Source: Streptomyces changanensis (GTDB lineage Bacteria; Actinomycetota; Actinomycetes; Streptomycetales; Streptomycetaceae). Taken from it: a stretch of 64,000 nt of DNA. A program made the translations under genes and the position numbers. The stretch lies in contig NZ_CP102332.1 of assembly GCF_024600715.1 (NCBI RefSeq), forward strand, positions 186,001 to 250,000, given 5' to 3'. How positions within the stretch are numbered: position 1 is the stretch's first letter; each line of letters begins with the position of its first letter. The notes below the pieces were generated by a model. The model was not told the DNA's origin. It worked only from the letters and a program-made list of their open reading frames with translations, and made no database searches. This document shows positions 1 through 64,000 of the stretch, piece by piece.

Positions 1-224
1 CCGGCCGCGGCCTCGATCATCTCGCGCCGTCCGTGGCCCACGTGCGCCAGCATGAGCCCGCCGGTGGCGTCCAGGTACTCGCGGCCGTGCGCGTCGCGTA
101 AGCGACAACCGGAACCCGCCACCATCACGATGCGATCGGTGACGTCACCGGGCAGGTGCGGGTGGATCAACCGGGATCGATCCTTCTTGACCAGGGCGTC
201 TGCTTCTACCAGTGGTCCCGTCAT
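1..224 (-). CDS. Class III PLP-dependent aminotransferase, N-terminal part (runs off the window)
   Basis: The first 74 codons of a gene that continues past the left edge. The protein begins MTGPLVEADALVKKD and reaches EYLDATGGL followed by VGHGR, the N-terminal strand and substrate-pocket region of class III (omega-type) aminotransferases, which move an amino group between an amine and a keto acid using pyridoxal phosphate. The lysine that binds the cofactor lies outside the window. The ATG at 224 has GAGGA about 7 bases upstream. Codon 42 (bases 99-101) is the rare leucine codon TTA, so translation may depend on the bldA tRNA. The substrate cannot be told from this fragment. The class is fairly sure; the exact enzyme is not. 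Confidence 0.8.
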   Translation of the reverse strand, partial: MTGPLVEADALVKKDRSRLIHPHLPGDVTDRIVMVAGSGCRLRDAHGREYLDATGGLMLAHVGHGRREMIEAAA

Positions 225-448
225 CGCATCCTCACATCGGGAATCGGCCGAATTTTCCATTCCAGGCGTTCTCCGCGTGGATGCTAGTGCGCGGTGGAAG
301 GAAGGGAAACGCTGTTCAAGTGAAGCGGTTCCCGAGGGAATACGGACGGGTGGATTCCCCCGTGCCGCTTCGGATCTCCCGAAGACTACGGCGCGGCGAT
401 CGGCGGTGAATTCCGCACGGCGGCGAAAAACACCGATTCCCGATCCGG

Positions 449-664
449 TCAGGGGGGCGACGGGGCGTTCGGGTCCTCGTCGGCCGTCGGGAGGCGCGCC
501 TGGCCCTGGGCCCAGTCGTCGACCCAACCGCACACCCCGCACGCGTACCGGCCGTTGAGCCCGGACACCTGTGACCCGCACGCCTCGCACATCGTCGTCG
601 TGATCTCCGGCGTGGTCGGCCGCGTCCCGGCCGCTTCACGCTCCGGCTCCCACCTCCTGGCCAT
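449..664 (-). CDS. Small zinc-ribbon protein, 71 aa
   Basis: A 71-residue protein with two CxxC knuckles: CEAC near residue 26 and CGVC near residue 42, the second followed by GWVDDWAQGQ. This spacing is that of a single zinc ribbon. The N-terminus is basic and the C-terminus acidic and proline-rich. The ATG at 664 lies inside the end of the upstream zinc-ribbon gene (29-base overlap), with GGGGGAGGG about 12 bases upstream, so the two are probably translated together. No enzymatic domain is seen; it may bind nucleic acid or a protein partner. Function unknown. Confidence 0.65.
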   Translation of the reverse strand: MARRWEPEREAAGTRPTTPEITTTMCEACGSQVSGLNGRYACGVCGWVDDWAQGQARLPTADEDPNAPSPP

Positions 665-779
665 CGCCGCTCGACCCTCCCCCCGGCGACGGGGTCACGC
701 GCGACCAGCCGCAGCCCTGCGAGCACGTCCACCGCGGGCCCTGCTGTAACGCCTGCGCACCGCACCGCTGACAGTTCAC
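636..779 (-). CDS. Very small zinc-ribbon protein with a TTA codon, 47 aa
   Basis: A 47-codon gene starting at GTG 779 with a strong GGAGG 7 bases upstream, which decides the start; the longer open frame upstream is low-complexity. The protein has CQRC near residue 3 and a C-S-Q-G-C cluster near residue 21, then GWSRV, so it is a one-finger zinc ribbon of the same style as the next gene, which overlaps its 3' end. Codon 11 (bases 747-749) is TTA, the codon read by the bldA tRNA, unusual in so short a gene. Function unknown; pairing and TTA codon suggest a small developmentally controlled factor, which is inference. Confidence 0.6.
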   Translation of the reverse strand: MNCQRCGAQALQQGPRWTCSQGCGWSRVTPSPGGGSSGDGQEVGAGA

Positions 780-1055
780 ATCCGTCCTCCGATCGGTCGC
801 CGCCGGTCGCACCCGTCCGGTCCCCTCCAGTCTCACAGCGCGACGGCGTGACGGGGATGCCGCCCGGCGACCGCCACCCTTCCGTGGGAGCCCGCGGCGG
901 GGAGCCGGTGCGGGCGCGCTCCTGTCACGGCGTCCCGGGGTGCGCGCTCCGGCCGGGCTCGCCAGAAATTCCGGTGCGGGCACCGCCGTTGGGGCCCAGT
1001 ATGTGCGGGGCGACGTCCTCGGCCCGTCACTCTCCCTCCGTCTTGGCAGGAACAG

Positions 1056-1083
1056 GGCAACCTTTTGCGGGGGGCGCGAGTCT
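1056..1083 (+). promoter_or_regulatory. Possible ECF-type promoter of the lipoprotein gene
   Basis: GGCAACC at 1056-1062 and AGTCT at 1079-1083, 16 bases apart, look like the -35/-10 pair used by actinobacterial extracytoplasmic-function sigma factors (GGAAC-like -35). It sits 32 bases before the apparent start of the lipoprotein gene. Judged by eye only. Confidence 0.35.
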
Positions 1084-1114
1084 ACGGACCGATCACATCT
1101 ACGAGGAGACCACC

Positions 1115-2221
1115 ATCACCGCCATACGCAAGACCCTCACCGCCACCGCAGTCGTCGGCGCCGTCCTCGCGGGTTCGGCCGCGTGCGGCACGGTGGAGCA
1201 GCTGTCCGCGGGACAGAAGCTCGACCGGGCCTTCGAGAAGCTCGACAAGGAGAAGTCGCTCTCCTTCGAGCTGTCCCTGGACACCGACGCGGCGTCGCTG
1301 AAGGCGCTGGACGACACGTCGGACCCCGAGCCCGGCGACGAGATCCCGGACGAGGCGGTGGAGCTGCTCCGCGGAGCGAAGGTCAGCGTCACCGTGCAGT
1401 CGAAGAAGCCGTTCGGCGAGGCCGGTGAGAAGGACTTCGACGGCATGGCCATGAAGGTCAGCACCCCGGACGGGGACCTCCTGGAGTACCGGGTCGTCGG
1501 CGACCACACCTACTTCCGCTCCGACGTGGACACTCTCGGCAAGGCCATGGGCAGCCCCCTGCCGAAGGCGGGGGACCTGCCCCCGGAGGCCGGCGCGCTC
1601 AAGAAGGTGCTCGAGGGCGAGTGGGTGAAGATCGACAACAAGAAGATGGAGGAGCTCGCGGCCGAGAAGGGCGGGGAGCCCGGTGCGAAGCCCTCGCCGG
1701 AGCCCAGCCTCGACGCCGCGACACAGAAGAAGCTCGTGGAGGCCCTGCGCGAGGTCGTCGCGCGCGAGGTCGACTTCGCGACGGCCGGAGGCGAGGGCGG
1801 CACCGAGCACATCACCGCCACGGCCCCCTTCCGCACGCTGATCACCGAGATGATCGGCGAGATCCGCCCGCTGGCGAAGGACCTCCCGCCGGGTGTGGAA
1901 CTGCCGACGGACAAGGACCTGAAGGACGCCCCGAACACCAAGGTGACGGCGGACTTCACGCTGAAGAACGGTGAGCTGACCGAGGTCCGCGTCGACCTCG
2001 CCAAGCTCGCCGAGAACGCCAAGGTCAAGAAGCTCGGCCTCGTGGTGCGGATGAGCGGGGGCGTCAAGCCCACCGCCCCGACCGGCGCCACGGAGCTGGA
2101 CATCGAGGAGCTCATGGAGAACCTCTTCGCCGGCCCGGGGATGGGCGCGGAAGGGCCCACCGGGAGCGAGTTCCCCGAGGAAGGCTTCGCGGACGAGGGG
2201 TTCGTCGAGGAGACCGCGTAA
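1115..2221 (+). CDS. Secreted lipoprotein, 368 aa, apparent ATC start
   Basis: The mature protein begins at a lipobox Cys about 24 codons in (GSAAC after a basic start IRKTLT and a hydrophobic run), so it is exported and lipid-anchored. It continues with a long charged domain rich in Lys/Glu/Asp, organised like LppX/LprG-type mycobacterial lipoproteins that bind lipids, a fold guess only. A similar family of unknown function is common in Streptomyces. The start is odd: GAGGAG lies 6 bases before ATC (1115-1117) exactly where a signal peptide should begin, with no ATG, GTG or TTG in frame there. The next in-frame canonical starts upstream are TTG near 1043 and ATG near 1001, both giving an atypical N-terminus. 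Confidence 0.75.
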   Translation: MTAIRKTLTATAVVGAVLAGSAACGTVEQLSAGQKLDRAFEKLDKEKSLSFELSLDTDAASLKALDDTSDPEPGDEIPDEAVELLRGAKVSVTVQSKKPFGEAGEKDFDGMAMKVSTPDGDLLEYRVVGDHTYFRSDVDTLGKAMGSPLPKAGDLPPEAGALKKVLEGEWVKIDNKKMEELAAEKGGEPGAKPSPEPSLDAATQKKLVEALREVVAREVDFATAGGEGGTEHITATAPFRTLITEMIGEIRPLAKDLPPGVELPTDKDLKDAPNTKVTADFTLKNGELTEVRVDLAKLAENAKVKKLGLVVRMSGGVKPTAPTGATELDIEELMENLFAGPGMGAEGPTGSEFPEEGFADEGFVEETA

Positions 2222-2233
2222 CCCTCCGCGCGA

Positions 2234-2258
2234 GGCCCGCGCCACGAGAACGCGGGCC
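2234..2258 (+). terminator. Hairpin after the lipoprotein gene
   Basis: GGCCCGCG (2234-2241) pairs with CGCGGGCC (2251-2258) across a 9-base loop, 12 bases past the stop codon. No T-tract follows, as is usual in this group. The rest of the gap to 2541 is GC-rich with a short direct repeat around CCCGGTCAGGTCACGTC (about 2464-2485) and no gene. Confidence 0.5.
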
Positions 2259-2541
2259 CGCTAGGGGCTCGGCCGCCCGGCCGCCCGCGGCGGCGGGGCG
2301 GCCGGGCCGGCGGGGCGTACGGCGGCTGACGACGCCGGGCCCGCCCGGTCCCGGGCGGGGCCGGCGGCACGCCTTGCCCGGCAGTAGGCGGCCCGGCAGT
2401 ACACCGGCCCGGCCGCTGCCATCACGAGCGCGCCCGGTCAGGTCGGCTGCGCCAGGTCACGTCGGCCCGGTCAGGTCACGTCGCCCCGGCCCGGCAGCTT
2501 CGGGCCGGCCCACGGTCACGGGTCGTGGGCGGCCCGGCGGC

Positions 2542-3612
2542 TCACCGGCTGACGCCGCAGCCGTCGTCGGAGACCGTGTTGCCGCCGAGGTCGACGAATT
2601 TGGCGAGTACGGCACGGCAGTCGTCCGGGCCCGCCAGGCTGGTGTTGCCGGTGACGGTGCTGTTCTTCAACCGGACGCTGCCGGGGCCGACGGGCACGGG
2701 CGGGCCGGGCACGTAGGCGAGAGTGATGTTGACGCCGCCGCCGCCCTTGTCGGCGTGGTTGCCGGTCACCTTGGTGTCCACGAGCGTGACGTCCCGGATG
2801 CCCCGCACGTCGATGCCGCCGCCGTAACCGGCCAGCTCACCGGGGCGGGTGGGGTCGTGGGGGTCGACGACGCGGTTGCCGGTGATGGTGGACCGCTCGA
2901 CCAGCCCCGCCGAGTCGAACCGGATGCCGCCGGCCTCGCCGGCCTCGTTGTGGTCCACGAGGCTGTCGCGCAGGGCGAAGGAGCTCAGCGGGATGTTCTG
3001 GACCGCGCCGCCGATCCTCCCGGTGTTCCGGGTGAGGTGAACGCGCTCCATCGTCAGGTCGGACGAGTTCAGCACCGCGCCGCCGCCGTAGTAGTTGTAG
3101 AGGGACGCCGTGGGTTCCGAACGGCCCCCGGTGATGGTGAGGTCCGAGATCGTCGACGGCCGCATCACGGTGAACACCCGGTCGATGCCGTGGCCGTCGA
3201 TGACCGTCCTGCCCGCTCCGGCCCCGGTGATCGTGGTGGGCGCGAAGACCTTCAGGTTGCCGTGTGCCGTGTCGGCCAGCGTGTAGTCGGTGAAGGCCCG
3301 TCCGAGGAGGGGCGGGATGGCGAGGTCGTACCGGCCTGCCGGGAGCACGATCGTCGAGCCCGGGTGCGCGTTGGCCTCCATGATCGCCGCGCGCAGCGTG
3401 CAACCACCCTTCGTCGACAGGCACTTGCCGTCGGAGCGCGACGCGTCGGGCGCGTCGGTACGGCTGTCGACCACGATCCGCTGGGCCTGTGCCGTCTGCG
3501 CGTGCGCCGTGCCCTGGCCGGGCACCAGGGCCGCGGCGAGACCCAGGACCGCGCCGGCCACGGCCGTCGCGCGGACCGTCGTCTGTGCTGATGTCCCCTT
3601 GGTTTTGATCAT
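2542..3612 (-). CDS. Secreted right-handed beta-helix protein, 356 aa
   Basis: A Sec-type signal peptide (basic MIKTKG start, hydrophobic core, cleavage near AHA-QTAQ at about residue 38) is followed by a CSLREA-like element (GGCTLRAAIMEANA) and then successive coils with N-x-[ILV]-x-G patterns such as LTITGG, GGGAVLNSS and VTGNHADKGGGG. This is the parallel beta-helix seen in secreted polysaccharide-active or adhesive proteins; no lyase or hydrolase catalytic set was recognised. The ATG at 3612 has a weak ribosome site. A better purine run (AAGGGGA) lies just inside the frame but no ATG or GTG follows it. Confidence 0.75.
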   Translation of the reverse strand: MIKTKGTSAQTTVRATAVAGAVLGLAAALVPGQGTAHAQTAQAQRIVVDSRTDAPDASRSDGKCLSTKGGCTLRAAIMEANAHPGSTIVLPAGRYDLAIPPLLGRAFTDYTLADTAHGNLKVFAPTTITGAGAGRTVIDGHGIDRVFTVMRPSTISDLTITGGRSEPTASLYNYYGGGAVLNSSDLTMERVHLTRNTGRIGGAVQNIPLSSFALRDSLVDHNEAGEAGGIRFDSAGLVERSTITGNRVVDPHDPTRPGELAGYGGGIDVRGIRDVTLVDTKVTGNHADKGGGGVNITLAYVPGPPVPVGPGSVRLKNSTVTGNTSLAGPDDCRAVLAKFVDLGGNTVSDDGCGVSR

Positions 3613-4019
3613 GGGGCAGGACGTTATCCCCGAAAGCTACCGACAAGTAGGACGAAGATCACGGAATGGGTTTTTGGCTGCATACCGGCGCAAAACCACT
3701 CCAGACCCGCCCCGTTCCCGGCTCCGCCTTCCCCTCCCCCGCGCCCCCACACCCCGACGGACGCGAACGCGGCGGGCGAATCCCCCGGTGACGCGCGCCG
3801 GCGCCGCCGGGTCGACGGGCGCGTACCCGCTCCGGCGTACCGGCACGAGCGGGACACTCCGGCCGAGAAGGCCGTCTTGCCGAACGCCGGAGGAACCACC
3901 ATCTGGAGCGGGTCTTCGACGGCGCCCGCTGAGCCACTTCGCCGCGATCTGCGTGCCCACGTGCCGCCGCTCCCCCGCGCCGCCACGCCCCGGGTCGGGA
4001 CGAGCCGGACCCCGGGGCA
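3613..4019. other. Intergenic stretch, no gene seen
   Basis: About 400 bases between the beta-helix gene and the broken phosphatase gene. The first 90 bases are less GC-rich than their surroundings and probably hold the beta-helix gene's promoter on the minus strand. The remainder is C-rich low-complexity DNA with only shadow open frames. Confidence 0.6.
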
Positions 4020-5281
4020 CTACCCCCGACGGTGCGGGGAGCCGGCGTCGCCGGAACCCTCCGAGCCGACGGAACCCTGCGGGCGGCGGGAGGCGTGGGG
4101 GCCGTGGGAGGAGAGACCGGTCAGGTCGGCCGCCTTGTGGGCCGGCTCCAGCCGCGGGCCGATCCACTCGCACAGCAGGACGGTGGCGTCGTCCTGGAGG
4201 TGGCCGTCATGGTAGGCGAGCACGGCGTGGACGAGCCGGCGCAGCGTCTCGGGGACGGGCAGGCCGTCGGCGTGGTGGCGGATGAGGAAGTCGGTGAAGC
4301 GTTCCAGGCCGAACTCCGGGCCGCCGGGCCTGCGGGCCTCGGTGATGCCGTCGGTGTAGAGCACGATGCGGTCGCCGGGCTGCAGCTGCTCCCGGCACTC
4401 GGTGCTGGGCAGGCCGAGGTCGGTGCCCATGGGGTGTGCCGGCGGGCAGGCGAGGTTCGTGGTCCAGCGGTTGTCGCGGATGACGATCGGCGGGTGGTGG
4501 CCGCGGTTGACCCACCGCAGCAGGCCGGTACGGGTGTCGAGGGTGGCCAGGATGCCGGTGACGTACCGTCGGCGGTCGTACTGCTCGATGAGCGCGGCCT
4601 CGACGGCCTCGGCCCTGCCGACGAGGTCGGCGCCCTGGCGGCGGGCGTTGCGGCACGCGCCGAGCGCCAGCGTCCCGGACAGGCCGGCGGCGGTGTCGTG
4701 CGGTACGCGGGCTCCAGGGACGCCGCGATCGCCACCCGCCCGTCCGCGTACGTGCGGGGCGGCAGCAGGTTCCACTGCATCTCCGCGGCGACGCTCATGG
4801 GTTCGACACGCACCAGCTTGGCGAGCGCGTCGCTGGTCCCGCGCTTGCTGACGAGGATCAACGCGATGAGCCCGGCCAGCGCCTCCATGTCGTCACGGAC
4901 GTCCGGGCCGTCGCGTTCGGCGCTCACCCGGAGCAGGCCGATGCGCTCGGTGCCGTCCAGAAGCGGCACCCACCACTCGCACCCGCCGTCGGCGGCCGGT
5001 GCGGCCGGCAGGACGTCGCTGTACTGGTAGGCCCGTCCCGCGGCGGTCCCCTCGACCGGCACCATCGCCTCGTACGGCGGGTCCGCTTGCTCCTCCTCGC
5101 CGGTGAGCAGGCACAACATGGTGCGCTGCACGTCGGCCAGGTAGATCGCCACCCGGTGGAAGCCGGCGGCGCGGGCGACCTCGGACGCCTTGACCGGCAG
5201 CAGCTCGACGGGCATCAGATGGCTGGCGGCCAGCAGGTCCGCGAGCATGAGCCGTCCGCCCTCGCTGCTCCCTCGCCCCAC
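4020..5281 (-). pseudogene. GAF/PP2C (SpoIIE-type) phosphatase gene broken by an internal deletion
   Basis: The GTG at 5281 with GGAGGT upstream opens a frame encoding a GAF-like sensor part and the linker typical of Streptomyces PP2C phosphatases (SVAAEMQWNLLPPRTY, then LEPAYR). At about 4698-4702 the frame stops making sense; coding resumes in another frame with HDTAAGLSGTLALGACRNA and continues to YTDGITEARRP, FLIRHHADG and DDATVLL, the second half of the same domain, ending at 4020. Between LEPAYR and HDTAAG the family normally has about 25-35 residues holding the GGD metal-binding motif and the end of the core. Their loss plus a frameshift means no active phosphatase. Such enzymes normally dephosphorylate anti-sigma antagonists. 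Confidence 0.8.
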
Positions 5282-5734
5282 CCGGGCACCTCCGGTCGTC
5301 CTCGCCGTCCGCCCCGGGACGGCTGCTTTCCGTCGTGCGGCCCCGTGGACGGGCCCGGTGTACGTGGCACCCGATCCGCCTCCCCACCTCCCGCTGGACC
5401 ATTACCCCCTCGGGAAGGTCTCATCGCCCCGGGCTCCGCCGTCCGCGCGGCTCCGCCGTCCGCGCGGGTGCCCGCCCCGGCCGGACGGACGGCAGGGGCG
5501 CACGCCCCCCGCCGCACGCTCCCCGGGCCGTCCACGGCGTCGACGGGTCCGCAGGGGCTGACCGCGTGCGGCGCGTCGGGCGGGGCTTCGGAACGGCTGC
5601 GGCGGCGGAGCCAGGGGCGCCGCAGCGGGTGCGCCGGCGGAGGGCGGGTGCGCCGGCGGAGGCGGGTGTGCCGGAGCGGCCCCGAGGGCAGGGGCGGGTG
5701 ATGGTGGGCGGCCCATCGGGGCAGGTGGGACACC
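5282..5734. other. Intergenic stretch with a short direct repeat
   Basis: No convincing gene. An approximately 17-base unit, GCGGGTGCGCCGGCGGA, occurs twice near 5625 and 5644, with a third diverged copy after it. The open frames here lack ribosome sites and recognisable protein. Confidence 0.5.
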
Positions 5735-6544
5735 ATGGACGACACACGGCACCTCCCCGTCTCCGGCCTCCGCGGACGCGATGGTGGTCGCATGGGACAG
5801 ACGACGACCCCCGGCATCTTCACCCGCCGGTTCGGGCCCCCGCCGCGCGACGACGTTCCGGTCGTGGTGCTGGTGCACGGGCTCGGGCTGTCGGGCCGGT
5901 ACTTCGTGCCGCTCGCGCGACGGCTGGCGGCGGGCGGGGCGAGCGTGCTCGTACCGGACCTGCCGGGCAACGCACGGTCACGGTCCGCCGTACGCCGCAT
6001 GCCGGACGTCGGTGCGCTCGCCGAGGCGGTCGGCGACTGGCACCGGGGGCTGTCCCTGGGGCCGTGCACGTTCGTCGCCAACTCGGTCGGCTGCCAGGTC
6101 GTCGCGGCCTTCGCCGCCCGCCACCCCCGCCGGGTGGACCGGGCGGTGATGGTCGGCCCCGCGCTCGAACCGGGGGCGTCCGGCTGGCGCCAGGCGGGGC
6201 GGCTCCTCGCGGACGCGCCCCGCGAGCCGCTCCCGCTGCTCGCCGTGGCGACGGCCGACTACCTGCTGACGGGCCCGCTGCGCTTCGCCGCGTCGTTCCG
6301 GCACGCCCTGCGGGACGCGGCCACGTCGTTCGAGGGGAACCTCGCCCGGGTCCGGGCGCCGACGCTCGTGGTACGGGGTGCGCGTGACCCCCTCGCCTCC
6401 GGCGCCTGGGTACGGCGGGTGGCGCGCACGGTCGTCGACGGGCACCTCGCCGAGGTGCGGAACGCCGCGCACGCGGCCCACTACAGCGCGCCGGACGCCA
6501 TGGCCGCGCTGATCAGGACGTTCGTGACAGGAGGACGCGCGTGA
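5735..6544 (+). CDS. Alpha/beta-fold hydrolase, 269 aa
   Basis: The core begins VVVLVHGLGLSGRYF (the HG oxyanion-hole loop after strand 3), continues VLVPDLPGNARS, and has the nucleophile elbow ANSVG in which Asn replaces the usual first Gly of GxSxG. A late Asp (VRGARDPLA) and His near AAHAAHYSAP complete a plausible triad. Family members hydrolyse esters, amides or C-C bonds; the substrate is unknown. The ATG at 5735 has AGGTGGG upstream; an in-frame ATG at 5792 is an alternative. The stop overlaps the GTG of the next gene, so the two are one unit. Confidence 0.75.
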   Translation: MDDTRHLPVSGLRGRDGGRMGQTTTPGIFTRRFGPPPRDDVPVVVLVHGLGLSGRYFVPLARRLAAGGASVLVPDLPGNARSRSAVRRMPDVGALAEAVGDWHRGLSLGPCTFVANSVGCQVVAAFAARHPRRVDRAVMVGPALEPGASGWRQAGRLLADAPREPLPLLAVATADYLLTGPLRFAASFRHALRDAATSFEGNLARVRAPTLVVRGARDPLASGAWVRRVARTVVDGHLAEVRNAAHAAHYSAPDAMAALIRTFVTGGRA

Positions 6545-7050
6545 AGCCGTCGAAGACCACCACCCGCACGCCCAGGTCCGAGGAGGACGGCGGCAAGCCC
6601 TCGCCGTGGCTGCGCGTCCTGCCCGGTGTCTCACCGGAGCGGCGCGGACTGGTGCTGGCCTGGTGGGGGTTCGCCCTCACCTTCGGCGGTATGCGTCTGC
6701 TCACCTGGCTCATCCACATCGACGTGGCCGGCATGGGTGACGTCCAGGCCGGCGGGGTCCACCTCCACCACTACGTGTGGGGCATCCTGCTGCTCGCGGC
6801 CGTCGGTGTGGCGGGCCTGGTCCAGCGCTCCGCCCGGGCACGCGCGTGGATGGGCCTGGCCTACGGGGTCGGCCTGGCGCTGGTGGTGGACGAGGCCGCG
6901 CTGCTGATCAGCTTGGAGGACGTGTACTGGGACACCGAGGGCGGCGTCAGCATCGCCCTGGCCATCGGGGTGATCGCCGTCGCGGGCGGCGTCCTGGCGG
7001 TCACGCGGGACCGCGGCTCCTCGGCGGCGCGTCACCGGGACGACGGCTGA
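6541..7050 (+). CDS. Integral membrane protein with HLHHYVWG motif, 169 aa
   Basis: The start GTG overlaps the hydrolase stop by four bases and has AGGAGG upstream. About four membrane segments are visible (roughly residues 40-58, 78-93, 103-124, 139-155). A conserved HLHHYVWG motif sits before the second segment and DEAALL follows the third; this His-rich loop recurs in actinobacterial membrane proteins of unknown role. Being coupled to the hydrolase, it may anchor it or share its substrate, which is inference. Confidence 0.65.
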   Translation: MKPSKTTTRTPRSEEDGGKPSPWLRVLPGVSPERRGLVLAWWGFALTFGGMRLLTWLIHIDVAGMGDVQAGGVHLHHYVWGILLLAAVGVAGLVQRSARARAWMGLAYGVGLALVVDEAALLISLEDVYWDTEGGVSIALAIGVIAVAGGVLAVTRDRGSSAARHRDDG

Positions 7051-7089
7051 GGGCGACGGCTGAGGGCGAGGAGCGGTGCGCGGCGGCGG

Positions 7090-7163
7090 GCGCGGAAGGC
7101 ACCGCGGGACGGCGGACGCGCGCGGAAGGCACGGCGGGCACCCGCGGGACGGCGGACGCGCGC
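7090..7163. repeat. Short direct repeats between convergent genes
   Basis: CCGCGGGACGGCGGACGCGC occurs at 7102-7121 and again at 7142-7161, 40 bases apart, and GCGCGGAAGGCAC occurs at 7090 and 7120. The repeats fill most of the 174-base gap between the membrane-protein gene and the acetyltransferase. No gene. Confidence 0.6.
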
Positions 7164-7224
7164 CGGAGGGCGGATACCGCGCGGGAGGAGCGGCGCCGGG
7201 TGGGGGCGGCGCCTCCGGTGCCGG

Positions 7225-7743
7225 TCAGGGATGGCGGACGAGCTCCGCCGCCAGGAGGTCCATCAGCAGCCCGTCGTGCCAGGTGCCGTCGGCGCCGCGT
7301 TCGTACTGCCGCATGACCCCCACCGGCCGGAAGCCGACCTTGGTGTAGCAGCGGATCGCCGCGGCGTTGTCGGCCGCCGGGTCGATGACGAGCCGGTGGT
7401 AGCCAAGGACGTCGACGAGGTGGCGGGCGAGGGTCCGTACGGCGTCGGTGCCCAGCCCCCCGCCGTGCGCGGCGGGGTCGAGGAAGAGGTCGATGCCGGC
7501 GTGCCGGTAGTCCGGCTCGTCCTCGGCGTACCACTGGATCATGCCGACGATCCGGTCCCGGTGCTCGACGGTCAGCCACCGGTTGTCGGGGTCGTCGAAC
7601 TCCCGCGCCATCTCCGCCCCCAGGTCGTCCCCTCCCCTCCACCGGGCGCGCACCTCGGGTGTCGCCCGGATGGCCGCCAGGGCGGGGATGTCCTCGCGGA
7701 CGGTGGGGCGCAGGACGACGGAGGCGCCACGCAACACGGTCAT
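7225..7743 (-). CDS. GNAT acetyltransferase resembling aminoglycoside 6'-N-acetyltransferases, 172 aa
   Basis: The protein shows the GNAT fold: N-terminal LRPTVREDIPAL, central strand IDLFLDP, acetyl-CoA loop GGGLGTDAV, then VIDPAADNAAAIRCYTKVGF and an ending WHDGLLMDLLAAEL. The DPAADNAAAIRCYEKxGF stretch and the WHDGLLMDLL tail are typical of the AAC(6')-like branch of the RimJ/RimL group. It would transfer acetyl from acetyl-CoA to an amine; whether aminoglycosides are substrates cannot be seen. The start ATG at 7743 was chosen because residues upstream in the longer frame are low-complexity and outside the family; no clear ribosome site precedes it. Confidence 0.75.
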   Translation of the reverse strand: MTVLRGASVVLRPTVREDIPALAAIRATPEVRARWRGGDDLGAEMAREFDDPDNRWLTVEHRDRIVGMIQWYAEDEPDYRHAGIDLFLDPAAHGGGLGTDAVRTLARHLVDVLGYHRLVIDPAADNAAAIRCYTKVGFRPVGVMRQYERGADGTWHDGLLMDLLAAELVRHP

Positions 7744-7798
7744 GGGCGGGAACGGTACGCCAACGGGCAGGCCCGCGCCCCTGGAATTCCCCGCGGCG

Positions 7799-7849
7799 GG
7801 GCAGCGGCGCGGCGCGTTCCGGGCAGCGGCGCGGCGCGTTCCGGGCAGC
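7799..7849. repeat. 22-base tandem repeat upstream of the acetyltransferase
   Basis: GGGCAGCGGCGCGGCGCGTT-CC is present in two complete copies (7799-7820, 7821-7842) and a partial third. It lies in the 268-base space between the divergently transcribed acetyltransferase and dioxygenase-like genes. Confidence 0.65.
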
Positions 7850-8011
7850 GCGGGGGCGTGGCGCGTCGCGCGCGGCAGGACAGGGGCGCGTTCCGCCGGT
7901 CGGTGCAGCGCCGACAGGCCCGGAGGTGATTTCCGCCCCGCTTCCGGTAACAGTGCCAGGAGGCGCCGGCCGCCTTCCCCCACTCCCGGACGAACTGCGA
8001 CGGAGCGCGAT

Positions 8012-8632
8012 GTGGAAACACCCTACGAGCGCTATCTGCGCCTTCCCGCGCTGCTGTCCCTCCAGCAGCCTCGGACCTCCCGGGACGACACGGCGCGCTG
8101 GCCGGACGAGCGTCTCTTCATCGTCGTCCACCAGTCGGCCGAGCTGCTCGTCGGCCAGGCGCTGGTGGACCTCGGCACCGCCCTGGAGCACACAGAGGCG
8201 GGTCGGGTGCGGCCGGCCTGTACGTCGCTGCGGCGCGTGACGGCCCTGGTCGAAGCCCTCGACCAGCACCTGGTCCTGCTCGACCACCTGGATCCGGCCG
8301 GCTTCGGCGCTTTCCGTCCGCTCCTGGAGGAGGCGAGCGGGTCGCAGTCACCCCAGTTCGCCGCGTTGTTCGACCTGGTCGACGAACACGGCCACTTCGG
8401 GCGTACGACGGACACCGGGGGCGCGGCCGGCACGCCACCCGTCCGCGGCGAGGAGCAGGAGGAACCGGCCCCGTCCTGGCGGGCCCTCCACAACGCGGTC
8501 ACGCGCTGGCGCGTCCGGCACCTCTTGATGGTGGAGCGCATGATCGGCGACGGGGCCGGCACCGGGGGCACCACGGGGCTGGAGTACCTGCGTTCCCGGA
8601 TCCACCTGCCACCGCACCGCCCCCCGGTCTGA
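8012..8632 (+). CDS. Tryptophan 2,3-dioxygenase family protein, 206 aa
   Basis: GTG at 8012 with GGAG 7 bases upstream. The helical haem fold is clear: LPALLSLQQP near the start, FIVVHQSAELLVGQAL with the distal active-site His, ASGSQSPQF, and near the end WRVRHLLMVERMIGD (the proximal haem-ligand His) followed by GTGGTTGLEYLR, the substrate-binding GTGGT signature. This family opens the indole ring of tryptophan with O2. At 206 residues it is shorter than the usual 270-280, so it may be a streamlined kynurenine enzyme or a relative acting on modified indoles in secondary metabolism. No kynureninase or kynurenine formamidase gene is adjacent. Confidence 0.8.
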   Translation: METPYERYLRLPALLSLQQPRTSRDDTARWPDERLFIVVHQSAELLVGQALVDLGTALEHTEAGRVRPACTSLRRVTALVEALDQHLVLLDHLDPAGFGAFRPLLEEASGSQSPQFAALFDLVDEHGHFGRTTDTGGAAGTPPVRGEEQEEPAPSWRALHNAVTRWRVRHLLMVERMIGDGAGTGGTTGLEYLRSRIHLPPHRPPV

Positions 8633-8668
8633 CGGGCGTCCGGGGAGCGGCGGAGGTGGGAGGGAGGC

Positions 8669-9064
8669 TCAGGACGCCCGGGCCCCGCGGTCCGCTGCGG
8701 CGCCCCGGTCGCCGGACGCCGCCTCGATGACCTCGTCCAGGACGCCGCGCGTGAGGGCCAGGTCGGCCATCATGCGGTCGATCCGCTCACGTTCGGCGAG
8801 CAGCTCGCCGACCAGGCGCGAGGTGGCGGACGCGTTGGGTCCGCCGTCCGCGTCGCGCATGCAGGGGAGCAACTGGGCGATCTTCCTGCTGTTCAGGCCC
8901 GCCGCGTACAGTGCCTGGATCCGGACGACGCGGTCGACGGCCCACGCGCCGAACTCCCGGTGCCCGCCCGGGGTCCGCTCGCTCCGCAGGAGCCCCTGCT
9001 GCTCGTAGTAGCGCAGGGAGCGCTCGCTCACCCCGCTGCGCCGGGCCAGTTCACCGATCCTCAT
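8669..9064 (-). CDS. MerR-family transcriptional regulator, 131 aa
   Basis: Winged helix-turn-helix start MRIGELARRSGVSERSLRYYEQQGLL, then HREFGAWAVDRV and a coiled-coil (LVGELLAERERIDRMMADL) for dimerisation. There are no clustered Cys for metal binding, so it belongs to the redox- or organic-ligand-sensing MerR group, like those controlling oxidoreductases. It is divergent from the old yellow enzyme gene and the shared 66-base spacer carries a typical MerR promoter, so control of that enzyme is very likely. Confidence 0.88.
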   Translation of the reverse strand: MRIGELARRSGVSERSLRYYEQQGLLRSERTPGGHREFGAWAVDRVVRIQALYAAGLNSRKIAQLLPCMRDADGGPNASATSRLVGELLAERERIDRMMADLALTRGVLDEVIEAASGDRGAAADRGARAS

Positions 9065-9092
9065 GCCTCACCCCACGCCGCCCGACGGGCAC

Positions 9093-9124
9093 TTGAACCT
9101 GACACCGATGTCAGTTCCTACGGT
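9093..9124 (+). promoter_or_regulatory. MerR-type promoter with operator dyad
   Basis: TTGAAC (9093-9098, -35) and TACGGT (9119-9124, -10) are separated by 20 bases, the overlong spacer typical of MerR-controlled promoters. The perfect palindrome CTGACACCGATGTCAG (9099-9114) fills the spacer. The downstream ATG is at 9131, 7 bases after the -10, so the transcript is probably leaderless. Confidence 0.8.
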
Positions 9125-9130
9125 ACCGGC

Positions 9131-10270
9131 ATGACGCAGACACCCCGCATCCCGCAGCTCCTCGAACCCGCCCGCCTCGGCCCGCTCCACCTGCCGAACC
9201 GTCTCGTGATGGCGCCTCTGACCCGCAACCGCGCGGGGGCGGACGGCGTCCCGCAGCCGCTCATGGCCACCTACTACGCACAGCGCGCCTCCGCCGGACT
9301 GATCATCGCCGAGGCCGCGACACCGAACGCCGTCGGGCAGACGTACCCGAACATCCCGGCGATCCACAGCCAGGCGCACGTCGACGGGTGGCGGCGGGTC
9401 ACACGGGCCGTGCGGGCGGCGGGCGGCCGGATGTTCCTGCAGCTCCAGCACGGGGGCCGGGTCGGGCACCCGGACACCAGCGGCCTCACTCCCCTCGCCC
9501 CCTCCCCCGTGCCGCTGCCGGAAACCCTCCACACGCCCTCCGGGCGCCGGCCCGCCGTCGTACCGCGCGAGATGACGACCCGGGACATCCGGTCCACCGT
9601 CGCCGACTTCGCGTCGGCCGCCCGCAACGCCGTCGACGCCGGCTTCGAGGGCGTCGAGGTGCACGCCGCCAACGGGCATCTCCTGCACCAGTTCCTGGCC
9701 GGGAACACCAACCGGCGCGGCGACGCGTACGGCGGCCCGGTTGCCCACCGGATCCGGTTCGTCGTCGAGGTGGTGCGGGCCGTCACCGACGCGATCGGAC
9801 CGGATCGGGTCGGACTGCGCGTCTCCCCCGGCAACACCGTGAACGGCGTACGGGAGGACGACACCGACAGCATCTACCCGGCGCTCGTCGAAGCCCTGGC
9901 GGACAGCGGACCGGCCTACCTGCACGTCGTGGCCGCCGATTCGGACCAGCCGCTCTTCCGCACGCTCCGCGACGGCTGGCCGGGCACGCTGATCGCCAAC
10001 CCGGCCCTCGGGTGGGGAACGCCGCTCCCCGCCGATGGCGGCCGGCGGGCGGGCGAACGGCTGCTGGCCGCCGGCGCGGACCTGATCGCCCTCGGCCGCG
10101 CGTTCATCGCCAACCCCGACCTGGTCGAGCGGATACGCCTCGGCGCTCCGCTCAATCCGGTGCGCGAGGCGTACCAGATGTACACGGGAGGGGAGACCGG
10201 GTACACCGACTACCCCTTCCTGGCCCCCGACCACGCCGGCAGCGGGTCCCCGGAGCCGGTGGGCCGGTGA
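9131..10270 (+). CDS. Old yellow enzyme family FMN-dependent ene-reductase, 379 aa
   Basis: TIM-barrel flavoprotein: LLEPARLGPLHLPNRLVMAPLTRNRA at the start, EAATPNAVGQTYPNIPAI, LQLQHGGRVGHP, the substrate-binding His and Asn in VEVHAANGHLLHQFL, DAYGGPVAHRIRF, and the late FMN-phosphate region ADLIALGRAFIANPDL. It reduces activated C=C bonds (enones, nitro-olefins) with NADPH. The size fits classical OYE/NemA enzymes. The ATG at 9131 lies right after the MerR-type -10 element, so it is probably read without a leader. Likely induced by electrophilic stress through the neighbouring MerR protein. Confidence 0.93.
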   Translation: MTQTPRIPQLLEPARLGPLHLPNRLVMAPLTRNRAGADGVPQPLMATYYAQRASAGLIIAEAATPNAVGQTYPNIPAIHSQAHVDGWRRVTRAVRAAGGRMFLQLQHGGRVGHPDTSGLTPLAPSPVPLPETLHTPSGRRPAVVPREMTTRDIRSTVADFASAARNAVDAGFEGVEVHAANGHLLHQFLAGNTNRRGDAYGGPVAHRIRFVVEVVRAVTDAIGPDRVGLRVSPGNTVNGVREDDTDSIYPALVEALADSGPAYLHVVAADSDQPLFRTLRDGWPGTLIANPALGWGTPLPADGGRRAGERLLAAGADLIALGRAFIANPDLVERIRLGAPLNPVREAYQMYTGGETGYTDYPFLAPDHAGSGSPEPVGR

Positions 10271-10345
10271 GCCGGTGGCAGGCCGGTGAGGGAGACGGCG
10301 GCGGCCGCCACTCGGCCCGCCGCGCCGCCGGGGCAGGATGGGCGC

Positions 10346-10666
10346 ATGCGCCATGACGAGGCGGCGGGTTTCGCCCTGCCGCGAGGAGCGACCGGCTTCT
10401 TCCGCCCGGAGGACGGCCCGCTCCCCCGGACCGGCCTCCGCGCCTTCCGCACCGCACCCCACGCCGCCGCCCGCAACCAGTTCGTGACCCCACCCGCGTG
10501 GGCCCGGGCCTTCTCCGACGCGGGTCTCGTCCTCCTCACGCGCGAACGGCTGACCACGCCACTTACGGACGCGGACACATCGGTGCTGACCAAGGCGGAA
10601 CGGCGGCAGGTCCACTGCCACGGCGTGGACACGCTGGGCGGGGTGCTCTTCAACGCCTGGGCCTGA
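10346..10666 (+). CDS. Hypothetical protein, 106 aa, possibly shortened
   Basis: Begins MRHDEAAGFALPRGATGFF, then HAAARNQFVTPPAWARAF and ends with TLGGVLFNAWA. This start and end match my recollection of a Streptomyces hypothetical family in which the middle is longer, so the gene may have lost an internal segment in frame. The ATG has a weak GGGGCAGG upstream. No motif suggests an activity. Confidence 0.5.
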   Translation: MRHDEAAGFALPRGATGFFRPEDGPLPRTGLRAFRTAPHAAARNQFVTPPAWARAFSDAGLVLLTRERLTTPLTDADTSVLTKAERRQVHCHGVDTLGGVLFNAWA

Positions 10667-10829
10667 CAGGTGACGTCCGCCGAGCCCCCCCCCGACGCCG
10701 GGCGGGCGGGACGCACCGCCGGTCGCGGTCACGCGGGAAGGTATCCCGGCCACCGGGGCGGCAGGTCGCCCGGGCCGTGCACCACGTGCGCCACACGGGT
10801 GACCGGGTGAGCGCGCCGGAGTCTCGGGG

Positions 10830-11282
10830 TCAGGTCGCGCAGAACTCGTTGCCCTCCGGGTCCTGCATGACCCACCAGTGGCCGGCGGGCCCCTTGTCCA
10901 CCTCGCGGACCCGAATCGCTCCCAGGGTCTCCAACCTCGTCACCAGGTCGTCGAGGCCGCCGGGCCCGCCGTGGACGTCCAGGTGCAGTCGATTCTTGGC
11001 GGACTTGGGCTCGGGCACGTCCTGGAAGAGGAGCCGCCGGCCGTGGCCGACGCCGCTGGTCGCGTCGTAGGGGTCCTCGGGGTGACGGATCGCGGCGTAC
11101 CCGCGGAAGGTCTTGCGGCCGCGGTGCTCGACGACCGCGCCTTCCGGGAGGTGGCCGGCGGCCAGCAGCTGCTCGACCAGAGGAGTGGGGTCCTCCACCT
11201 CGTACTCCAGTGCCGCGGCCCAGAAGTCGGCGAGGGCGGGCGCGTTCGTGCTGTCGATGACGAGCTTCCAGTGCAAGGGCAT
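10830..11282 (-). CDS. VOC (glyoxalase-like) superfamily protein, 150 aa
   Basis: Starts MPLHWKLVIDSTNAPALADFW, the first strand and helix of a VOC beta-alpha-beta-beta-beta module; the second module gives NRLHLDVHGGPGGLDDL and finishes HWWVMQDPEGNEFC, the usual end of the fold. Residues His in KLVID-type strand, HLDV and the E of GNEFC are where these proteins bind a divalent metal. Members include lyases, dioxygenases and resistance proteins; nothing here picks one. The ATG at 11282 has no strong ribosome site. Confidence 0.8.
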   Translation of the reverse strand: MPLHWKLVIDSTNAPALADFWAAALEYEVEDPTPLVEQLLAAGHLPEGAVVEHRGRKTFRGYAAIRHPEDPYDATSGVGHGRRLLFQDVPEPKSAKNRLHLDVHGGPGGLDDLVTRLETLGAIRVREVDKGPAGHWWVMQDPEGNEFCAT

Positions 11283-11780
11283 GTGCCCATCTGACGTGCC
11301 GTCCGGGGTCCCGCGCAACCCGGCTTTCCAAACCGACGGCCGCGAGAGCTCCGCCCTGTACCCACATGGTCCGGCACCTACCAGCGCCGCGGCGGCCGGC
11401 AGTTTGGCCGGTGGTGCCGGTGTGACGCCCGGTGTGACGCCCGGCCGCACGGTCGCCCCGGGCGACGCACTCCGGCAGGAGGCGCATCTCGTCGGGCGTC
11501 CGGTCGAGGACGTGGACGGCCGGTTTCGCCACGTCCTCGGAGGAAGCGCCGGCCCCGGCCCGGGCGGTGGCGGCGTCGGGGGGGCACTGCCCGGCCCGTG
11601 CGGCGAGGCCGCCCGCCTCCGCTTGCCTCCTGACGGGTCGATCTTGGTCGGGTCACGGTGCCGGAGCCGGCGTGGTGCTGGCGCGAGGCGGGGCGGGGGC
11701 GGGCGTGGGGCGGGCGCGGGGCAAGGCGGGCGCGGGGCAGGGCGGGACGGGGCAGGGCGGGACGGGGAGGACGGGGAACA
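11283..11780. other. Intergenic region ending in a G-rich repeat tract
   Basis: No gene seen in about 500 bases. From about 11687 to 11778 the plus strand is dominated by GGGGC, GGGCG and GGGACGGGGCAGGGC units, with many runs of three or more G, so it could form G-quadruplexes just before the Nudix gene. Upstream of this, GTGTGACGCCCG is duplicated at 11419 and 11431. Confidence 0.55.
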
Positions 11781-12402
11781 GTGGACACGGATGTGCGGAC
11801 ACAGGACTCGGCGTACGCGGTCGCCGTGGACGACGACCGGTTGCTGCCGGCCCGCCTGTCGGACGCGTCCCCGGTGTTCGCCCCCGGGCTCTGGCACCTC
11901 CCGGGCGGTGGCATCGACCCCGGGCGAGCAGCCCGTGGAGGCCCTGGCCCGCGAACTCCGGGAGGAGACCGGCCTGGAGCTCCCCTCCGCCCATCTGCTC
12001 GACGCACGGAGCTACGGCGTGCGGCGGCACGGTGTGAGCTGGCACCTCACGGCGCTCTTCCACGCCGTCGACCTCCCGGGCGGGGCACCGGTCGTGACCG
12101 AGACCGACGGCTCCACCGACGCGGCCGTGTGGGTACCGCCGGCGGACCTGCGGACGTCGACGCTGTCGCCGGCGGCCGCATGCTCGGGAGCCGGTCCGGT
12201 CGCCACGGGTGACGGTGCCGGCTGCTCCCGCCGCTTCGGCCCCCTGCGCGCGCCCGACGAGTTCGACGAGTCGGACGAACCGGGCGACGGGCCGGACCCC
12301 GGCGGGTCCGCCGACGACCGCGCCGGCCGGGCCCCCGCCACCGGCACGGTTCGTCGTCAGCGCCCGCGTACGATGGCGCCATGGCGAGCACGCGCACCGT
12401 GA
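11781..12402 (+). pseudogene. Nudix hydrolase gene with a one-base frameshift
   Basis: GTG at 11781 (GGGGAGG upstream) opens a frame ending in FAPGLWHLPGGGIDPG. At 11918-11924 the sequence CCCCGGG has one base too many: after it, the rest of the Nudix box (EQPVEALARELREETGLE) continues in another frame through GVSWHLTALFHAV and AVWVPPADL. Joined, the box GX5EX7REUXEEXGU is perfect, so the enzyme, which would hydrolyse a nucleoside diphosphate derivative, was functional until recently, or the extra G is a sequencing error. The C-terminal tail is low-complexity and overlaps the next gene by 22 bases. Confidence 0.7.
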
Positions 12403-12785
12403 CCAGCAGGCACCCCGTCGGGTGCCTGCTGTCGTCGCTGGTGCTCGCTGTGCTGGCCGGTGTGCTGGGCATGCACGGCCTGGTGCCCGGATCGATGCCC
12501 GTGGCGGCCGCCCACACCGGTCACCACACGGCGCCGGCCACGGCGGCGGAGGTGCCCCGGCTGGTCGGTGACTGCTCGCACTCCGACGGCGGGGCGGGCC
12601 ACGTGGCCCACGCCGACGGGACGTGCGCGGCGGCCGGTACCGGCTCCGCCTACACGCCGCCCGCGCTCACCGCCACCGTGTCAGCGGTCCCCACCGCCGT
12701 GGCACCCGGGGACGGCCTTCGGGCCTCGACGGCGAGCGGCAGGGGCCCTCCCGACCTGTCCGAGCTGCAACTCCTGCGGATATAG
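12381..12785 (+). CDS. DUF6153-type small membrane/secreted protein, 134 aa
   Basis: One hydrophobic segment near residues 14-38 (VGCLLSSLVLAVLAGVLG), then a His-rich region (HTGHHT, CSHSDGG, HVAHADGTC) and the conserved end PDLSELQLLRI. The family is actinobacterial and of unknown role; His and Cys suggest binding of a metal, perhaps copper. It lies directly upstream of the DUF305 gene, which is also His- and Met-rich, supporting a shared metal-related job. The start is inferred from the family pattern. Confidence 0.75.
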   Translation: MASTRTVTSRHPVGCLLSSLVLAVLAGVLGMHGLVPGSMPVAAAHTGHHTAPATAAEVPRLVGDCSHSDGGAGHVAHADGTCAAAGTGSAYTPPALTATVSAVPTAVAPGDGLRASTASGRGPPDLSELQLLRI

Positions 12786-12907
12786 ACCGACGCGCCGCAC
12801 GCGCGCCCTCCGGCACCGGCCGGTGGAGCGCCGTGCCCCGGTACGTACGTCTTCCGTCCGTGACACCCCGCGCGGCGCGCGTCGCCGCGTGCGAAGGAGC
12901 AGCACCC

Positions 12908-13552
12908 ATGAACAGCAGGAGTTCCCTCCACCGCCGTACCGCCGCCGCCCTGACCGCGGGCGCGGCCGCGCTCGCCCTCGCCGCTTGCGGCGGGAGCGGC
13001 AGCGGATCGACCGGGCACGACGAGCACGGCGCGACCCCCTCGTCGGCCTCCTCCGCCCCGGCGTCCGGGCCTGCGTCGCAGGACCGGCACAACGCCGCGG
13101 ACGTCGCCTTCGCACAGGGCATGATCCCCCACCACCGGCAGGCGGTGCAGATGGCGGACCTGGCGCCGTCGAGGGCCGCGTCTCCCGAGGTGAGGAAGCT
13201 CGCCGAGGACATCAAGAAGGCGCAGGACCCGGAGATCAGGACGCTCTCCGAGTGGCTCGTCTCCTGGGGCGAGACGGTGCCCGTCGAGGGCTCCGCGGAC
13301 CACTCCCACCACGCGGGCATGGAGGGCATGATGAGCGCCGAGGACATGGCCGCACTGGGCAAGTCCTCGGGGAAGGCCTTCGACACCGCCTTCCTGGAGA
13401 TGATGATCAGGCACCACGAGGGGGCCGTCACCATGGCCAAGGCCGAGCGGGACCGGGGCGCGTACCCGGCGGCCACGAAGATGGCCGACGCGATCGCGGC
13501 CTCGCAGAGCGCCGAGATCGCGGAGATGAAGAGGCTGCTGGCCCGCGACTGA
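12908..13552 (+). CDS. DUF305 lipoprotein with HH motifs, 214 aa
   Basis: Lipoprotein signal: basic start MNSRSSLHRR, hydrophobic run, lipobox LAAC near residue 27. The mature part has a Ser/Ala linker and then two DUF305 repeats, each with a paired His motif: QGMIPHHRQAVQMA and MMIRHHEGAVTMA, separated by HSHHAGMEGMM. DUF305 is a four-helix, ferritin-like bundle fold, often encoded near copper-handling genes. It would sit on the outer face of the membrane. It follows the DUF6153 gene by about 120 bases and is closed by a strong hairpin. Confidence 0.9.
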   Translation: MNSRSSLHRRTAAALTAGAAALALAACGGSGSGSTGHDEHGATPSSASSAPASGPASQDRHNAADVAFAQGMIPHHRQAVQMADLAPSRAASPEVRKLAEDIKKAQDPEIRTLSEWLVSWGETVPVEGSADHSHHAGMEGMMSAEDMAALGKSSGKAFDTAFLEMMIRHHEGAVTMAKAERDRGAYPAATKMADAIAASQSAEIAEMKRLLARD

Positions 13553-13570
13553 GCGGGGAGCGAGCCGGGC

Positions 13571-13601
13571 GGCGGGGCCGGGCGCGGTGCCCGGCCCCGC
13601 C
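13571..13601 (+). terminator. Terminator of the DUF6153/DUF305 unit
   Basis: GGCGGGGCCGGGC (13571-13583) pairs perfectly with GCCCGGCCCCGCC (13589-13601) over a 5-base loop, 18 bases past the DUF305 stop. Confidence 0.85.
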
Positions 13602-13686
13602 GCGGGCCGGGGCGTCCCGTCGGGCCGGTCGCGGCGACGTGCCGTCACGTCGGCCGGCCACCGGGCGCCTCGCCGCCGGCGGGCCG

Positions 13687-14040
13687 TCAGCGGCGCGGCC
13701 GCGTGCTCTCGGGCCCGAGCTGTCCGTCGAGGTACTCGATCAGCCGCGTCTCGCTCCGCTCCAGCCGCTCCCGCCGCTCGGCGGGCAGCGGGGCGAGGAC
13801 GTCGACCAGGACCTGGTCCCGGGGGACGTGCGCCATGGCGCCCGAGTAGACCCGGCAGCGGGAGCACCAGGCGAGGGCGACGCACCGTTCGAACGCGGGG
13901 GATGCGGGCGGGTGGAAGCGGTGGCGGTACGAGCGGACGGCCGTCCCGCAGGTCGCGCAGATCCGCCGGTCGCCGTCCGGAACGGTCTCCCAGGTCCCGG
14001 ACTTGCGCCATCGAGGGCGCCCCTCCGGTGCTCTCCACAT
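13687..14040 (-). CDS. Hypothetical protein with zinc-binding Cys pairs, 117 aa
   Basis: Contains CATCGTAVRSYRHRFHPP and, about 25 residues on, CVALAWCSRCRVYSGAM, that is CxxC ... CxxC around an aromatic- and His-rich segment, suggesting a zinc site. The C-terminus (VDVLAPLPAERRERLERSE) is helical. The start is uncertain: ATG at 14040 was chosen, with in-frame ATGs at 14055 and 14091 as options and no clear ribosome site for any. It may form a unit with the next upstream minus-strand gene. Function unknown. Confidence 0.6.
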   Translation of the reverse strand: MWRAPEGRPRWRKSGTWETVPDGDRRICATCGTAVRSYRHRFHPPASPAFERCVALAWCSRCRVYSGAMAHVPRDQVLVDVLAPLPAERRERLERSETRLIEYLDGQLGPESTRPRR

Positions 14041-14132
14041 CGTCACACCGGGCATGGTCGCGGACGCGGTACCGTCCCGGCAACCCACCACTCCCCGCGC
14101 CTACGCCGGTCGCGCGCGCCCCGCTGCCCCGC

Positions 14133-14447
14133 TCAGGGCCGGGGGTTGCTCCGCTCCCACCGGGGCGACGCGTCCGTGCCGCGGCGCCCCGCCACGGCGG
14201 CGCAGCGGTGGCACAGCCGCTGGACCCGGTCGGCGGAGCCGCCCGACTCGGGGATCGTGTCGGCCCACGGCACGTGGGAGAAGCGGGCCAGCTGGGAGCG
14301 GCTGAGCGAGAGCCCGCACACCGTCTCGTTCCGACCCGGTTCCCACGCGTGGACCTCCCCGGCGGGGAGCCTGCGGCGGAGCCCGTCCTCTTCGTCGGTC
14401 CACTGCCCGGAGGCCGCGACCGCGTACTGCCGTCGTCGTGTCGCCAT
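14133..14447 (-). CDS. Hypothetical actinobacterial protein, 104 aa
   Basis: Recognisable by NETVCGLSLSRSQLARFSHVPWAD and VQRLCHRCAAV. Three Cys (one in VCGL, two in CHRC) could hold a metal with His. I recall similar short proteins in many Streptomyces genomes, all uncharacterised. It is read toward the 13687-14040 gene with 92 bases between. Confidence 0.6.
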   Translation of the reverse strand: MATRRRQYAVAASGQWTDEEDGLRRRLPAGEVHAWEPGRNETVCGLSLSRSQLARFSHVPWADTIPESGGSADRVQRLCHRCAAVAGRRGTDASPRWERSNPRP

Positions 14448-14622
14448 ACCCTGCGACTACCCCGCCGGGACGGTCCCCACCGGGTCGCGCCCGCCTCCCG
14501 GTGAGAGGCGTCGAGCAGGGCGTCGGGGGCGTCCTCTAGAGTGCCACTGTCCCTTACACGTGCCGTGGTGTCGGCCCGGCGGCGCGTGCCGATCCCGCCA
14601 CGGGCCTGACCGAGGAGCAACC

Positions 14623-15453
14623 GTGACCGGCCTGGCGCCCATGTCCCTTCAGCAGGAGATCGCCCGGGATCTCCACGTGAGTCCGTCCTTCGACGCGAAG
14701 GAGGAGATCGAGCGGCGGGTGGCGTTCCTCGCCGACCGGCTGACGTCCGCGGGTCTGCGCGCACTGGTCCTGGGCATCAGCGGCGGTGTCGACTCCACGA
14801 CCGCGGGCCGGCTGTGCCAGCTGGCGGTGGAGCGGGTGCGGGCCGCCGGGCACGAGGCGACGTTCTTCGCGATGCGGCTGCCGTACGGCGCCCAGGCGGA
14901 TGAGGCCGACGCGCAGCTGGCGCTGGAGTTCATCGGGCCCGACCGCGTCCTCACCGTGGACGTGAAGCCCGCGAGCGACGCCGCGCTGGAGGCGCTCCTG
15001 GCCGGTGACACCGTCTTCCGCGACGCGCACCACCAGGACTTCGTGCACGGCAACATCAAGGCGCGGCAGCGCATGATCGTCCAGTACGCGGTGGCGGGCG
15101 CGCACGACGGCCTCGTCGTGGGCACCGACCACGCCGCCGAGGCGGTCTCCGGGTTCTTCACCAAGTTCGGTGACGGGGCGGCGGACGTGGTCCCGCTGAC
15201 GGGTCTCACCAAGCGGCGCGTCCGCGCGGTGGCGGAGGCGCTGGGCGCGCCGTCGTCGCTGGTGGGCAAGGTTCCGACCGCGGACCTGGAGAGCCTCAGC
15301 CCGGGCAAGCCCGACGAGGAGGCGCTCGGCGTCACCTACGGCGAGATCGACGACTTCCTGGAGGGCAAGCCGGTCGGCGAGGCCGCCTTCGAGGCGATCG
15401 TCCGCCGCTACCGCCTCACCGAGCACAAGCGACAGCTCCCGATCGCCCCCTGA
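14623..15453 (+). CDS. nadE: Ammonia-dependent NAD+ synthetase, 276 aa
   Basis: Catalyses the last step of NAD formation: deamido-NAD + NH3 + ATP to NAD. The ATP-pyrophosphatase loop SGGVDST is at residues 53-59. GTDHAAEAVSGFFTKFGDG (substrate pocket), PLTGLTKRRVR and KVPTADLESLSPGKPDEEALG follow in the order found in E. coli NadE, and the length matches (about 275). It has no glutaminase domain, so it needs free ammonia. GTG at 14623 has GAGGAG 5 bases upstream; an internal ATG at codon 7 is less well placed. Actinobacteria usually also have the large glutamine-dependent form elsewhere. Confidence 0.96.
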   Translation: MTGLAPMSLQQEIARDLHVSPSFDAKEEIERRVAFLADRLTSAGLRALVLGISGGVDSTTAGRLCQLAVERVRAAGHEATFFAMRLPYGAQADEADAQLALEFIGPDRVLTVDVKPASDAALEALLAGDTVFRDAHHQDFVHGNIKARQRMIVQYAVAGAHDGLVVGTDHAAEAVSGFFTKFGDGAADVVPLTGLTKRRVRAVAEALGAPSSLVGKVPTADLESLSPGKPDEEALGVTYGEIDDFLEGKPVGEAAFEAIVRRYRLTEHKRQLPIAP

Positions 15454-15604
15454 CCCGACCCCGCCGTGACCGATCGGCCCCTGCGGCGGCCGGTCGGTCG
15501 GCGGCGCCCGCCCGCCGGCCTCGGGTGTCGGCCTCGGGTGTCGCGGCCCGGGACAGTCGGCGGGTGGGCACATCAGTCGGGGCTGCCGGCGTCCGTTGAC
15601 CGTT

Positions 15605-15633
15605 GACGGCGCCCACGGTGCGTGGGCGCCGTC
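15605..15633 (+). terminator. Hairpin between nadE and the next small gene
   Basis: GACGGCGCCCACG (15605-15617) pairs perfectly with CGTGGGCGCCGTC (15621-15633) across GTG. It ends 15 bases before the next GTG start, so it may stop nadE transcription or sit in the leader of the small gene. Confidence 0.7.
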
Positions 15634-15647
15634 GCCTTGGAGGGCTC

Positions 15648-15884
15648 GTGCACGTCTTTCTTCTCGTCTTCGGCCTGGCCGCCTCCGGAGCGGGCTCCTG
15701 GGTCGCGTGCGACATACGCGGCGCCGCGTCGGCCCTGGAGCGGTACCAGCGGCGCAGCGTCGAGCTGCGGGCGCGGGGCGCGCTCGACCCGCCCGACCGG
15801 TGGGTGTCGGCCGCGGGCTTCCGCTGGCTCGGGGCCGTCACCTGCGTGTGCGGCCTGCTGCTGGCCCTGCTGTCCGCGATGTAG
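15648..15884 (+). CDS. Small membrane protein, 78 aa
   Basis: GTG at 15648 with GGAGGG upstream. Two membrane helices (about residues 2-21 and 58-77) flank a charged loop with RYQRRSVELRARG. No family of known function is recognised. Its leader overlaps the preceding hairpin. Confidence 0.6.
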   Translation: MHVFLLVFGLAASGAGSWVACDIRGAASALERYQRRSVELRARGALDPPDRWVSAAGFRWLGAVTCVCGLLLALLSAM

Positions 15885-15927
15885 CCGCACCACTCCGCAG
15901 CACCCGGAGCCCGTGCCCGCCCGCGGT

Positions 15928-16959
15928 TCACGGGTGGGGTGTGCAGGTGAGGTGCGCCGACAGGGACCGGAGGAAGTCCGGGGCGTCGAAGGCCGCGCCG
16001 GCCGAGGCGACGCCGACCGTCCTGGTCCGTCCGGTGAGGACGCGGTGCACCGCCTCCCCCACGAGCGGCGCGGTGACGGCGTAGATGTCACGGCCCGTCG
16101 CCACGGCGCGGCGTTCCGTGCCGCCGCGGCGAACGACGGTGTCCACGACGAAGGTCTGCCCGGACCGCCCGCGCGCGTCGACCGCGGACGGGGCGGGGGT
16201 GTCCGGGGCGGACAGGTCCGCGGCCGCCTCGACCGTCATGTACGTGCGGACCTCCGGGACGGACAGGTGGCTGGGGAGGGTGACGACGTCGGCCATCGTG
16301 AACTCGCCGATGACGGCGCGCGGACCGGTCGGCGCGGGGAAGGGCCACTGAAGCGTCGGCGCGGCGTCGGTACGGTACTCCAGCCGGCCCTCGGTGTAGC
16401 GGACGCGTCGACCGCCGCGCCGCTCCCGGGAGACGCGGCCCGCGGCGCGCGTGCCGGGCGTGGGGTGCCAGTGGCTCAGGGCGTACGCGACGTGCGCCTC
16501 GTCGGCCTCCGTCCACTCCCCCATCGCGGCGGTCGCCAGCAGGTCGCCGAGCCCGCCGTAGAAGGCCATCGCGGGGACGACCAGCACTCCGGCGGCGCGG
16601 GCGCGGTCCGTGAAGCGGGCGAACGTGTCGGCGTTGGCCTCGATCTCGGCCGCCACGTCCACGTACGGGATCCCGGCGCGCAGTGCCGCCTCGATCACCG
16701 GGGCGGCGGTCACGGCGAAGGGCCCGGCGCAGTTGACCACCGCCGCGACGCCGTCGAGGGCGCGGTCGAGCGCCGCCGCGTCGTCCACCGGCGCCGGCCG
16801 GGCGACGGTTCCCGGTGCGGCGGACGCCATCTCCGCCAGCCTCCCGGCGTCCCGGCCGCTGAGGACGGGGACGAACCCGCGCTCCCGCAGCTCCGCCACC
16901 ACGAACCGCCCGGTGTGCCCGTACGCGCCGTACACCGCCACCGTCTGCCGCTCTCCCAT
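15928..16959 (-). CDS. Saccharopine dehydrogenase-like NAD(P)-binding reductase, 343 aa
   Basis: Rossmann start TVAVYGAYGHTGRFVVAEL (GxYGxxG variant), then LSGRDAGRLAEM and VVNCAGPFAVTAAPVIEAAL, the signature of the saccharopine-dehydrogenase NADP-binding group (often called trans-acting enoyl reductases). YVDVAAE and GLGDLLA continue the fold. The substrate is unknown; relatives reduce polyketide or lipid intermediates or act on small carbonyls. The ATG at 16959 has GGGAGAGG. It is divergent from the GlxA-type regulator, which probably controls it. Confidence 0.85.
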   Translation of the reverse strand: MGERQTVAVYGAYGHTGRFVVAELRERGFVPVLSGRDAGRLAEMASAAPGTVARPAPVDDAAALDRALDGVAAVVNCAGPFAVTAAPVIEAALRAGIPYVDVAAEIEANADTFARFTDRARAAGVLVVPAMAFYGGLGDLLATAAMGEWTEADEAHVAYALSHWHPTPGTRAAGRVSRERRGGRRVRYTEGRLEYRTDAAPTLQWPFPAPTGPRAVIGEFTMADVVTLPSHLSVPEVRTYMTVEAAADLSAPDTPAPSAVDARGRSGQTFVVDTVVRRGGTERRAVATGRDIYAVTAPLVGEAVHRVLTGRTRTVGVASAGAAFDAPDFLRSLSAHLTCTPHP

Positions 16960-17025
16960 GACCTCTCCCCACGCTCGGATGATCCGCCACGGACATCCTG
17001 TCGAGGGCGGACCCCCCGACGTGAG

Positions 17026-17060
17026 TGTCCGGAACGACATGACCCGTACACTTCCGGACA
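17026..17060. promoter_or_regulatory. Inverted repeat in the reductase/regulator spacer
   Basis: TGTCCGGAA (17026-17034) and TTCCGGACA (17052-17060) form a perfect 9-base inverted repeat with 17 bases between. Two half sites about two helical turns apart (26 bases centre to centre) suit an AraC-type dimer. They overlap the regulator's own start codons, which suggests autoregulation. Confidence 0.6.
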
Positions 17061-18055
17061 TGGGTACTGTCGCGCTGGCCGTCACGGACGGGATGCTGCA
17101 CTTCGAACTGGCCGTGGCGTACGAGGTGTTCGGTGCCGCGCCGGCCTCGGTGGACGTCCCCTGGTACGACGTCGAGGTGTGCGGGGCGCAGGACGGTGTG
17201 CGGGTCGGCCGGTTCGGGCTGCGGCCCGACCACGGGCTGGACCGGCTGCCGCGCGCCGACACCGTGATCGTCCCGGGCTGGGCGGACGTCGACGCCGACC
17301 CGCCGGCGGAGTTGGTCGACGCGGTGCGCGCGGCCCACGAGGCGGGCGCGCGGGTGGCGTCCCTGTGCACGGGCGCGTTCGTCCTGGCCGCCGCCGGTCT
17401 GCTGGACGGGAGACGCGCGACGACGCACTGGGCGCACACGGCGGTGCTGGCCGCCCGTCACCCGGACGTCGAGGTCGACCCGGACGTGCTGTACGTGGAC
17501 GGCGGCAGCGTGCTCACGTCCGCCGGGAAGGCCGCCGCGCTGGACCTGTGCCTGCACCTGGTCCGCCTGGACCACGGCCCGGCGGTCGCCAACGCCGTCG
17601 CCCGCCGCCTGGTGGTGCCACCGCACCGGGCGGGCGGCCAGGCGCAGTTCGTCGCCGCGCCGGTGCCCGCACGGGACGACCACCCACTGGCCGCGCTGCT
17701 CCCGTGGGCGATCGAACGCCTCGACCGCCCGCTGACCGTCGAGGACCTGGCCCGCCGGGCACGGATGAGTTCGCGGCACCTGGGCCGCCACTTCAGGGCG
17801 GTGACCGGTACGACCCCGCTGCAGTGGCTGCTGACCCAACGGATTCGCCGCGCCCAGGAGTTGCTGGAGGCCACGGACGACAGCGTCGACACCATCGCCG
17901 CGGCCACCGGGATGGGCACGGCCACGACGCTGCGCCGGCACTTCCACCGCACGGTCGGCGTGCCTCCCGACACCTACCGCCGTACCTTCCGCTCCCGGCC
18001 CGCGGCGGGAGACGGCTCAGGTGTACGTCACCGTCACCCGCTCGAACCCCAGTGA
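17039..18055 (+). CDS. GlxA/FtrA-type AraC-family regulator (DJ-1/PfpI + HTH), 338 aa
   Basis: The N-terminal half is a DJ-1/PfpI (class I amidotransferase-like) domain: VALAVTDGMLHFELAVAYEVFG, VIVPGWADVD and the elbow ASLCTGAFVLAAAGLLDGRRATTHW with its Cys. The C-terminal half has two AraC helix-turn-helix units: MSSRHLGRHFRAVTGTTPLQWL and ATGMGTATTLRRHFHRTVGVPP. ATG at 17039 has GGAA upstream; ATG at 17060 and GTG at 17021 are alternatives. Ligand unknown. Probably regulates the divergent reductase and itself. The 3' end overlaps the convergent DUF4230 gene by 39 bases. Confidence 0.88.
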   Translation: MTRTLPDMGTVALAVTDGMLHFELAVAYEVFGAAPASVDVPWYDVEVCGAQDGVRVGRFGLRPDHGLDRLPRADTVIVPGWADVDADPPAELVDAVRAAHEAGARVASLCTGAFVLAAAGLLDGRRATTHWAHTAVLAARHPDVEVDPDVLYVDGGSVLTSAGKAAALDLCLHLVRLDHGPAVANAVARRLVVPPHRAGGQAQFVAAPVPARDDHPLAALLPWAIERLDRPLTVEDLARRARMSSRHLGRHFRAVTGTTPLQWLLTQRIRRAQELLEATDDSVDTIAAATGMGTATTLRRHFHRTVGVPPDTYRRTFRSRPAAGDGSGVRHRHPLEPQ

Positions 18056-18730
18056 GCCCAGCAGCCCCTTCAACATCGCGGTGGTGTTCCGCTCGGCGCG
18101 CGCGGTGAGGCCGCTTTCGGTGGCGGCCTCACCGATGCGCCGGGCCGCGAGGCGCTGCACCGCGCGCTCGTCGTTCGGGTTGTCGGAGAAGAGGTCGCCG
18201 AGCCGGTCCAGCAGTCCGCGCTGCTTGGACACGGCGTAGGAGCGCTCGGGGTCCAAGGCGGGCGCGCCCAGCCGGGCGTGCGGCAGTCGGATCACGGCGG
18301 ACGTCCGCTCCTCGTTCACGGTGACGTCCTGGGGCCCGGCCTTCCCGAGGTCCACGTACGCCCCGACGGTTCCGGCGGCGACGTACAGCGTCCGTGTGCC
18401 GCGCAGCGCGTCCGGCAGGAACCTGGCGTCCTTCTCCAGGTCCACCACGATCTGGTAGGAGCCCGCCGCGCCCTCGTAGCGGCTGAGGTCCTGGATCGAC
18501 TGGAGGAGGGCGGGCCCGGACCGGTCCCGTGTCTCCTCACCGAAGAGATCGCCCCAGCCGGGGACGATGTCGAACCGTCCGGCGGCGGTGAAGAGGAGCA
18601 CCAGGGCCAGCAGGACGGCGGGGACGGTGAACCACCAGGGGGTGCGGCGGCGCGCGGCGGTGGCACGCGGGAGCTTGTCGTCGGAGGTCTCCACGGGGTG
18701 CGGATGCCCGCGACGGCCGGGAGTAGTCAC
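18017..18730 (-). CDS. DUF4230 membrane-anchored protein, 237 aa
   Basis: A basic cytoplasmic leader, one membrane helix (PWWFTVPAVLLALVLLF, about residues 30-48), then an extracytoplasmic DUF4230 domain: YEGAAGSYQIVVDLEKDARFLPD, RTLYVAAGTVGAYVDLG, and the end LLGSLGFERVTVTYT. The family is widespread and of unknown function. The GTG at 18730 lacks a clear ribosome site, so an internal start (GTG 18694) is possible. It overlaps the AraC gene tail to tail. Confidence 0.8.
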   Translation of the reverse strand: MTTPGRRGHPHPVETSDDKLPRATAARRRTPWWFTVPAVLLALVLLFTAAGRFDIVPGWGDLFGEETRDRSGPALLQSIQDLSRYEGAAGSYQIVVDLEKDARFLPDALRGTRTLYVAAGTVGAYVDLGKAGPQDVTVNEERTSAVIRLPHARLGAPALDPERSYAVSKQRGLLDRLGDLFSDNPNDERAVQRLAARRIGEAATESGLTARAERNTTAMLKGLLGSLGFERVTVTYT

Positions 18731-18970
18731 GCGGGCCCGGGCCGTGGGGTGACGCGGGTACCACTGCCCCGCCCCTGTTTTGACGCCCTATCAGAAGGCG
18801 GGGCGGCCGGCGGTGGGCGTGGATTCCGGTCCTCGGGCGCGTCTCCCCGCCGGTCCACACGGCTGGACGGGGTACACGGCTCGATTTGCTCGTGTCGAAT
18901 AATCCTGTTATCGCCCCATGTGCCTATGTTTCTGCCGTAGCCCTTCCCCCCTACTCACCTGGGAGAGAGC

Positions 18971-19375
18971 ATGCGTCAGTCCGTACGAATCTGGGGTGCC
19001 GGTATCGCCGCCGCGGCCGTGGTGGCCGGTTCGGTCGGCGCGGCGGTCGCCGTCACCTCGCCGTCCCCCGTGCGGCACCAGCCGGCCGCCGCGGCCCCGG
19101 CCTTCACGGCCAAGGCCTCGACGAAGAGCGTGCGCGCCTGGGAGCAGTTCCGGGTCCGCGGCGTGGCCAGGAACCTGGCCCCGGGCAGCCGGGTCACCCT
19201 TCAGCAGAAGCTGAGCGGGCGCTCCTGGACGACCCTGCCCGCGTCCATGAACACCAACTCCCGCTCGAAGTACAACATGCGCGTGGTGCTTGGCATGAAG
19301 GGGCACAACAAGCTGCGCCTGGTCGACAACAGCAGGCGGGTCGTCTCCCCGGTCATGGACGTCTTCGTGCGCTGA
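18971..19375 (+). CDS. Small secreted protein with a beta-rich domain, 134 aa
   Basis: GGGAGAG precedes ATG 18971. The signal peptide covers about residues 1-38 (MRQSVRIWGAG, then an Ala/Val run). The mature part has WEQFRVRGVARNLAPGSRVTLQQK and WTTLPASMNTNS, the alternation of a small Ig-like or SH3-like beta sandwich, as in short Streptomyces secreted proteins of unknown role. An AT-richer stretch at about 18880-18915 probably contains its promoter. Confidence 0.65.
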   Translation: MRQSVRIWGAGIAAAAVVAGSVGAAVAVTSPSPVRHQPAAAAPAFTAKASTKSVRAWEQFRVRGVARNLAPGSRVTLQQKLSGRSWTTLPASMNTNSRSKYNMRVVLGMKGHNKLRLVDNSRRVVSPVMDVFVR

Positions 19376-19396
19376 ACGCGGGAGCCGCAACGGCAC

Positions 19397-19445
19397 ACAC
19401 GACGGACGCCTCCACCGGTTCACCGGGAGGAGGCGTCCGTCGTGT
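19397..19445. terminator. Bidirectional terminator between convergent genes
   Basis: A 17-base arm (19397-19413, beginning ACACGACGG) pairs perfectly with 19429-19445 over a 15-base loop that itself contains CCGGT/ACCGG. It serves the secreted-protein gene and, from the other side, the holin-like gene. Confidence 0.85.
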
Positions 19446-19472
19446 CCCGGGCCCGCGCCGCGGTCCGCCCGG

Positions 19473-19844
19473 TCAGCCGCGCGCGAGCTCGTCCACCGTC
19501 CGCACGACCGTCTCCCGTGACAGGTCGACAGTCTCGCGGGACGCCTCGCGTGCGCGGCGCAGCCTGGTCCGCCCGTACCGTACGAGCGCGGAGGCGCCGG
19601 TGGCGTACGCCAGGGTCAGCACCCCCGCGGCGACCTCCGGCGACCAGGCCCGGGACAACCGTTGCTGGATCGCCGAGTGGGCGGTCAGCGTGGCCAGCAA
19701 GCCGCATGCCCCTCCCGCCGCCAGGGCGGACAGACCGCCGCGGCCCTCGGTGACGGCCTCCGTCACGGTGTCACCCAACTCCTCGCGCGCGCTCATCGCC
19801 GACTCGACCACGACGGCGACGACGTTCTCGGCTGCTTCCGACAT
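19473..19844 (-). CDS. Holin-superfamily (Phage_holin_3_6-like) membrane protein, 123 aa
   Basis: A charged amphipathic N-terminus (AAENVVAVVVESAMSAREEL), two membrane helices around GLSALAAGGACGLLATL and VAAGVLTLAYATGASALV, then a basic tail with repeated RETV units. In Streptomyces such proteins are normal cell-envelope or stress proteins, not phage genes, despite the family name. No other phage gene is nearby. Confidence 0.7.
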   Translation of the reverse strand: MSEAAENVVAVVVESAMSAREELGDTVTEAVTEGRGGLSALAAGGACGLLATLTAHSAIQQRLSRAWSPEVAAGVLTLAYATGASALVRYGRTRLRRAREASRETVDLSRETVVRTVDELARG

Positions 19845-20153
19845 ACGTCGCGCCTACCCGCCCCACCCCCGCTCATACAGTGCCCCCGGCCGCGGTCGTG
19901 CCCCGGTCCCGGTCGTCGTCGCCCGCTCGTGGTCGCCCGGTCGCGTACCGGTGGCAGGGCCATACGGGTGCCCGACCTGTTCGGTGACGTGCGCAAGGCA
20001 GCGCTGCGGGGCTCCGCCGACCCAGGGCCCCGCCGACCCAGGGGCCGGCGGAGCCGGGGGCCGGCAGGGGGCGACCGGGGCCGGGGCCCGGCCGGGGTCA
20101 GCGCGGCGGGGGGGCCGGGGGTCAGCGGTCCGAGGAGCGGCGGGGGCCGGCGC
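19845..20153. other. Intergenic, G-rich direct repeats
   Basis: No gene in about 310 bases. CCGCCGACCCAGGG is repeated at about 20017 and 20032, and the segment 20040-20150 is dominated by GGGGCC-type units. No promoter could be assigned with confidence. Confidence 0.5.
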
Positions 20154-20423
20154 TCAGGGGGTGTCGCCCTGCCAGTCGAATCTCCGGGGGTCACCGGGCC
20201 GGGGGCCGTACAGGGCGTGGCCGCCCGGTCCGTACCGGCCGATCTCGGTGCTCAGCGCGACGCCCCCGGCCCCTTCGGCGTCGCCGCGGCCGGTGACGTC
20301 CAGGAGGAGTCCGTCGAGGGGGCCGCCGACGAGTTCGGCGTAGTCGCGGCCGGGCCGCGGGCCGGGGTCGGGGTCGTCGTGGTCGGCGCCGTAGACACGG
20401 CGCCGCATGATCTGCTCGTCCAT
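20154..20423 (-). CDS. Hypothetical protein, 89 aa
   Basis: Begins MDEQIMRRRVYGADHDDPDPG and contains YAELVGGPLDGLLLDV, a short phrase (GGPLDG) that recurs in small actinobacterial and phage-derived hypotheticals. It ends RRFDWQGDTP. Start chosen at the ATG at 20423; a second ATG at 20408 is equally possible. Function unknown. Confidence 0.5.
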   Translation of the reverse strand: MDEQIMRRRVYGADHDDPDPGPRPGRDYAELVGGPLDGLLLDVTGRGDAEGAGGVALSTEIGRYGPGGHALYGPRPGDPRRFDWQGDTP

Positions 20424-20527
20424 ACCGGCCAGCGTCGCAGCCACCACTGACAAGGGCCGCCCGTCCGCCGCCCCGGCGCCCGGTCCGGGCACCCGCCCTC
20501 AGGCGGTGCGCGCGCACCACCGCGGGT

Positions 20528-20836
20528 TCAGCCGTGGGCCGCGCCGGCGGCCTCCGCGGCGGCGACGATCGCCTGCAGGGACGCCAGGTGGCCGGCCAGG
20601 GCCTTGTTGCCGGCGCGGGTGGCGGCCAGCCACGTCTTGGGGCGCTTGCCGACGTACCCCTTCTTCACGGTGACGTAGCCGGCCTCCTCCAGCGCGGTCG
20701 CCGTCTTGCTGAGGACCGAGTCCGACACCTGGCAGTAGTCGCGCACGGCGGAGAACTCCGCCTCGGTGCACCCACTGAGGAAGGCCAGCACGGTCAGCCG
20801 CGTCGGGTGCTGGAGGAGCGGCTCCAGCGCGGTCAC
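20528..20836 (-). CDS. Winged-helix regulator (MarR/ArsR-like), 102 aa
   Basis: Single winged helix: LEPLLQHPTRLTVLAFLSG, then AVRDYCQVSDSVLSKTATALEEAGYV (recognition helix) and VKKGYVGKRPKTWLAAT (wing). This is the one-domain regulator type that controls a membrane protein gene beside it. GTG at 20836 overlaps the stop of the upstream membrane-protein gene (GTGA), so they are co-translated. Probably binds the palindromes at 21349-21376. Confidence 0.85.
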   Translation of the reverse strand: MTALEPLLQHPTRLTVLAFLSGCTEAEFSAVRDYCQVSDSVLSKTATALEEAGYVTVKKGYVGKRPKTWLAATRAGNKALAGHLASLQAIVAAAEAAGAAHG

Positions 20837-21309
20837 GCGGCCACCGCACGGCCGCGCCGGATGCGGGCGTTCAGCGTGGCGCACCCCAGCCAGAACGCCG
20901 CGCCCGCGGCCACCCCGGCGGCGCCCGCGATCCACCGCACGTCGCCGCCGACCGCCCACGCGACGCCGGCGGCCAGCCCGCCCGCCGCGAGGACGCCGAG
21001 CACCGCCAGCGCGGCGGGGAGGCCGAGCTCCGGCGCCCACCGCTTGGCCACGCCGCCGCTGCGCACGGCGACGGCCGCGACGGCCCCGCTGCCCGCGGCG
21101 AACACGGCGGCGAGGACACCGACGAGCCAGCCGCGTCCCGTCCCCAGGGCCTGGCCGACCGCGACGCCGTAGACGGAGAAGGCCACCGCGAAGACGGGGC
21201 CGTACCAGCGCGGGGTGGGCCGCGGCGCCCCGGCGGCGGCGCGGGCGCTCTCCGCCAGGGCGAGCGCCCGCGCCGCCGGAAGTGTCGTGCCGGAACCCTC
21301 GATCGCCAT
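20833..21309 (-). CDS. Integral membrane protein paired with the regulator, 158 aa
   Basis: About four hydrophobic segments (near residues 40-55, 63-82, 98-115, 128-145), rich in Ala/Gly/Val. The N-terminus is helical and charged. No transporter or enzyme motif. ATG at 21309 has AGAGGGAA upstream, and the 3' end overlaps the regulator gene by four bases, giving an autoregulated two-gene unit. Function unknown. Confidence 0.7.
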   Translation of the reverse strand: MAIEGSGTTLPAARALALAESARAAAGAPRPTPRWYGPVFAVAFSVYGVAVGQALGTGRGWLVGVLAAVFAAGSGAVAAVAVRSGGVAKRWAPELGLPAALAVLGVLAAGGLAAGVAWAVGGDVRWIAGAAGVAAGAAFWLGCATLNARIRRGRAVAA

Positions 21310-21348
21310 GATCTTCCCTCTCGTCGATCTCTCGTTCCATCATGGCAT

Positions 21349-21376
21349 GTACTTTCCGGGTAGGAAAGTACTTTCC
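21349..21376. promoter_or_regulatory. Overlapping palindromic operators (GTACTTTCC / GGAAAGTAC)
   Basis: GTACTTTCC (21349-21357) and GGAAAGTAC (21363-21371) form an inverted repeat with a 5-base gap, and GGAAAGTACTTTCC (21363-21376) is itself a perfect 14-base palindrome. Thus three half sites lie 40 bases upstream of the membrane-protein/regulator unit. The best candidate ligand is the winged-helix protein encoded there. Confidence 0.7.
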
Positions 21377-21405
21377 CGCGTGGGGCGCCGCACCTGGGCC
21401 GGGGT

Positions 21406-21639
21406 CTACGCGCCGTCGGCCTCCAGCCCGCCCCCTTTCGCTTCCCACCGCAGCAGGTCCCCCGGCTGACAGGCGAGGACCTCGCAGAGCGCGGCGAGAG
21501 TGGTGAACCGCACCGCCTTGGCGCGGCCGTTCTTGAGCACCGCCAGGTTGGCGGGAGTGATGCCGACACGGTCCGCGAGCTCACCGACCGACATCTTCCG
21601 TCGGGCCAGCATCACGTCGATGTCCACGACGATCGGCAT
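21406..21639 (-). CDS. XRE-family (Cro/YozG-like) regulator, 77 aa
   Basis: Compact helix-turn-helix: MLARRKMSVGELADRVGITPANLAVLKNGRAKAVRF, then LAALCEVLACQPGDLLRWE. This short XRE type typically sits with a DUF2975 membrane protein, as here, where its ATG overlaps the DUF2975 stop (ATGA). Probably autoregulates the pair through the palindrome at 22169. Confidence 0.9.
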   Translation of the reverse strand: MPIVVDIDVMLARRKMSVGELADRVGITPANLAVLKNGRAKAVRFTTLAALCEVLACQPGDLLRWEAKGGGLEADGA

Positions 21640-22139
21640 CAGATCACCTCGTTCAGCTCGGCCCGCATCCGCGCGGCCTCGACGTCCCGAGCGACGGCCT
21701 GGGCGAGCAGCGTGCGGAGCACGACCACGATCAGCGCGACGCCGAGGACGGCCAGGGCGACCCCGCCCAGCAGCAGGACCACGCCCGGCGCGACGGCCTC
21801 ACCGGGCGCGAGGACCACCCCGAGGGCGAACACCAGGAGGGCGACCGCCACGAACCCGCCGGCCACCACGTCGACGTAGCGGAAGGCGGCATGGGAGAAC
21901 ACCGTCCCGCGGCGCACCATCGTCACCAGCCGCCACACGCAGACGAGGATGACCTGCGCCGAGACCAGCCCCAGGAGAGTGATCACGACGATCGGCGCGC
22001 GCAGGTGCGCCACGTCCGCGTCGAGCCCTTCCAGATCGGCGGCGAGCAGCGGCACCATCACCGCCTGGACGAACAGCGATCCGGTGAGCAGCGCCACGAG
22101 GACGGCACGTAGGGCGAGCACGGCGAGCTTTCCCATCAT
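21639..22139 (-). CDS. DUF2975 membrane protein, 166 aa
   Basis: Four membrane helices: about residues 6-32, 47-70, 92-112 and 118-142, with the short cytoplasmic loop VRRGTVFSHAAFRYVD typical of DUF2975 (G-x-x-F followed by a helix). C-terminus charged (ARDVEAARMRAELNEVI). The family is always or nearly always with a YozG-like XRE regulator; role unknown, proposed to relate to stress or cell state. First gene of the pair, 30 bases from its operator. Confidence 0.88.
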   Translation of the reverse strand: MMGKLAVLALRAVLVALLTGSLFVQAVMVPLLAADLEGLDADVAHLRAPIVVITLLGLVSAQVILVCVWRLVTMVRRGTVFSHAAFRYVDVVAGGFVAVALLVFALGVVLAPGEAVAPGVVLLLGGVALAVLGVALIVVVLRTLLAQAVARDVEAARMRAELNEVI

Positions 22140-22168
22140 CTTCCCTTCGATCGAGTCACGATGGGAAT

Positions 22169-22185
22169 CTATCGAAATTCGATAG
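22169..22185. promoter_or_regulatory. Operator of the DUF2975/XRE pair
   Basis: CTATCGAAATTCGATAG is a perfect 8+1+8 palindrome, unusually AT-rich for this DNA, placed 30 bases before the DUF2975 start. Confidence 0.75.
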
Positions 22186-22236
22186 GTAGAACAAGGCGGG
22201 AGTCAGGGAGGCAGGTCCGGGTGGGCGGGAAGACGA

Positions 22237-22270
22237 CCGGGGGCGGCCACCGTGTGGCGGCCGCCCCCGG
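22237..22270 (-). terminator. Terminator of the PL1 pectate lyase gene
   Basis: CCGGGGGCGGCC (22237-22248) pairs with GGCCGCCCCCGG (22259-22270) over a 10-base loop, 16 bases past the lyase stop. Confidence 0.8.
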
Positions 22271-22285
22271 CGGAAGGCGGGACGA

Positions 22286-23638
22286 TCAGCGCTTGACCGT
22301 GCCCTGCTCCGTCAGCACGCCCGCGCCCGCCGTGCGCGCCAGCTCGGCGGGGAGCGACGCCGCCGCCGAGCCCAGGCCCGCCGTCAGGGTCGGCGTCCAG
22401 TCGGCCGTCGTCCCCAGCTTCTTCGACGGGTTCGCCGCGTTGTGGGCGGCGACGACGTCCGTGGCGGCGCCGTTCACGACGTTGCCCCGGCCCGCGACCA
22501 CACCCGTGCCGTCACCGCTCAGCAGCTGGGACGTCTTCCGGTCGCCCGACAGCGTCCAGGCGTTGTGCTCGGCGACGATCTGCGCGCGGGCCCGGGCGTT
22601 GACGCTGTAACCGTGCGCGTAGCCGTTGAGCGGCGTCGTGTCGTAGTGGTTGTTGTAGAGGTGGATGCGGCCCAGCCGGGCCAGCGGCGCCCGCTGCGTG
22701 ACGCCCTTCCACACGTTGTGGTGGAGGGTGACGCGCAGCTTGCCGACACTGTCGGTGTCACTGCTGCCGATGAGCATCGTCTTGTCGTGGTTGCTGAACA
22801 CGTTCTGCTCGACGGTCACCAGGTCCGAGCCGTTGGTGATGTCGAGCGCCCCGTCGTGCACCTGGTACTTCCGCCCGAAGTACGTGGGGAGGGTGGCGTC
22901 GTGGCGGGGCGCGTCGGTGAAGGTGTTGTGGTCGGCCCACACGTGCGTGGCCCCGCGCAGGGTGACGGAGTCGTACGCGGAGTTCCACTCGCCCTTCGAC
23001 CCGTCCTTCGGGTCCCACTGGGGGAAGCAGTCCTCGGTGGCGCTGAAGGTGAGGTTGCGGATGATGACGTTGTCCGCGTTCGCCACCATGAGGCTGCCGC
23101 CCCTGATGCCGGCGCCCGTGCCGGGCACGCCGACGAGGGTGGTGTTCGACGGCACGCGGAACACGATGTTCTTCGCCTGCTTGGCGGCCGCGGCCTTGCG
23201 GGCGTTCTCCTGCGTACCGGACGGCGCCTTCGACCGGCCCCACACGGCCGGGTCGTACGCCTTCAGGTACGCGGCGAGCGAGTATCCGGTCCCGGCCGCG
23301 TAGTCGTCGCAGGAGCTGCCGCCGTTCGCGTCGATCAGACCCTTGACGCGGATGATGCGCGGCGTGGTGCCGGATCCGGAGCCGAGCGCCTTCGCCAGCC
23401 CGGCGCGGTCGGAGACCGTGTACACCTGCGCCGTGTCGGCCTTGGCGCCGCCGGTCGTACCGGAGCCGGAGGCCGCCCAGCCGTCGCCGGCGGGCAGCGT
23501 CTGGTGGGCCAGGTCGACGGCGGCGCTTGCGGTGGTGACGAACGGGACGGCGCCGAGCCCGGCGGCCACCACGGCCGCAGCGGAGATCATGACCGTACGT
23601 CGCCGGCGGGACGACCGGCGATGGGTGGGGGATGCCAC
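22286..23638 (-). CDS. Secreted pectate lyase, family PL1, 450 aa
   Basis: Cleaves polygalacturonate by beta-elimination, Ca-dependent. A twin-basic start (SSRRRRTVMI) and hydrophobic run give a signal peptide, cleaved near TASA-AV. The parallel beta-helix carries the PL1 landmarks: NVIIRNLTF, VWADHNTFTD, DGALDITNGSDLVTVEQNVFSNHDKTML and the catalytic Arg region GVTQRAPLARLGRIHLYNNHY. GTG at 23638 (GAGGACTC upstream) was chosen over the upstream frame start. With the PL3 enzyme at 40.6 kb it gives a pectin-degrading ability. Confidence 0.93.
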   Translation of the reverse strand: MASPTHRRSSRRRRTVMISAAAVVAAGLGAVPFVTTASAAVDLAHQTLPAGDGWAASGSGTTGGAKADTAQVYTVSDRAGLAKALGSGSGTTPRIIRVKGLIDANGGSSCDDYAAGTGYSLAAYLKAYDPAVWGRSKAPSGTQENARKAAAAKQAKNIVFRVPSNTTLVGVPGTGAGIRGGSLMVANADNVIIRNLTFSATEDCFPQWDPKDGSKGEWNSAYDSVTLRGATHVWADHNTFTDAPRHDATLPTYFGRKYQVHDGALDITNGSDLVTVEQNVFSNHDKTMLIGSSDTDSVGKLRVTLHHNVWKGVTQRAPLARLGRIHLYNNHYDTTPLNGYAHGYSVNARARAQIVAEHNAWTLSGDRKTSQLLSGDGTGVVAGRGNVVNGAATDVVAAHNAANPSKKLGTTADWTPTLTAGLGSAAASLPAELARTAGAGVLTEQGTVKR

Positions 23639-24051
23639 AGATGAGTCCTCACGAAGTCGAGGCACGCCCCGGCTGTCGGGGCGTCCGCCCTGTGGTCGCC
23701 ACGGCGGCGCGAAAGGTTGCCGCCCTCGCCGCCCGAAGTCGCGAGACACCCGGCCCGTGGCCGCCCGCCGGGACTCGGCGACGCTGCGGCGCCTCGGCGA
23801 GGCGTCCTCGCCCGACCCTCCCCAGGCGGCCCGGGCTCCCCGACCGGCCCCTGCCCTCCCACCGCTCGGGTCGCGCGGCCGGGGCCGTGTGGGAGGGGCG
23901 CCATGGGGCAGGTGCGCTCAGAGGTCCGGGCCGGAGTCGGGGCCGGAGTCGGGGCCGAGGGCCGCGGCAGGGGCTCAGGGGTAGCGGCAGGGCCGGGGCC
24001 CAGTATCCGGGCCCAGGGCTCAAGGGACAGGTCGAGTCGGTGGAGGTAGCC
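23639..24051. other. Intergenic region with small tandem repeat
   Basis: No gene seen in about 410 bases between divergent lyase and hydrolase genes. GGCCGGAGTCGG is tandemly repeated at about 23929-23955. It must hold both promoters but none is clear by eye. Confidence 0.5.
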
Positions 24052-24927
24052 GTGTTCGAGGGTTTCGCATTGACGCGCCGTGCGGGTGACGGGGCGGAGT
24101 TGAGGGTGCGCCACGGCGGGGACGGTCCCGCCGTGCTGCTCCTCCACGGCCATCCGCGCACCCACGCCACCTGGCACCGCGTGGCGCCGCTGCTGACGGC
24201 CGCCGGGTACACCGTGGTCTGCCCCGACCTGCGGGGGTACGGCGAGTCCTCGAAGCCGCCGACCGACGACGCGCACCGCCCGTACTCCAAGCGGGCCATG
24301 GCGCGGGACGTCCTGGCGGTGATGCGCGGCCTCGGGCACCCGCGGTTCGCCGTCGTCGGCCACGACCGCGGCGCCTACGTGGCGACCCGTCTGGCGCTGG
24401 ACCATCCGGAGGCGGTCCGCTCGCTCAGCGTGCTGGACGCGGTGCCCATCGGTGAGGCGCTGCGGCGCTGCGGGCCGGGCTTCGCCACCCGTTGGTGGCA
24501 CTGGTTCTTCCTCGGGCAGACCGACAAGCCCGCCGAACGGGTCATCGACGCCGACCCCGACGCCTGGTACGGGGGCAGTCCGGAGCGGATGGGCGCCGAG
24601 GCGTACGAGGACTACCGCCGCGCGATCCACGACCCGGCCACCGTGCACGCGATGTGCGAGGACTACCGGGCCGGGCTCGGCGTGGACCGGGAACACGACG
24701 ACGCCGACCGCCGGGCCGGCCGCCGCGTCGCCTGTCCCGTACAGATGCTGTGGGCCACCCGTGACGACATGGTCGACCTGTACGGGGACGTGCTGGGCGT
24801 CTGGCGGGACTGGGCCGGCGACCGGCTGGAAGGCGGCCCGATCGAGTCCGGCCACCACATGGCGGAGGAGGCCCCCGACGCACTCGCCGCGGCGCTGCAC
24901 GGCTTCTGGCGGACCGTCCCGGAGTGA
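24052..24927 (+). CDS. Haloacetate dehalogenase/epoxide hydrolase-type alpha/beta hydrolase, 291 aa
   Basis: LLLHGHPRTHATWHRVAP, VVCPDLRGYGESSKP, the Asp nucleophile elbow VVGHDRGAYVATRLALDHP, WHWFFLGQ (the His/Trp that hold halide or fluoride in fluoroacetate dehalogenase), and the catalytic His in SGHHMAEEAP. This set is that of the FAcD-like branch; epoxide hydrolysis is the alternative. GTG at 24052 has GGAGGT 6 bases upstream; GTG at 24040 is another option. Cytoplasmic. Confidence 0.85.
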   Translation: MFEGFALTRRAGDGAELRVRHGGDGPAVLLLHGHPRTHATWHRVAPLLTAAGYTVVCPDLRGYGESSKPPTDDAHRPYSKRAMARDVLAVMRGLGHPRFAVVGHDRGAYVATRLALDHPEAVRSLSVLDAVPIGEALRRCGPGFATRWWHWFFLGQTDKPAERVIDADPDAWYGGSPERMGAEAYEDYRRAIHDPATVHAMCEDYRAGLGVDREHDDADRRAGRRVACPVQMLWATRDDMVDLYGDVLGVWRDWAGDRLEGGPIESGHHMAEEAPDALAAALHGFWRTVPE

Positions 24928-24934
24928 CCCCGCG

Positions 24935-24978
24935 GGCCGCCCGCCGCCTTCCCCCAGGGGGCGTGGCGGCGGGCGGCC
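24935..24978. terminator. Bidirectional terminator
   Basis: GGCCGCCCGCCGCC (24935-24948) pairs perfectly with GGCGGCGGGCGGCC (24965-24978) over 16 bases, between the convergent dehalogenase and DedA genes. Confidence 0.8.
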
Positions 24979-25002
24979 TTCCCGCGGGCGGCGGGCGGCC
25001 CG

Positions 25003-25662
25003 TCAGGAGGTGTGCCGGTGCGCCTTCCTGCCGTCCCGGCGCCGTACGACGACGTACGCCACGAGGGCGAGGACGAGCAGGGCGAGGACGACCTTGGTGA
25101 AGACGCCGACGTAGGTGTCGACGACCGACCACTGCTCCCCCAGCCAGTAGCCCGCCAGGACGAGGACGGAGTTCCAGATCAGGCTGCCGAGCGCGGTCAG
25201 CGCGACGAACACGGGCAGCGGCATGCGCTCCACGCCGGCGGGGACGGAGATCAGACTGCGGAAGACGGGCACCATCCGGCCCAGGAACACCGCCTTGGTG
25301 CCGTGCCTGGCGAACCACGCCTCGGTGCGTTCCAGGTCGGAGGCCTTCACCAGCGGCAGCTTCCCCCAGATCGCCCGCACGCGGTCACGGCCGTAGAGCC
25401 GGCCGATCCAGTAGAGCGCGACGGCTCCGACGACCGATCCGAGGGTCGTCCAGAACAGCGCCGAGGCGAGTGACAGCACGCCCCGGGTGACGGCGAACCC
25501 GGTCAGCGGCAGGATCATCTCGCTGGGCAGGGGTGGGAAGAGGTTCTCCAGCGCGATGGCCAGGCCGGCTCCCGGCCCGCCCAGGGTGTCGACGAGATCG
25601 ACGACCCACCCCGCGATGCCGCCCTCGGGTTGGTGTGCCGCGGCCACGGACATGTGCTGCAT
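25003..25662 (-). CDS. DedA-family membrane protein, 219 aa
   Basis: Typical features: GGPGAGLAIALENLFPPLPSE (ENLFPPLPSE is the family hallmark), FGRDR-like YGRDRVRAIWG, then FARHGTKAVFLGRMVPVFRSLISVPAGVERM and four to five membrane segments. DedA proteins are thought to move lipid carriers (undecaprenyl phosphate) across the membrane using the proton gradient. ATG at 25662 has GGGAG upstream; ATG at 25653 is possible. Confidence 0.92.
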   Translation of the reverse strand: MQHMSVAAAHQPEGGIAGWVVDLVDTLGGPGAGLAIALENLFPPLPSEMILPLTGFAVTRGVLSLASALFWTTLGSVVGAVALYWIGRLYGRDRVRAIWGKLPLVKASDLERTEAWFARHGTKAVFLGRMVPVFRSLISVPAGVERMPLPVFVALTALGSLIWNSVLVLAGYWLGEQWSVVDTYVGVFTKVVLALLVLALVAYVVVRRRDGRKAHRHTS

Positions 25663-25849
25663 ACGAGACTCCCAGCTGGCTCTCGGTCGCCGGGGCCCCT
25701 CGCCCCGATCCGCCTCCGAAGTGAGAATGAACCGTTCGGCGCCGGTGTGAGGCCGTCCGACGGCCGGCAGGGCGGTCCGCGGCGGCCATGCCACGCCGAT
25801 CGCCGTACCGGATGCGGGCCTCACCCCGCCGGCCGGCCGGCCCGCCCCG

Positions 25850-25875
25850 GGTGGGGCACCCCGGGTGGGGCACCC
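25850..25875. repeat. Short tandem repeat GGGTGGGGCACCCC
   Basis: The 14-base unit occurs twice in a row upstream of the DedA gene; each unit is a small palindrome (GGGGCACCCC). The rest of 25663-25911 has no gene. Confidence 0.5.
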
Positions 25876-25911
25876 CAAGGGCGCCTCGGCCCCGGATGGG
25901 CCGCGGCCCGG

Positions 25912-26088
25912 TCAGCGTCCGCGGCCCCGGCCCATCCGGCTGCCGCCGATGCCCGCCACGTGCAGGGCAAGCGCCATGAGACCGAGGAGCATGATGTTCC
26001 CGGACGAGAACACGTCGTTCGTCGCGATGTCGGCGGCGTTGATCAGGAACGCGATGAAGAACAGCACCGCTGCGGCTATACCCAGCAT
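25912..26088 (-). CDS. Small membrane protein, 58 aa
   Basis: Two helices, MLGIAAAVLFFIAFLINAAD and NIMLLGLMALALHVAGIGG, joined by IATNDVFSSG, ending in Arg/Gly. I recall this short family from many Streptomyces; role unknown. ATG at 26088 has GGGG 6 bases upstream. Confidence 0.65.
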   Translation of the reverse strand: MLGIAAAVLFFIAFLINAADIATNDVFSSGNIMLLGLMALALHVAGIGGSRMGRGRGR

Positions 26089-26455
26089 GGGAACCCCATT
26101 CGTCGTCGTGGTGCTGCTCGTCTTCCCCGGCTTCGCCCGCTCAGACCGGCCGGGCGGGGGATGTCGATCAGGCGCACCGGTGTCCTCCGGCCGCAGGAGC
26201 CCGGAGCCCGGCGTCCGGGCGTGGCGCACGGCTCTGCCGACAATCGGTCTCGCGCACGGCTGCCTCAGGGTGACCGTGCGCGTCCGCGGCTGTTCCGGGC
26301 GCGGCGGCACCAAGGGACCCGGGGCGGTGGCCGTTGGAGGTGCCGGTCCCTGCGATGGCACGGCCGCCGCCCCGGGCCGTGCCTTGTCGGCTACCCCGTC
26401 GGCGGCCTCTTACGGGGGTCGATGTGGCCGGACCGGCACCCGGCGCGCGCGAAAG

Positions 26456-26497
26456 CGCCGCGGCCCGCACTCGAGGGTTCGAGTGCGGGCCGCGGCG
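26456..26497. terminator. 19-base-stem terminator
   Basis: CGCCGCGGCCCGCACTCGA (26456-26474) pairs perfectly with 26479-26497 over GGGT. It lies 20 bases past the stop of the minus-strand hydrophobic protein gene. The remaining 26089-26455 holds no gene. Confidence 0.9.
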
Positions 26498-26516
26498 TCG
26501 GATACGGGGACGCCGT

Positions 26517-26687
26517 CTACCAGCGGTACCAGCGTCCACGCTTGCCGCCGGCACCGGCCGAGCGCATGACGAAGCCCAGGAGCCACACCACGAGCACGAT
26601 GACCGCGACCCACCACAGCGCCTCGAGCGCGAAGCCCGCACCGAACAGGACGAGCGCGAGCAGAAGGACAAGAAGCAGGGGAACCAT
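26517..26687 (-). CDS. Small hydrophobic protein, 56 aa
   Basis: MVPLLLVLLLALVLFGAGF, then ALWWVAVIVLVVWLLGFVMR and a basic tail (GGKRGRWYRW). Two membrane helices. A strong GGAGGTTGATAACT precedes ATG 26687. Such proteins are common in actinobacteria, often stress-induced; function unknown. Confidence 0.75.
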   Translation of the reverse strand: MVPLLLVLLLALVLFGAGFALEALWWVAVIVLVVWLLGFVMRSAGAGGKRGRWYRW

Positions 26688-26952
26688 AGTTATCAACCTC
26701 CGCTCCCACGTGTGCCCCGCCTCGCCCCATGCACACGTTCTGCTTGCCCGTGCCGTCAGCGGCGTGGCTCCGAGAGCGCAGGTGGGGACAGCGGACCGGG
26801 GGCGGGCGGGGCCCGTGGGTGGGGGTGAGCCGGGCCGCGGACCGCGTGGAGATTTTTTTTCCCCGCCTTGTCGATCCGGCCGTGGGGCGTTCGTCGTCAT
26901 GGTGTGCGGCCCCCGCCGCACGCGAGCCACGAAGGTGACAGGAGTTCTGACC

Positions 26953-27303
26953 GTGAAGTACATGCTGCTGATCAACGCGGGTGCCGTCGACGGGAGCGGC
27001 GCCGCCGCCGGCTGCGACGTCCGGGAGTGGATGGCGTACGACGAGGAGGTGCGGGACGCGGGCGTCCTCGTCTCGGGTGAGTCGCTGGCGGACCTGGTCA
27101 CCGCCACCACGGTCCGGGTCGGCGAGGACGGACGGCGGTCGGTCGTCGACGGTCCGTTCGCCGAGACCCGCGAGGTACTGGGCGGTTTCTACGTGATCGA
27201 CGTCCCCGACCTGGACGCCGCGCTCGACTGGGCGGCGCGCTGCCCTGGTGCGCGCGGCGGTGGCGCGGTCGTCGTGCGGCCCGTCGCCGACTTCGGGGCC
27301 TGA
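26953..27303 (+). CDS. YCII/DGPF-domain protein, 116 aa
   Basis: KYMLLINAGA at the start, WMAYDEEVRDAGVLVSGESL, and VVDGPFAETREVLGGFYVIDVPDLDAAL carrying the DGPF signature and the conserved E-x-K/L-G-G-F-Y. YCII domains form ferredoxin-like dimers. GTG at 26953 has AGGAG. It lies 5 bases before an ECF42 sigma gene; DGPF proteins are the usual genetic partner of that group and are thought to be linked to its control or output. Confidence 0.92.
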   Translation: MKYMLLINAGAVDGSGAAAGCDVREWMAYDEEVRDAGVLVSGESLADLVTATTVRVGEDGRRSVVDGPFAETREVLGGFYVIDVPDLDAALDWAARCPGARGGGAVVVRPVADFGA

Positions 27304-27308
27304 GCGCC

Positions 27309-28703
27309 GTGGGAGACCGGGCACTCGGGGCGGACCGGGCCGTGGAGGCGGTGTTCCGGGAGGAGCACGGCCGGCTCCTCGCCTCGCTCGTCCGCCGCTT
27401 CGGGGATCTGGACCTCGCCGAGGAGGCCGCCTCCGAGGCGATCGAGGCGGCGCTGGTGCACTGGCCGGAGCGCGGCGTCCCCGAGCGGCCGGGCGCCTGG
27501 TTGCTGACCACGGCCCGGCGCAGGGCCGTGGACCGGCTGCGGCGGGACCGGGCGTACGCCGCACGGCTCGGTGTCCTGCGGGCGGAGGCGGAGCGGGCGG
27601 AGCCCGCCCCGCCCGCCGACGCCGGCACCGGGACCGGCGCCGACCTGCCCGACGACCGTCTGCGGCTGTTCTTCACGTGCGCGCACCCCGCCTTGCCGGA
27701 CGAGGTGCGCGGGGCGCTGGTGCTGCGCTGCCTCGCCGGGCTGACGACGCCGGAGGTCGCCCGGGCCTACCTCGTGCCGACGGCGACCGTGGCGCAGCGG
27801 ATCGTGCGCGCCAAGAAGAAGATCAGCCAGGCCCGCGTGCCGTTCCGCGTGCCCGGCCCGGACGAGCTGCCCGAGCGGCTGCCCGGGGTGCTCCAGGTGC
27901 TGTACTCCCTCTTCACGGAGGGGTACGCGGCCAGCTCGGGGCCTGACCTCCAGCGGCCGGAGCTCGCCGGGGAGGCCATCCGGCTGACGCGGATCCTGCG
28001 GCGGCTGCTGCCGGCGCAGCGGGAGGTCACCGGACTGCTGGCCCTGATGCTGCTGGTCCACGCGCGGCGGGAGGCCCGCACGGGCCCGGGCGGGGAGATG
28101 GTGATGCTGGCGGAACAGGACCGCGGGCGCTGGGACCGCGCGATGATCGACGAGGGCCTCGCCCTGGTGCCGGCCGCGCTGACCGGTGGCCCGCCGGGCC
28201 CGTACGGGGTGCAGGCGGCCGTCGCCGCCCTGCACGACGAGGCGCCGGACCTGGCGACCACCGACTGGCCGCAGATCGCCGCGCTCTACGACGTGCTGCT
28301 GGGCCTGGACCCGTCACCGGTCGTCGCCCTCAACCGGGCGGTGGCGGTGGCGATGCGCGACGGCCCGGCGGCGGGGCTGGCGCTGCTCGACGCGCTGGTG
28401 GACGGGCGGCCCGGCCCGCCGGACGGCGGTTCGGGCGACCGGGCCGACGGGCGGCGACTGCGCGCCTACCACCCGTTCCACGCCGCGCGGGCGGACCTGC
28501 TGGAACGCCTCGGCCGGCGGGAGGAGGCCGCGCGAAGCTACCGGCGGGCGCTCGAACTCGCCGGGACGGCGGCGGAGCGCACCCGCCTGCGGCGCGTCCT
28601 CGACGCCCTGGAGGCACCACCACGCCCGGACGGGGCGCGGGCGCACCGGAGCGGCGGGACGGACGTGCGCCCGGTCGGCGCGGACGGTCCGGGGGGTCCC
28701 TGA
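27309..28703 (+). CDS. ECF42-group RNA polymerase sigma factor, 464 aa
   Basis: Sigma region 2 is AVEAVFREEHGRLLASLVRRFGDLDLAEEAASEA ending ERPGAWLLTTARRRAVDRLRR; region 4 is RGALVLRCLAGLTTPEVARAYLVPTATVAQRIVRAKKKI. A long C-terminal extension follows (LYSLFTEGYAAS, RLLP, MLLVHARREAR, LYDVLL), helical repeats ending AARSYRRALELAGT, as in the ECF42 group that lacks a classical anti-sigma and needs this TPR-like tail. GTG start inferred from the DGPF gene spacing. The unit is two genes; the targets are unknown. Confidence 0.93.
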   Translation: MGDRALGADRAVEAVFREEHGRLLASLVRRFGDLDLAEEAASEAIEAALVHWPERGVPERPGAWLLTTARRRAVDRLRRDRAYAARLGVLRAEAERAEPAPPADAGTGTGADLPDDRLRLFFTCAHPALPDEVRGALVLRCLAGLTTPEVARAYLVPTATVAQRIVRAKKKISQARVPFRVPGPDELPERLPGVLQVLYSLFTEGYAASSGPDLQRPELAGEAIRLTRILRRLLPAQREVTGLLALMLLVHARREARTGPGGEMVMLAEQDRGRWDRAMIDEGLALVPAALTGGPPGPYGVQAAVAALHDEAPDLATTDWPQIAALYDVLLGLDPSPVVALNRAVAVAMRDGPAAGLALLDALVDGRPGPPDGGSGDRADGRRLRAYHPFHAARADLLERLGRREEAARSYRRALELAGTAAERTRLRRVLDALEAPPRPDGARAHRSGGTDVRPVGADGPGGP

Positions 28704-28712
28704 GGCGGGGCG

Positions 28713-30095
28713 TCAGTCGAGCAGGCCGAGGCGTACCGCCTGTACGCCCGCCGCGAAGCGGCTGTCCGCGCCGAGCTTGCCCACCAGCGCGGTCAGCAGG
28801 CGGCGCAGGGTGCGTTCGGAGCAGCCCAGTCGGCGGGCGATCGCCTCGTCCTTCGCCCCGGCGGCGAGCAGGGCCAGCACCTCGCGCTCCCTGGGCGAGT
28901 AGTCCTCCGGCGCGGCACCGGTGCCGGCCGGTTTCACGTCCGCCGTGGCGGGGCGGCCCACGCCCCAGTGGTGGTCGAAGACCCGGGCGAAGCAGTCGGC
29001 GAGACGGGGGCTGTGGAGGATGACGTCACCCGAGGAGCCGTCCCGGCCCTCCACCGTTCCGACGGCCATGACCGTGACGGTGCGGTCGACGACGTTCAGG
29101 TGGAGCGGCACGGTCGAGGCGACCCGCACCTGGGCGCCGTGGTCCATCAGCGCCGAGAGGTAGTGGGCGACACCGGTGCGCCGCAGGGCGCGGGCGGAGA
29201 CGAGCAGCCGGAGTTCCACGCCGCGTGCCAGCATCCGCAGGTCGGATTCCAGGCCGTCTTCCAGGACGTCCCGTTCCGGGAAACTGGTGCGCATGCCGAG
29301 GACCTGCTCCTGGCAGAGCGCGTCGAGGTCCTCGATCCGCCCGCGCAGCCGGGCCCGGTCGTCGAAGAACTCCGCCTCGACCGTCTCCCGCCGCGTCGCC
29401 GGCGCCATGACGGGGAGGAGGCGCAGGACGTCGTCGAAGGCTTCCAGGCCGCGGTGGAGGTCCTCCCGGTACCGGTCGATCCGTGACCGGTGCTCGGCGA
29501 GGAGCTCGTGCAGCGCGCGCTGCGGCGACTGGACCTGCCGGCGCCGCTCGTCGAGCAGGCGCCGCTCGGTGAGCCAGCGCCGCACCTCGGGCGGCAGCAG
29601 CGCCACGTCGCCGGGGACGGTGCCGGCCGCACCGGCCGCGGGGGGCGGGGCGGAGGCTCCCGCGGGGGCGGCGGCTTCCGTGCGGGCGGCGGCTTCCGTG
29701 CGGGCGGCCGTCTCGCCGACGCGAGGGGGGCCCGCTGCCGTGCTGTCCTCCCGGTCGTCCGGGGTGTGCCGACGGGTCAGGTCGTCCTGGTGGTGCCGCT
29801 GGTGTCCGGGGGCCGGATCGTCCGGGGCGTGCCGGTCCTCCCTCCGGTCACCGTGGTCACGGTCGTCCGGGCGGCGGCCACGGTCGTCCGGGGCGTGCCG
29901 GTCGGGCTCGTGGCTCCGGTCGTGCCGGTGCAGGAGGACCTCGTAGGCGGCTCGGGCCGCCGCCAGTACATCGCCGTGTCCGGCGCTCGGTTCCGCCCGG
30001 GACTCCCCCGGCGCGCCGATGGGTGTGTCGGGAGCCGCGGCGGGCGGTGCGAAGGGTGGTTCCCCGGGGCGGAGACGCGCGGTCTTGCGTGACAT
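28713..30095 (-). CDS. LuxR-type regulator with a long His/Asp-rich insertion, 460 aa
   Basis: The C-terminus is a LuxR helix-turn-helix: YSPREREVLALLAAGAKDEAIARRLGCSERTLRRLL. In front is a coiled-coil and phospholipase-D-like/TrmB-type region (FPERDVLEDGL, RRTGVAHYLSALMDHGAQVRVA, ILHSPRLADCF), a layout found in Streptomyces regulators without a known ligand. Residues about 58-155 are unusual: repeated RHAPDD, RRPDD, RHTPDD and Ala-rich TEAAARTEAAA units between AARAAYEVLLHR and LLPPEVRRWL, which are normally close. ATG at 30095. Confidence 0.75.
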   Translation of the reverse strand: MSRKTARLRPGEPPFAPPAAAPDTPIGAPGESRAEPSAGHGDVLAAARAAYEVLLHRHDRSHEPDRHAPDDRGRRPDDRDHGDRREDRHAPDDPAPGHQRHHQDDLTRRHTPDDREDSTAAGPPRVGETAARTEAAARTEAAAPAGASAPPPAAGAAGTVPGDVALLPPEVRRWLTERRLLDERRRQVQSPQRALHELLAEHRSRIDRYREDLHRGLEAFDDVLRLLPVMAPATRRETVEAEFFDDRARLRGRIEDLDALCQEQVLGMRTSFPERDVLEDGLESDLRMLARGVELRLLVSARALRRTGVAHYLSALMDHGAQVRVASTVPLHLNVVDRTVTVMAVGTVEGRDGSSGDVILHSPRLADCFARVFDHHWGVGRPATADVKPAGTGAAPEDYSPREREVLALLAAGAKDEAIARRLGCSERTLRRLLTALVGKLGADSRFAAGVQAVRLGLLD

Positions 30096-30535
30096 GGACA
30101 GGACCCTAGAGCGGCGGTCGGCGCCTTGGCCATGGCCGGTCCCCCGCCGACACCCGCGTGTCCGCCCCCGGTCACGCCTGATTCGGCCGTGGTCAACCCG
30201 CCGTCCGCGTCGCTATGTTCGGGGCCGCGCCGAGAAACGCGCGGACCGGCCGGGCGGCGACCCCGCCTCACGGTCCGTCCTCCCGGTGCGCGCCGGCGCC
30301 GCGACGAGGAGCAGTGCCCGGCCGGTGCGGGCCCTCGTCCCGCACCGACGACGCACCCGCTGACGCACGCCGCACCCCAGCCGCACGACGTCCGCCGCCG
30401 TGCCGCGCTGGCCCATCCCCCGCACGCCGCCGTCCCCGACGGGACGGTCACCCCGGTGCCCGCCCGCTCGGCGCCGTGCGCCCCCACACCGGCTGCACCC
30501 CTCAGCCGGCCTCACGATGAGGTGTTCGCTTCCCC
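30096..30535. other. Intergenic region upstream of the subtilisin gene
   Basis: About 440 bases between divergent genes with no recognisable gene. Open frames here are Arg/Pro-rich shadows. Promoters of both flanking genes must be here but are not obvious. Confidence 0.5.
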
Positions 30536-31699
30536 ATGCGCAGAATTCACATCGCCGCCCTCGCCCTCGCCTTCCCCGTGGCCATGATCCCGGCCGCCGC
30601 CTCCGCCGCCACGGCCGTGGAGCCGACGCCCGCTCCCCTCCTCACGGTCGCCCAGGCTCCGGCCGCCCAGGAGATCAAGGGCCGCTACATCGTGACGCTC
30701 AAGGCCGGCGCGGACCCGGCCGGTCTCGCCAAGGGCGAGTCCGTCCGGACCCGGCACGTGTACCGGAAGGTCCTCAACGGCTTCGCCGCGGACCTGAACG
30801 CCACGCAGCTCGACGAGCTGCGGCGGGACTCGCGCGTCCTCTCCATCGAGGAGGACCAGAAGATCAGCGCCTCGGCGACCCAGACCAACGCCCCCTGGGG
30901 ACTGGACCGCATAGACCAGCGCAGCGGCCGCAACGGCACGTACACCTACACGCGCAACGGCTCCGGCGTGACGGCGTACGTCATCGACACGGGCATCGAC
31001 ACGGCGCACAGCGACTTCGGCGGCCGTGCCCGCAACGTCTTCGACGCCTTCGGCGGCAACGGCCAGGACTGCAACGGCCACGGCACGCACGTCGCGGGCA
31101 CCGTCGGCGGTACGACGTACGGCGTGGCCAAGGGCGTCCAGCTGCGCGGTGTGCGCGTGCTCGACTGCCAGGGCTCCGGCTCGTTCTCCGGCATCATCGC
31201 CGGCTTCGACTGGGTCCGGCAGAACGCGGTCAAGCCGGCGGTGGCGAACGCCTCGCTGGGCGGCGGTTACTCCGCGGCCCTCAACAACGCCGCGACGGCC
31301 CTGGCCAACTCCGGTGTCCACCTGGCCGTCGCCGCGGGCAACGAGAACCAGGACGCGTGCAACGTCTCCCCCGCCAGCGCCTCGGGTGCGATCACGGTCG
31401 CCGCGTCGGACTCCTCCGACCGCAAGGCGAGCTTCAGCAACTACGGCAGCTGCACCGACCTGTACGCGCCGGGCGTCAGCATTTCCTCGGCCCGGGCGGG
31501 CGGCGGCTCCACGGCGATGAGCGGCACGTCGATGGCCTCGCCGCACGTCAGCGGCGTGGCGGCCCTGTACAAGTCGACGTACGGTGACGCCTCCAGCTCC
31601 ACCGTCAACAACTGGCTCACCGCCAACAGCACCACCAACGTCATCGGCGGCAACGTCGGCAGCACCCCGAACCGGCTGCTGTTCAAGTCCACGCTCTGA
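30536..31699 (+). CDS. Secreted subtilisin-like serine protease (S8), 387 aa
   Basis: Signal peptide (about 1-24, to AASA), an I9 propeptide inhibitor ([18 protein letters not shown] ... [11 protein letters not shown]), then the proteinase K-type catalytic domain with Asp ([17 protein letters not shown]), His ([15 protein letters not shown]), oxyanion Asn ([12 protein letters not shown]) and Ser ([17 protein letters not shown]). Four Cys suggest disulfides. A full-length secreted protease. GAGGTG lies about 14 bases before ATG 30536. Confidence 0.96.
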
Positions 31700-31786
31700 C
31701 CCCCGCCCGCCGGCGCGGCCGACGGCGGGTCCGAGCACGGATCCGACCACGGGACCTCCGGCAGGGTGAGGGCGAGGGCACCGGGC

Positions 31787-31825
31787 ACCGGGCCCGGTCG
31801 GCGCGTACCGCCGACCGGGCCCGGT
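31787..31825 (+). terminator. Terminator of the subtilisin gene
   Basis: A 17-base arm (31787-31803, ACCGGGCCCGGTCGGCG) pairs perfectly with 31809-31825 across CGTAC, about 90 bases past the stop. Confidence 0.85.
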
Positions 31826-31915
31826 CGGGCGTCGCCCCGGGCCGGCGCCCGCCCGGGGCGTCCGGGACGGGAAACCAGTGGTGGCGAAGGCGCCCGAGGT
31901 CTACCGTGACCCGCC

Positions 31916-32839
31916 ATGCCATCGAACGGACAGATCATCGAAACGGCCCTGGGGCGCATCACGGCCGGGTACGTCTTCCCCGAGAAAGCCACGGCCGTGG
32001 ACACCGCGATCCGGCGTCGCCTCGCGGCAGGCGACTACGACCACCTGGACGGTCGCGCCCTGTGTGAAACGGTGACCGCGCACCTCCAGGAGGTGTGCCC
32101 GGACAAGCACCTGCGGCTGCTCTGGACGGACCGGCCGCAGTCGCCGGACCCGGCGGACGAGGACGAGGGACGGGCCGCGTTCCTGGATGTGCTCAGGGCG
32201 GAGAACCAAGGGATCCGCCGCGTCGAGCAGTTGGACGGGAACATCGGTCTCATCGACGTCCGGCGCATCCCGTATGCCGACACGGGCGCCCACGCGATAG
32301 GCGCGGCCATGCACCTGGTCGCCCACAGCGCGGCGCTCGTGCTCGACCTGCGCGAGTGCCGCGGAGGGGCCCCGGAAGGGGCCGCGATGTGGTGCAGCTA
32401 CTTCTTCCGCGACGACCAGGTCCACCTCAACGACATATACGAGCGCTCCACCGGCGCCACGCGCCAGTTCTGGACGGCCGCACACCTCCCCGCACCGCGC
32501 TACCCGGACCGCCCGGTCTACGTGCTCACCGGCCCCGTCACCTTCTCCGGGGGCGAGGACGTGGCGTACACCCTCCAAGCGCACGGCCGCGCCGTCCTCG
32601 TCGGTGAGAGGACACCCGGCGGCGCGCACCCGACGGCCCGCCACGCGGTGACGGAACACATCCTCGTGACCGTGCCGACCGCCCGGACCGTCAGCGCCGT
32701 CACCGGCACCAATTGGGAAGGCGTCGGCGTGGTCCCGGACGTGTCCGTCCCGGCGGCCCAGGCCCTCGACAGGGCCGTCGAGGCGGCCCTGGCACACCTC
32801 GGTGCTCGACGGCAACCGGGCCTCTCGGGACGGAGCTGA
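31916..32839 (+). CDS. S41-family (tail-specific-like) peptidase, 307 aa
   Basis: An N-terminal helical part (VFPEKATAVDTAIRRRL, LCETVTAHLQEV) as in IRBP/CtpA-like S41 proteins, then IGLIDVRRIPY, AALVLDLRECRGG (the family strand DLRxNxGG), and VTFSGGEDVAYTLQ with the nucleophile Ser, followed by VGERTPGGAH. No signal peptide, so it probably acts in the cytoplasm. The catalytic Lys could be in TFSGGED-downstream region but was not identified with certainty. ATG at 31916. Confidence 0.82.
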   Translation: MPSNGQIIETALGRITAGYVFPEKATAVDTAIRRRLAAGDYDHLDGRALCETVTAHLQEVCPDKHLRLLWTDRPQSPDPADEDEGRAAFLDVLRAENQGIRRVEQLDGNIGLIDVRRIPYADTGAHAIGAAMHLVAHSAALVLDLRECRGGAPEGAAMWCSYFFRDDQVHLNDIYERSTGATRQFWTAAHLPAPRYPDRPVYVLTGPVTFSGGEDVAYTLQAHGRAVLVGERTPGGAHPTARHAVTEHILVTVPTARTVSAVTGTNWEGVGVVPDVSVPAAQALDRAVEAALAHLGARRQPGLSGRS

Positions 32840-32846
32840 CCGAAGC

Positions 32847-32878
32847 ACGGCGCCGGCGCGGCGGGGCGCCGGCGCCGT
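32847..32878 (+). terminator. Terminator of the S41 peptidase gene
   Basis: ACGGCGCCGGCG (32847-32858) pairs perfectly with CGCCGGCGCCGT (32867-32878). From here to 33182 no gene is seen. Confidence 0.75.
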
Positions 32879-33182
32879 CCGGCAGCGGCTGACCGGACTT
32901 CCGCTGCCGACACCGCAGTCCAGGGGGGTGCGGGCGCGCCGGTTCGGCACGGCGGGCGGCTGCGGGACGCCGGCGGGTGGGGAGGGCGGGGCCCCTCGTG
33001 CGGCGCGTCACGCGGGACGGTCGTGACCGAACGCCGCCTCCGTGTGGCGGGCCGGTGGCACGATGCTGCGCACCGCGACCGCCACCGGACCGACCGCCGC
33101 ACACGGCCCGGCGTACCCGGGCCCTCAGCGGCAGGGTGGCCGCCGCGTCCCGTCGATCCCGCGCACCAGCCCTGGAGAGCCC

Positions 33183-33509
<327 letters not shown>

Positions 33510-33512
33510 GCG

Positions 33513-34205
33513 GTGACGGGCGTGGTCGGCCACCGGGGCCGTCCCGTGAAACCCGTGCCCCCGGGACCCATCGGCGAGTTCGCCGAGCGGCTGCGCCTGG
33601 CCCGGCGGTACCGGGGCCTGTCCCGGGAGGAGGTCGCGAAGGCGATGGCCTGCTCCCTCGCCACCGTCCGCCGCGCCGAGGCGGGGGACACGCTCCCGCA
33701 ACTCCCCATCGCCCGCTCCCACGCCGCCGCCTGCGGGGTCGACCCGGACGAGGTGGAAATCCTGTGGAAGCGGGCCCGCCGGGCCGACCGCCGCCGGCGC
33801 GCCCCCGCCGCGCCGGACCTGTCGGCGGAGCTGCGCTCGGTGTGCGGCTTCGCGGGCCTCGGCGCCGTGCTCGCCGACGCGTACGACGAGGCGGGGGCAC
33901 CGTCGTACCGGGAGCTGGAGCGCAGGGCCAGGCGCGCCCGGGACCTGCCGCCCCTGTCCCGCTCCACCATCGGGCGCGTCCTCGCGGGCGCGCCCCTGTC
34001 GGAACGACGGATGCTGGCCTTCCTCACCGCGTGCGGGGTGCCGGAGGAGACGTTCCCGCGGTGGCTGCGGGCGCACCGTCGCGCCCACCGCAGCCGCACC
34101 CTCGCCAAGCGGCGGCTGAGCGGGGTACGGGCGGCCGAGGCGGCCTGGGCCGGCCGGTCCCGGCTGGAGTACGAGCGGGCGCTCGGCTCGCTCCGGTCTC
34201 CGTGA
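33513..34205 (+). CDS. XRE-family regulator with a second helical domain, 230 aa
   Basis: HTH: GEFAERLRLARRYRGLSREEVAKAMACSLATVRRAEAGDTLP. A second domain (LERRARRARDLPPLSRSTIGRVLAGAPLSERRMLAFLTACGVPEE) resembles the helical repeats in Streptomyces helix-turn-helix proteins of unknown ligand. GTG at 33513 follows the small membrane protein gene by 4 bases; GTG at 33546 is an alternative. The two genes likely form one transcript, so the regulator may act with the membrane protein. Confidence 0.78.
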   Translation: MTGVVGHRGRPVKPVPPGPIGEFAERLRLARRYRGLSREEVAKAMACSLATVRRAEAGDTLPQLPIARSHAAACGVDPDEVEILWKRARRADRRRRAPAAPDLSAELRSVCGFAGLGAVLADAYDEAGAPSYRELERRARRARDLPPLSRSTIGRVLAGAPLSERRMLAFLTACGVPEETFPRWLRAHRRAHRSRTLAKRRLSGVRAAEAAWAGRSRLEYERALGSLRSP

Positions 34206-34365
34206 CCGACCGCTCGACGGATGCCGTCGCACAGACGGCCCCCGCGAGCGGCCCGGGGCCGACCCCCGGTGGGCGGGCGCTCGGGGCCCGTACGCCCGGG
34301 CGCGTCCGGGCCGGGACCGCACGCCGTCCCGGCCCGTACCGCCCGGGACGGTGGACGGCCCGCTG

Positions 34366-35487
34366 TCAGTCGTTCGCCGCCCACTGATGGGCGCCGCCCT
34401 GGTGGACCGCGGCGTACACCCGGTCGCGGAGCCGGTTCGCCTCACGGTCGGCGAGGGTCCGGCCCAAGGGCCGCAGTACCACCTTCAGCAGGACGTTCTT
34501 CTGGTCGGGCCGGGCGCCGAGGCGCGCCAGGGCCTGGGGTGGGAGCTCCCCGCACGGCGTCTCCGCCAGGATCTCCACCGACTCGACGCAGTCGGCGTCC
34601 GCGCCCAACGCGTCGCGGACCCGGTCGCCCAGGTCCTCGACGAGGTCGTCGCGGTCCACGGCGACGGAGATGTCGCGGCGGACGGCGGGCATCGCCGAGA
34701 CCGGCCGGTACGGCGTGAGGTCCGTCATCTGCGCGGCGACGGACGGCTCCGTCGACCGCAGCAGGCGGATGTCGGGGATGCCCTTGAGCAGCATCAGCAC
34801 GCGGTCCAGGCCCATGCCGAGGGCCAGCCCGCTCCACTCGCCGTCGAGGCCGGCGCGCGCCGGCACCTCCGGGTGGGCGAGCCCGCACTCGGCGACCTCC
34901 ACCCACGTGTCGCCGGAGGCCACGTCGACCTGCCGGCCGGCCAGGGTGTAGGGGTGGACGCGCTCCTCGCAGCGGTGGGGCGACCCGGGGAGCAGCGCGC
35001 CCAGCAGCACGGTGACCATCTCGTCCAGGTCGTCCGGGGTCAGGCGGGCGGGGCGGCGGGTGACGCGCCACAGGTCGAGCTGGTGCGGGGTGCCGGTGTG
35101 CAGCCGGTCGATGGAGTCGCGGCGGTACACCAGACCGGGGCAGACCAGCAGCACGTCGTCGGACGGGTCGGCGGCCAGCGCCCGCAGCGCTCCCGGGACC
35201 AGCGCGCTGGAGTGGCTGCGCAGCATCCGCCGGTCGTCGACGTACCGGGTGTAGCGGGCGTCGCGGCTGATGTCGTCGGCGCCGTAGCCGAGGTGGTCGT
35301 AGTTGTCGGCGACGGCGACGATCCGCTCGCCGCGCCACCAGCGGACCTCACACCCCCAGTGGTCGGCGAGCGCGCCGACGGCACGTTCGAGGAGTGATTG
35401 GAGGGCGTGGGGGCCGGCGGCGGGGTCGGTGAGGTCGCGGACCGCGAGGGCGTCGGCGAGTCGGGCGGCGGAGAGGTGGGCGTGCAC
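34366..35487 (-). CDS. Stand-alone PheS-like class II ligase with FDX-ACB domain (SrmL type), 373 aa
   Basis: Residues about 90-245 show the class II aminoacyl-tRNA synthetase core in its PheS form: HSSALVPGALRAL (motif 1-like), YRRDSIDRLHTGTPHQLDLW (motif 2; PheS has FHQxE) and LALGMGLDRVLMLLKGIPDIR (motif 3). Residues about 265-370 form a ferredoxin-fold anticodon-binding (FDX-ACB) domain (AVRRDISVAVDRDD ... VVLRPLGRTLADREANRLRDRV), normally found on PheT. This is the layout of mitochondrial monomeric PheRS, but no coiled coil is present. I recall the NCBI label PheS-related mystery ligase SrmL; substrate unknown. GTG at 35487 has AGGAG. Confidence 0.85.
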   Translation of the reverse strand: MHAHLSAARLADALAVRDLTDPAAGPHALQSLLERAVGALADHWGCEVRWWRGERIVAVADNYDHLGYGADDISRDARYTRYVDDRRMLRSHSSALVPGALRALAADPSDDVLLVCPGLVYRRDSIDRLHTGTPHQLDLWRVTRRPARLTPDDLDEMVTVLLGALLPGSPHRCEERVHPYTLAGRQVDVASGDTWVEVAECGLAHPEVPARAGLDGEWSGLALGMGLDRVLMLLKGIPDIRLLRSTEPSVAAQMTDLTPYRPVSAMPAVRRDISVAVDRDDLVEDLGDRVRDALGADADCVESVEILAETPCGELPPQALARLGARPDQKNVLLKVVLRPLGRTLADREANRLRDRVYAAVHQGGAHQWAAND

Positions 35488-35711
35488 GGTGACTCCTGGG
35501 GAGCGGTGGCGGGTGGTGGTTCGGGATCACCCCCCGGCCCCTGGGTCCACCGCTCGACGGGTCAGTTCACCCGGCGCGTGCGCGGACGCGGCGAACTCCG
35601 ACCCCTGCGGCGCCCTCGGGGGGCCGGGGGGCCGGTAAATCGACGCGAGTTCGCCACGACGGCCACGGACGCAGCGTAAGCGCGGGCCCGTCCCGACCGC
35701 CACGGGTTATC

Positions 35712-35880
35712 TCACCCGTGGGCGTCGTCCCGGGGGCGCCGGACGAAGCACTCCGTGAGCCGCCGCGCGTCGGCCAGGACGACCGCGCCGAGCGCCTCCT
35801 CCGCGAGGTCGCGGCCGAGCGTCGGGCCCGGACGGGGAGCGGAGCTGCGCCCCGGAGGGCGAACAGGTACGGGTGGAGAT
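35712..35880 (-). pseudogene. Possible remnant of a gene end (frameshifted)
   Basis: On the minus strand, reading back from a stop at 35712, one frame gives LGRDLAEEALGAVVLADARRLTECFVRRP, which looks like real protein, while the neighbouring frame upstream gives VSLAGDLHPYLFALRG. Joining them needs a frameshift at about 35830. I cannot name the family. The rest of 35488-35934 shows no gene. Confidence 0.25.
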
Positions 35881-35934
35881 CGCCGGCGAGGCTGACCCGG
35901 GCGGGCTCGCGTCGTCCTCGTTCAGGCTTCCTTG

Positions 35935-36498
35935 TCAGCGAGCCTGGTCGCTCTTCGGCCCGATGCCCAGGCCTTTGATCCTGGTCGGGGTTCCCTCCGG
36001 GGCGAACGAGTGGTGGAAGGTGAAGGCGTGCGGCGCGGAGCCGTGGTCGTGGAGGTGTTCCAGCCTGGAAACCCCGTCCTGCCAGGTGGGTATCACGCCG
36101 TCGGGGACCCACCAGAACACGTGATTGGGGTGTCCTGTCCTCTCGAACCAGTCGTGACGCCGGTTCAGCGCCTGTCGGTGCAGACCGGTGTAGACGGCGT
36201 CGAAGGCGGGGCGCAGGTCGGTCCAGAGTGAGAGGGTCGTGGCCAGGGCGGTGGTTTCCACCGTTCGGCCCTTGCCGTACCAGGTCGGTACGGCGAACTC
36301 TCCCCATGCACCCCAGTCCAAGTCGAAGTGTGTGCTCCGGTCGCCGGCCGCCGCTTCGGCATGAGCGAGGTATCCGGGGTGTCGGCTGATCGTCCGATAG
36401 ATGGCCTCGCCGCTGTCGTGGAGCTCGCGTGTGAGAGGTGCGGGATCGGCGAGAGGTGACTTCAGGACGCCGAAGGTGTACAGCGCGAGATGGGGCAT
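35935..36498 (-). CDS. DUF3291 domain protein, 187 aa
   Basis: MPHLALYTFGVLKSPLADP at the start, YRTISRHPGYLAHAEAA, then WGEFAVPTWYGKGRTVETTALATTLSLW and WWVPDGVIPTWQDGVSRLEHLHDHG. These are the landmarks of DUF3291, related to the dimeric alpha-beta barrel group (monooxygenase-like). No known reaction. ATG at 36498 has AGGGAGAG upstream. DNA here is slightly lower in GC than its surroundings, which may hint at transfer. Confidence 0.82.
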   Translation of the reverse strand: MPHLALYTFGVLKSPLADPAPLTRELHDSGEAIYRTISRHPGYLAHAEAAAGDRSTHFDLDWGAWGEFAVPTWYGKGRTVETTALATTLSLWTDLRPAFDAVYTGLHRQALNRRHDWFERTGHPNHVFWWVPDGVIPTWQDGVSRLEHLHDHGSAPHAFTFHHSFAPEGTPTRIKGLGIGPKSDQAR

Positions 36499-36782
36499 GC
36501 GTCTCTCCCTGGTCGGGGGTGCCTGGTGGACCCGTTTCGGTGGCCTACGCACAGGGGCGAGGATTCGTGGGGCGTGACCGACTCGTCCCGTCGCGGGTGG
36601 CTCAGCCGGAGGAACTCCTGTGCGAGCGATCGTGGGCGATCGCCGAGGACCAGGTGAAAGTAGCCGCCTCCGCGGGCCATGTCGAAGTTGCGTTTTCCCC
36701 GTCCGAGTGGCCTCCTCCACCGGACATTGCGGGGCTGGGGCGGGGCGGTGACGGGCGGGGCGGGCTGCGGGTACCAGTGATC

Positions 36783-37010
36783 CACTTCGGGCGGCCGGCT
36801 CACCGCGGCGTTCCCGAACGCGGTCATGGTCCACACGCCCGTGCACGCCTCCTGGCTCGACCACGTCGAGGTCCACTTCTCCGCCGTCCGGCGCAAGGCC
36901 CTCCCGCCCGACGCCGTCACCGACCTCACGACCTCACGACCTCACCGAGGTCAGGGACCGGTTCAGCACCTGCGAGGACCGCCACAACGCCACGGTGCCG
37001 CCATCCCGGC
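36783..37010 (+). mobile_element. IS630-family transposase remnant
   Basis: The translated plus strand reads GGRLTAAFPNAVMVHTPVHASWLDHVEVHFSAVRRKALPP then DLTEVRDRF and CEDRHNA, the last part of the IS630 DDE domain including the catalytic Glu (HVE). At 36921-36944 the 8-base unit CGACCTCA is present three times where one is expected, which shifts the frame. The 5' three-quarters of the element and its ends are missing. Non-functional. Confidence 0.75.
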
Positions 37011-37053
37011 AGCGTGGACGACCCCCGAAGGGTGTACGGAGGCGACCACTCAG

Positions 37054-38262
37054 TCAGCCACGCGGGGAGTGTTCCGGCGCCTCGGGCTCGGAGACGACGA
37101 GGCGGTCCGCCAGGCGGTGCGCCTGTACGAGCAGGGTGCCGTAGGTCGCCACCGCGTCAGGGTCGTCCGGCCTCGACCGGGCCGCGTCGTGGCGGAGCTC
37201 GTCGAGTGAGCGGCGCAGTTCCTCGACCGCCTCGCCCAGCTCCTGCTCGCACCGCTCACCGAAGCGGCTGTGGCCGTAGAGGCGCAGGGTGTGGGCGGTC
37301 TGGCGCAGGAAGCTCGCGTAGCGCCGGGCGAGGGCGGTGTCGGGACGGGCCGCGGCGCGCTTCTCGGAGGCGGCGTCGCGGACGGCGCGGGTCACCTCGG
37401 CGGTGTGGACGGCCGCGTAGTCGAGGACCAGGACGGCGTCGTCGTAGTCCTTGTCAAGTGTCGCGGTGCCGTACGCGCGGCGGCGCGGGTTGGCGCGCAG
37501 GCTCTCCCGGGTGCGGCCGATCGCCTCGCGGGCCTGGTCGACGAGGCGGTGCAGGTGCAGGGCGCGCTCGTGGCAGGCGTCCGCCTCGTCCGGGTCCCAC
37601 CGGTCCGCGTCCAGGCCGTCGGCGACCGCGTGGAGGATGTCGTGGGCCTCGCGGGTGGCGTCCTGGAGCGCGGCGCGCGTGTCGCGCAGGTACACCGGGG
37701 GCCGGACGACGGCGTTGACGGTGATGCCGACCACCGCTCCGAAGAGGGTCTCGACGATCCGGGCCGTGGAGGTGGCGACGCTGACGGACGGTCCGGTCAG
37801 GACGAACAGGGCGCCGGTGGCGGCGTAGATGCCCTGGCTGCCGAGGCGCCGCCAGTTGCCGAGCAGCACGACGGTGGGCAGCACGAGGGCCATCGCCGCC
37901 ATCTTGCTGTCCAGCAACAGCGCGACCGCGGTGGCCGCGACCGTGCCGGTCGTGATCGCCGCGACCTGCTGGAGGCCGTGGGCGATGGACCGGTACACGG
38001 TCGACTCGACCAGGACGATCGCCACCCAGGGCGCGACGAACGCCATGGGTGCCTCCAGCCACAGGCCCGCGACCGCCCAGGCGATCCAGGCGGCCAGCGC
38101 CGCCTTCACCGCCTGCACGGCCACGTCGCGTTCCCGCCCCGGCCCGGCGAACGCCCGGGTGAGGGTCCGGCCCACGGTCTTGAGATGGCGCCCTGCCTGT
38201 CGGGCCGTGGCTGGTATCGGATGCATGGGAGTGCGGGTGCCCGGTGCGGGCGACGTATGCAC
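37054..38262 (-). CDS. FUSC/aromatic acid exporter (ArAE) family protein, 402 aa
   Basis: Six hydrophobic segments in about residues 45-195 (VKAALAAWIAWAVAGLW, AFVAPWVAIVLVESTVYRS, AAITTGTVAATAVALLL, MALVLPTVVLLGN, IYAATGALFVLTGP, LFGAVVGITVNAVVRPP), with the family signature VYRSIAHGLQQVAAITTG. A long cytoplasmic helical tail follows. FUSC proteins export aromatic acids or related compounds. GTG at 38262 (CGGGGT upstream); ATG at 38226 possible. Its 3' end is 44 bases from the IS630 remnant. Confidence 0.88.
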   Translation of the reverse strand: MHTSPAPGTRTPMHPIPATARQAGRHLKTVGRTLTRAFAGPGRERDVAVQAVKAALAAWIAWAVAGLWLEAPMAFVAPWVAIVLVESTVYRSIAHGLQQVAAITTGTVAATAVALLLDSKMAAMALVLPTVVLLGNWRRLGSQGIYAATGALFVLTGPSVSVATSTARIVETLFGAVVGITVNAVVRPPVYLRDTRAALQDATREAHDILHAVADGLDADRWDPDEADACHERALHLHRLVDQAREAIGRTRESLRANPRRRAYGTATLDKDYDDAVLVLDYAAVHTAEVTRAVRDAASEKRAAARPDTALARRYASFLRQTAHTLRLYGHSRFGERCEQELGEAVEELRRSLDELRHDAARSRPDDPDAVATYGTLLVQAHRLADRLVVSEPEAPEHSPRG

Positions 38263-38354
38263 CCCGACGGTGTGGCATACCTATCGTTCCGGCCTGGGAC
38301 CCGGAGGCCGACGGGCACCGGTGGCGCCGGTCGGCGCGGCAGGAGGAGTGGTCC

Positions 38355-38813
38355 GTGGGTCCGGGTGGGCAGGTGCGGTTCCACGCCGCGTGCGGGCACC
38401 TCGTCGCGGCTCCGGCCGAACGTGCCGGACGGGACGTCCGCTGCCCCCACTGCGAGCGGGTGGCGCGCGTACCGGACGACGACGTCCCCTACGCCTCACC
38501 CGTCCCGGCCGCGGGCTGCGGCGGCGGCTCCGTCCCGGGCCCCGTGCCCGGCTCCGGCGGTGGCGTCGAGCCGTTCGCTCTCACGGCCGTCCACGTGGCC
38601 GCCCTGCCGGCGGGCCGTGGACCTTCCTCGCACGCGGGGGCCTCGGCTGGGGCCCCGGGGGGGGTGGGAGGATGGCGCGGCGGTGGACCGCGCTCACGCA
38701 GTGGAGAGGGGAACGTCCATGGAGCCGGCAGCGACGGGCAGGCGAGTCCTGGTCAGCGGCGCGTCACGGGGGCTGGGCCGCGCAGTGGCCCAGGCGTTCG
38801 CGGCCAACGGTGA
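38355..38813 (+). CDS. Zinc-ribbon protein overlapping the next gene, up to 152 aa
   Basis: AGGAGGAG lies 7 bases before GTG 38355. The N-terminal 40 residues are a zinc ribbon: FHAACGHLVAAP, then VRCPHCERVARVPDDD. The rest is Gly/Pro/Ser low-complexity and runs 95 bases into the SDR gene, unusual for a real end. A G8 tract at about 38658 could hide a frameshift, so the true C-terminus may be shorter. Function unknown. Confidence 0.5.
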   Translation: MGPGGQVRFHAACGHLVAAPAERAGRDVRCPHCERVARVPDDDVPYASPVPAAGCGGGSVPGPVPGSGGGVEPFALTAVHVAALPAGRGPSSHAGASAGAPGGVGGWRGGGPRSRSGEGNVHGAGSDGQASPGQRRVTGAGPRSGPGVRGQR

Positions 38814-39486
38814 CCGGGTGGCCGTCCACTTCGGTTCGCGCGCCGAGGACGCCCGCGCGACCCTCGACTCCCTCGCCGGCACGGGCCACGTCCTCACCGG
38901 CGGCGACCTCGCCGACCCGGCGGGCGCGGCGGCCGTGGTGGACGCGGCGGCCGAGGCGCTCGGCGGGATAGACGTGCTGGTGAACAACGCCGCCGTGAAC
39001 GTGCGCCATCCACTGCCGGACACCCCGTACGAGGAGTGGGTGGCGGTGTGGCAGCAGCACGTGGCCGTCAATCTGCTGGCCACGGCGAACCTGAGCCACC
39101 TCGCGGCCCGGCGGATGATCGACCGGGGCCGCGGCGGCCGGATCGTCAATGTCGGGTCCCGCGGCGCCTTCCGCGGCGAACCCGACCACCCGGCCTACGG
39201 GGCGACCAAGGCGGCCGTCCACGCACTGGGCCAGTCCCTCGCGGTCTCCCTGGCGCCCTACGGGATCGGGGTCGCCTCGGTCGCCCCCGGCTTCTTCGCC
39301 ACGGAGCGGGTGTCGCCGCGCCTCGACGGCCCGGAGGGTGCCCGGATCCGCGCCCAGAGCCCCTTCAACCGCGTGGCGGCACCCGAAGAGATCGCCGCAG
39401 CGGTGCTGTGGCTGGCCTCCCCCGCCGCCGAGTGGGCGTCCGGCACCATCCTGGACCTGAACGGCGCCTCGCACCTGCGCAGTTAG
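38719..39486 (+). CDS. Short-chain dehydrogenase/reductase, 255 aa
   Basis: Classical SDR: cofactor loop GASRGLGRAVAQAF, GGDLADPAG, NNAAVN, catalytic Ser in IVNVGSRGAF, Tyr-x-x-x-Lys in PAYGATKAAVHAL, then VAPGFFATERV and WASGTILDLNG. His/Arg after the first strand (HFGSRAE) suggests NADPH. Oxidises or reduces an alcohol/ketone; substrate unknown. ATG at 38719 has GGAGAGGGG. Confidence 0.92.
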   Translation: MEPAATGRRVLVSGASRGLGRAVAQAFAANGDRVAVHFGSRAEDARATLDSLAGTGHVLTGGDLADPAGAAAVVDAAAEALGGIDVLVNNAAVNVRHPLPDTPYEEWVAVWQQHVAVNLLATANLSHLAARRMIDRGRGGRIVNVGSRGAFRGEPDHPAYGATKAAVHALGQSLAVSLAPYGIGVASVAPGFFATERVSPRLDGPEGARIRAQSPFNRVAAPEEIAAAVLWLASPAAEWASGTILDLNGASHLRS

Positions 39487-39661
39487 GGCGACACCCGGCG
39501 CGCCCCGGCGCGACATCCGACCCGCCCCGGCCGCAGCCGGCATCGGAGCGGCGGCCACAGGGGCACCCGAGCGGCGGGGCGTGGGCGCCCGGCGCGGCCG
39601 GGGGCACCCGCCCGGCCACGGGCAGCCCCGTTCGCCGGGCGGCACGGCCGCGGCCGTGGGG

Positions 39662-40237
39662 TCATCGGGTGTCCGCGGCCACCGCCGACCCGGCCCGGTC
39701 GCGGGACAGCCGCCAGACGCGCACCTCGCCGGTCTCCCCGGGGGCGAGGCTCTCCGCGGGGCGGCGGGGCCGTTCGGTGAAGCCGAGGCGGACCGGTACG
39801 GCGCCGCTGGCGGTGTTGGCCGGCGCGTGGACGATCTCGACGTGGTCGACGCCGGGCAGACGGAGGGCCTGCTCGGTCAGGGCGCGCGCGGCCCGGGTGG
39901 CCACGCCGCGACCGGTGGCGGCGGGGTGCAGCCAGTAGCCGATCTCGCGGGTGTCGTCCGGGGTGTCGTCGTGCCGCAGCAGCGTGGCGGCGCCGACGAG
40001 GGCGCCGTCCAGCACCACGGCGTAGGTGTACTCCTCGCCGCTTGCCCAGCACGCGGCGCGGTCCGCCAGGAAACCGGCGGTCCTCGCCCGGCTGTGCTCG
40101 GCGACCCAGGGCATCCAGGGGCGCAGGTGCTCCAGCGACTCCTCGATGACCCGGAACAGCTCCGGGAGGTCCGCCCCGCCGTCGAAGGCGCGCAGGGTGA
40201 GGTCGTCGAGCTCGATCACTTCCGGGGGGAGGTCCAT
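39662..40237 (-). CDS. GNAT N-acetyltransferase (RimJ/RimL type), 191 aa
   Basis: LTLRAFDGGADLPELFRVIEES, MPWVAEHSRARTAGFL, AVVLDGALVGAATL, then EIGYWLHPAATGRGVATRAARAL (acetyl-CoA loop) and NTASGAVPVRLGFTE. This is the RimJ/RimL branch, N-terminal or small-molecule acetylation. ATG at 40237 with GGGGGGAGG upstream. Monocistronic by appearance. Confidence 0.88.
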   Translation of the reverse strand: MDLPPEVIELDDLTLRAFDGGADLPELFRVIEESLEHLRPWMPWVAEHSRARTAGFLADRAACWASGEEYTYAVVLDGALVGAATLLRHDDTPDDTREIGYWLHPAATGRGVATRAARALTEQALRLPGVDHVEIVHAPANTASGAVPVRLGFTERPRRPAESLAPGETGEVRVWRLSRDRAGSAVAADTR

Positions 40238-40400
40238 CCGAGGATGATCGTACGGCCGGCCCGGGACGGCAACGGTTTCCACTCCCTGTCCGACGGCCCA
40301 CCCGACGGCGTCGCGGGTCTGCGCGTGCGAACGGGGCGTACGGGGCGCGCGCCGGCTGCCGCGCCCGGGATCCCGGCACCGGGCGCGGCAGCCGCACCCG

Positions 40401-40519
40401 GCGGGTCCCCGCCCGGGGAGCCGGGCCGGGGAGCCGGGGAGCCGGACCGGAGCCGGACCGGGGAGCCGGACCGGGGCGGCCGTACCCAGCGGGTCCCCGC
40501 CCGGGGAGCCGGGCCGGGG
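40401..40519. repeat. 31-base direct repeat in a GC-rich spacer
   Basis: The segment 40401-40431 (starting GCGGGTCCCCGCCCGGGG) is repeated exactly at 40489-40519. Between and around are GGAGCCGGACCGG-type units. The whole 40238-40637 interval has no gene. Confidence 0.75.
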
Positions 40520-40637
40520 CGGCCGGACCGGAGCCGGACCGGGGCGGCCTCCCGGGCGCGCCCGGGTCCGTCGGCGTCCAGCCGCCCGCCCGGACGGCGG
40601 GCCGGTCCGGGCGGGCGGCGAGCGGCGGGGCGGGTGG

Positions 40638-41441
40638 CTACCGGTAGGTGATGTCCGAGGCGGCGTACCGGCAGTGGGTGCCGTCGGGACCGCTGCCGTT
40701 GGTGGTCGGCTCCTTGCCGGTGTTGTTGCCGATGTACTTCTGGCAGGGGACGATCTTCCTGTCTGTGTCACCGACCACGGTGATGTTCCGGAGGGTCGCG
40801 GAGTCGCCGTAGTTGGTGTTGATGCCGACGATCCTGCTGCCCTTCCAGCTCACCTCGATGGTGTCGAGGTTGATCGTCCGCTTGTGCTGCGTCTTGCAGT
40901 TGCCGCAGGAGCGGACGAAGGTGCCGAAGTTCTTGACGGCGAAGTTCGACACGTTGAGCGTGCCGGCGCCGTTGAACTGGAACACCTTGTCGCCGGCCTC
41001 CTTCGCGCCACCGCCGTTGATCGTGTACACGCTGGAGGCGGAGGTGCCGCGGAAGGTGGCGGCGTCCTCGCCGACGTCCTCCCACCAGACGTTCTGCAGG
41101 GTGCAGCTCCCGAGGCAGTGGATGCCGTCGGCGGCGGGCGAGCCGATGACGACGTTCTTCAGGACAGTGCCCGCAGCCAGCTGGAGGATCGGTCCCTGGC
41201 CCTCGTCCTGGCTCCCCGAGCCGAGGTCCCCCGTGCCGTAGAGGCGCTTCATCCCGTAGTCCTTGGTGCCGGACAGGGAGATGGTGGAGGCCACCGCCTG
41301 GCTTCCGTTGGGCGTCGGCCAGGTAGCAGCGCTCGCCGAGGACGACCCGCCAGTCATGAGCATGCCAATACTGAGCGTGAGTGTGGCGGTGGCTCCCGTC
41401 AGTACGCGCCCGTGTCGGCGCGGCCGTGCCGCAGACCTCAT
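40638..41441 (-). CDS. Secreted pectate lyase, family PL3, 267 aa
   Basis: Signal peptide over about residues 1-38 (twin basic RRHGRVLTG, then hydrophobic; cleaved near ASA-ATWP). The PL3 beta-helix is recognised by WEDVGEDAATFRG (catalytic/Ca region), GDKVFQFNGAGTLNVSNFAVKNFGTFVRSCGNC and the late Cys pair. It cleaves pectate by beta-elimination. ATG at 41441 has AAGGAG. Upstream are two kinds of palindromic sites that may control it. Confidence 0.93.
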   Translation of the reverse strand: MRSAARPRRHGRVLTGATATLTLSIGMLMTGGSSSASAATWPTPNGSQAVASTISLSGTKDYGMKRLYGTGDLGSGSQDEGQGPILQLAAGTVLKNVVIGSPAADGIHCLGSCTLQNVWWEDVGEDAATFRGTSASSVYTINGGGAKEAGDKVFQFNGAGTLNVSNFAVKNFGTFVRSCGNCKTQHKRTINLDTIEVSWKGSRIVGINTNYGDSATLRNITVVGDTDRKIVPCQKYIGNNTGKEPTTNGSGPDGTHCRYAASDITYR

Positions 41442-41501
41442 GGTCCGACTCCTTCTGTCGTGGTGCGTCGCGACGGGCGGAGGGGGTGCGGCGCTCACCG
41501 A

Positions 41502-41532
41502 AACGGCGTTCATGTTTGTGAACGGCGTTCAC
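41502..41532. promoter_or_regulatory. Palindrome and direct repeat upstream of the PL3 gene
   Basis: GTGAACGGCGTTCAC (41518-41532) is a perfect 6+3+6 palindrome, and AACGGCGTTCA occurs at both 41502-41512 and 41521-41531, 19 bases apart. They lie 61-91 bases before the lyase start on the minus strand, a fitting place for a repressor. Confidence 0.6.
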
Positions 41533-41670
41533 CAGGCAAAGCACTCCTGCAGGAGAGCCGCACCGCGAGGGCCACGGCGGGACATCTCCCACCACGTACA
41601 CCCAGGCACACGACCCCACCCACCCGCCACGCAACCCGTGGGGGAATCACATTTCTGAACGGAAGGTAGA

Positions 41671-41686
41671 GTGCAAGCGCTTTCCC
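41671..41686. promoter_or_regulatory. LacI-type operator candidate
   Basis: GTGCAAGCGCTTTCCC holds the AAGCGCTT core (41675-41682) typical of LacI-family sugar repressors. It is 230 bases upstream of the PL3 gene, and about 110 from the DUF6126 gene end. Confidence 0.45.
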
Positions 41687-41787
41687 GTCAACGCTCCGCA
41701 CAGAAACCCGTGAACGACGACGGACGGGACGCCCCCTTGAGAAGGGCGCCCCGTGGCGTGACACGGGCACGCGGGAGTCGGCGGGGG

Positions 41788-41931
41788 CTACTTGTCGCCG
41801 CCCAGGGTGAACAGCAGGTACAGGAATCCGGAGAACAGATGGCCGGCCACGATGTACGCGAACAGCCGGAGGACCAGTCCACGGGGGAAACGGCCGTCTC
41901 CGCGTTCGACGCCGGTGTCTTCACGAGGCAT
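41788..41931 (-). CDS. DUF6126-type small membrane protein, 47 aa
   Basis: Reads MPREDTGVERGDGRFPRG then a membrane helix LVLRLFAYIVAGHLFSGFLYLLF. This short family is found beside XRE-cupin regulators; here its ATG overlaps the end of that gene by 11 bases, so translation is coupled. Function unknown. Confidence 0.75.
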   Translation of the reverse strand: MPREDTGVERGDGRFPRGLVLRLFAYIVAGHLFSGFLYLLFTLGGDK

Positions 41932-42586
41932 GGGTGCCACCTTCGAAGGGGTTGGTGTGCCGCGGCGCGGCACCGGGGAACGGACGGTCGGCGCCGCCCA
42001 GGCAGAGGTCGCCGGTGTGGCTCTGCAGCAGCGTGTGGACGAAGAGGAGGTCGGCGCCGCCGGGCGACATGGCGCCGAGCCGGTGGGGAGTGAGGCTGTC
42101 GTAGTGGGCGGAGTCCCCCGCCGCCAGGTGGTGTTCCACCCCGCCGAGGAACAACCGCAGGCGGCCCCGCAGCACGTACAGCCACTCCTCGCCCGGGTGC
42201 GAGCGGACGAGCTCGTTCTGAGGACCGCTCGGCGGGACGTGCACCCGCAGTGCCTGCATGGCCCGCTGCGGCCCGCCGGCCTGCCAGTACACCCAGCCGT
42301 CCACCTCCACCGGCTCCACGCTGCCCTCGCGGATGACGGGTTCCCGCTCGGGTGCCGTCTCGCCGAGGAGGTCGGATACCGTGGTGCCGTAACTCCTGGC
42401 CAGGGTCAGCAGCAGGGGCAGCGACGGTTGCCGCTGCCCGGTCTCGAGCCGGGACAGGTGGGCCGGCGACATCTGCAGTCGTCTGGCCGCCGCCTCCAGG
42501 GTGAGGCCGGCTCGCCGCCGCAGGTCACGCAGCCTCGGCGCGACGCCGGACAGTTCCACGCCCGCACCGGCTGCTTCTTGTCCCAT
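41921..42586 (-). CDS. XRE-cupin transcriptional regulator, 221 aa
   Basis: Helix-turn-helix (LRDLRRRAGLTLEAAARRLQMSPAHLSRLETGQRQPSL) plus a C-terminal cupin (VHVPPSGPQNELVRSHPGEEWLYVLRGRLRLFLGG, then AGDSAHYDSLTPHRLG), the sensor of small ligands. Such regulators often control transporters or catabolic genes. Start at ATG 42586. It is followed, overlapped, by DUF6126, and preceded by a palindromic operator, so autoregulation is likely. Confidence 0.9.
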   Translation of the reverse strand: MGQEAAGAGVELSGVAPRLRDLRRRAGLTLEAAARRLQMSPAHLSRLETGQRQPSLPLLLTLARSYGTTVSDLLGETAPEREPVIREGSVEPVEVDGWVYWQAGGPQRAMQALRVHVPPSGPQNELVRSHPGEEWLYVLRGRLRLFLGGVEHHLAAGDSAHYDSLTPHRLGAMSPGGADLLFVHTLLQSHTGDLCLGGADRPFPGAAPRHTNPFEGGTHAS

Positions 42587-42612
42587 GTGCCCATTGAGCC
42601 ACGTTCGTGCCC

Positions 42613-42641
42613 CAGAGGCAAAGAAGTTGCCTCAGAGGCAA
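42613..42641. promoter_or_regulatory. Operator with three GAGGCAA half sites
   Basis: TTGCCTCAGAGGCAA (42627-42641) is a perfect 7+1+7 palindrome and a third CAGAGGCAA half lies at 42613-42621, upstream of the XRE-cupin gene. Spacing is 41 bases before the start codon. Confidence 0.75.
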
Positions 42642-42683
42642 AAACTTCCCGGCGGCGCCGCGCCTGCCTCCCGGCCCGCCCCT

Positions 42684-43187
42684 TCACCGCGCCCGGGGCA
42701 GGCGGTGGAGCCGTACGTCGTCCAGGCGTCCGTCCGCGACCCGCGCCGTCATGTAGGTGCAGAACGGCTGGCGCCGCCGGTCGGTCGGCGAGCCCGGGTT
42801 GAGCAGCCGCAGGCGGTCGCCCGCCGTGGAGTCCCACGGGATGTGGCTGTGCCCGAAGACGAGCACGTCCACGTCGGGGTAGCGCTCGGCGCAGCGCCGC
42901 TCCCGCCCCTGTGCCGGACCGGTCTCGTGCACCACGGCGAACCGCACCCCGCCCAGGTCGGCGTAGGCGACCTCCGGCAACCGCGCCCTCAGGGGCGGCC
43001 CGTCGTTGTTGCCGTACACGCCGACGAGCCGCCGGGCGCGCTCCTCCAGGAGGTCGAGCGTCGGGGTGTCGATCCAGTCCCCGGCGTGGACCACCACGTC
43101 GACGCGGGGCACGAGGTCGAGGAGTTCGACGGGCAGGGACTTCGCCCGCGCCGGGACGTGCGTGTCGGACATCAGCAGCAGTTCCAC
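42684..43187 (-). CDS. Metallophosphoesterase (YfcE/MJ0936-like), 167 aa
   Basis: All motifs of the binuclear-metal phosphoesterase core: MSDTHVP (D, H), VHAGDW, GVYGNND, FAVVHETGP and VFGHSHIP. Substrate probably a phosphodiester; the YfcE group acts on bis-p-nitrophenyl phosphate in vitro. GTG at 43187 or ATG at 43169 as start; no strong ribosome site. Confidence 0.88.
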   Translation of the reverse strand: MELLLMSDTHVPARAKSLPVELLDLVPRVDVVVHAGDWIDTPTLDLLEERARRLVGVYGNNDGPPLRARLPEVAYADLGGVRFAVVHETGPAQGRERRCAERYPDVDVLVFGHSHIPWDSTAGDRLRLLNPGSPTDRRRQPFCTYMTARVADGRLDDVRLHRLPRAR

Positions 43188-43270
43188 CCGGTCGACGGTA
43201 GCCGGTCGGCGGGAGGTGCGCGGCGGCCCGCTCGGCACCGGTCCGGTCCGGGGCGTGCCGCCTCCGCCCG

Positions 43271-43306
43271 CCGGCCCCGCCCGCGGAGCGCCGCGGGCGG
43301 GGCCGG
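43271..43306 (-). terminator. Terminator of the TPR gene
   Basis: CCGGCCCCGCCCGCGG (43271-43286) pairs perfectly with CCGCGGGCGGGGCCGG (43291-43306) over AGCG. Confidence 0.85.
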
Positions 43307-43327
43307 CCGTCGGGCTGGACGGGGCCG

Positions 43328-43678
43328 TCAGGCGGTCACGCCCCACAGCTCGGCGATCCGCAGGTACGGCCCCGCCTCGGCCGCCCTCCCCTGGCGCTCG
43401 AGCGTGCGGCCGAGGAGCAGGTGCGCGTAGGCGTCCGCCGGGTCGCGGTCGAGCAGGGCGCGCAGTTCGGCCTCCGCCCGGCCCAGCCGGGCGGAGTGGT
43501 AGTAGGAGCGGGCCAGCAGCAACCGGGCGGCGTCCTGCTCGGGGAACTCGCGCACGAGGCCGTCGAGGAGGCCGGCCGCCGTCAGGTAGTCCTTGGCGGC
43601 GAAGAACCGCCCCGCCCGCTCCCAGCGCTCGGCCGCGGTGCCCCAGGTGCTGCTGGTGTAGGCCGTCGTCGCGTCCAT
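43328..43678 (-). CDS. Tetratricopeptide-repeat protein, 116 aa
   Basis: Three degenerate TPR units: WERAGRFFAAKDYLTAAGLL, ARLLLARSYYHSARLGRAEAEL and AYAHLLLGRTLERQGRAAEA, each with the small/large pattern of the repeat. A protein-protein interaction scaffold with no catalytic part. ATG at 43678 has GGAGAAGAGGG. Similar short TPR proteins are common in Streptomyces. Confidence 0.85.
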   Translation of the reverse strand: MDATTAYTSSTWGTAAERWERAGRFFAAKDYLTAAGLLDGLVREFPEQDAARLLLARSYYHSARLGRAEAELRALLDRDPADAYAHLLLGRTLERQGRAAEAGPYLRIAELWGVTA

Positions 43679-43860
43679 GTCCCTCTTCTCCCGTTCTCGC
43701 ACCTGCCGGCCGGTCGGCCACGGGCCGCGCCGCCCCCCCGTCCTCGGGCGGCGTGCCGTCAGGTCCACTCCAACCCGGCTGCTGCGGGGATTGTTCCGGC
43801 CACCGGCCACCGGCGACCGGCCGACCGGCGCGCGGTAACCGGCCACCGGCGGCCGGCGTG

Positions 43861-43899
43861 TGGCGTATGGGCGTGGCGTATGGGCGTGGCGTATGGGTG
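43861..43899. repeat. 13-base tandem repeat
   Basis: TGGCGTATGGGCG repeated three times (third copy ends GTG), next to CCGGCCACCGGCGACCGGCC-like units at 43805-43857. Intergenic between the TPR and cytochrome genes. Confidence 0.75.
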
Positions 43900-44018
43900 T
43901 GGCGGGTGACGTGCGGTGGGCCGGTCAGTGGTACGCGAGCTCCGTCCGTGAGGTGACGTCCGAGTCGGCGAGGACGCGGAACTGGCCGCCGCCGTCACCG
44001 CCTGCGGCGCGGCGCGGG

Positions 44019-44564
44019 TCAGAGCATGCGGCGGAGAAGGCCGTCGCGGTCGACGAGCTGATGCTTCAGCACCAGGCCCACATGGAGGGCGAGGGCCGCG
44101 AAGAACGCCGCCTGGGCGGCGACGTGTACCGGGAGGACGGCATCGTCGTCCGCGGCCAGCAGGGCGAGTCCGGTGGCGGGTACGACGAAGGTCAGCCAGT
44201 ACAACGCGGTCTCGGTGTGGTGGGCCAGGCGGCGTTCGGCGGCGGAGAGCGTCGGCGCCCACGGCGGCAGCGGCGTCATGCGGCGCCGGGCCAGCCTCAC
44301 GGCGCCGAGGACGACGATCGTCGCGCCGAGCAGGACGTGCGCCGTCAGGAGCGGATCGTCGCCGAGGACCTCGTAGCCGCGGTCCTCGCCGCCCCGGCCG
44401 CGTCCGCGCCCCGGGTCGTCGCCCCGGCCCCGGCCCCGGCCGCGCCCCCGCCCCGGCCCGTCGGCGTCGAGGAGGTACCCCACCGCGAACTGCGCGGCGA
44501 ACGCGACCGCCACGCTCCAGTGCAGGACCTTGGTGAGGGGCCGGTACCCGGCGCTGCCGCTCAT
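44019..44564 (-). CDS. Cytochrome b561-type membrane protein, 181 aa
   Basis: Four helices with haem-ligand His: LTKVLHWSVAVAFAAQFAVGYLL, PLLTAHVLLGATIVVLGAVRL, HHTETALYWLTFVVPATGLAL and AFFAALALHVGLVLKHQLVDRD. Between helices 1 and 2 is an unusual GRGRGRGRG/DDPGRGRGRG linker of about 25 residues. Probably a b-type cytochrome moving electrons in the membrane. ATG at 44564. Confidence 0.85.
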   Translation of the reverse strand: MSGSAGYRPLTKVLHWSVAVAFAAQFAVGYLLDADGPGRGRGRGRGRGDDPGRGRGRGGEDRGYEVLGDDPLLTAHVLLGATIVVLGAVRLARRRMTPLPPWAPTLSAAERRLAHHTETALYWLTFVVPATGLALLAADDDAVLPVHVAAQAAFFAALALHVGLVLKHQLVDRDGLLRRML

Positions 44565-44771
44565 GGTCCCAGTGTGCGGCGGCCCCTGGGCGCCGTCCTG
44601 CGGGGCCGCGTGCCCGGCCGGTGGCCCCGGGGAGAGCCGGAGCGGTCGGTGAGTCCACGACACCGGTTCGCCGCAGCAGGGCGCCGCGTGCTGCGAGAGG
44701 CCGGTCGGGCGGTACTCCGGCGGACGGCGGGGCGGAGGTGGGCGGTACCCCGGCGGGTGGCGGGCGGGGTG

Positions 44772-45278
44772 TCAGTCGGAGGGTTCGCGCGCCACGGCGA
44801 GCGCCGTCTCCGCGGGTACGGCGGCCACCACCTCGTCGCCCTCCGTCTCGCCCGTCGGCCGGAAACCGACCGAGGTGTACAGGTGGTGGGCCGCGGTGTT
44901 CTCCGGGTGGTACGCGAGGCGGAGCTCCCGGCAGCCGTCCGCACCGGCGAGCCAGGCCATGAGCGTGAGCAGGGCGGCCCGGCCCACGCCTCTGCCCTGC
45001 TCCGCGCCGTCGACGACCATGCCGCCGATCCAGTGGGAGCCGTCCTCGTCGCGGCCCCACATGACGTGTCCGGTCACGGTCCCGTCGGCGCAGACAGCCA
45101 GCGAGTGCCAGACCTGTTCGCGCGCCGACAGCAGCAGGTAGCGGGCGGCGAGCGCGGCGACGAAGCGGCGCTGGCCGTCCAGGGGGGCGACGTCCGCGAC
45201 GGCCCGCCAGTTCTCGTCGTGCACCTCGTGCAGGGAGATCCGCCGTCCCCGCCCGTCCACCCGCCCGCAATCGATCAC
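44772..45278 (-). CDS. GNAT N-acetyltransferase, 168 aa
   Basis: ISLHEVHDENWRAVADVAP (as in the spermidine-acetyltransferase-like group), LAVCADGTVTGHVMWG, WIGGMVVDGAEQGRGVGRAALLTLM (acetyl-CoA loop) and LAYHPENTAAHHLYTSVGFRPTGE. Substrate unknown, perhaps a polyamine or small amine. GTG at 45278 without a strong ribosome site. Confidence 0.87.
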   Translation of the reverse strand: MIDCGRVDGRGRRISLHEVHDENWRAVADVAPLDGQRRFVAALAARYLLLSAREQVWHSLAVCADGTVTGHVMWGRDEDGSHWIGGMVVDGAEQGRGVGRAALLTLMAWLAGADGCRELRLAYHPENTAAHHLYTSVGFRPTGETEGDEVVAAVPAETALAVAREPSD

Positions 45279-45445
45279 AAGGACGAGGGTACGAACCGGG
45301 GTGCGGGGCCCGCGAGTCCTTTCCGCGTCCACCCGCGCCCGGGTCCGGCGTACGGGGACAACGGGACGACCGAACGGCGCGGTGGGGTTTGCCACCCGCG
45401 ACATGCGGTCAGGCGTCGAGGAAGCCGACCAGAAGGAGACACGTG

Positions 45446-45595
45446 ATGACCACCCTTCTGCTTCTCGTGACGCCCCTCGTGCTGGCCCTCGCCCTCGTGG
45501 CCGTTCCGACGCAGACCGCCAGGCACCGCAAGCCCGGCTCGTCCACGCTGCGCGCCGCGGGCGGCAGGCCGCGGAGTCTGGCGCGCCACCGCTGA
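45446..45595 (+). CDS. Very small membrane protein, 49 aa
   Basis: AAGGAG lies 6 bases before ATG 45446. One hydrophobic helix (MTTLLLLVTPLVLALALVAV) followed by a basic tail (RHRKPGSS, RSLARHR). No family recognised; such small proteins in actinobacteria may modify a membrane partner. Reported as real because of the ribosome site and hydropathy. Confidence 0.55.
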   Translation: MTTLLLLVTPLVLALALVAVPTQTARHRKPGSSTLRAAGGRPRSLARHR

Positions 45596-45667
45596 GCGAC
45601 AGCACGGGCGCCCTGGGGCCCGTCGGAGAGGAGCACCGCCTGCCGGGCGGCTCCCTTCCGGCGGGCC

Positions 45668-46351
45668 CTACGGCGTGGGCGTCGCGTCGTGGACGGCCCG
45701 GTGGACGGCGCGCGCGAGGCGGGCGCCCCACTCGGAGCGCGGCCCGGCGAAGGCGTGGGGCCGGTCGCCGGGCAGGGGGGAGCGGGCGGCGACGCACACC
45801 GCGTCGGTGGGCGTGCCGGAGCAGTCGTACCCGCGGTCCAGCAGGGCCTGGACCTTGGCTTCCGTCGCCGTCGCAACGGCGTTGACCAGGGCGGCGTCGG
45901 TGAGCGTCACCGGCAGGACGGCGATGATGTTGATCGTGCCGGGCCCGGCCGGGACAGTGGGGCCCCGGTCGGGGGCGGCGGCCCAGCCGCGGACTTCGAC
46001 GCCCGCGGTGGCGAGGGCCTCGGCCCCGCCGTCGTACGCGTGGGCGTACGACGACACGTCGGCCGCCGTCATCAGCCCCACCCCCGCTCCCGGGGCCCCC
46101 GCGCCGGCGGCCAGCTCGGCGAGGTGCCGGTCGGGGTCGGTGCGCCGGTAGCCGTGGGCGACCTGGGCGTTGAGCACCCAGCCGCGCTCGCCGAGCCCGC
46201 CGCCGAGCACCGCGCTGCTCACCATGCGCCAGCCCGGGCCGGCGTCCCACAGCAGACCGTGCAGCCGCTCCCCCTCCTCCGTGCGGGTCAGCCGCCGGAC
46301 GGCGAGGTGGCGGGTGGGAGCGATGCGGGGCGACGGGAGCAGGGCGGTCAC
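45668..46351 (-). CDS. cbiZ: Adenosylcobinamide amidohydrolase CbiZ, 227 aa
   Basis: Cobamide remodelling enzyme that removes the aminopropanol from adenosylcobinamide to give cobyric acid. Recognised by VSSAVLGGGLGERGWVLNAQV, DPDRHLAELA, LMTAADVSSY, GTINIIAVLPVTLTDAALVNAVATATEAKVQALLDRG and the late CSGTPTDAVCVAA. GTG at 46351 with AGGA about 12 bases upstream. Other cobalamin genes are not in the window, so it stands alone here. Confidence 0.92.
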   Translation of the reverse strand: MTALLPSPRIAPTRHLAVRRLTRTEEGERLHGLLWDAGPGWRMVSSAVLGGGLGERGWVLNAQVAHGYRRTDPDRHLAELAAGAGAPGAGVGLMTAADVSSYAHAYDGGAEALATAGVEVRGWAAAPDRGPTVPAGPGTINIIAVLPVTLTDAALVNAVATATEAKVQALLDRGYDCSGTPTDAVCVAARSPLPGDRPHAFAGPRSEWGARLARAVHRAVHDATPTP

Positions 46352-46544
46352 GTGCCGACATCCTAGGCGGTGGCCGGAGAGGCCCGCCCGGCCGGAGAGG
46401 CTCGCCCGGCACGGAAGGATCCGCCCAACCGGCGAACACCGCCCGGCCGGGGAGGCGGCCCTGCCGGCGAGCACCGTCCGGCCGGGCGGCCTCTGAGGCC
46501 GACCGGCCGGACGCCTCGCGGGCGCCGGCGCTCGAACGGGGCCG

Positions 46545-47567
46545 TCAGTCGGTCGTCGGGGCGGGTCCGACGAGCTCCTCCAGGACGTCCTCCATGGTGA
46601 CGAAGCCGATGACGGTTCCCTTGTTGCCGGTGACCGCCGCCAGGTGGGTGCCGGCGGCACGCATGGCCGTCATGGTGTCGTCCAGCGGGGTGTCGAGGGC
46701 GACCTTCGTCATGGGGTGCAGGGCGCCGCGCGGGAACGGCTTCGTCCGGTCGGCGACGCCGAGGGCGTCCTTGATGTGGAGGTACCCGAGCAGGGTCCCG
46801 CCGGGGCCGGTGACCGGCAGGCGGGAGTAGCCGTGCAGGGCTGCGGTCCGCTCCAGTTCCTGCGGGGTGACGCCGTGGTCGACGGTCACCATGCGGTTGA
46901 GGGGGACCATGACCTCGCCGGCCGGGCGGGTGCCCAGTTCGAGGGCGTCGCGCAGGCGGTCGCCGTCCTCGGGCTCCAGGAGGCCGGCCTCACTGGAGTC
47001 CTTGACCAGACGGACCAGTTCGTCGTCGGTGAAGACGGCCGTCACCTCGCCCTTCGGCTCGACCTTCATCAGCCGCAGAATGGCGTTGGCGAGGGCGTTG
47101 ATGCCGAAGACGACCGGGCGCAGGGCGCGGGTGAGGGCGACGAGCGGCGGGCCGAGGAGCAGGGCGGTGGGCGCCGGGGCGGCCAGCGCGATGTTCTTCG
47201 GGATCATCTCGCCGACGAGCATGTGCAGGTACGTCGCCAGGGTCAGGGCGATGACGAAGGCGATGGGGTGGATCAGCCCCTCGGGCACCCCGACGGCGTG
47301 GAACGGCGGTTCCAGCAGGTGGGCGATGGCCGGTTCGGCGACGGCGCCGAGCACCAGCGAGGAGACGGTGATGCCGAGCTGGGCGGTGGCCATCGCCGCC
47401 GACAGGTGCTCCAGGCCCCACAGGGTGCTCTTCGCGCGGCGGTCGCCCTTGAGGGCGGCCGGCTCGATCTGGCTGCGCCGCACCGAGATCAGGGCGAACT
47501 CGGCGCCGACGAAGAACGCGTTGGTGACGAGGGTGAACGCGCCGATGAGGAGCTGGACGGCGGTCAT
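46545..47567 (-). CDS. CNNM/CorC-HlyC family membrane protein, 340 aa
   Basis: N-terminal CNNM domain (NAFFVGAEFALISVRRSQIEP, AQLGITVSSLVLGAVAEPA, LVGEMIPKNIAL) and two CBS motifs (VMVPLNRMVTVDHGVTPQEL; TKVALDTPLDDTMTAM, ending FVTMEDVLEELVG). Such proteins export or sense Mg2+ or Co2+. It overlaps the upstream paralogue by four bases (ATGA) and lacks the C-terminal CorC domain of that gene, so the two probably work as a heteromer. Confidence 0.92.
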   Translation of the reverse strand: MTAVQLLIGAFTLVTNAFFVGAEFALISVRRSQIEPAALKGDRRAKSTLWGLEHLSAAMATAQLGITVSSLVLGAVAEPAIAHLLEPPFHAVGVPEGLIHPIAFVIALTLATYLHMLVGEMIPKNIALAAPAPTALLLGPPLVALTRALRPVVFGINALANAILRLMKVEPKGEVTAVFTDDELVRLVKDSSEAGLLEPEDGDRLRDALELGTRPAGEVMVPLNRMVTVDHGVTPQELERTAALHGYSRLPVTGPGGTLLGYLHIKDALGVADRTKPFPRGALHPMTKVALDTPLDDTMTAMRAAGTHLAAVTGNKGTVIGFVTMEDVLEELVGPAPTTD

Positions 47568-48913
47568 CGGGACACCTCGCGGCCCGTGGCGGTGGCATGC
47601 GCGGCCGTCGGGGCGGGCGCGGTGAGCAGGACGCGGTCGGCGCGGTGGTGTTCGACGTGCAGCACGTCGAGTCGCCAGCCGTCGATGTCCAGGCGGTCGG
47701 TCACGGCGGGAATGCGCTCCAGGCGGGTGGCGATGAGGCCGGCCAGTGTCTCGTACGGGCCGTCGGGGGCGGTGAAGTCGATCTCGGCGAGCTGGTCGAC
47801 GCGGACACTGCCGTCGGCGCGCCAGACGCGGCGCCCGTCGGCGGCGGGTTCCGTCTCGACGAGGTCGGGCGTCTCGTGCGGGTCGTGTTCGTCGCGTACC
47901 TCGCCGACGACCTCCTCGACGATGTCCTCGACGGTGGCGACGCCGGCCGTGCCGCCGTACTCGTCGATGACGACGGCCATGGTGCGGGCCCGACGCAGAC
48001 GGCCGAGCAGCCGGTCGACCGGCAGGGAGTGCGGGACGAGCAGCGGCTCGGTGGCCAGGTCGGCGACGGTGACGAGGCGGCGCTTGTCCTCGTCGAGGGC
48101 CAGGACGTCCCTGATGTGGACGGTGCCGACGACCTCGTCGAGGGTGTCGCGGTAGACCGGGAAGCGGGACAGGCCGGTGGCGAGGGTGAGGTTCGCGGCG
48201 TCGGCGGCGGTCGCGTGGACCTCCAGGGCCTTCACGTCGACGCGGGGCGTCATGACGTTCTCGGCGGTCAGGTCGCCGAGGTGCAGGGTGCGGACGAACA
48301 GCTCGGCCGCGTCGGCCTCGATCGCCCCTTCGCGGGCGGAGTGTCGGGCGAGCGCGACCAGTTCCTCGGGGGTGCGGGCGGAGGCCAGTTCCTCGGCCGG
48401 CTCCAGCCCGAAACGGCGCACGAGGTGGTTGGCGGTGTCGTTGAGGTGGTGGATCAGCGGGCCGAAGGCGGCGGTGAAGCCGCGCTGCGGTGCGGCGACC
48501 ACCTTGGCCACGGCGAGCGGGCGGGAGATCGCCCAGTTCTTCGGTACGAGCTCGCCGACGACCATCAGGACGACCGTGGAGGCGGCGACGCCCAGCAGGG
48601 TCGCGACGGTGGAGACGGCCCCCTCGGGCAGCCCCGCGGCCAGGAGGGGGCCGCGCAGCAGGGTGGCGACGGCGGGCTCGGCGAGCATACCGATGACGAG
48701 GGAGGTCACCGTGATGCCGAGCTGCGCGCCGGAGAGCTGGAAGGTGAGGCGCTTGGCGGCGGCCAGGGCACTGCCGGCGCCGCGCTCACCGGCCTCGGCG
48801 GCGCGCTCCAGCTCGCCGCGCTCGACCGTGGTGAGGGAGAACTCGGCCGCGACGAACACCGCACAGGCGAGGGTGAGCGCGAGGGCCAGGAGCAGCAGGA
48901 GCACTTCGGTCAC
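47564..48913 (-). CDS. CNNM/CorC-HlyC family transporter with CorC domain, 449 aa
   Basis: CNNM domain (FVAAEFSLTTVERGELERA, GAQLGITVTSLVIGMLAEPAV, VGELVPKNWAI), CBS pair (VMTPRVDVKALEVHATAADA, VDRLLGRLRRARTMAVVIDEYGGTAGVATVEDIVEEVVGEV, the family hallmark) and C-terminal CorC_HlyC ferredoxin-like domain (RVDQLAEIDF). Full length for the family. GTG at 48913 has GGGAGGTG. First of two coupled genes; Mg2+ homeostasis is the usual role. Confidence 0.93.
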   Translation of the reverse strand: MTEVLLLLLALALTLACAVFVAAEFSLTTVERGELERAAEAGERGAGSALAAAKRLTFQLSGAQLGITVTSLVIGMLAEPAVATLLRGPLLAAGLPEGAVSTVATLLGVAASTVVLMVVGELVPKNWAISRPLAVAKVVAAPQRGFTAAFGPLIHHLNDTANHLVRRFGLEPAEELASARTPEELVALARHSAREGAIEADAAELFVRTLHLGDLTAENVMTPRVDVKALEVHATAADAANLTLATGLSRFPVYRDTLDEVVGTVHIRDVLALDEDKRRLVTVADLATEPLLVPHSLPVDRLLGRLRRARTMAVVIDEYGGTAGVATVEDIVEEVVGEVRDEHDPHETPDLVETEPAADGRRVWRADGSVRVDQLAEIDFTAPDGPYETLAGLIATRLERIPAVTDRLDIDGWRLDVLHVEHHRADRVLLTAPAPTAAHATATGREVSR

Positions 48914-48984
48914 CGTGCCACCTCCCGTCCCTCGGCCTCGAGCGGGCGGAACGCGGCACGGCTGGTACTGGGAGGTTCACCCAT
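48910..48984 (-). CDS. Short upstream ORF coupled to the CNNM operon, 24 codons
   Basis: ATG at 48984 opens MGEPPSTSRAAFRPLEAEG and ends EVAR at a TGA (48910-48912) that overlaps the CNNM gene's GTG by four bases. AAGGAG lies 13 bases upstream of the ATG. Its 3' codons also contain the next gene's ribosome site (GGGAGGTGG). It may be a leader peptide setting translation of the transporter, or chance. Confidence 0.4.
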   Translation of the reverse strand: MGEPPSTSRAAFRPLEAEGREVAR

Positions 48985-49084
48985 TGCGGGTCTGCTGCTC
49001 CTTCTCGCTGGGCGGGCCGCCCCGGGCGGCCACGCGTGATCCTCCGGGGATGCCAGGTGATCCCCTCCACCAAGGGTAAAGGAG

Positions 49085-49598
49085 GGGCAAATGACCTGTG
49101 AAGTCCTCCCCCGCCGCTCCGTACCCGTGTACGGAACGCGGACACCCGCGGTGTTCTTCCCGCACCCGCGCAGGACGCGGGCGCCACGCGCGGACCGGCG
49201 GCCGGAGGACTCCGGTTCCGCGCGCCGCACGAGGGCTGTCGACGCACTGTGGAACCGCTCGGCGGACTCGGCACTCCGCCGGGCCGGCGCTCCTCGCGGC
49301 ACCCGGTCGGTCGTCGGGGTCTCCGCTTCGGCGTGGCGGGTGGGCAGGGGGCGGGAGGGGGCCGTGGGAGGGGCGTCGGTGGGCCGTCCGCCCGGGCGGA
49401 CGGGCTCATGGATCCGGTGGCACGGGTACGCCGGGCGATTCGGCCTGTTCCTCGTGGGCCACTTCCGGACGCCCGGGCCCGTCGCCTCGCACGGGACGCG
49501 GTCCGGCCGCGACGCCGGTCGCGTGGGGCGTACGCGACAAGGGCCGGGGTAACCGGGCGTCCTGGAGGTCCGGTCTCAAGAAGGGGGGCTGTTCGGCC
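49085..49598. other. Intergenic region upstream of VanZ
   Basis: About 500 bases between divergent genes without a recognisable gene. Near 49024-49062 minus-strand sequences can form small hairpins around GGGGATCACCTGGCATCCCC in front of the transporter leader. The plus-strand frames are Arg-rich shadows. Confidence 0.5.
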
Positions 49599-50240
49599 AT
49601 GCCGTGGACAGTCCGGCGGAGTACCGCCGCGCACGAACACGAAGGTCATCGGGACTACGACGGGCGAGAAGGGCCCGAAGGACGGGAGGGGTACGAGAAG
49701 TACGGAGCGGGTGGGGGGCGTGGACCGGAGGACGGCGCGCCGGCCCCCGGTCCCCGGTTGTCGCGGAGCAGCCGGGTCCTGGCCATGCTGCTGGCCTTCG
49801 CGGGCATGGTGGTATTCGCCGTGGTCCTGGCGCGACTGACGCTGGAACCGTCCATCGCCTCCGAGCAGCTGACGCACAGCAACCTGCGTCCGGGCGACTC
49901 CATCAACCAGTACCTGTCGCAGCCCGCCTTCCGCGACACGGTGAAGCAGATCGGCGGCAACATAGCCCTGGGTGTGCCCTTCGGGCTGCTGCTCCCCGTC
50001 CTGGCGCCCCGCACGCGGGGACTGCTGCGGGTGGTGTTCGTGACGGCGGTCGTGATGACGCTCGTCGAGCTGGTGCAGGGCGCCCTGGTGACGGGGCGCG
50101 CTTTCGACGTCGACGACGTGATCCTCAACAGCTCGGGTGCCCTGCTGGGGTACGCGCTCCTCGGCCGCAGGCTCGGCCGTGCCGTCCATCCCCGGCGGCG
50201 GCACTGGTGGCACCGGTTCCGCAAGCACCCGGTCGCTTGA
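49599..50240 (+). CDS. VanZ-family membrane protein, 213 aa
   Basis: A charged, Gly/Glu-rich leader of about 58 residues, one helix (VLAMLLAFAGMVVFAVVLA), then the VanZ core: IGGNIALGVPFGLLLPVL, VVFVTAVVMTLVELVQGALV and VDDVILNSSGALLGYALL. The family includes a teicoplanin-resistance protein but most members are of unknown function. ATG at 49599 follows AGGGGGG. Closed by a long palindrome. Confidence 0.85.
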   Translation: MPWTVRRSTAAHEHEGHRDYDGREGPEGREGYEKYGAGGGRGPEDGAPAPGPRLSRSSRVLAMLLAFAGMVVFAVVLARLTLEPSIASEQLTHSNLRPGDSINQYLSQPAFRDTVKQIGGNIALGVPFGLLLPVLAPRTRGLLRVVFVTAVVMTLVELVQGALVTGRAFDVDDVILNSSGALLGYALLGRRLGRAVHPRRRHWWHRFRKHPVA

Positions 50241-50283
50241 CGTCCGTCCGGAATGCCGGCGCGTACGCGGTGGCGCTGGGCCC

Positions 50284-50319
50284 GGCCCGGCCGCGGGTGT
50301 CGACACCCGCGGCCGGGCC
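50284..50319 (+). terminator. 36-base perfect palindrome after VanZ
   Basis: 18-base arms (50284-50301 beginning GGCCCGGCCGCGGGTG, and 50302-50319) meet at GTCGAC with no spacer, giving a long stem with a TCGA loop. It acts as a terminator 43 bases after the stop. Confidence 0.8.
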
Positions 50320-50522
50320 TCCGTTCGTTCCGGGAGCGGGACGGCGGCGGTCCCGGTCCCGCCGGTGCCGCCCGGGCCGTACGCCCGCGTGAGGTGTCGG
50401 TCGATGCGGGCAGGACGCGCGCCGGCCGGCCCGTCGCTTGGCGCGCCGACACAGAAGGCGAAGGCCACCGACGGCGTGACCGGATGGGACCGGCCCGGAC
50501 CGGCCGAGACGGACATGGCATT

Positions 50523-50541
50523 TGCCTAAAGGCTTTAGGCA
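50523..50541. promoter_or_regulatory. Operator of the TetR gene
   Basis: TGCCTAAAGGCTTTAGGCA is an 8+3+8 palindrome, AT-rich for this DNA, 41 bases before the TetR start. Likely bound by the encoded repressor. Confidence 0.7.
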
Positions 50542-50581
50542 CATGCATGATGACTTCAGGCACGGCAGGGAGGTGGGCCCG

Positions 50582-51151
50582 ATGGGACGGGCAGGGCTGA
50601 CCGTCGAGCGGCTCACCCGCGCGGGCGCCGAGCTCGCCGACGAGGTCGGGTTCGCGCAGGTCACGGTCTCGGCGCTCGCGCGGCGCTTCGACGTGCGCGT
50701 GGCGAGCCTGTACTCCCACGTGAAGAGCTCACAGGACCTGAAGACCCGGATCGCGCTCCTCGCGCTGGAGGAGCTCGCCGACCGCGCGGCGGACGCCTTG
50801 GCCGGCCGGGCCGGCAAGGACGCCCTGGTCGCGCTGGCGAACGTCTACCGCGACTACGCGCGCGAGCACCCCGGGCGGTACGCGGCCACCCGGACGCCCC
50901 TGGACCCGGGGACCGCGGCCACCAGCGCCGGTGTGCGGCACGCCTCGATGACCCGGGCCCTCCTTCGCGGCTACGACCTCGCCGAACCCGACCGGACGCA
51001 CGCCGTCCGGCTCCTGGGCAGCGTCTTCCACGGCTACGTCAGCCTGGAGCTGGGCGGCGGCTTCAGCCACAGCGCCCCGGACACCGACGAGACGTGGGCC
51101 CGGATCCTCGACGCGCTCGACGCGCTGCTGCGCGACTGGCCCGCGCCCTGA
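50582..51151 (+). CDS. TetR-family regulator, 189 aa
   Basis: HTH: LTVERLTRAGAELADEVGFAQVTVSALARRFDVRVASLYSHVKS, with the C-terminal ligand domain of the WHG type (YRDYAREHPGRYAATR, FHGYVSLELGGGF). ATG at 50582 has GGGAGGTGGG. No partner gene on the same strand directly after; the SGNH hydrolase follows by 240 bases. Probably represses itself and possibly the SGNH gene. Confidence 0.9.
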   Translation: MGRAGLTVERLTRAGAELADEVGFAQVTVSALARRFDVRVASLYSHVKSSQDLKTRIALLALEELADRAADALAGRAGKDALVALANVYRDYAREHPGRYAATRTPLDPGTAATSAGVRHASMTRALLRGYDLAEPDRTHAVRLLGSVFHGYVSLELGGGFSHSAPDTDETWARILDALDALLRDWPAP

Positions 51152-51225
51152 CCCGCCCGCCGCACCGGTCCGACGGGCCCGCCGCTCCCAGGAACCGCAC
51201 CACCGGCGGTCCGCCGTCTCCGCGA

Positions 51226-51350
51226 CCCGCACCGCCGGCGGCACGCCCTCCCGGGGCGACCCGCACCGCCTGCGGCCCGCAGCGCCCAAGACCCCGCCAC
51301 CGACGGCTCCCGCTCCCCCGCCCGCACCGCCGGCGGCACGCCCTCCCGGG
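51226..51350. repeat. 30-base direct repeat
   Basis: The segment 51226-51255 (CCCGCACCGCCGGCGGCACG and 10 more bases) recurs exactly at 51321-51350. Both copies contain the CCGCCGGCGG palindrome. Between the TetR and SGNH genes; no gene here. Confidence 0.75.
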
Positions 51351-51395
51351 CCGGCCGGGACCCGTACGGTACCCCTCGACCCACAAGCAGGGACG

Positions 51396-52583
51396 ATGAA
51401 CTCCGACCACCGCTGGATCACCACACCCCTCACCGCCGACCTCCTGCGCGGTGCCCTGGACCTGGAGCGCACCGAGCGTGGCGTCCTGCCGCACCGGCTG
51501 CCCGCACGGGCCCGCGCCCAGAGCGACGACGGGCAGCTGGCCATGGCGGAGTCGCAGCCCTCCGGCGTCCGCCTGGTGTTCCGCACCCGGGCCACCGTCG
51601 TCGAGTTGGACACGCTCCCCACCAAGCGGGTGTACGCGGGCGCCCCGCCCCGCCCGGACGGCGTCTACGACCTGGTCGTCGACGGCCGTCTGACCGGCCA
51701 GGCCGGCGCGAGCGGCGGCGACACCCTCACCATCGACATGGTCGCCGGTACCGCCGAGCACCGGGCGGGGCCGATCGCCACCGTCCGCTTCGCGGGGCTC
51801 GGCGGGGGCGACAAGCACGTCGAGCTGTGGCTGCCGCACAACGAGACCACCGAGCTGATCGCCCTGCGCACCGACGCGCCCGTCGAGCCCGTGCCCGACC
51901 ACGGCCGCAGGGTGTGGCTGCACCACGGCAGCTCCATCAGCCACGGGTCCGACGCGGGCAGCCCCACCGCCACCTGGCCGGCGGTCGCCGCCGCGCTCGG
52001 CGGCGTCGAACTGGTCAACCTGGGTCTCGGCGGCAGTGCCCTCCTCGACCCCTTCACCGCCCGCGCCATGCGGGACACCCCCGCCGACCTGATCAGCGTC
52101 AAGATCGGCATCAACCTCGTCAACACCGACGTGATGCGGCTGCGCGCCTTCACCCCGGCCGTCCACGGCTTCCTCGACACCCTCCGCGACGGCCACCCCA
52201 CCACTCCCCTGCTGGTCGTCTCCCCGCTCCACTGCCCCATCCACGAGGACACCCCCGGACCGGCCGCCTTCGACACCGCGGCGCTCGCCACCGGCCGGCT
52301 GCGGTTCCGCGCGACCGGTGACCCCGCCGAGCGCGCGAACGGCAAGCTGACCTTGCGCGTCATCCGCGAGGAACTGGCCCGCATCGCGGAGCGCCGCGCG
52401 GCCGACGACCCGCACCTGCACTTCCTCGACGGCCAGGCCCTGTACGGCGCGGCGGACTACTCCGAACTGCCGCTGCCCGACGAACTCCACCCCGACGCCG
52501 CGAGCCACCGCCGCATCGGCGAACGCTTCGCCGCCCTCGCCTTCGCCCCCGACGGCCCCTTCGCCCTCTGCCCCACGCTCTGA
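51396..52583 (+). CDS. SGNH/GDSL hydrolase with N-terminal SsfX3-like domain, 395 aa
   Basis: The first 170 residues are beta-rich (RLVFRTRATVVELDTL, ... VELWLPHNETTEL), as in the N-terminal domain of SsfX3, an acyltransferase of tetracycline SF2575 biosynthesis. The SGNH part has the nucleophile Ser in LHHGSSISHG, Gly in NLGLGGSAL, GINLVN (block III, Leu for Asn) and the DELHPD Asp/His. It hydrolyses or transfers acyl esters. ATG at 51396. It is convergent with a ferredoxin/P450 pair and near a salicyloyl-CoA-hydroxylase-like enzyme, which is suggestive only. Confidence 0.85.
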   Translation: MNSDHRWITTPLTADLLRGALDLERTERGVLPHRLPARARAQSDDGQLAMAESQPSGVRLVFRTRATVVELDTLPTKRVYAGAPPRPDGVYDLVVDGRLTGQAGASGGDTLTIDMVAGTAEHRAGPIATVRFAGLGGGDKHVELWLPHNETTELIALRTDAPVEPVPDHGRRVWLHHGSSISHGSDAGSPTATWPAVAAALGGVELVNLGLGGSALLDPFTARAMRDTPADLISVKIGINLVNTDVMRLRAFTPAVHGFLDTLRDGHPTTPLLVVSPLHCPIHEDTPGPAAFDTAALATGRLRFRATGDPAERANGKLTLRVIREELARIAERRAADDPHLHFLDGQALYGAADYSELPLPDELHPDAASHRRIGERFAALAFAPDGPFALCPTL

Positions 52584-52629
52584 CCCGACCCCCTGCCCCA
52601 CCCCACCGCCTCGGACGGTGACGAGCCCG

Positions 52630-52667
52630 CCCGGGCGCCGGCGGACGTCGAGCCGCCGGCGCCCGGG
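52630..52667. terminator. Terminator between SGNH and ferredoxin genes
   Basis: CCCGGGCGCCGGCGG (52630-52644) pairs perfectly with CCGCCGGCGCCCGGG (52653-52667) across 8 bases, between convergent genes. Confidence 0.85.
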
Positions 52668-52669
52668 GG

Positions 52670-52885
52670 TCACGGGCGGGGGCCGATGGTGTGGGGGCCG
52701 TCGCGGACGACGATGGCCAGGGCGGGGCAGGAGTCGGCGGCGTCCAGGGCGCGCTCGTCCGCGGGGATCCGGGCGTGCACCGGTGCGGCGTGGGTGTCCT
52801 CCAGGCGGAAGAGGTCGGGCGCCAGCGCGGCGCACATGCCCGAGCCCATGCACCGGCCCTGGTCGACCTCCGTGGTCCAGGTCAC
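52670..52885 (-). CDS. 3Fe-4S ferredoxin, 71 aa
   Basis: Electron donor to P450. CMGSGMCAALAPDLF gives Cx5C and SCPALAI the third Cys, the 3Fe-4S pattern. GTG at 52885 lies 4 bases after the P450 stop, so it is in the same operon. The usual partner reductase is not adjacent. Confidence 0.92.
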   Translation of the reverse strand: MTWTTEVDQGRCMGSGMCAALAPDLFRLEDTHAAPVHARIPADERALDAADSCPALAIVVRDGPHTIGPRP

Positions 52886-52889
52886 CGGG

Positions 52890-54083
52890 TCACCACCCCA
52901 CCGGCATCTCGCGGGGGCCGCGGACCAGCATCTGGTTCTTCCAGACGATGTCGCCGGCGAGGTGGAGGTCGGGGAAGCGGGTGAGGAGCGCCCGCAGGGC
53001 CTCCTGGAGTTCGAGGCGGGCGAGGGGCGCACCGAGGCAGTGGTGGACGCCGTGGCCGAAACCGAGGTGCTGCACGTGGGTGCGGGTGATGTCGAGCCGG
53101 CCGGGGGCGGTGAACTTCAGGGCGTCCCTGTTGGCGGCCCCGACCGCGACGAGGACGGGCTCCCCGGCGCGCACGAGCGTGCCGCCCACCTCGATGTCCT
53201 CCTTCGCGTACCGGGGGAAGGCGGCGCCGCTGCCCAGCGGCACGAAGCGCAGGAGTTCCTCGACGGCGCCCGCGAGGAGTTCGGGGCGGTCGCGGAGCAG
53301 CGCGAGCTGGTCGGGGTGTTCGAGGAGGGCGTACAGGAAGTTGGGGATCTGGCTCGCCGTGGTCTCGTGCCCGGCGACGAGGATGCCGACGCACAGGTCG
53401 ACCAGTTCGAGTTCGGTGAGGCGGTCGCCCGAGTCGCGTGCGTCGATGAGCGCGGTCATGAGGTCCTGCCGGGGGCGCTCGCGGTGGTCGCGGATCAGCC
53501 CGGACATGTACGCGCGCAGCTCCTCGCGGTTGCGCTGGAACTCCTCGGCGGTCAGGGAGCTGGTCGACAGGACGGCGTCGCTCCAGACGCGGAACTTCGG
53601 CCGGTCCTCCTCCGGGACGCCGAGCATCCGGCAGATGACGGCGACGGGGATGGGCAGGGCGTAGTGCTCGACGAGGTCGACGGGCGGGCCGGCGGCCTCC
53701 ATCCCGTCGAGGAAGCCGTGCGCCAGGTCCCGCACCTGCGGGCGCAGCTTCTCGACCTGGTGCACGGTGAACGCCTTCGCCACGAGGGTGCGCAGGCGGG
53801 TGTGTTCCGGCGGGTCCATGCCGAGGATGCCGGAGTCCTGCTGCGCGGGGGACTGCCGCGGCTCGTCGTGGAACACGGCGTCCGCCCGGCCGAAGCGCCG
53901 GTCGCCGAGGACGAGGCGGGCGTCGGCGTAGCGGGTGGCGAGCCAGGCGGGCTCGCCGTAGGCCATGCGGACGCGTAAGAGCCCCGGGTGGTCCAGGGCG
54001 TCGGTGTAGGCGTCGGCCAGGCCCAGACCCTCCGGTTCGTTGAAGGGGTAGGCCAGCGGTGCCTGCTCGCGAGCGGTCGTCAC
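52890..54083 (-). CDS. Cytochrome P450, 397 aa, with a TTA codon
   Basis: Class I actinobacterial P450: I-helix LVAGHETTASQIP, ExxR in AVEELLRFVP, and haem loop FGHGVHHCLGAPLARLE (Cys about residue 349). GTG at 54083 with AGGGAGG upstream. It is read from a well-formed promoter with a palindromic operator, with the ferredoxin gene behind it, and is divergent to a TetR gene. Codon 36 (53976-53978) is TTA, so bldA tRNA may gate it. Looks like the CYP105/107 type that oxidises secondary metabolites; substrate unknown. Confidence 0.94.
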   Translation of the reverse strand: MTTAREQAPLAYPFNEPEGLGLADAYTDALDHPGLLRVRMAYGEPAWLATRYADARLVLGDRRFGRADAVFHDEPRQSPAQQDSGILGMDPPEHTRLRTLVAKAFTVHQVEKLRPQVRDLAHGFLDGMEAAGPPVDLVEHYALPIPVAVICRMLGVPEEDRPKFRVWSDAVLSTSSLTAEEFQRNREELRAYMSGLIRDHRERPRQDLMTALIDARDSGDRLTELELVDLCVGILVAGHETTASQIPNFLYALLEHPDQLALLRDRPELLAGAVEELLRFVPLGSGAAFPRYAKEDIEVGGTLVRAGEPVLVAVGAANRDALKFTAPGRLDITRTHVQHLGFGHGVHHCLGAPLARLELQEALRALLTRFPDLHLAGDIVWKNQMLVRGPREMPVGW

Positions 54084-54100
54084 GGGGAAACCTCCCTGGT

Positions 54101-54146
54101 GTAAGCAGCTGCTTACCAACCTAGAGTTGGCCCCGAGAGCGGTCAA
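54101..54146 (-). promoter_or_regulatory. P450 promoter and operator
   Basis: On the minus strand TTGACC (54146-54141) and TAGGTT (54123-54118) are 17 bases apart, a near-consensus vegetative promoter. Just downstream GTAAGCAGCTGCTTAC (54101-54116) is a perfect 16-base palindrome covering the likely start point, as expected for TetR repression. Confidence 0.8.
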
Positions 54147-54272
54147 CGGCGCCTCCGGCCGACGGGGTTGGAACGCGCCTTCGAACGACGGGACGGGGGC
54201 GGCCGGTGGGCGGGTGGGCGGGTGCCGGAACGGCGCGGTGCGGTGACGGAGCGGTACGGACGGAGCCGGGCG

Positions 54273-54323
54273 GGACGGTGGGAGCGGGCGGGACGGTGGG
54301 AGCGGGCCGGACGGTGGGAGCGG
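54273..54323. repeat. 18-base tandem repeat before the TetR gene
   Basis: GGACGGTGGGAGCGGGC plus one base is present three times (54273, 54291, 54309) in the space between the P450 and TetR genes. Confidence 0.75.
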
Positions 54324-54394
54324 CCGGGCCCGGGGCGGGTCGGGGTCGGGAGGGTGCCGAGGCGGCTGCGGAGGCGGGCGGTGGTGGCCGTGTC

Positions 54395-55012
54395 GTGCGC
54401 GCGTCGGGCGGGACGACGCGCGAGCGGCTGCTCGCGGCCGCGTCCGAGCTGTTCGCCGAACGGGGTTACGAGCGGGCGACGGTACGGGACATCGCCGGGC
54501 GGGCGGGACTCAACCAGGCACTGCTCTTCCGTCACTTCGGCTCGAAGCGGGCCCTCTTCGGCGAGGTGGTGTCGCGGGACGGACTGGAGCAGCTGCGGGG
54601 CACCCCGCCGGAGCGCCTGGTGGAGACCGTGCTGGCGAGCATGCTCACCCCGGTGGGCGACGGCGCGGACGACGACGGCGCGGCGGACGACGGCCGGACG
54701 GGGGCCGCGCGGTCGCTGGAGACGCTGCTGCGCTCGGTGGGCGCGGGTGACGAGGTGTCGGCGGCGGTCACGACGCTGGGCGACGAGTACGCCCGGGTGC
54801 TCGCCACTCTCAGCGACGCCGACGACCGCGGGCTGCGGGCGGACCTCGCCCTGTCGTGGCTGCTCGGCATCGGGCTGATGCGCGTCGTGGTAGGCAAGCG
54901 CCCGCTGGCGGACGCGGATCCGGGCGAGGTCAGCCGGCTCGTCGTGGGCGCGCTGGGCGGCCTGCTGGAGGGGATGCCGCCCGTCGACGGGCGCGCGGAG
55001 CCCCCGCGCTGA
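54395..55012 (+). CDS. TetR-family regulator divergent from P450, 205 aa
   Basis: HTH: TTRERLLAAASELFAERGYERATVRDIAGRAGLNQALLFRHFGSKRALF. The start is uncertain; GTG at 54395 was chosen as closest to the domain, since sequence upstream is repeat-derived Gly-rich. The C-terminal half (LLRSVGAGDEVSAAVTTL, LSWLLGIGLMRVVVGKRP) is a normal TetR ligand domain. Most likely binds the palindrome at 54101-54116 and controls the P450/ferredoxin pair. Confidence 0.88.
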   Translation: MRASGGTTRERLLAAASELFAERGYERATVRDIAGRAGLNQALLFRHFGSKRALFGEVVSRDGLEQLRGTPPERLVETVLASMLTPVGDGADDDGAADDGRTGAARSLETLLRSVGAGDEVSAAVTTLGDEYARVLATLSDADDRGLRADLALSWLLGIGLMRVVVGKRPLADADPGEVSRLVVGALGGLLEGMPPVDGRAEPPR

Positions 55013-55021
55013 CGCCCGGCG

Positions 55022-55068
55022 GCGCCCCCGCGAGGTCGCCCTCGCGAGGTCGTCCTCGACGGGGGCGC
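55022..55068. terminator. Terminator between convergent genes
   Basis: GCGCCCCCG (55022-55030) pairs with CGGGGGCGC (55060-55068), with CGAGG/CCTCG hairpins inside the loop. Confidence 0.65.
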
Positions 55069-55111
55069 GCACGGCTGAGGTGCGCGCGTGCGTCCCCGGC
55101 GCCCGGGGTCG

Positions 55112-56317
55112 CTACCGCGCGCGGGTCGCCTCCAGGGTGCGCGCGAGCCGCGGCCCCAGCCACCGCTTGAAGCGGCGCAGCGGCTCCAGCCCGTGGGCCG
55201 CACGGTCGAGCCGGTAGTAGAGCTGGGGCGGGACGTACGGCAGGAGCGGGGAGTGCCGCTGCCCGAGCAGGGCGAACATCTGCGCCGGGTCGAGCCGCGC
55301 GTACCGCGGCAGGTTCTCGTACCAGCGGGCGCTGTAGCGGGCCGCGCTGCGCAGCGGGAGGAGCGCGGCGGTGCGTTCCCGCTCGTACCGGGCGAGGGCG
55401 GTGGGCAGGGACGGCGCGGTGCGCAGCGCGCCGGCCAGCGCCATGGCGTCCTCCAGGGCGAGGGTGGTGCCCGCGCCGACGGAGTAGTGGGTGGTGTGGG
55501 CGGCGTCGCCCAGCAGGACGAGGTTGTCCCGGTGCCAGGTCCGGTTGGTCAGGGTGCGGAAGGACCGCCACCGGGCGCCGCCCTCGCCCTGGGGGCCGCC
55601 GATCAGCCGGTGGCCGTCCAGCGGCCCGGCGAAGAGCTCCTCCAGCAGGCGCAGGCCCTCCGGGTCGGACACCCGGTCGAGGCCGAGGCCCCGCCACGCC
55701 TCGGGCGGGCACTCGACGACGCAGGTGCTGCCGTCCGGACCGTACGGGTAGGCGTAGCACCACACCCAGCCGTGCGGGGTCTCGGCGAAGGCGAAGGTGA
55801 AGGTCGCGAAGGTCTTCGTGGTGCCGAGCCACGCGTACGTGTTCCGGCCGGTCTCGATCTCCGTGCCGAAGTGGTCGGCGTGGTGGGCGCGCAGGGCGCT
55901 GTGCACGCCGTCGGCGGCGACGACGAGGTCCGCGTCGGGCGGTCCGTCGGCGGGGGTGACCTCGTGGGAGTGGACCAGGCGCACGCCGAGCTCCCGCGCG
56001 CGGTGGGCGAGGACGTCGAGCAGCCGGTGCCGGCCGATGCCGAAGCCCTCGTCGCCCGGGCGGGCGGTCGTGGTGCCGCGGATGTGGGCGACTCCGCCGC
56101 TCCAGCGGACCGAGGCGTCGCGGACGGCGCGGGCGGACGCGGGGTCGTGGGCGTGCAGCCGGTCGAGGAGCCCGCCCCAGTAGGTGACGCCCCACCCATA
56201 GGTCGAGCCGGCCGGGTCGCGTTCGAGGACGGTGACGTCATGGCGCGGGTCCTGCCGCCTCATGAGGATCGAGAAGTAGAGCCCGGCGGGGCCTCCACCG
56301 ACGCAGACGACCTTCAT
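55112..56317 (-). CDS. FAD-dependent aromatic monooxygenase, salicyloyl-CoA 5-hydroxylase-like, 401 aa
   Basis: FAD loop VCVGGGPAGLYFSILMRRQ at the N-terminus, DVTVLERDPAGSTYGWGVTYWGGLL (the YGWGV run is typical of salicyloyl-CoA/anthraniloyl-CoA hydroxylases and VioD-like enzymes), VVAADGVHSALR, and LLGDAAHTTHYSVGAGTTLALEDAMALAGAL. The larger fused oxidoreductase half of the anthraniloyl-CoA enzymes is absent. ATG at 56317 has GGGAGGG. It is divergent from the diiron gene, with an operator between. Confidence 0.85.
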   Translation of the reverse strand: MKVVCVGGGPAGLYFSILMRRQDPRHDVTVLERDPAGSTYGWGVTYWGGLLDRLHAHDPASARAVRDASVRWSGGVAHIRGTTTARPGDEGFGIGRHRLLDVLAHRARELGVRLVHSHEVTPADGPPDADLVVAADGVHSALRAHHADHFGTEIETGRNTYAWLGTTKTFATFTFAFAETPHGWVWCYAYPYGPDGSTCVVECPPEAWRGLGLDRVSDPEGLRLLEELFAGPLDGHRLIGGPQGEGGARWRSFRTLTNRTWHRDNLVLLGDAAHTTHYSVGAGTTLALEDAMALAGALRTAPSLPTALARYERERTAALLPLRSAARYSARWYENLPRYARLDPAQMFALLGQRHSPLLPYVPPQLYYRLDRAAHGLEPLRRFKRWLGPRLARTLEATRAR

Positions 56318-56363
56318 GTGCCCTCCCACCGCCTGCCCGATACGCCTGGTTCGCCGTGGAATG

Positions 56364-56375
56364 TACCAGTCGGTA
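56364..56375. promoter_or_regulatory. Palindrome in the flavoenzyme/diiron spacer
   Basis: TACCAGTCGGTA (TACC-N4-GGTA) lies 47 bases before the flavoenzyme start and is AT-richer than the rest, the size of a TetR half-site pair. The remaining 56318-56663 shows no gene. Confidence 0.45.
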
Positions 56376-56663
56376 TCGCGGCGGCCCGGACAGCTCGCCG
56401 GACCGTCCACCGTCGGGCGGCAGGGTCCCGTGACCGGGAGGCGCCGTGGGGGCGGGCGGCCACACCGGGCCGCGAACGCGCCGGATCGGCGGCCGCGTCC
56501 GGGCCGGGACTCCGGCTGCCCGGGGCCGCCCCGGCAGGGCGTGCTCCGGGTGGCGCCCGGGCGGCCGGACACACGGTCCCGGTCCCGGGTCCGGGCAGGT
56601 CGGAGGGGTCGCGGGGGGGCGGGGCAGGTGGATGAGGGGGCGGGCGGCGGGTACACGGTGGGG

Positions 56664-57671
56664 ATGACACACGACAGCCACGGGCCCGCCCTGCCGGACG
56701 GTCGCGGACCGGTATCCGGCGCCGTCGCCGCGTACCTGCGCGGAACCGGCCCCCTGCCCTCGGACGAGGCGGTACACACCGCGGACGTCTACGGTGACGA
56801 CCTCCAGCTCGCCCTGTACCTCTGCTACGAGCTGCACTACCGCGGCTTCGCCGGTGTCGACCCCGACCTTGAGTGGGAGCCGCGACTCCTGGGGACCCGC
56901 CGGGCCATGGAGCGGCGCTTCCTCGCCGCGCTGCGGGCGGACACGCCCGTGCACGACACGGTGGAGGACGCGCTCAAGGAACTGCTGGTGGAGCCGGCCG
57001 AGGGGACCGGCGTCTCCCACTACCTGCGGGACGAGGGGCAGCTGTGGCAGCTGCGCGAGTACGCGGTCCACCGCTCGCTGTACCACCTGAAGGAGGCCGA
57101 TCCGCACGCCTGGGTGCTGCCCCGCCTGTGGGGGCGGGCCAAGGCCGGCATGGCGGCGGTCGAATTCGACGAGTACGGCGGCGGCCGGCCCGAGCGCGTC
57201 CACGCGCGGCTCTTCGCCGACCTGATGGAGGACCTCGGCTTGGACCCCGCCTACGGCCGCTACCTCGACGCCGGCTGCGCCCCCATGCTCGCCCTCGTCA
57301 ACCTCATGTCCCTCCTCGGCCTGCACCGCTCGCTGCGCGGGGCCCTGGTGGGGCACTTCGCCGACGTCGAGATCACCTCGTCGCCGGGCTCGCGCAGGCT
57401 GGCGGAGGCCATGCGCCGCACCGGTGCGGGCCGGGCCGCCGAGTTCTTCTACGACGAGCACGTCGAGGCGGACGCGGTGCACGAGCAGATCGTGCGCAGG
57501 GACGTCATCGGCGGGCTGCTCGCCGAGGAACCGCACCTGGCGGACGACGTCGTGTTCGGCATCGACGTCACCGAGTACCTGGAGCGGCGGCTCGGCGACC
57601 ATCTGTTGGGCCTGTGGCGTGAGGGACGGTCGTCACTCAAGACGACCCAAGAGAATTCTGTTGCCGTATGA
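56664..57671 (+). CDS. Haem-oxygenase-like diiron redox protein, 335 aa
   Basis: Mostly helical; DDLQLALYLCYELHYRGF contributes a Glu/His, GMAAVEFDEYGGGRPERVHARLFADLME carries E-x-x-x-x-x and His, and FFYDEHVEADAVHEQIV supplies Glu/Asp/His. These are the three ligand clusters of the HDO (haem-oxygenase-like diiron) fold, related to UndA and BesC-type oxygenases. Cytoplasmic. The ATG at 56664 has GGTGGGG. Its stop overlaps the methyltransferase ATG (ATGA). Confidence 0.83.
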   Translation: MTHDSHGPALPDGRGPVSGAVAAYLRGTGPLPSDEAVHTADVYGDDLQLALYLCYELHYRGFAGVDPDLEWEPRLLGTRRAMERRFLAALRADTPVHDTVEDALKELLVEPAEGTGVSHYLRDEGQLWQLREYAVHRSLYHLKEADPHAWVLPRLWGRAKAGMAAVEFDEYGGGRPERVHARLFADLMEDLGLDPAYGRYLDAGCAPMLALVNLMSLLGLHRSLRGALVGHFADVEITSSPGSRRLAEAMRRTGAGRAAEFFYDEHVEADAVHEQIVRRDVIGGLLAEEPHLADDVVFGIDVTEYLERRLGDHLLGLWREGRSSLKTTQENSVAV

Positions 57672-58342
57672 GAATGCCGGGTACTCGGAGACGCATGAAT
57701 CTGCTGGTACCGCCAGGGGTCTACACCCCGCAGGATGACACGGCCCTCCTGACGGAGGCGCTCGACACCGTGCCGCTGCGTGAGGGCACGCGGGTACTCG
57801 ACATCGGTACGGGGTCGGGCGCCCTCGCCCTGGAGGCCGCCCGTCGAGGCGGGCGGGTCACGGCCGTGGACGTCTCCCGCAGGGCGGTGCTCGCGACCCG
57901 TCTCAACGCCGCGCTCGCCGGGGTCCGGGTCCGCGCCGTCCGCGGCGACCTGCTGTCCCCCGTGGCCGGCGAGTCGTTCGACCTGATCATGGCCAATCCG
58001 CCCTACGTACCGGACCCGGACGGTGCCCGCCGGCCGCGCGGCGCGGCACGCGCCTGGGACGCGGGCCACGACGGCCGCCTGATCCTGGACCGGATCTGTC
58101 GCGAGGCTCCCGGGCTGCTGCGTCCGGACGGCACGCTGCTGCTGGTGCACTCGGTACTGAGCGACCCGGACCGCACCCTGGAGCACCTCCGGTCCGCGGG
58201 GCTGCGGGCCGAGGTGGCGGACCGCCGCTGGGTCGCCTTCGGGCCCGTCCTGCGCTCCCGGCACGGCTGGCTGCGCGAGCGCGGCCTGCTCTCCCACGAC
58301 GACGACAAGGAAGAGCTGGTGGTGATCCGTGCCCAACGATGA
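57668..58342 (+). CDS. HemK2/MTQ2-type class I methyltransferase, 224 aa
   Basis: SAM loop VLDIGTGSGALALEAAR, VTAVDVSRRAVLATRLNAAL, and the catalytic NPPY in DLIMANPPYVPDPDG, the hallmark of N5-glutamine and N6-adenine methyltransferases; without an N-terminal HemK domain, it resembles the short MTQ2 form. It methylates an amide or amine N. ATG at 57668 overlaps the diiron stop by four bases; ATG at 57695 is an alternative. Ends overlapping the CDGSH gene by 14 bases. Confidence 0.9.
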   Translation: MRMPGTRRRMNLLVPPGVYTPQDDTALLTEALDTVPLREGTRVLDIGTGSGALALEAARRGGRVTAVDVSRRAVLATRLNAALAGVRVRAVRGDLLSPVAGESFDLIMANPPYVPDPDGARRPRGAARAWDAGHDGRLILDRICREAPGLLRPDGTLLLVHSVLSDPDRTLEHLRSAGLRAEVADRRWVAFGPVLRSRHGWLRERGLLSHDDDKEELVVIRAQR

Positions 58343-58541
58343 CGCTCCGCGCCGCGTCACCCTGCCGCGCAAGGGCCCGATGCTGGTGGAGGGACCGGTC
58401 GAGGTCGAGCTGGAGGACGGAACGGTGGTCTCGTCGGACCGCTTCCGCGTCGCCCTGTGCACCTGTCACCGCAGTCGGCGCTACCCCTGGTGCGACACCA
58501 GCCACCGCCGCTCCGCCCCACCCCGGGAGACCCGCCAGTAG
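58329..58541 (+). CDS. CDGSH iron-sulfur protein, 70 aa
   Basis: Residues about 43-58 read CTCHRSRRYPWCDTSH, a CDGSH-type 2Fe-2S site (C-x-C-...-C-x2-x-H) with Thr at the usual Gly. GTG at 58329 lies inside the methyltransferase end. Small redox or cluster-donor protein; likely supplies electrons or clusters to the diiron partner, which is inference. Confidence 0.9.
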   Translation: MPNDDAPRRVTLPRKGPMLVEGPVEVELEDGTVVSSDRFRVALCTCHRSRRYPWCDTSHRRSAPPRETRQ

Positions 58542-58561
58542 GCCGCCCGCCCCGGACGAAC

Positions 58562-58592
58562 CGCCCGCCCCGCCCACCCGGTGGGGCGGGCG
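58562..58592 (+). terminator. Terminator of the diiron/methyltransferase/CDGSH operon
   Basis: CGCCCGCCCC (58562-58571) pairs with GGGGCGGGCG (58583-58592), 20 bases past the CDGSH stop. Confidence 0.7.
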
Positions 58593-58629
58593 CCGCCGTG
58601 TTCGGTGCTCCCCGGCGGCCGTTCCGCGG

Positions 58630-59196
58630 TCACTCGGCCCCTGATGCCGCCGGCTCGGGCTCCGGGGGCCCGTCGCAGAAGCCGGTCCGGCAGCAGACGG
58701 GCAGGAGGTCGGGGACGGCCTCCCGGACGCGCCGCAGCCGGGCCCGGTCGGGCTCCACCACGGTGAGGATCTCGAAGGCGGTCCCGGCGTCCCCCACGCA
58801 GCGGCCCGACACCACCTCCCCGTACAGCGACCACAGGCCCTGCCGGGTGATGGTCCGGCACCGCTCCGGCAGGTCGAGGCCGCGCCGGGCGGACACGGGG
58901 TCGGTGCCCTCACCCGCCACCGTGAGCTGCAGGAGGTCCAGGAACCAAGTGCGGGCCGCCGGCGGAATCGTGTCCGCGAGGGCGGCGAGGGCGACAGAGG
59001 TCACCGCGGGGGCCGGCTCCCACAGGGTGGCCGGGGACCATACGTGGCCCTCCAGGAGACCGTCGGGGCCGCCGGGGGCGGGAGTCTCCCGGGCGGACTC
59101 CAGGAGGTCCCGCGCCAGGTGGGCGGCGGAGGCGCCGCACCCGCACGTCATGCGCTCCCAGTCGTGGCGGGCAGCCTCCGCCCTGATCAGTCTCAT
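58630..59196 (-). CDS. Hypothetical protein, 188 aa
   Basis: Begins MRLIRAEAARHDWERMTCGCG and runs through AVTSVALAALADTIPPAARTWFLDLLQLTVAG, WSLYGEVVSG, TAFEILTVVEPDRARLRRV and a Cys-rich end (VCCRTGFC). An all-helical, HEAT-like protein of a family I recall from Streptomyces without known function. Cys near both ends could bind metal. ATG at 59196. Confidence 0.65.
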   Translation of the reverse strand: MRLIRAEAARHDWERMTCGCGASAAHLARDLLESARETPAPGGPDGLLEGHVWSPATLWEPAPAVTSVALAALADTIPPAARTWFLDLLQLTVAGEGTDPVSARRGLDLPERCRTITRQGLWSLYGEVVSGRCVGDAGTAFEILTVVEPDRARLRRVREAVPDLLPVCCRTGFCDGPPEPEPAASGAE

Positions 59197-59237
59197 GGCC
59201 GCCCACCCTACGGGGCCGCCGGAGCCCCCACCGAACG

Positions 59238-59279
59238 CGTGTCGGGGGCCGCGGCCGGACGGCCGCGGCCCCCGACACG
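59238..59279. terminator. 19-base-stem hairpin
   Basis: 59238-59256 (CGTGTCGGGGGCCGCGGCC) pairs perfectly with 59261-59279 over GGAC, between two minus-strand genes; it terminates the upstream one (59341-59727). Confidence 0.8.
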
Positions 59280-59340
59280 GGTGGCGCGCACAGCGCTGCT
59301 GGTGGTGCCGGCACGCCGGAGCCGGGCGTGCCGCCGGGAC

Positions 59341-59727
59341 TCAGATGCGGCCGCCCGTCAGACGGGTGACCGGGCCGTGGGCGCGCAGGACGGACCTGCG
59401 CCCACCGGCGTAGGCGCCGACGGCCACGGCTGTCGCGGCCGCCGCGACACCGCCGGCGGTGACGGCGTTGGCCTTCAGGAGGCCGAGCGCCGGTACGGCG
59501 GCCTTGCGCCACACGCCGTTGACCGTCGACGTCAGGGCCTGGGCCTGGGTGGCGAGCACGCCCCCGGTCGCCTTGCCCGCCTCGCCCGCGCCGTCGGTGG
59601 CGGCGCGGGTCGTGTCGCGGGCCGTCCTTCTGGCCGTGCTGGTGGCGGTGCGGGCCCGCCCGTTCGCGGCACTGGTGTCGGTGGCCGTGTCCTTGCCGCT
59701 GCTCTTGTTCTTGTCCGTTTCACTCAT
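59341..59727 (-). CDS. Hypothetical protein with one hydrophobic segment, 128 aa
   Basis: A polar, Lys/Ser/Thr-rich N-terminus (KNKSSGKDTATDTSAANGRARTA) with Ala-rich amphipathic repeats (ARRTARDTTRAAT), a helix VTAGGVAAAATAVAVGAYAGG, and a basic end. Reminiscent of small stress or membrane-associated proteins. GGTTT and GGGTTA about 14 bases apart, at roughly 59738-59760 on the minus strand, resemble a SigB-type promoter. Confidence 0.6.
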   Translation of the reverse strand: MSETDKNKSSGKDTATDTSAANGRARTATSTARRTARDTTRAATDGAGEAGKATGGVLATQAQALTSTVNGVWRKAAVPALGLLKANAVTAGGVAAAATAVAVGAYAGGRRSVLRAHGPVTRLTGGRI

Positions 59728-60208
59728 GGGGTGCGCCTAACCCGTCTTCAGCCGCGAAAACCGGTTCAGGTAAGGCGGCTTGAAGTGGACGGGTTCCCGG
59801 GCGCCCGCCCCGCTCGTGGCTCCGGCTGCCGACTCCGCTCGGGCGCCGGTGAGTTGTCCGCCCTCCGGTGCGGGCGGGTGCGTCCGACCCGGTGCGGGCG
59901 GGTGCGTGCGGGTGCGTGCGGCCCGGTGCGGGCTCGCCCAAGGCGGTGGTGGGGAGGAGGGTGTCGGGCGCCGCACCCGCGCGGGCGTCGTCGCCGTACG
60001 GGGTCTCCGGCAGGGCGGGCCGGTGTACCGGCCGTCCTCGGCGCCAAAGGCAGGTAGCCGCCCGGCGCCGTGGGGAAGGGGGGGTCGCGGGCGGAGTGCG
60101 TCGCGCCACGCGGGGAGGGCCGCGGAACGGACCCGTGGGGGAAGTCCTGGGGAGGGCGAGAGGTGGAGTCGTGGGAGGGAGGGGCGTGGGACCGTCGGTG
60201 GGGTGGGG
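59728..60208. other. Intergenic region with GGTGCGGGCGGGTGCGT repeats
   Basis: No gene. Units of GGTGCGGGCGGGTGCGT and GCGGGTGCGTGCGG run from about 59868 to 59935. The remainder is GC-rich without a recognisable signal. Confidence 0.5.
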
Positions 60209-60547
60209 TCAGCGACGGCCGGCCGGCTCGCCGGCGCCCGTGGTGTCGAAGAGGGAGTACGCCTCCGTGAGGTCGAGCAGGTGCCTCGGCTGGTCCTGGA
60301 GGCCAGTGAGGACCATGCGGCTCCCGTCGCCCTGGACGCGACGGCGCAGCCTCAGCAGCAGGTTGAGGCCGGTGGAGTCCATGAAGGAGACACCCGACAG
60401 GTCGAGGCGCAGCGTCTTGCCGCCCACCGGGAGGACGGTGCACGCCTCCTCGACGCGGGGGCAGGTGGTGAGGTCCATCTCGCCCGTGACGGCGACGACG
60501 GTGCCGTATGGGTGGTGGGTGACGGCGACGGTGAAGGTATCGGACAT
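60209..60547 (-). CDS. STAS-domain anti-sigma factor antagonist, 112 aa
   Basis: VVAVTGEMDLTTCPRVEEAC, LRLDLSGVSFMDSTGLNLLLRLRRRV, and GLQDQPRHLLDLTEAYSLF. The Ser in FMDSTG (about residue 58) is the residue an anti-sigma kinase phosphorylates and a PP2C phosphatase resets. ATG at 60547 with GAGAGGGG. The kinase and sigma partners are not in the window; the only PP2C-type gene here is the broken one at 4.0-5.3 kb. Confidence 0.92.
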   Translation of the reverse strand: MSDTFTVAVTHHPYGTVVAVTGEMDLTTCPRVEEACTVLPVGGKTLRLDLSGVSFMDSTGLNLLLRLRRRVQGDGSRMVLTGLQDQPRHLLDLTEAYSLFDTTGAGEPAGRR

Positions 60548-60942
60548 GGTTCGCCCCTCTCGGGGATCGAGCCCATGACGGCCGCCTCGGGGGGCGCCCG
60601 TCGAGCGCGCGGCGTCGGGCCGCGCGCAGCCGAGCGAGAACCACCCGTACCGTGACCGGGCCACCGACCGTGACCCCGGGACGGCGCGGGGTTCCCCCGC
60701 CAGACCAGGCTGGCTCCTGCCACAGTGACACACCGCGAGCGCCCGGTGCCAGTGGCTCCCGCCTCCGTACGCGCGCGGGGCGGGGCACGGCCGGCGACCC
60801 GTGCGCGGGGGCGCGGGACGGCCGCCGTGCGGGCGCCCCGGGGCGTGGGCGGGGCGCGTTCCCCCACCGGTGTGGTCCGTTCGGCTGACATGTGGCCGCC
60901 GACTTCCTAGAGTTACGGGTCTCAGGTGTTCCGGGGGGTGCC
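60548..60942. other. Intergenic region
   Basis: About 395 bases between divergent genes, no recognisable gene or clear promoter. GC-rich throughout. Confidence 0.5.
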
Positions 60943-63339
60943 ATGAGACAACCGGCCGGCAGGGGGCGACTCGTCCTCCTCTGTGTCTTCCTGGTGGTGC
61001 TGGGCGGTCCGTGGTCACGTGACGTACTCCTCGAATGGTCGACGGACCACGTCGGGCTGGAGCTGCTGCGCCGGGCACTGTTCGTACCGGGATGGCAGCC
61101 GGAGCCCGGGTCGCACCCCTTCCTGCGCGCCTACGCCTGGTTGGGCGGGCTGACGCTGATCGGGCTGATCGCCGGGATCCTGCTGCTCGTCCCCCGGCTG
61201 GTGGGCCGGGCGCCCGCGGGCGGTGTGCGGTGGGCGGCCTCCGCCGGTACCGGGGTGTTCCTCTCGGTGGGCAGCAGCACGCTGGCCTGGCTGGCCGTCG
61301 AGACCGTCGAGCCGGGCCTCCTCCTCGCCTTCGGCCAGGGCGGCTCCTTCCCGGTGCTGTTCGTCGACGGGCTGGTCTTCGGCGTGCTGCTGGGCCTCCT
61401 CATCGCCGTCGTCGGGTACGGCCGGGCCCCGAAGGCCCCGGGCGCCGTGCGCCCCGCGGCGTCCCGCAACCGTGAACGGAGTGCCGCCGTGTCCGACTTA
61501 CCCGACGATCGGCCGGTGGCCGTCGCGACCGGCACGTCGCCCGGCGACGTGACCCGCTACCTGTGCGCCGCCGCGTACACCGACCCGGCCTTCGCCGACC
61601 GCGTCGTGGAGGACGTGCTGGGCGACGGGCTCGGCGCCATCGCCGCCTCGCCGGGCGTCGACCTGGTGCCGGTGGCGCGGCACAGCCTGACCGCGGGCAG
61701 GCTGCGCCGCGAGCGGGACCGCAGGCTGACCGCCGCCTTCGGTCTCGTCGCGGTGTTCGCCCCCCTGTGGCTGCTGTTCGCGCGGCTCGCCCTGGGGGCG
61801 CTCGGGTCGGCGTCGCGGACGCGTCGGCGCGCGGTGCGGGGGCGGGAGCTGCCGCCCACGTCGGCGACGTCGTGGCGACTTGCCGGTACGGCGGGCGCGC
61901 TGCTCGTCGCCGGGGTGCTGCTGGGCGCCGCCCTGTCGGCGGTCCCCTTCCCCGGGCCGCTGGCCTGGCTGACCGGCGGCTACCTGTGGGGGGTCCCCGC
62001 GCTCCTCGCCGTGGTGGCCTGCTGCGCCCTGGTGGTGCGGACCGTCGTGGACGAGGAGCTGGACGTGGACGCGCGACTGCGGGGCGCGTTGCGGCGCGAC
62101 ACGTTCGACCCGGAGAGGTTGCCGCGACCGGGGCACCTGGAGCCGTGGGCGGCCGCGCGGATCGCGGCCGTGGCCGACGCCCAGCGGGGCAACGTCAGCT
62201 GCTACAGCGGCCATTCACCGTTCGTCGGGTACGGCAGGCGCGACGGGGAGTGGACGCTGTCGGTGCCGCTGCTGCCCGCCGACCCGGGTCCGGGCGGGGA
62301 GCGCGGTCCCCGGACCGTCGGCGGCTTCGACGCCTGGGACGTCGTGGAGCGGCTGCGGCACCGGTTGCGCGGGGCGGCACAGGAGCCGGGGGCGCCCCTG
62401 CGGGGCGTCGGAAGCGGGGATCGGGCCACCGGACGGGCCGCCGCGGAACGTGACGGGGCCGGTGGGTGGGACGGCGCGGGCGGGCGGGACGGCCTCGGCG
62501 GGCGGCCCGGCGCGGAGGGGCGCATCGAGGGGCTGGTGGTGGAGGACCGGGTGTTCGTCAGCGGCAGGGAGGTCGTACGGGACGGGCGGCTGCTGCCCGA
62601 CCCGCTGCGGCCGCCCGCCACGCGGCTGCCCACCGAGGCGCTGCGGTGGATCGCGCGGCGCCCGGACGGTGTCGCGCGGCACTTCCTCGCCTCCCACGTA
62701 CCGCTGTGGGGCGGGGAGATCGTGCCGACGCACTTCCTGCACGTGGCGGTGGAGGGTAGGACGTTGCACCTGCGGTGCGAGCGGTTCGTCCTGGGGCCGG
62801 TACGGCGTGACCTGCATGTGGTGGACCTGCTGCCGGCGGGCGCCCCCACCGCACGGCGGCGCCGCTCGTTGGCGCTGCGGGCGCTGCGGCGGTCGGGGGG
62901 CGCGCTGTGGGCGGCGCCGCGGTCGTGCCTGTCGGACGCCCTCGCCGACCGGCGCAGGCGGGTGCGTCGGCGCCACGAGGCGCGGGCCGCGGGCGACGAC
63001 CCCGCGTACGACCGCGGCGCGCGGATCAGCGTCCGCGAGGCCGCGCAGGGGCCCGAGTACTTCCACCACTTCCAGCTGGTCGACGCCCTGCGGACGCTGA
63101 ACGCCCTCGACCGGCACGCGCTGGCGGCCGTCCGGGACTTCCTCGACGACCACGGGGTCGACACGACCGACTTCCGGACCCAGACCCAGACCATCCTCAA
63201 CCACGGCGTGCTGCAGACGGGCGGGGTGAGCGTGGTCGGGAACCAGGCCGTCGGCACCGGCGCCCAGGCGACCGCGAAGTCGACCACGGCGCGGGCCGGT
63301 GGCCCGCCGCCGCCGTCCGGCCCCACGGCCACCCGATGA
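60943..63339 (+). CDS. Large multi-pass membrane protein with C-terminal pairing motif, 798 aa
   Basis: About seven membrane helices: four near residues 9-150 (LLCVFLVVLGGPW, LTLIGLIAGILLLV, GTGVFLSVGSSTLAWLAV, GLVFGVLLGLLIAVVG) and about three near 260-365 (LVAVFAPLWLLFARLALGALG, GALLVAGVLLGAALS, VPALLAVVACCALVV). A long cytoplasmic-type part follows (EALRWIARRPDGVARHF, FLHVAVEGRTLHLRC, EYFHHFQLVDALRTLNAL). Residues 751-778 hold a motif, VGNQAVG at its core, shared with the next protein. Codon 186 (61498-61500) is TTA. No known family; ATG at 60943 after GGGGGG. Confidence 0.75.
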   Translation: MRQPAGRGRLVLLCVFLVVLGGPWSRDVLLEWSTDHVGLELLRRALFVPGWQPEPGSHPFLRAYAWLGGLTLIGLIAGILLLVPRLVGRAPAGGVRWAASAGTGVFLSVGSSTLAWLAVETVEPGLLLAFGQGGSFPVLFVDGLVFGVLLGLLIAVVGYGRAPKAPGAVRPAASRNRERSAAVSDLPDDRPVAVATGTSPGDVTRYLCAAAYTDPAFADRVVEDVLGDGLGAIAASPGVDLVPVARHSLTAGRLRRERDRRLTAAFGLVAVFAPLWLLFARLALGALGSASRTRRRAVRGRELPPTSATSWRLAGTAGALLVAGVLLGAALSAVPFPGPLAWLTGGYLWGVPALLAVVACCALVVRTVVDEELDVDARLRGALRRDTFDPERLPRPGHLEPWAAARIAAVADAQRGNVSCYSGHSPFVGYGRRDGEWTLSVPLLPADPGPGGERGPRTVGGFDAWDVVERLRHRLRGAAQEPGAPLRGVGSGDRATGRAAAERDGAGGWDGAGGRDGLGGRPGAEGRIEGLVVEDRVFVSGREVVRDGRLLPDPLRPPATRLPTEALRWIARRPDGVARHFLASHVPLWGGEIVPTHFLHVAVEGRTLHLRCERFVLGPVRRDLHVVDLLPAGAPTARRRRSLALRALRRSGGALWAAPRSCLSDALADRRRRVRRRHEARAAGDDPAYDRGARISVREAAQGPEYFHHFQLVDALRTLNALDRHALAAVRDFLDDHGVDTTDFRTQTQTILNHGVLQTGGVSVVGNQAVGTGAQATAKSTTARAGGPPPPSGPTATR

Positions 63340-63350
63340 CAGGAGGGAAC

Positions 63351-63761
63351 GTGCCCCGTCAAGCCGATCCGTCGCCCGGCGAGCCGGGCGAGGCCCGCGT
63401 GCTCAACTTCGGCGTCCAGCAGTACGGGGGGCAGAGCTCCGTCGGCAACCAGGCGGTCGGTCCGGGCGCGCGCGCCGTGGCCGCCCATGTCTCGGTGCAG
63501 GCGCCGTCGGCGGACCAGCGGGCCGAGGTGGAGGCCCTGCTGCTGCTCGTCGAGCGGTTGCTGGACGAGCACCGGGCCGCGCTGCCGGACCAGGAGTCGC
63601 CCCGTACCGAACTGCGCCGGTTGCGCGAGGAGCTGGACGAGGGAGAGCCGGAGCCGGGGGTGGTGCGGCGGGCCCTGGAGCGGCTGGCGCTGTTCGCCCA
63701 GCCCGCGGCGCCGCTGGCGGCCGCCGTGGCCGAACTGACGCGGGTCGTGCAGTCCTTCTGA
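63351..63761 (+). CDS. DUF5955-like small protein with N-terminal pairing motif, 136 aa
   Basis: AGGAGGG precedes GTG 63351, 12 bases after the previous stop, so it is one operon. Residues 17-44 repeat the motif of the preceding protein (VGNQAVGPGARAVA). The rest is a charged helical domain (EALLLLVERLLDEHRAAL, ELRRLREELDEGEPEP, ALERLALFAQPAAPL) as in the DUF5955 family. It probably interacts with the larger protein through the shared motif. Confidence 0.7.
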   Translation: MPRQADPSPGEPGEARVLNFGVQQYGGQSSVGNQAVGPGARAVAAHVSVQAPSADQRAEVEALLLLVERLLDEHRAALPDQESPRTELRRLREELDEGEPEPGVVRRALERLALFAQPAAPLAAAVAELTRVVQSF

Positions 63762-63781
63762 CGCCGCTCACCTCGTGCGGG

Positions 63782-63822
63782 CTTCTGGTCCAGACCTCTT
63801 GACGAAAGGTCTGGACCAGAAG
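63782..63822. promoter_or_regulatory. Chitinase-type operator pair (DasR-like sites) around a -35
   Basis: TGGTCCAGACCT (63786-63797) and its inverse AGGTCTGGACCA (63807-63818) flank TTGACG (63799-63804); the whole is a 16-base inverted repeat CTTCTGG.../...CCAGAAG. The same 12-base unit is the repeat described in Streptomyces chitinase promoters and resembles DasR sites (TGGTCTAGACCA). It controls the gene starting at 63929. Confidence 0.85.
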
Positions 63823-63928
63823 ACCCTGGCCTTCCGTCGAGTGCCGTCGAGCGCCTGTCGCATCCGTCGGGCGCCGTCGAGGGTGGCGCCCGGGGGACGT
63901 CGAGGGACGCCGGGGAAGGAGCGCGGAC

Positions 63929-64000
63929 ATGCCGCGACACGGAAGGACGTCACTGGCTCTGGGGCTCGCCGCGGCGGTCCTCGCGCACCTGCCGGCCGCG
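63929..64000 (+). CDS. N-terminus of a secreted protein, probably a chitinase (cut by the window end)
   Basis: AAGGAG lies 9 bases before ATG 63929. The 24 visible codons form a signal peptide start: MPRHGRTSLALGLAAAVLAH. No mature part is seen. The chitinase-type operator just upstream suggests a chitin- or N-acetylglucosamine-related enzyme, inferred from the promoter only. Confidence 0.6.
   Translation, partial: MPRHGRTSLALGLAAAVLAHLPAA

Follow-up and report, generated by a model that had tools for sequence, protein, structure and literature searches.

Two neighbouring genes of Streptomyces changanensis, encoding a large membrane protein (P1) and a small protein of the DUF5955 family (P2), carry closely similar copies of a 28-residue motif at their facing ends, and we think it probable that the two form an NLR-independent signalling unit, coupled homotypically through this motif, likely in a short amyloid-like assembly that would switch on P2. 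Beyond this single pair, the relatives of P1 carry many different tags, which usually match within a pair and not between pairs, and in some pairs the domain that sits downstream is swapped. The features on which the argument draws lie in one window, by which we mean the whole stretch of 64,000 nucleotides that was analysed.

60943..63339, + strand: P1, 798 aa, proposed receptor or scaffold (translation, homologues, AlphaFold2 model)
61498..61500, + strand: TTA codon, codon 186 of P1 (sequence)
62194..62802, + strand: P1 residues 418-620, predicted soluble alpha/beta part (P1 model)
63010..63195, + strand: C-terminal helical module of P1, directly before the motif (profile A3; genus-scan match G000:C1:249010-249195 is the same stretch)
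63196..63279, + strand: motif copy 1, P1 residues 752-779 (alignment, profile search)
63336..63339, + strand: ATGA, the P1 stop overlapping an upstream in-frame ATG of P2, which gives a 141-aa form (sequence)
63351..63761, + strand: P2, 136 aa from GTG, DUF5955 family, proposed effector or adaptor (Pfam, homologues)
63402..63485, + strand: motif copy 2, P2 residues 18-45 counted from GTG (alignment, profile search)
63510..63752, + strand: P2 four-helix bundle, residues 59-139 of the 141-aa form (AlphaFold2, pLDDT mostly >90)

The two copies of the motif agree at 19 of 28 positions without a gap, just as the original prediction had claimed, although its frame begins one residue earlier. Scored without gaps by BLOSUM62, P1 against P2 reaches 92, while 1000 shuffles of P2 averaged 35 and never exceeded 57, and when P2 was used as a query against the 6.9 Mb genome the tail of P1 came up as the second match (E 1.3e-4), followed by a third at E 0.046 that we take to be chance. 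A profile of the motif finds its two copies (E 2e-14 and 3e-14), the next match being no better than E 0.086, so that no third credible copy was seen in the genome by profile search; against the PDB the 28-position profile met no sequence at E <= 10, though profiles this short have little power. The DNA of the copies is identical at only 55 of 84 positions, with the same codon used at 11 of the 19 identical residues, so a recent duplication of the DNA seems unlikely.

P1 and P2 adjoin on the same strand, and P2 probably starts at the GTG at 63351, which has AGGAGG upstream of it and lies at the position where the homologue P0003 from Streptomyces kanasensis begins; the -4 spacing of the ATGA type is also found in many relatives' loci. 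P2 shares its family with the canonical DUF5955 proteins, scoring 28.0 bits against PF19380, above the gathering cut-off of 27.1, and P1 has no Pfam match over cut-off (homologues listed: 83 for P1, 81 for P2). A DUF5955 protein of the genus at large, encoded at a locus other than that of P2, gives a match of some kind in 88 of 101 genomes, and the 12 copies that were readable have no motif. In the AlphaFold2 model of P1 (pLDDT 83.4, pTM 0.72) there are long helices at residues 59-87, 94-122, 136-159, 306-333 and 347-382, which on the strength of the model are probably membrane helices, and beyond the soluble part come a further long helix (637-685), the helical module and a tail of low confidence from residue 757, which takes in most of the motif. 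The copy in P2 likewise has low pLDDT, with a short predicted hairpin. Structure searches with the models of P1 and P2 returned nothing significant, and the P2 bundle found no match in the PDB at E <= 0.001; for P1 the highest-ranking Foldseek matches are mostly to proteins of START/Bet v 1 type, at a non-significant E of 0.2-1.4 over residues 431-740.

How far does the motif follow the two families? By a pattern test it is kept in 75 of 84 P1-family and 82 of 82 P2-family sequences, the window proteins included, and the suspicion that homologues might lack it is not borne out; of the nine P1 sequences that miss, one (P0148) is a close variant that the pattern rejects and the others are incomplete or only distantly related. 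In an alignment of 28 motifs from both sides, hand-picked from 141 distinct ones with deviant examples such as P0121, P0147 and P0161 left out, eight of the 28 columns are invariant. The motif is also more conserved than its flanks, the residues after it in P1 and before it in P2 being far more variable.

The pairing is strict. With the 28-position profile, 10 of 150 genomes in the genus sample were positive, each with exactly two adjacent copies on the same strand; 25 of 297 were positive in the family sample, 19 with exactly two strong adjacent copies and the other six with a single weak, partial match (E 0.008-0.05); and 15 of 394 in the class sample, four with two strong copies and 11 with a single weak match. 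These samples overlap, and the two-copy pattern amounts to 26 different genomes in the genus and family samples together, where among the candidates scored no strong copy stood alone. Since strong copies are seen only as an adjacent pair, the motif cannot be dismissed as a common low-complexity run. In named genomes, each of the 58 loci has two copies and no more inside 500 nt, at a median spacing of 184.5 nt, and all 58 have a P1-family ORF, sometimes cut by the contig end; these loci were found with a pattern drawn from the P2 motif, so it is the second copy that is informative. Their genera include Streptomyces, Kitasatospora, Actinomadura, Lentzea, Micromonospora, Verrucosispora and others.

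The P1 family is wider than the pairs with this one motif. Weak DUF5955-like paralogs in genomes of the same genus carry quite different N-terminal motifs, and the gene upstream ends in a matching variant, which is why a profile was built from the helical module lying just ahead of the motif in P1. It gave 68 matches in 45 of 61 same-genus genomes, 61 of them strong (in 43 genomes), and all 68 upstream proteins match the P1-family profile with a best segment of at least 54 bits. A downstream ORF is available for 60 of the 61 strong loci (at the excluded one, L176, the contig ends), and the matched cores can be seen by eye: at L151 the tail reads NISGSGNRVGH and the next protein NISGNGNHVGH, and the corresponding tail and next protein are NNSFVHGDNNTTNSGTQ and NNSFVTGNNNTTNSGTQ at L157, GNVTLGSHNTVTS and GNVTIGDHNTVTS at L161, and NFGVMNGGTMTGPVQATPFS and NFGIINNGDMTGPAQAAPFS at L166. 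Summed over the 60 loci, the ungapped own-pair score is 4172, against a maximum of 2408 in 10,000 random re-pairings. At 21 of the 60 loci the own partner outscores all the others, a figure held down because relatives share motifs.

In a second pairing test the scores were gapped, tails akin to the locus's own were dropped, and own and foreign tails were each credited with their best score over every candidate ORF. In all, 88 loci entered it, namely the 60 genus loci and 28 new ones from a scan of the class; that scan had yielded 48 matches, with 33 positives among 246 genomes and 16 among 95 genera. The own tail beat every unrelated tail in 76 of the 88, and p was <= 0.05 in 81; unrelated cross scores had a median of 29 and a 99th percentile of 53. 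The own-pair score was non-significant at the other seven: L197, L198 and L233, where no matching neighbour was seen, and L200, L221, L222 and L226. At these last four the motifs look similar by eye, below significance. Seven weak module matches (L209-L215), including one in the genome that contains the window, turned out to be P1 paralogs without a motif tail and, scoring 14-22, are clean negatives. The recurrence at facing ends of gene neighbours that had been predicted thus holds, and extends to a larger family whose motifs are mostly matched within the pair. The earlier idea of a receptor/effector or scaffold pair that would be held together by contact between the motifs, without an NLR, is supported.

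What sits downstream varies too. The 88 partners comprise 67 that are DUF5955-like (an approximate count, from an iterative profile), seven PNP, four EAD1 and three TIR proteins, and seven without a label, among them L195, L203 and L206, where the mechanical choice of ORFs kept one that is not the likely partner, the partner lying in another frame, and L197, L198 and L233, already mentioned for their lack of a matching partner. The seventh, at L177, has a matching motif and no family label. A Pfam search of 19 partners from other pairs placed CAP12-PCTIR_TIR in those of L157 and L178, PNP_UDP_1 in those of L188, L225 and L238, and EAD1 in those of L220, L221, L222 and L232; of the ten others, all small and none an enzyme, two (L142, L145) lie above the DUF5955 cut-off and three (L146, L147, L228) below it, and five (L168, L182, L205, L224, L243) have no Pfam match. 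Similarity to the partners tested in this way is the basis of the other TIR and PNP labels.

Matching holds within these groups as well. The seven PNP partners are homologous to one another yet bear several different motifs, with own scores of 70-156 against a cross median of 39.5 and a cross maximum of 101, and the TIR pairs have own scores of 74-108 (cross median 38.5, cross maximum 120). The EAD1 pairs are the weakest case, because their own scores of 33-66 stand against a cross median of 27.5 and a maximum of 52, and two of the four are above p 0.05. In other conflict systems TIR and PNPase are counted among the effector domains, and EAD1 is an adaptor proposed to serve in effector recruitment (PMC7159879).

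Because TIR, PNP_UDP phosphorylase or EAD1 domains fill the corresponding slot in some related pairs, we favour P1 as the receptor or scaffold and its downstream neighbour as the output, which would probably be a response of the conflict, dormancy or cell-death kind. In the mechanism that we propose, P1, as the upstream partner, would be anchored in the membrane by several helices and would present to the cytosol its soluble domain, the helical module and an unstructured C-terminal motif that is kept apart in the resting state. Once P1 was triggered or clustered, its motifs would stack and serve as a template on which those of P2 join one beta-rich assembly, most probably short and amyloid-like, and the P2 bundles, thereby concentrated at the membrane, would take up their effector or adaptor function. 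That the motifs assemble as short amyloids is suggested by their length, composition and apparent disorder, and by analogy with BASS and RHIM motifs. Motifs that differ widely between paralogous pairs and match within them are to be expected if each channel has to avoid cross-talk.

The main rival to short amyloids is one-to-one docking, and we judge it unlikely, though to be taken seriously, that the coupling is homotypic and non-amyloid, the motifs acting as small hairpins or solenoid turns that dock singly or in short stacks and form no fibres. EADs work by the same logic, with copies on a core component and on an effector that is often encoded by an adjacent gene, the two copies resembling each other most (PMC7159879); EAD1 itself is found on four partners, and a short hairpin is predicted in P2. 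Unlike the small folded EADs, however, the motifs have some 20-28 residues and low model confidence in both proteins, which fits amyloid signalling motifs, described as roughly 20 residues long, often polar and highly diverse (PMC8086366). A reversal of roles, in which P1 would be an executioner that permeabilises the cell once its tail has been templated and P2 the trigger or brake, would fit the long helices of the P1 model and also the polarity of NLR/Bell pairs, since the C-terminal motif is on the membrane protein and the N-terminal one on its partner (PMC7889193). We nevertheless find it quite improbable, given the large soluble part of P1 and the TIR, PNP_UDP and EAD1 proteins in the relatives' downstream slot, the first two being named as effectors elsewhere among conflict systems (PMC7159879).

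We give little weight, if a shade more than to such a reversal, to the idea that the motif is a structural or localisation tag, for instance for building a stable scaffold in the membrane, without any switching or immune function: a constitutive complex would also give strict co-occurrence and conservation, but the wide diversification of pair-matched motifs and the swapping of downstream domains are hard to explain in such terms. TTA codons in P1 bear on this idea, for they are frequent and could point to development instead of defence. In Streptomyces, TTA codons make translation dependent on the bldA tRNA. The one that the original prediction had reported in the membrane protein is indeed there, and P1 ORFs of the named loci contain TTA in 28 of 56 cases, against 19 of 182 for other conserved ORFs nearby; per 1000 codons, a fairer measure because P1 is long, the figures are 0.82 and 0.35. 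In mechanically called ORFs, 27 of the 33 TTA codons of P1 fall in the first 40 codons, a group to which codon 186 of the window's P1 does not belong, and since the loci are related the enrichment is suggestive only. As for chance, low complexity or neutral duplication, with the similarity left over from an old duplication or from composition, the motifs are admittedly rich in Gly, Ala and Asn, and some score is expected from that, as the cross median among unrelated pairs illustrates. This last explanation is scarcely credible, being contradicted by shuffles and permutations that fall far below what was observed, by the divergence of the copies' DNA and by conservation across Streptomyces, Kitasatospora, Actinomadura, Lentzea and Micromonospora.

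An amyloid-signalling review asks whether NLR-independent signalling amyloids exist in bacteria (PMC7889193), and the P1/P2 family, with its many motif types, is a concrete candidate. A bolder proposal, which we hold tentatively and at slightly less than even confidence, is that NLR-independent amyloid signalling is widespread in actinobacteria, with polytopic receptors, possibly bearing a lipid- or ligand-binding helix-grip domain, each privately wired by a diversifying amyloid motif to its own effector, be it a helical bundle, TIR, PNP_UDP phosphorylase or EAD1 adaptor, as insulated channels through which multicellular bacteria would sense the envelope or phage. The family suggests functions for DUF5955 and for a large group of unannotated membrane proteins; the motif-less paralogs provide a natural negative control, the swapped enzyme domains have existing assays, and motifs private to a pair could supply orthogonal assembly tags.

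Searches of the open-licence PMC library found no account of the P1/P2 family, and the nearest comparisons are with systems that join proteins by short motifs or small domains. BASS motifs form many families, mainly in filamentous bacteria, and occur also with TIR or CHAT domains (PMC7889193 and PMC8086366). With BASS1-10 and the NLR/Bell pairs P1 and P2 share a similar short motif at the facing ends of proteins from adjacent genes, but BASS pairs are defined with an NLR, and P1 and P2, neither of which has a Pfam match to NB-ARC or NACHT, do without one, the partner being a membrane protein of its own large family. The likeness is one of description, and here the partners are DUF5955-like, CAP12-type TIR, PNP_UDP or EAD1 proteins. 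NLR/Bell pairs place the C-terminal motif on a membrane-targeting effector (PMC7889193); if P1 is the receptor the orientation is reversed, with an N-terminal motif on the proposed effector side.

With EADs the pairs share the homotypic rule of matching copies on core component and effector, often from an adjacent gene (PMC7159879), and the within-operon similarity typical of EADs is provided by the short motif in most loci, weakly so in the EAD1 pairs. By Pfam there is no EAD domain in P1 or P2 (for EAD1 the search covered the partner proteins of related pairs), and where EADs are small folded domains the coupling element of P1 and P2 is a short, apparently unstructured motif; the core component, VMAP, iSTAND or GAP1 in EAD systems, is here P1. 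EACC1 offers a further likeness: it too is a membrane-associated system of two genes, occurs commonly in actinobacteria and varies in its effector part (PMC7159879). It pairs a single TM helix with a caspase-fused protein, whereas P1 combines several long helices with a soluble part, and the Pfam search of 19 partners from other pairs turned up no caspase. Finally, while no sequence relation to a RHIM protein of solved structure emerged from the PDB profile search, a test of little power for so short a motif, P1 and P2 resemble RHIM, fungal PP and HET-s in that short templating motifs would link a receptor to its executioner (PMC7889193).

In the window's genome, the membrane protein P1 and its downstream neighbour P2, itself a DUF5955 protein (PF19380), carry the matching motifs. 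A DUF5955 match was found in 88 of 101 same-genus genomes, and a canonical DUF5955 protein lies at a separate locus in the window's genome and in most same-genus genomes (loci L121-L141); the motif was not seen in any of the 12 canonical copies that could be read (11 of the 20 loci L121-L140, together with L141). The P1 paralogs of L209-L215 likewise lack the motif and end instead in a conserved tail of the KAD-Y-DA type; perhaps these motif-less paralogs represent the ancestral, constitutive form.

Features of the window and its genome
Window 61498: TTA codon in the window's own P1 gene
Window 63929 onward (to 65026 in the genome itself): next gene, at the window edge, with a 365-aa product
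C1:1035192-1035344: motif-less P1 paralog (L214)
G000:C1:5599086-5599346: second, canonical DUF5955 protein (L141)

TTA codons are found in 28 of the 56 P1 open reading frames of the named motif-pair loci (L063-L120), and in many of those from one Streptomyces group they fall at codons 14-20. The 365-aa product begins, by eye, with something resembling a signal peptide; comparing neighbouring frames across the named loci revealed no common cluster of its kind.

At L162, L164, L165, L169, L171, L174 and L203 the partner gene is followed by an extra frame with a start like WN..TQ.WE, possibly a third component of this subfamily, and the partner proteins of L158, L163, L177, L181, L201 and L242 appear to carry a tandem double motif. 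At L198 the motif is present on the P1 tail, yet no partner follows, and the next frame is presumably transposase-like. At L145 (G029:C12) the motif pair matches and the upstream frame encodes a hydrophobic product of 239 residues; the profile of the P1 module, the helical stretch preceding the motif, found no match anywhere in that genome when same-genus genomes were scanned. The motif principle may thus couple proteins other than the P1 family too.
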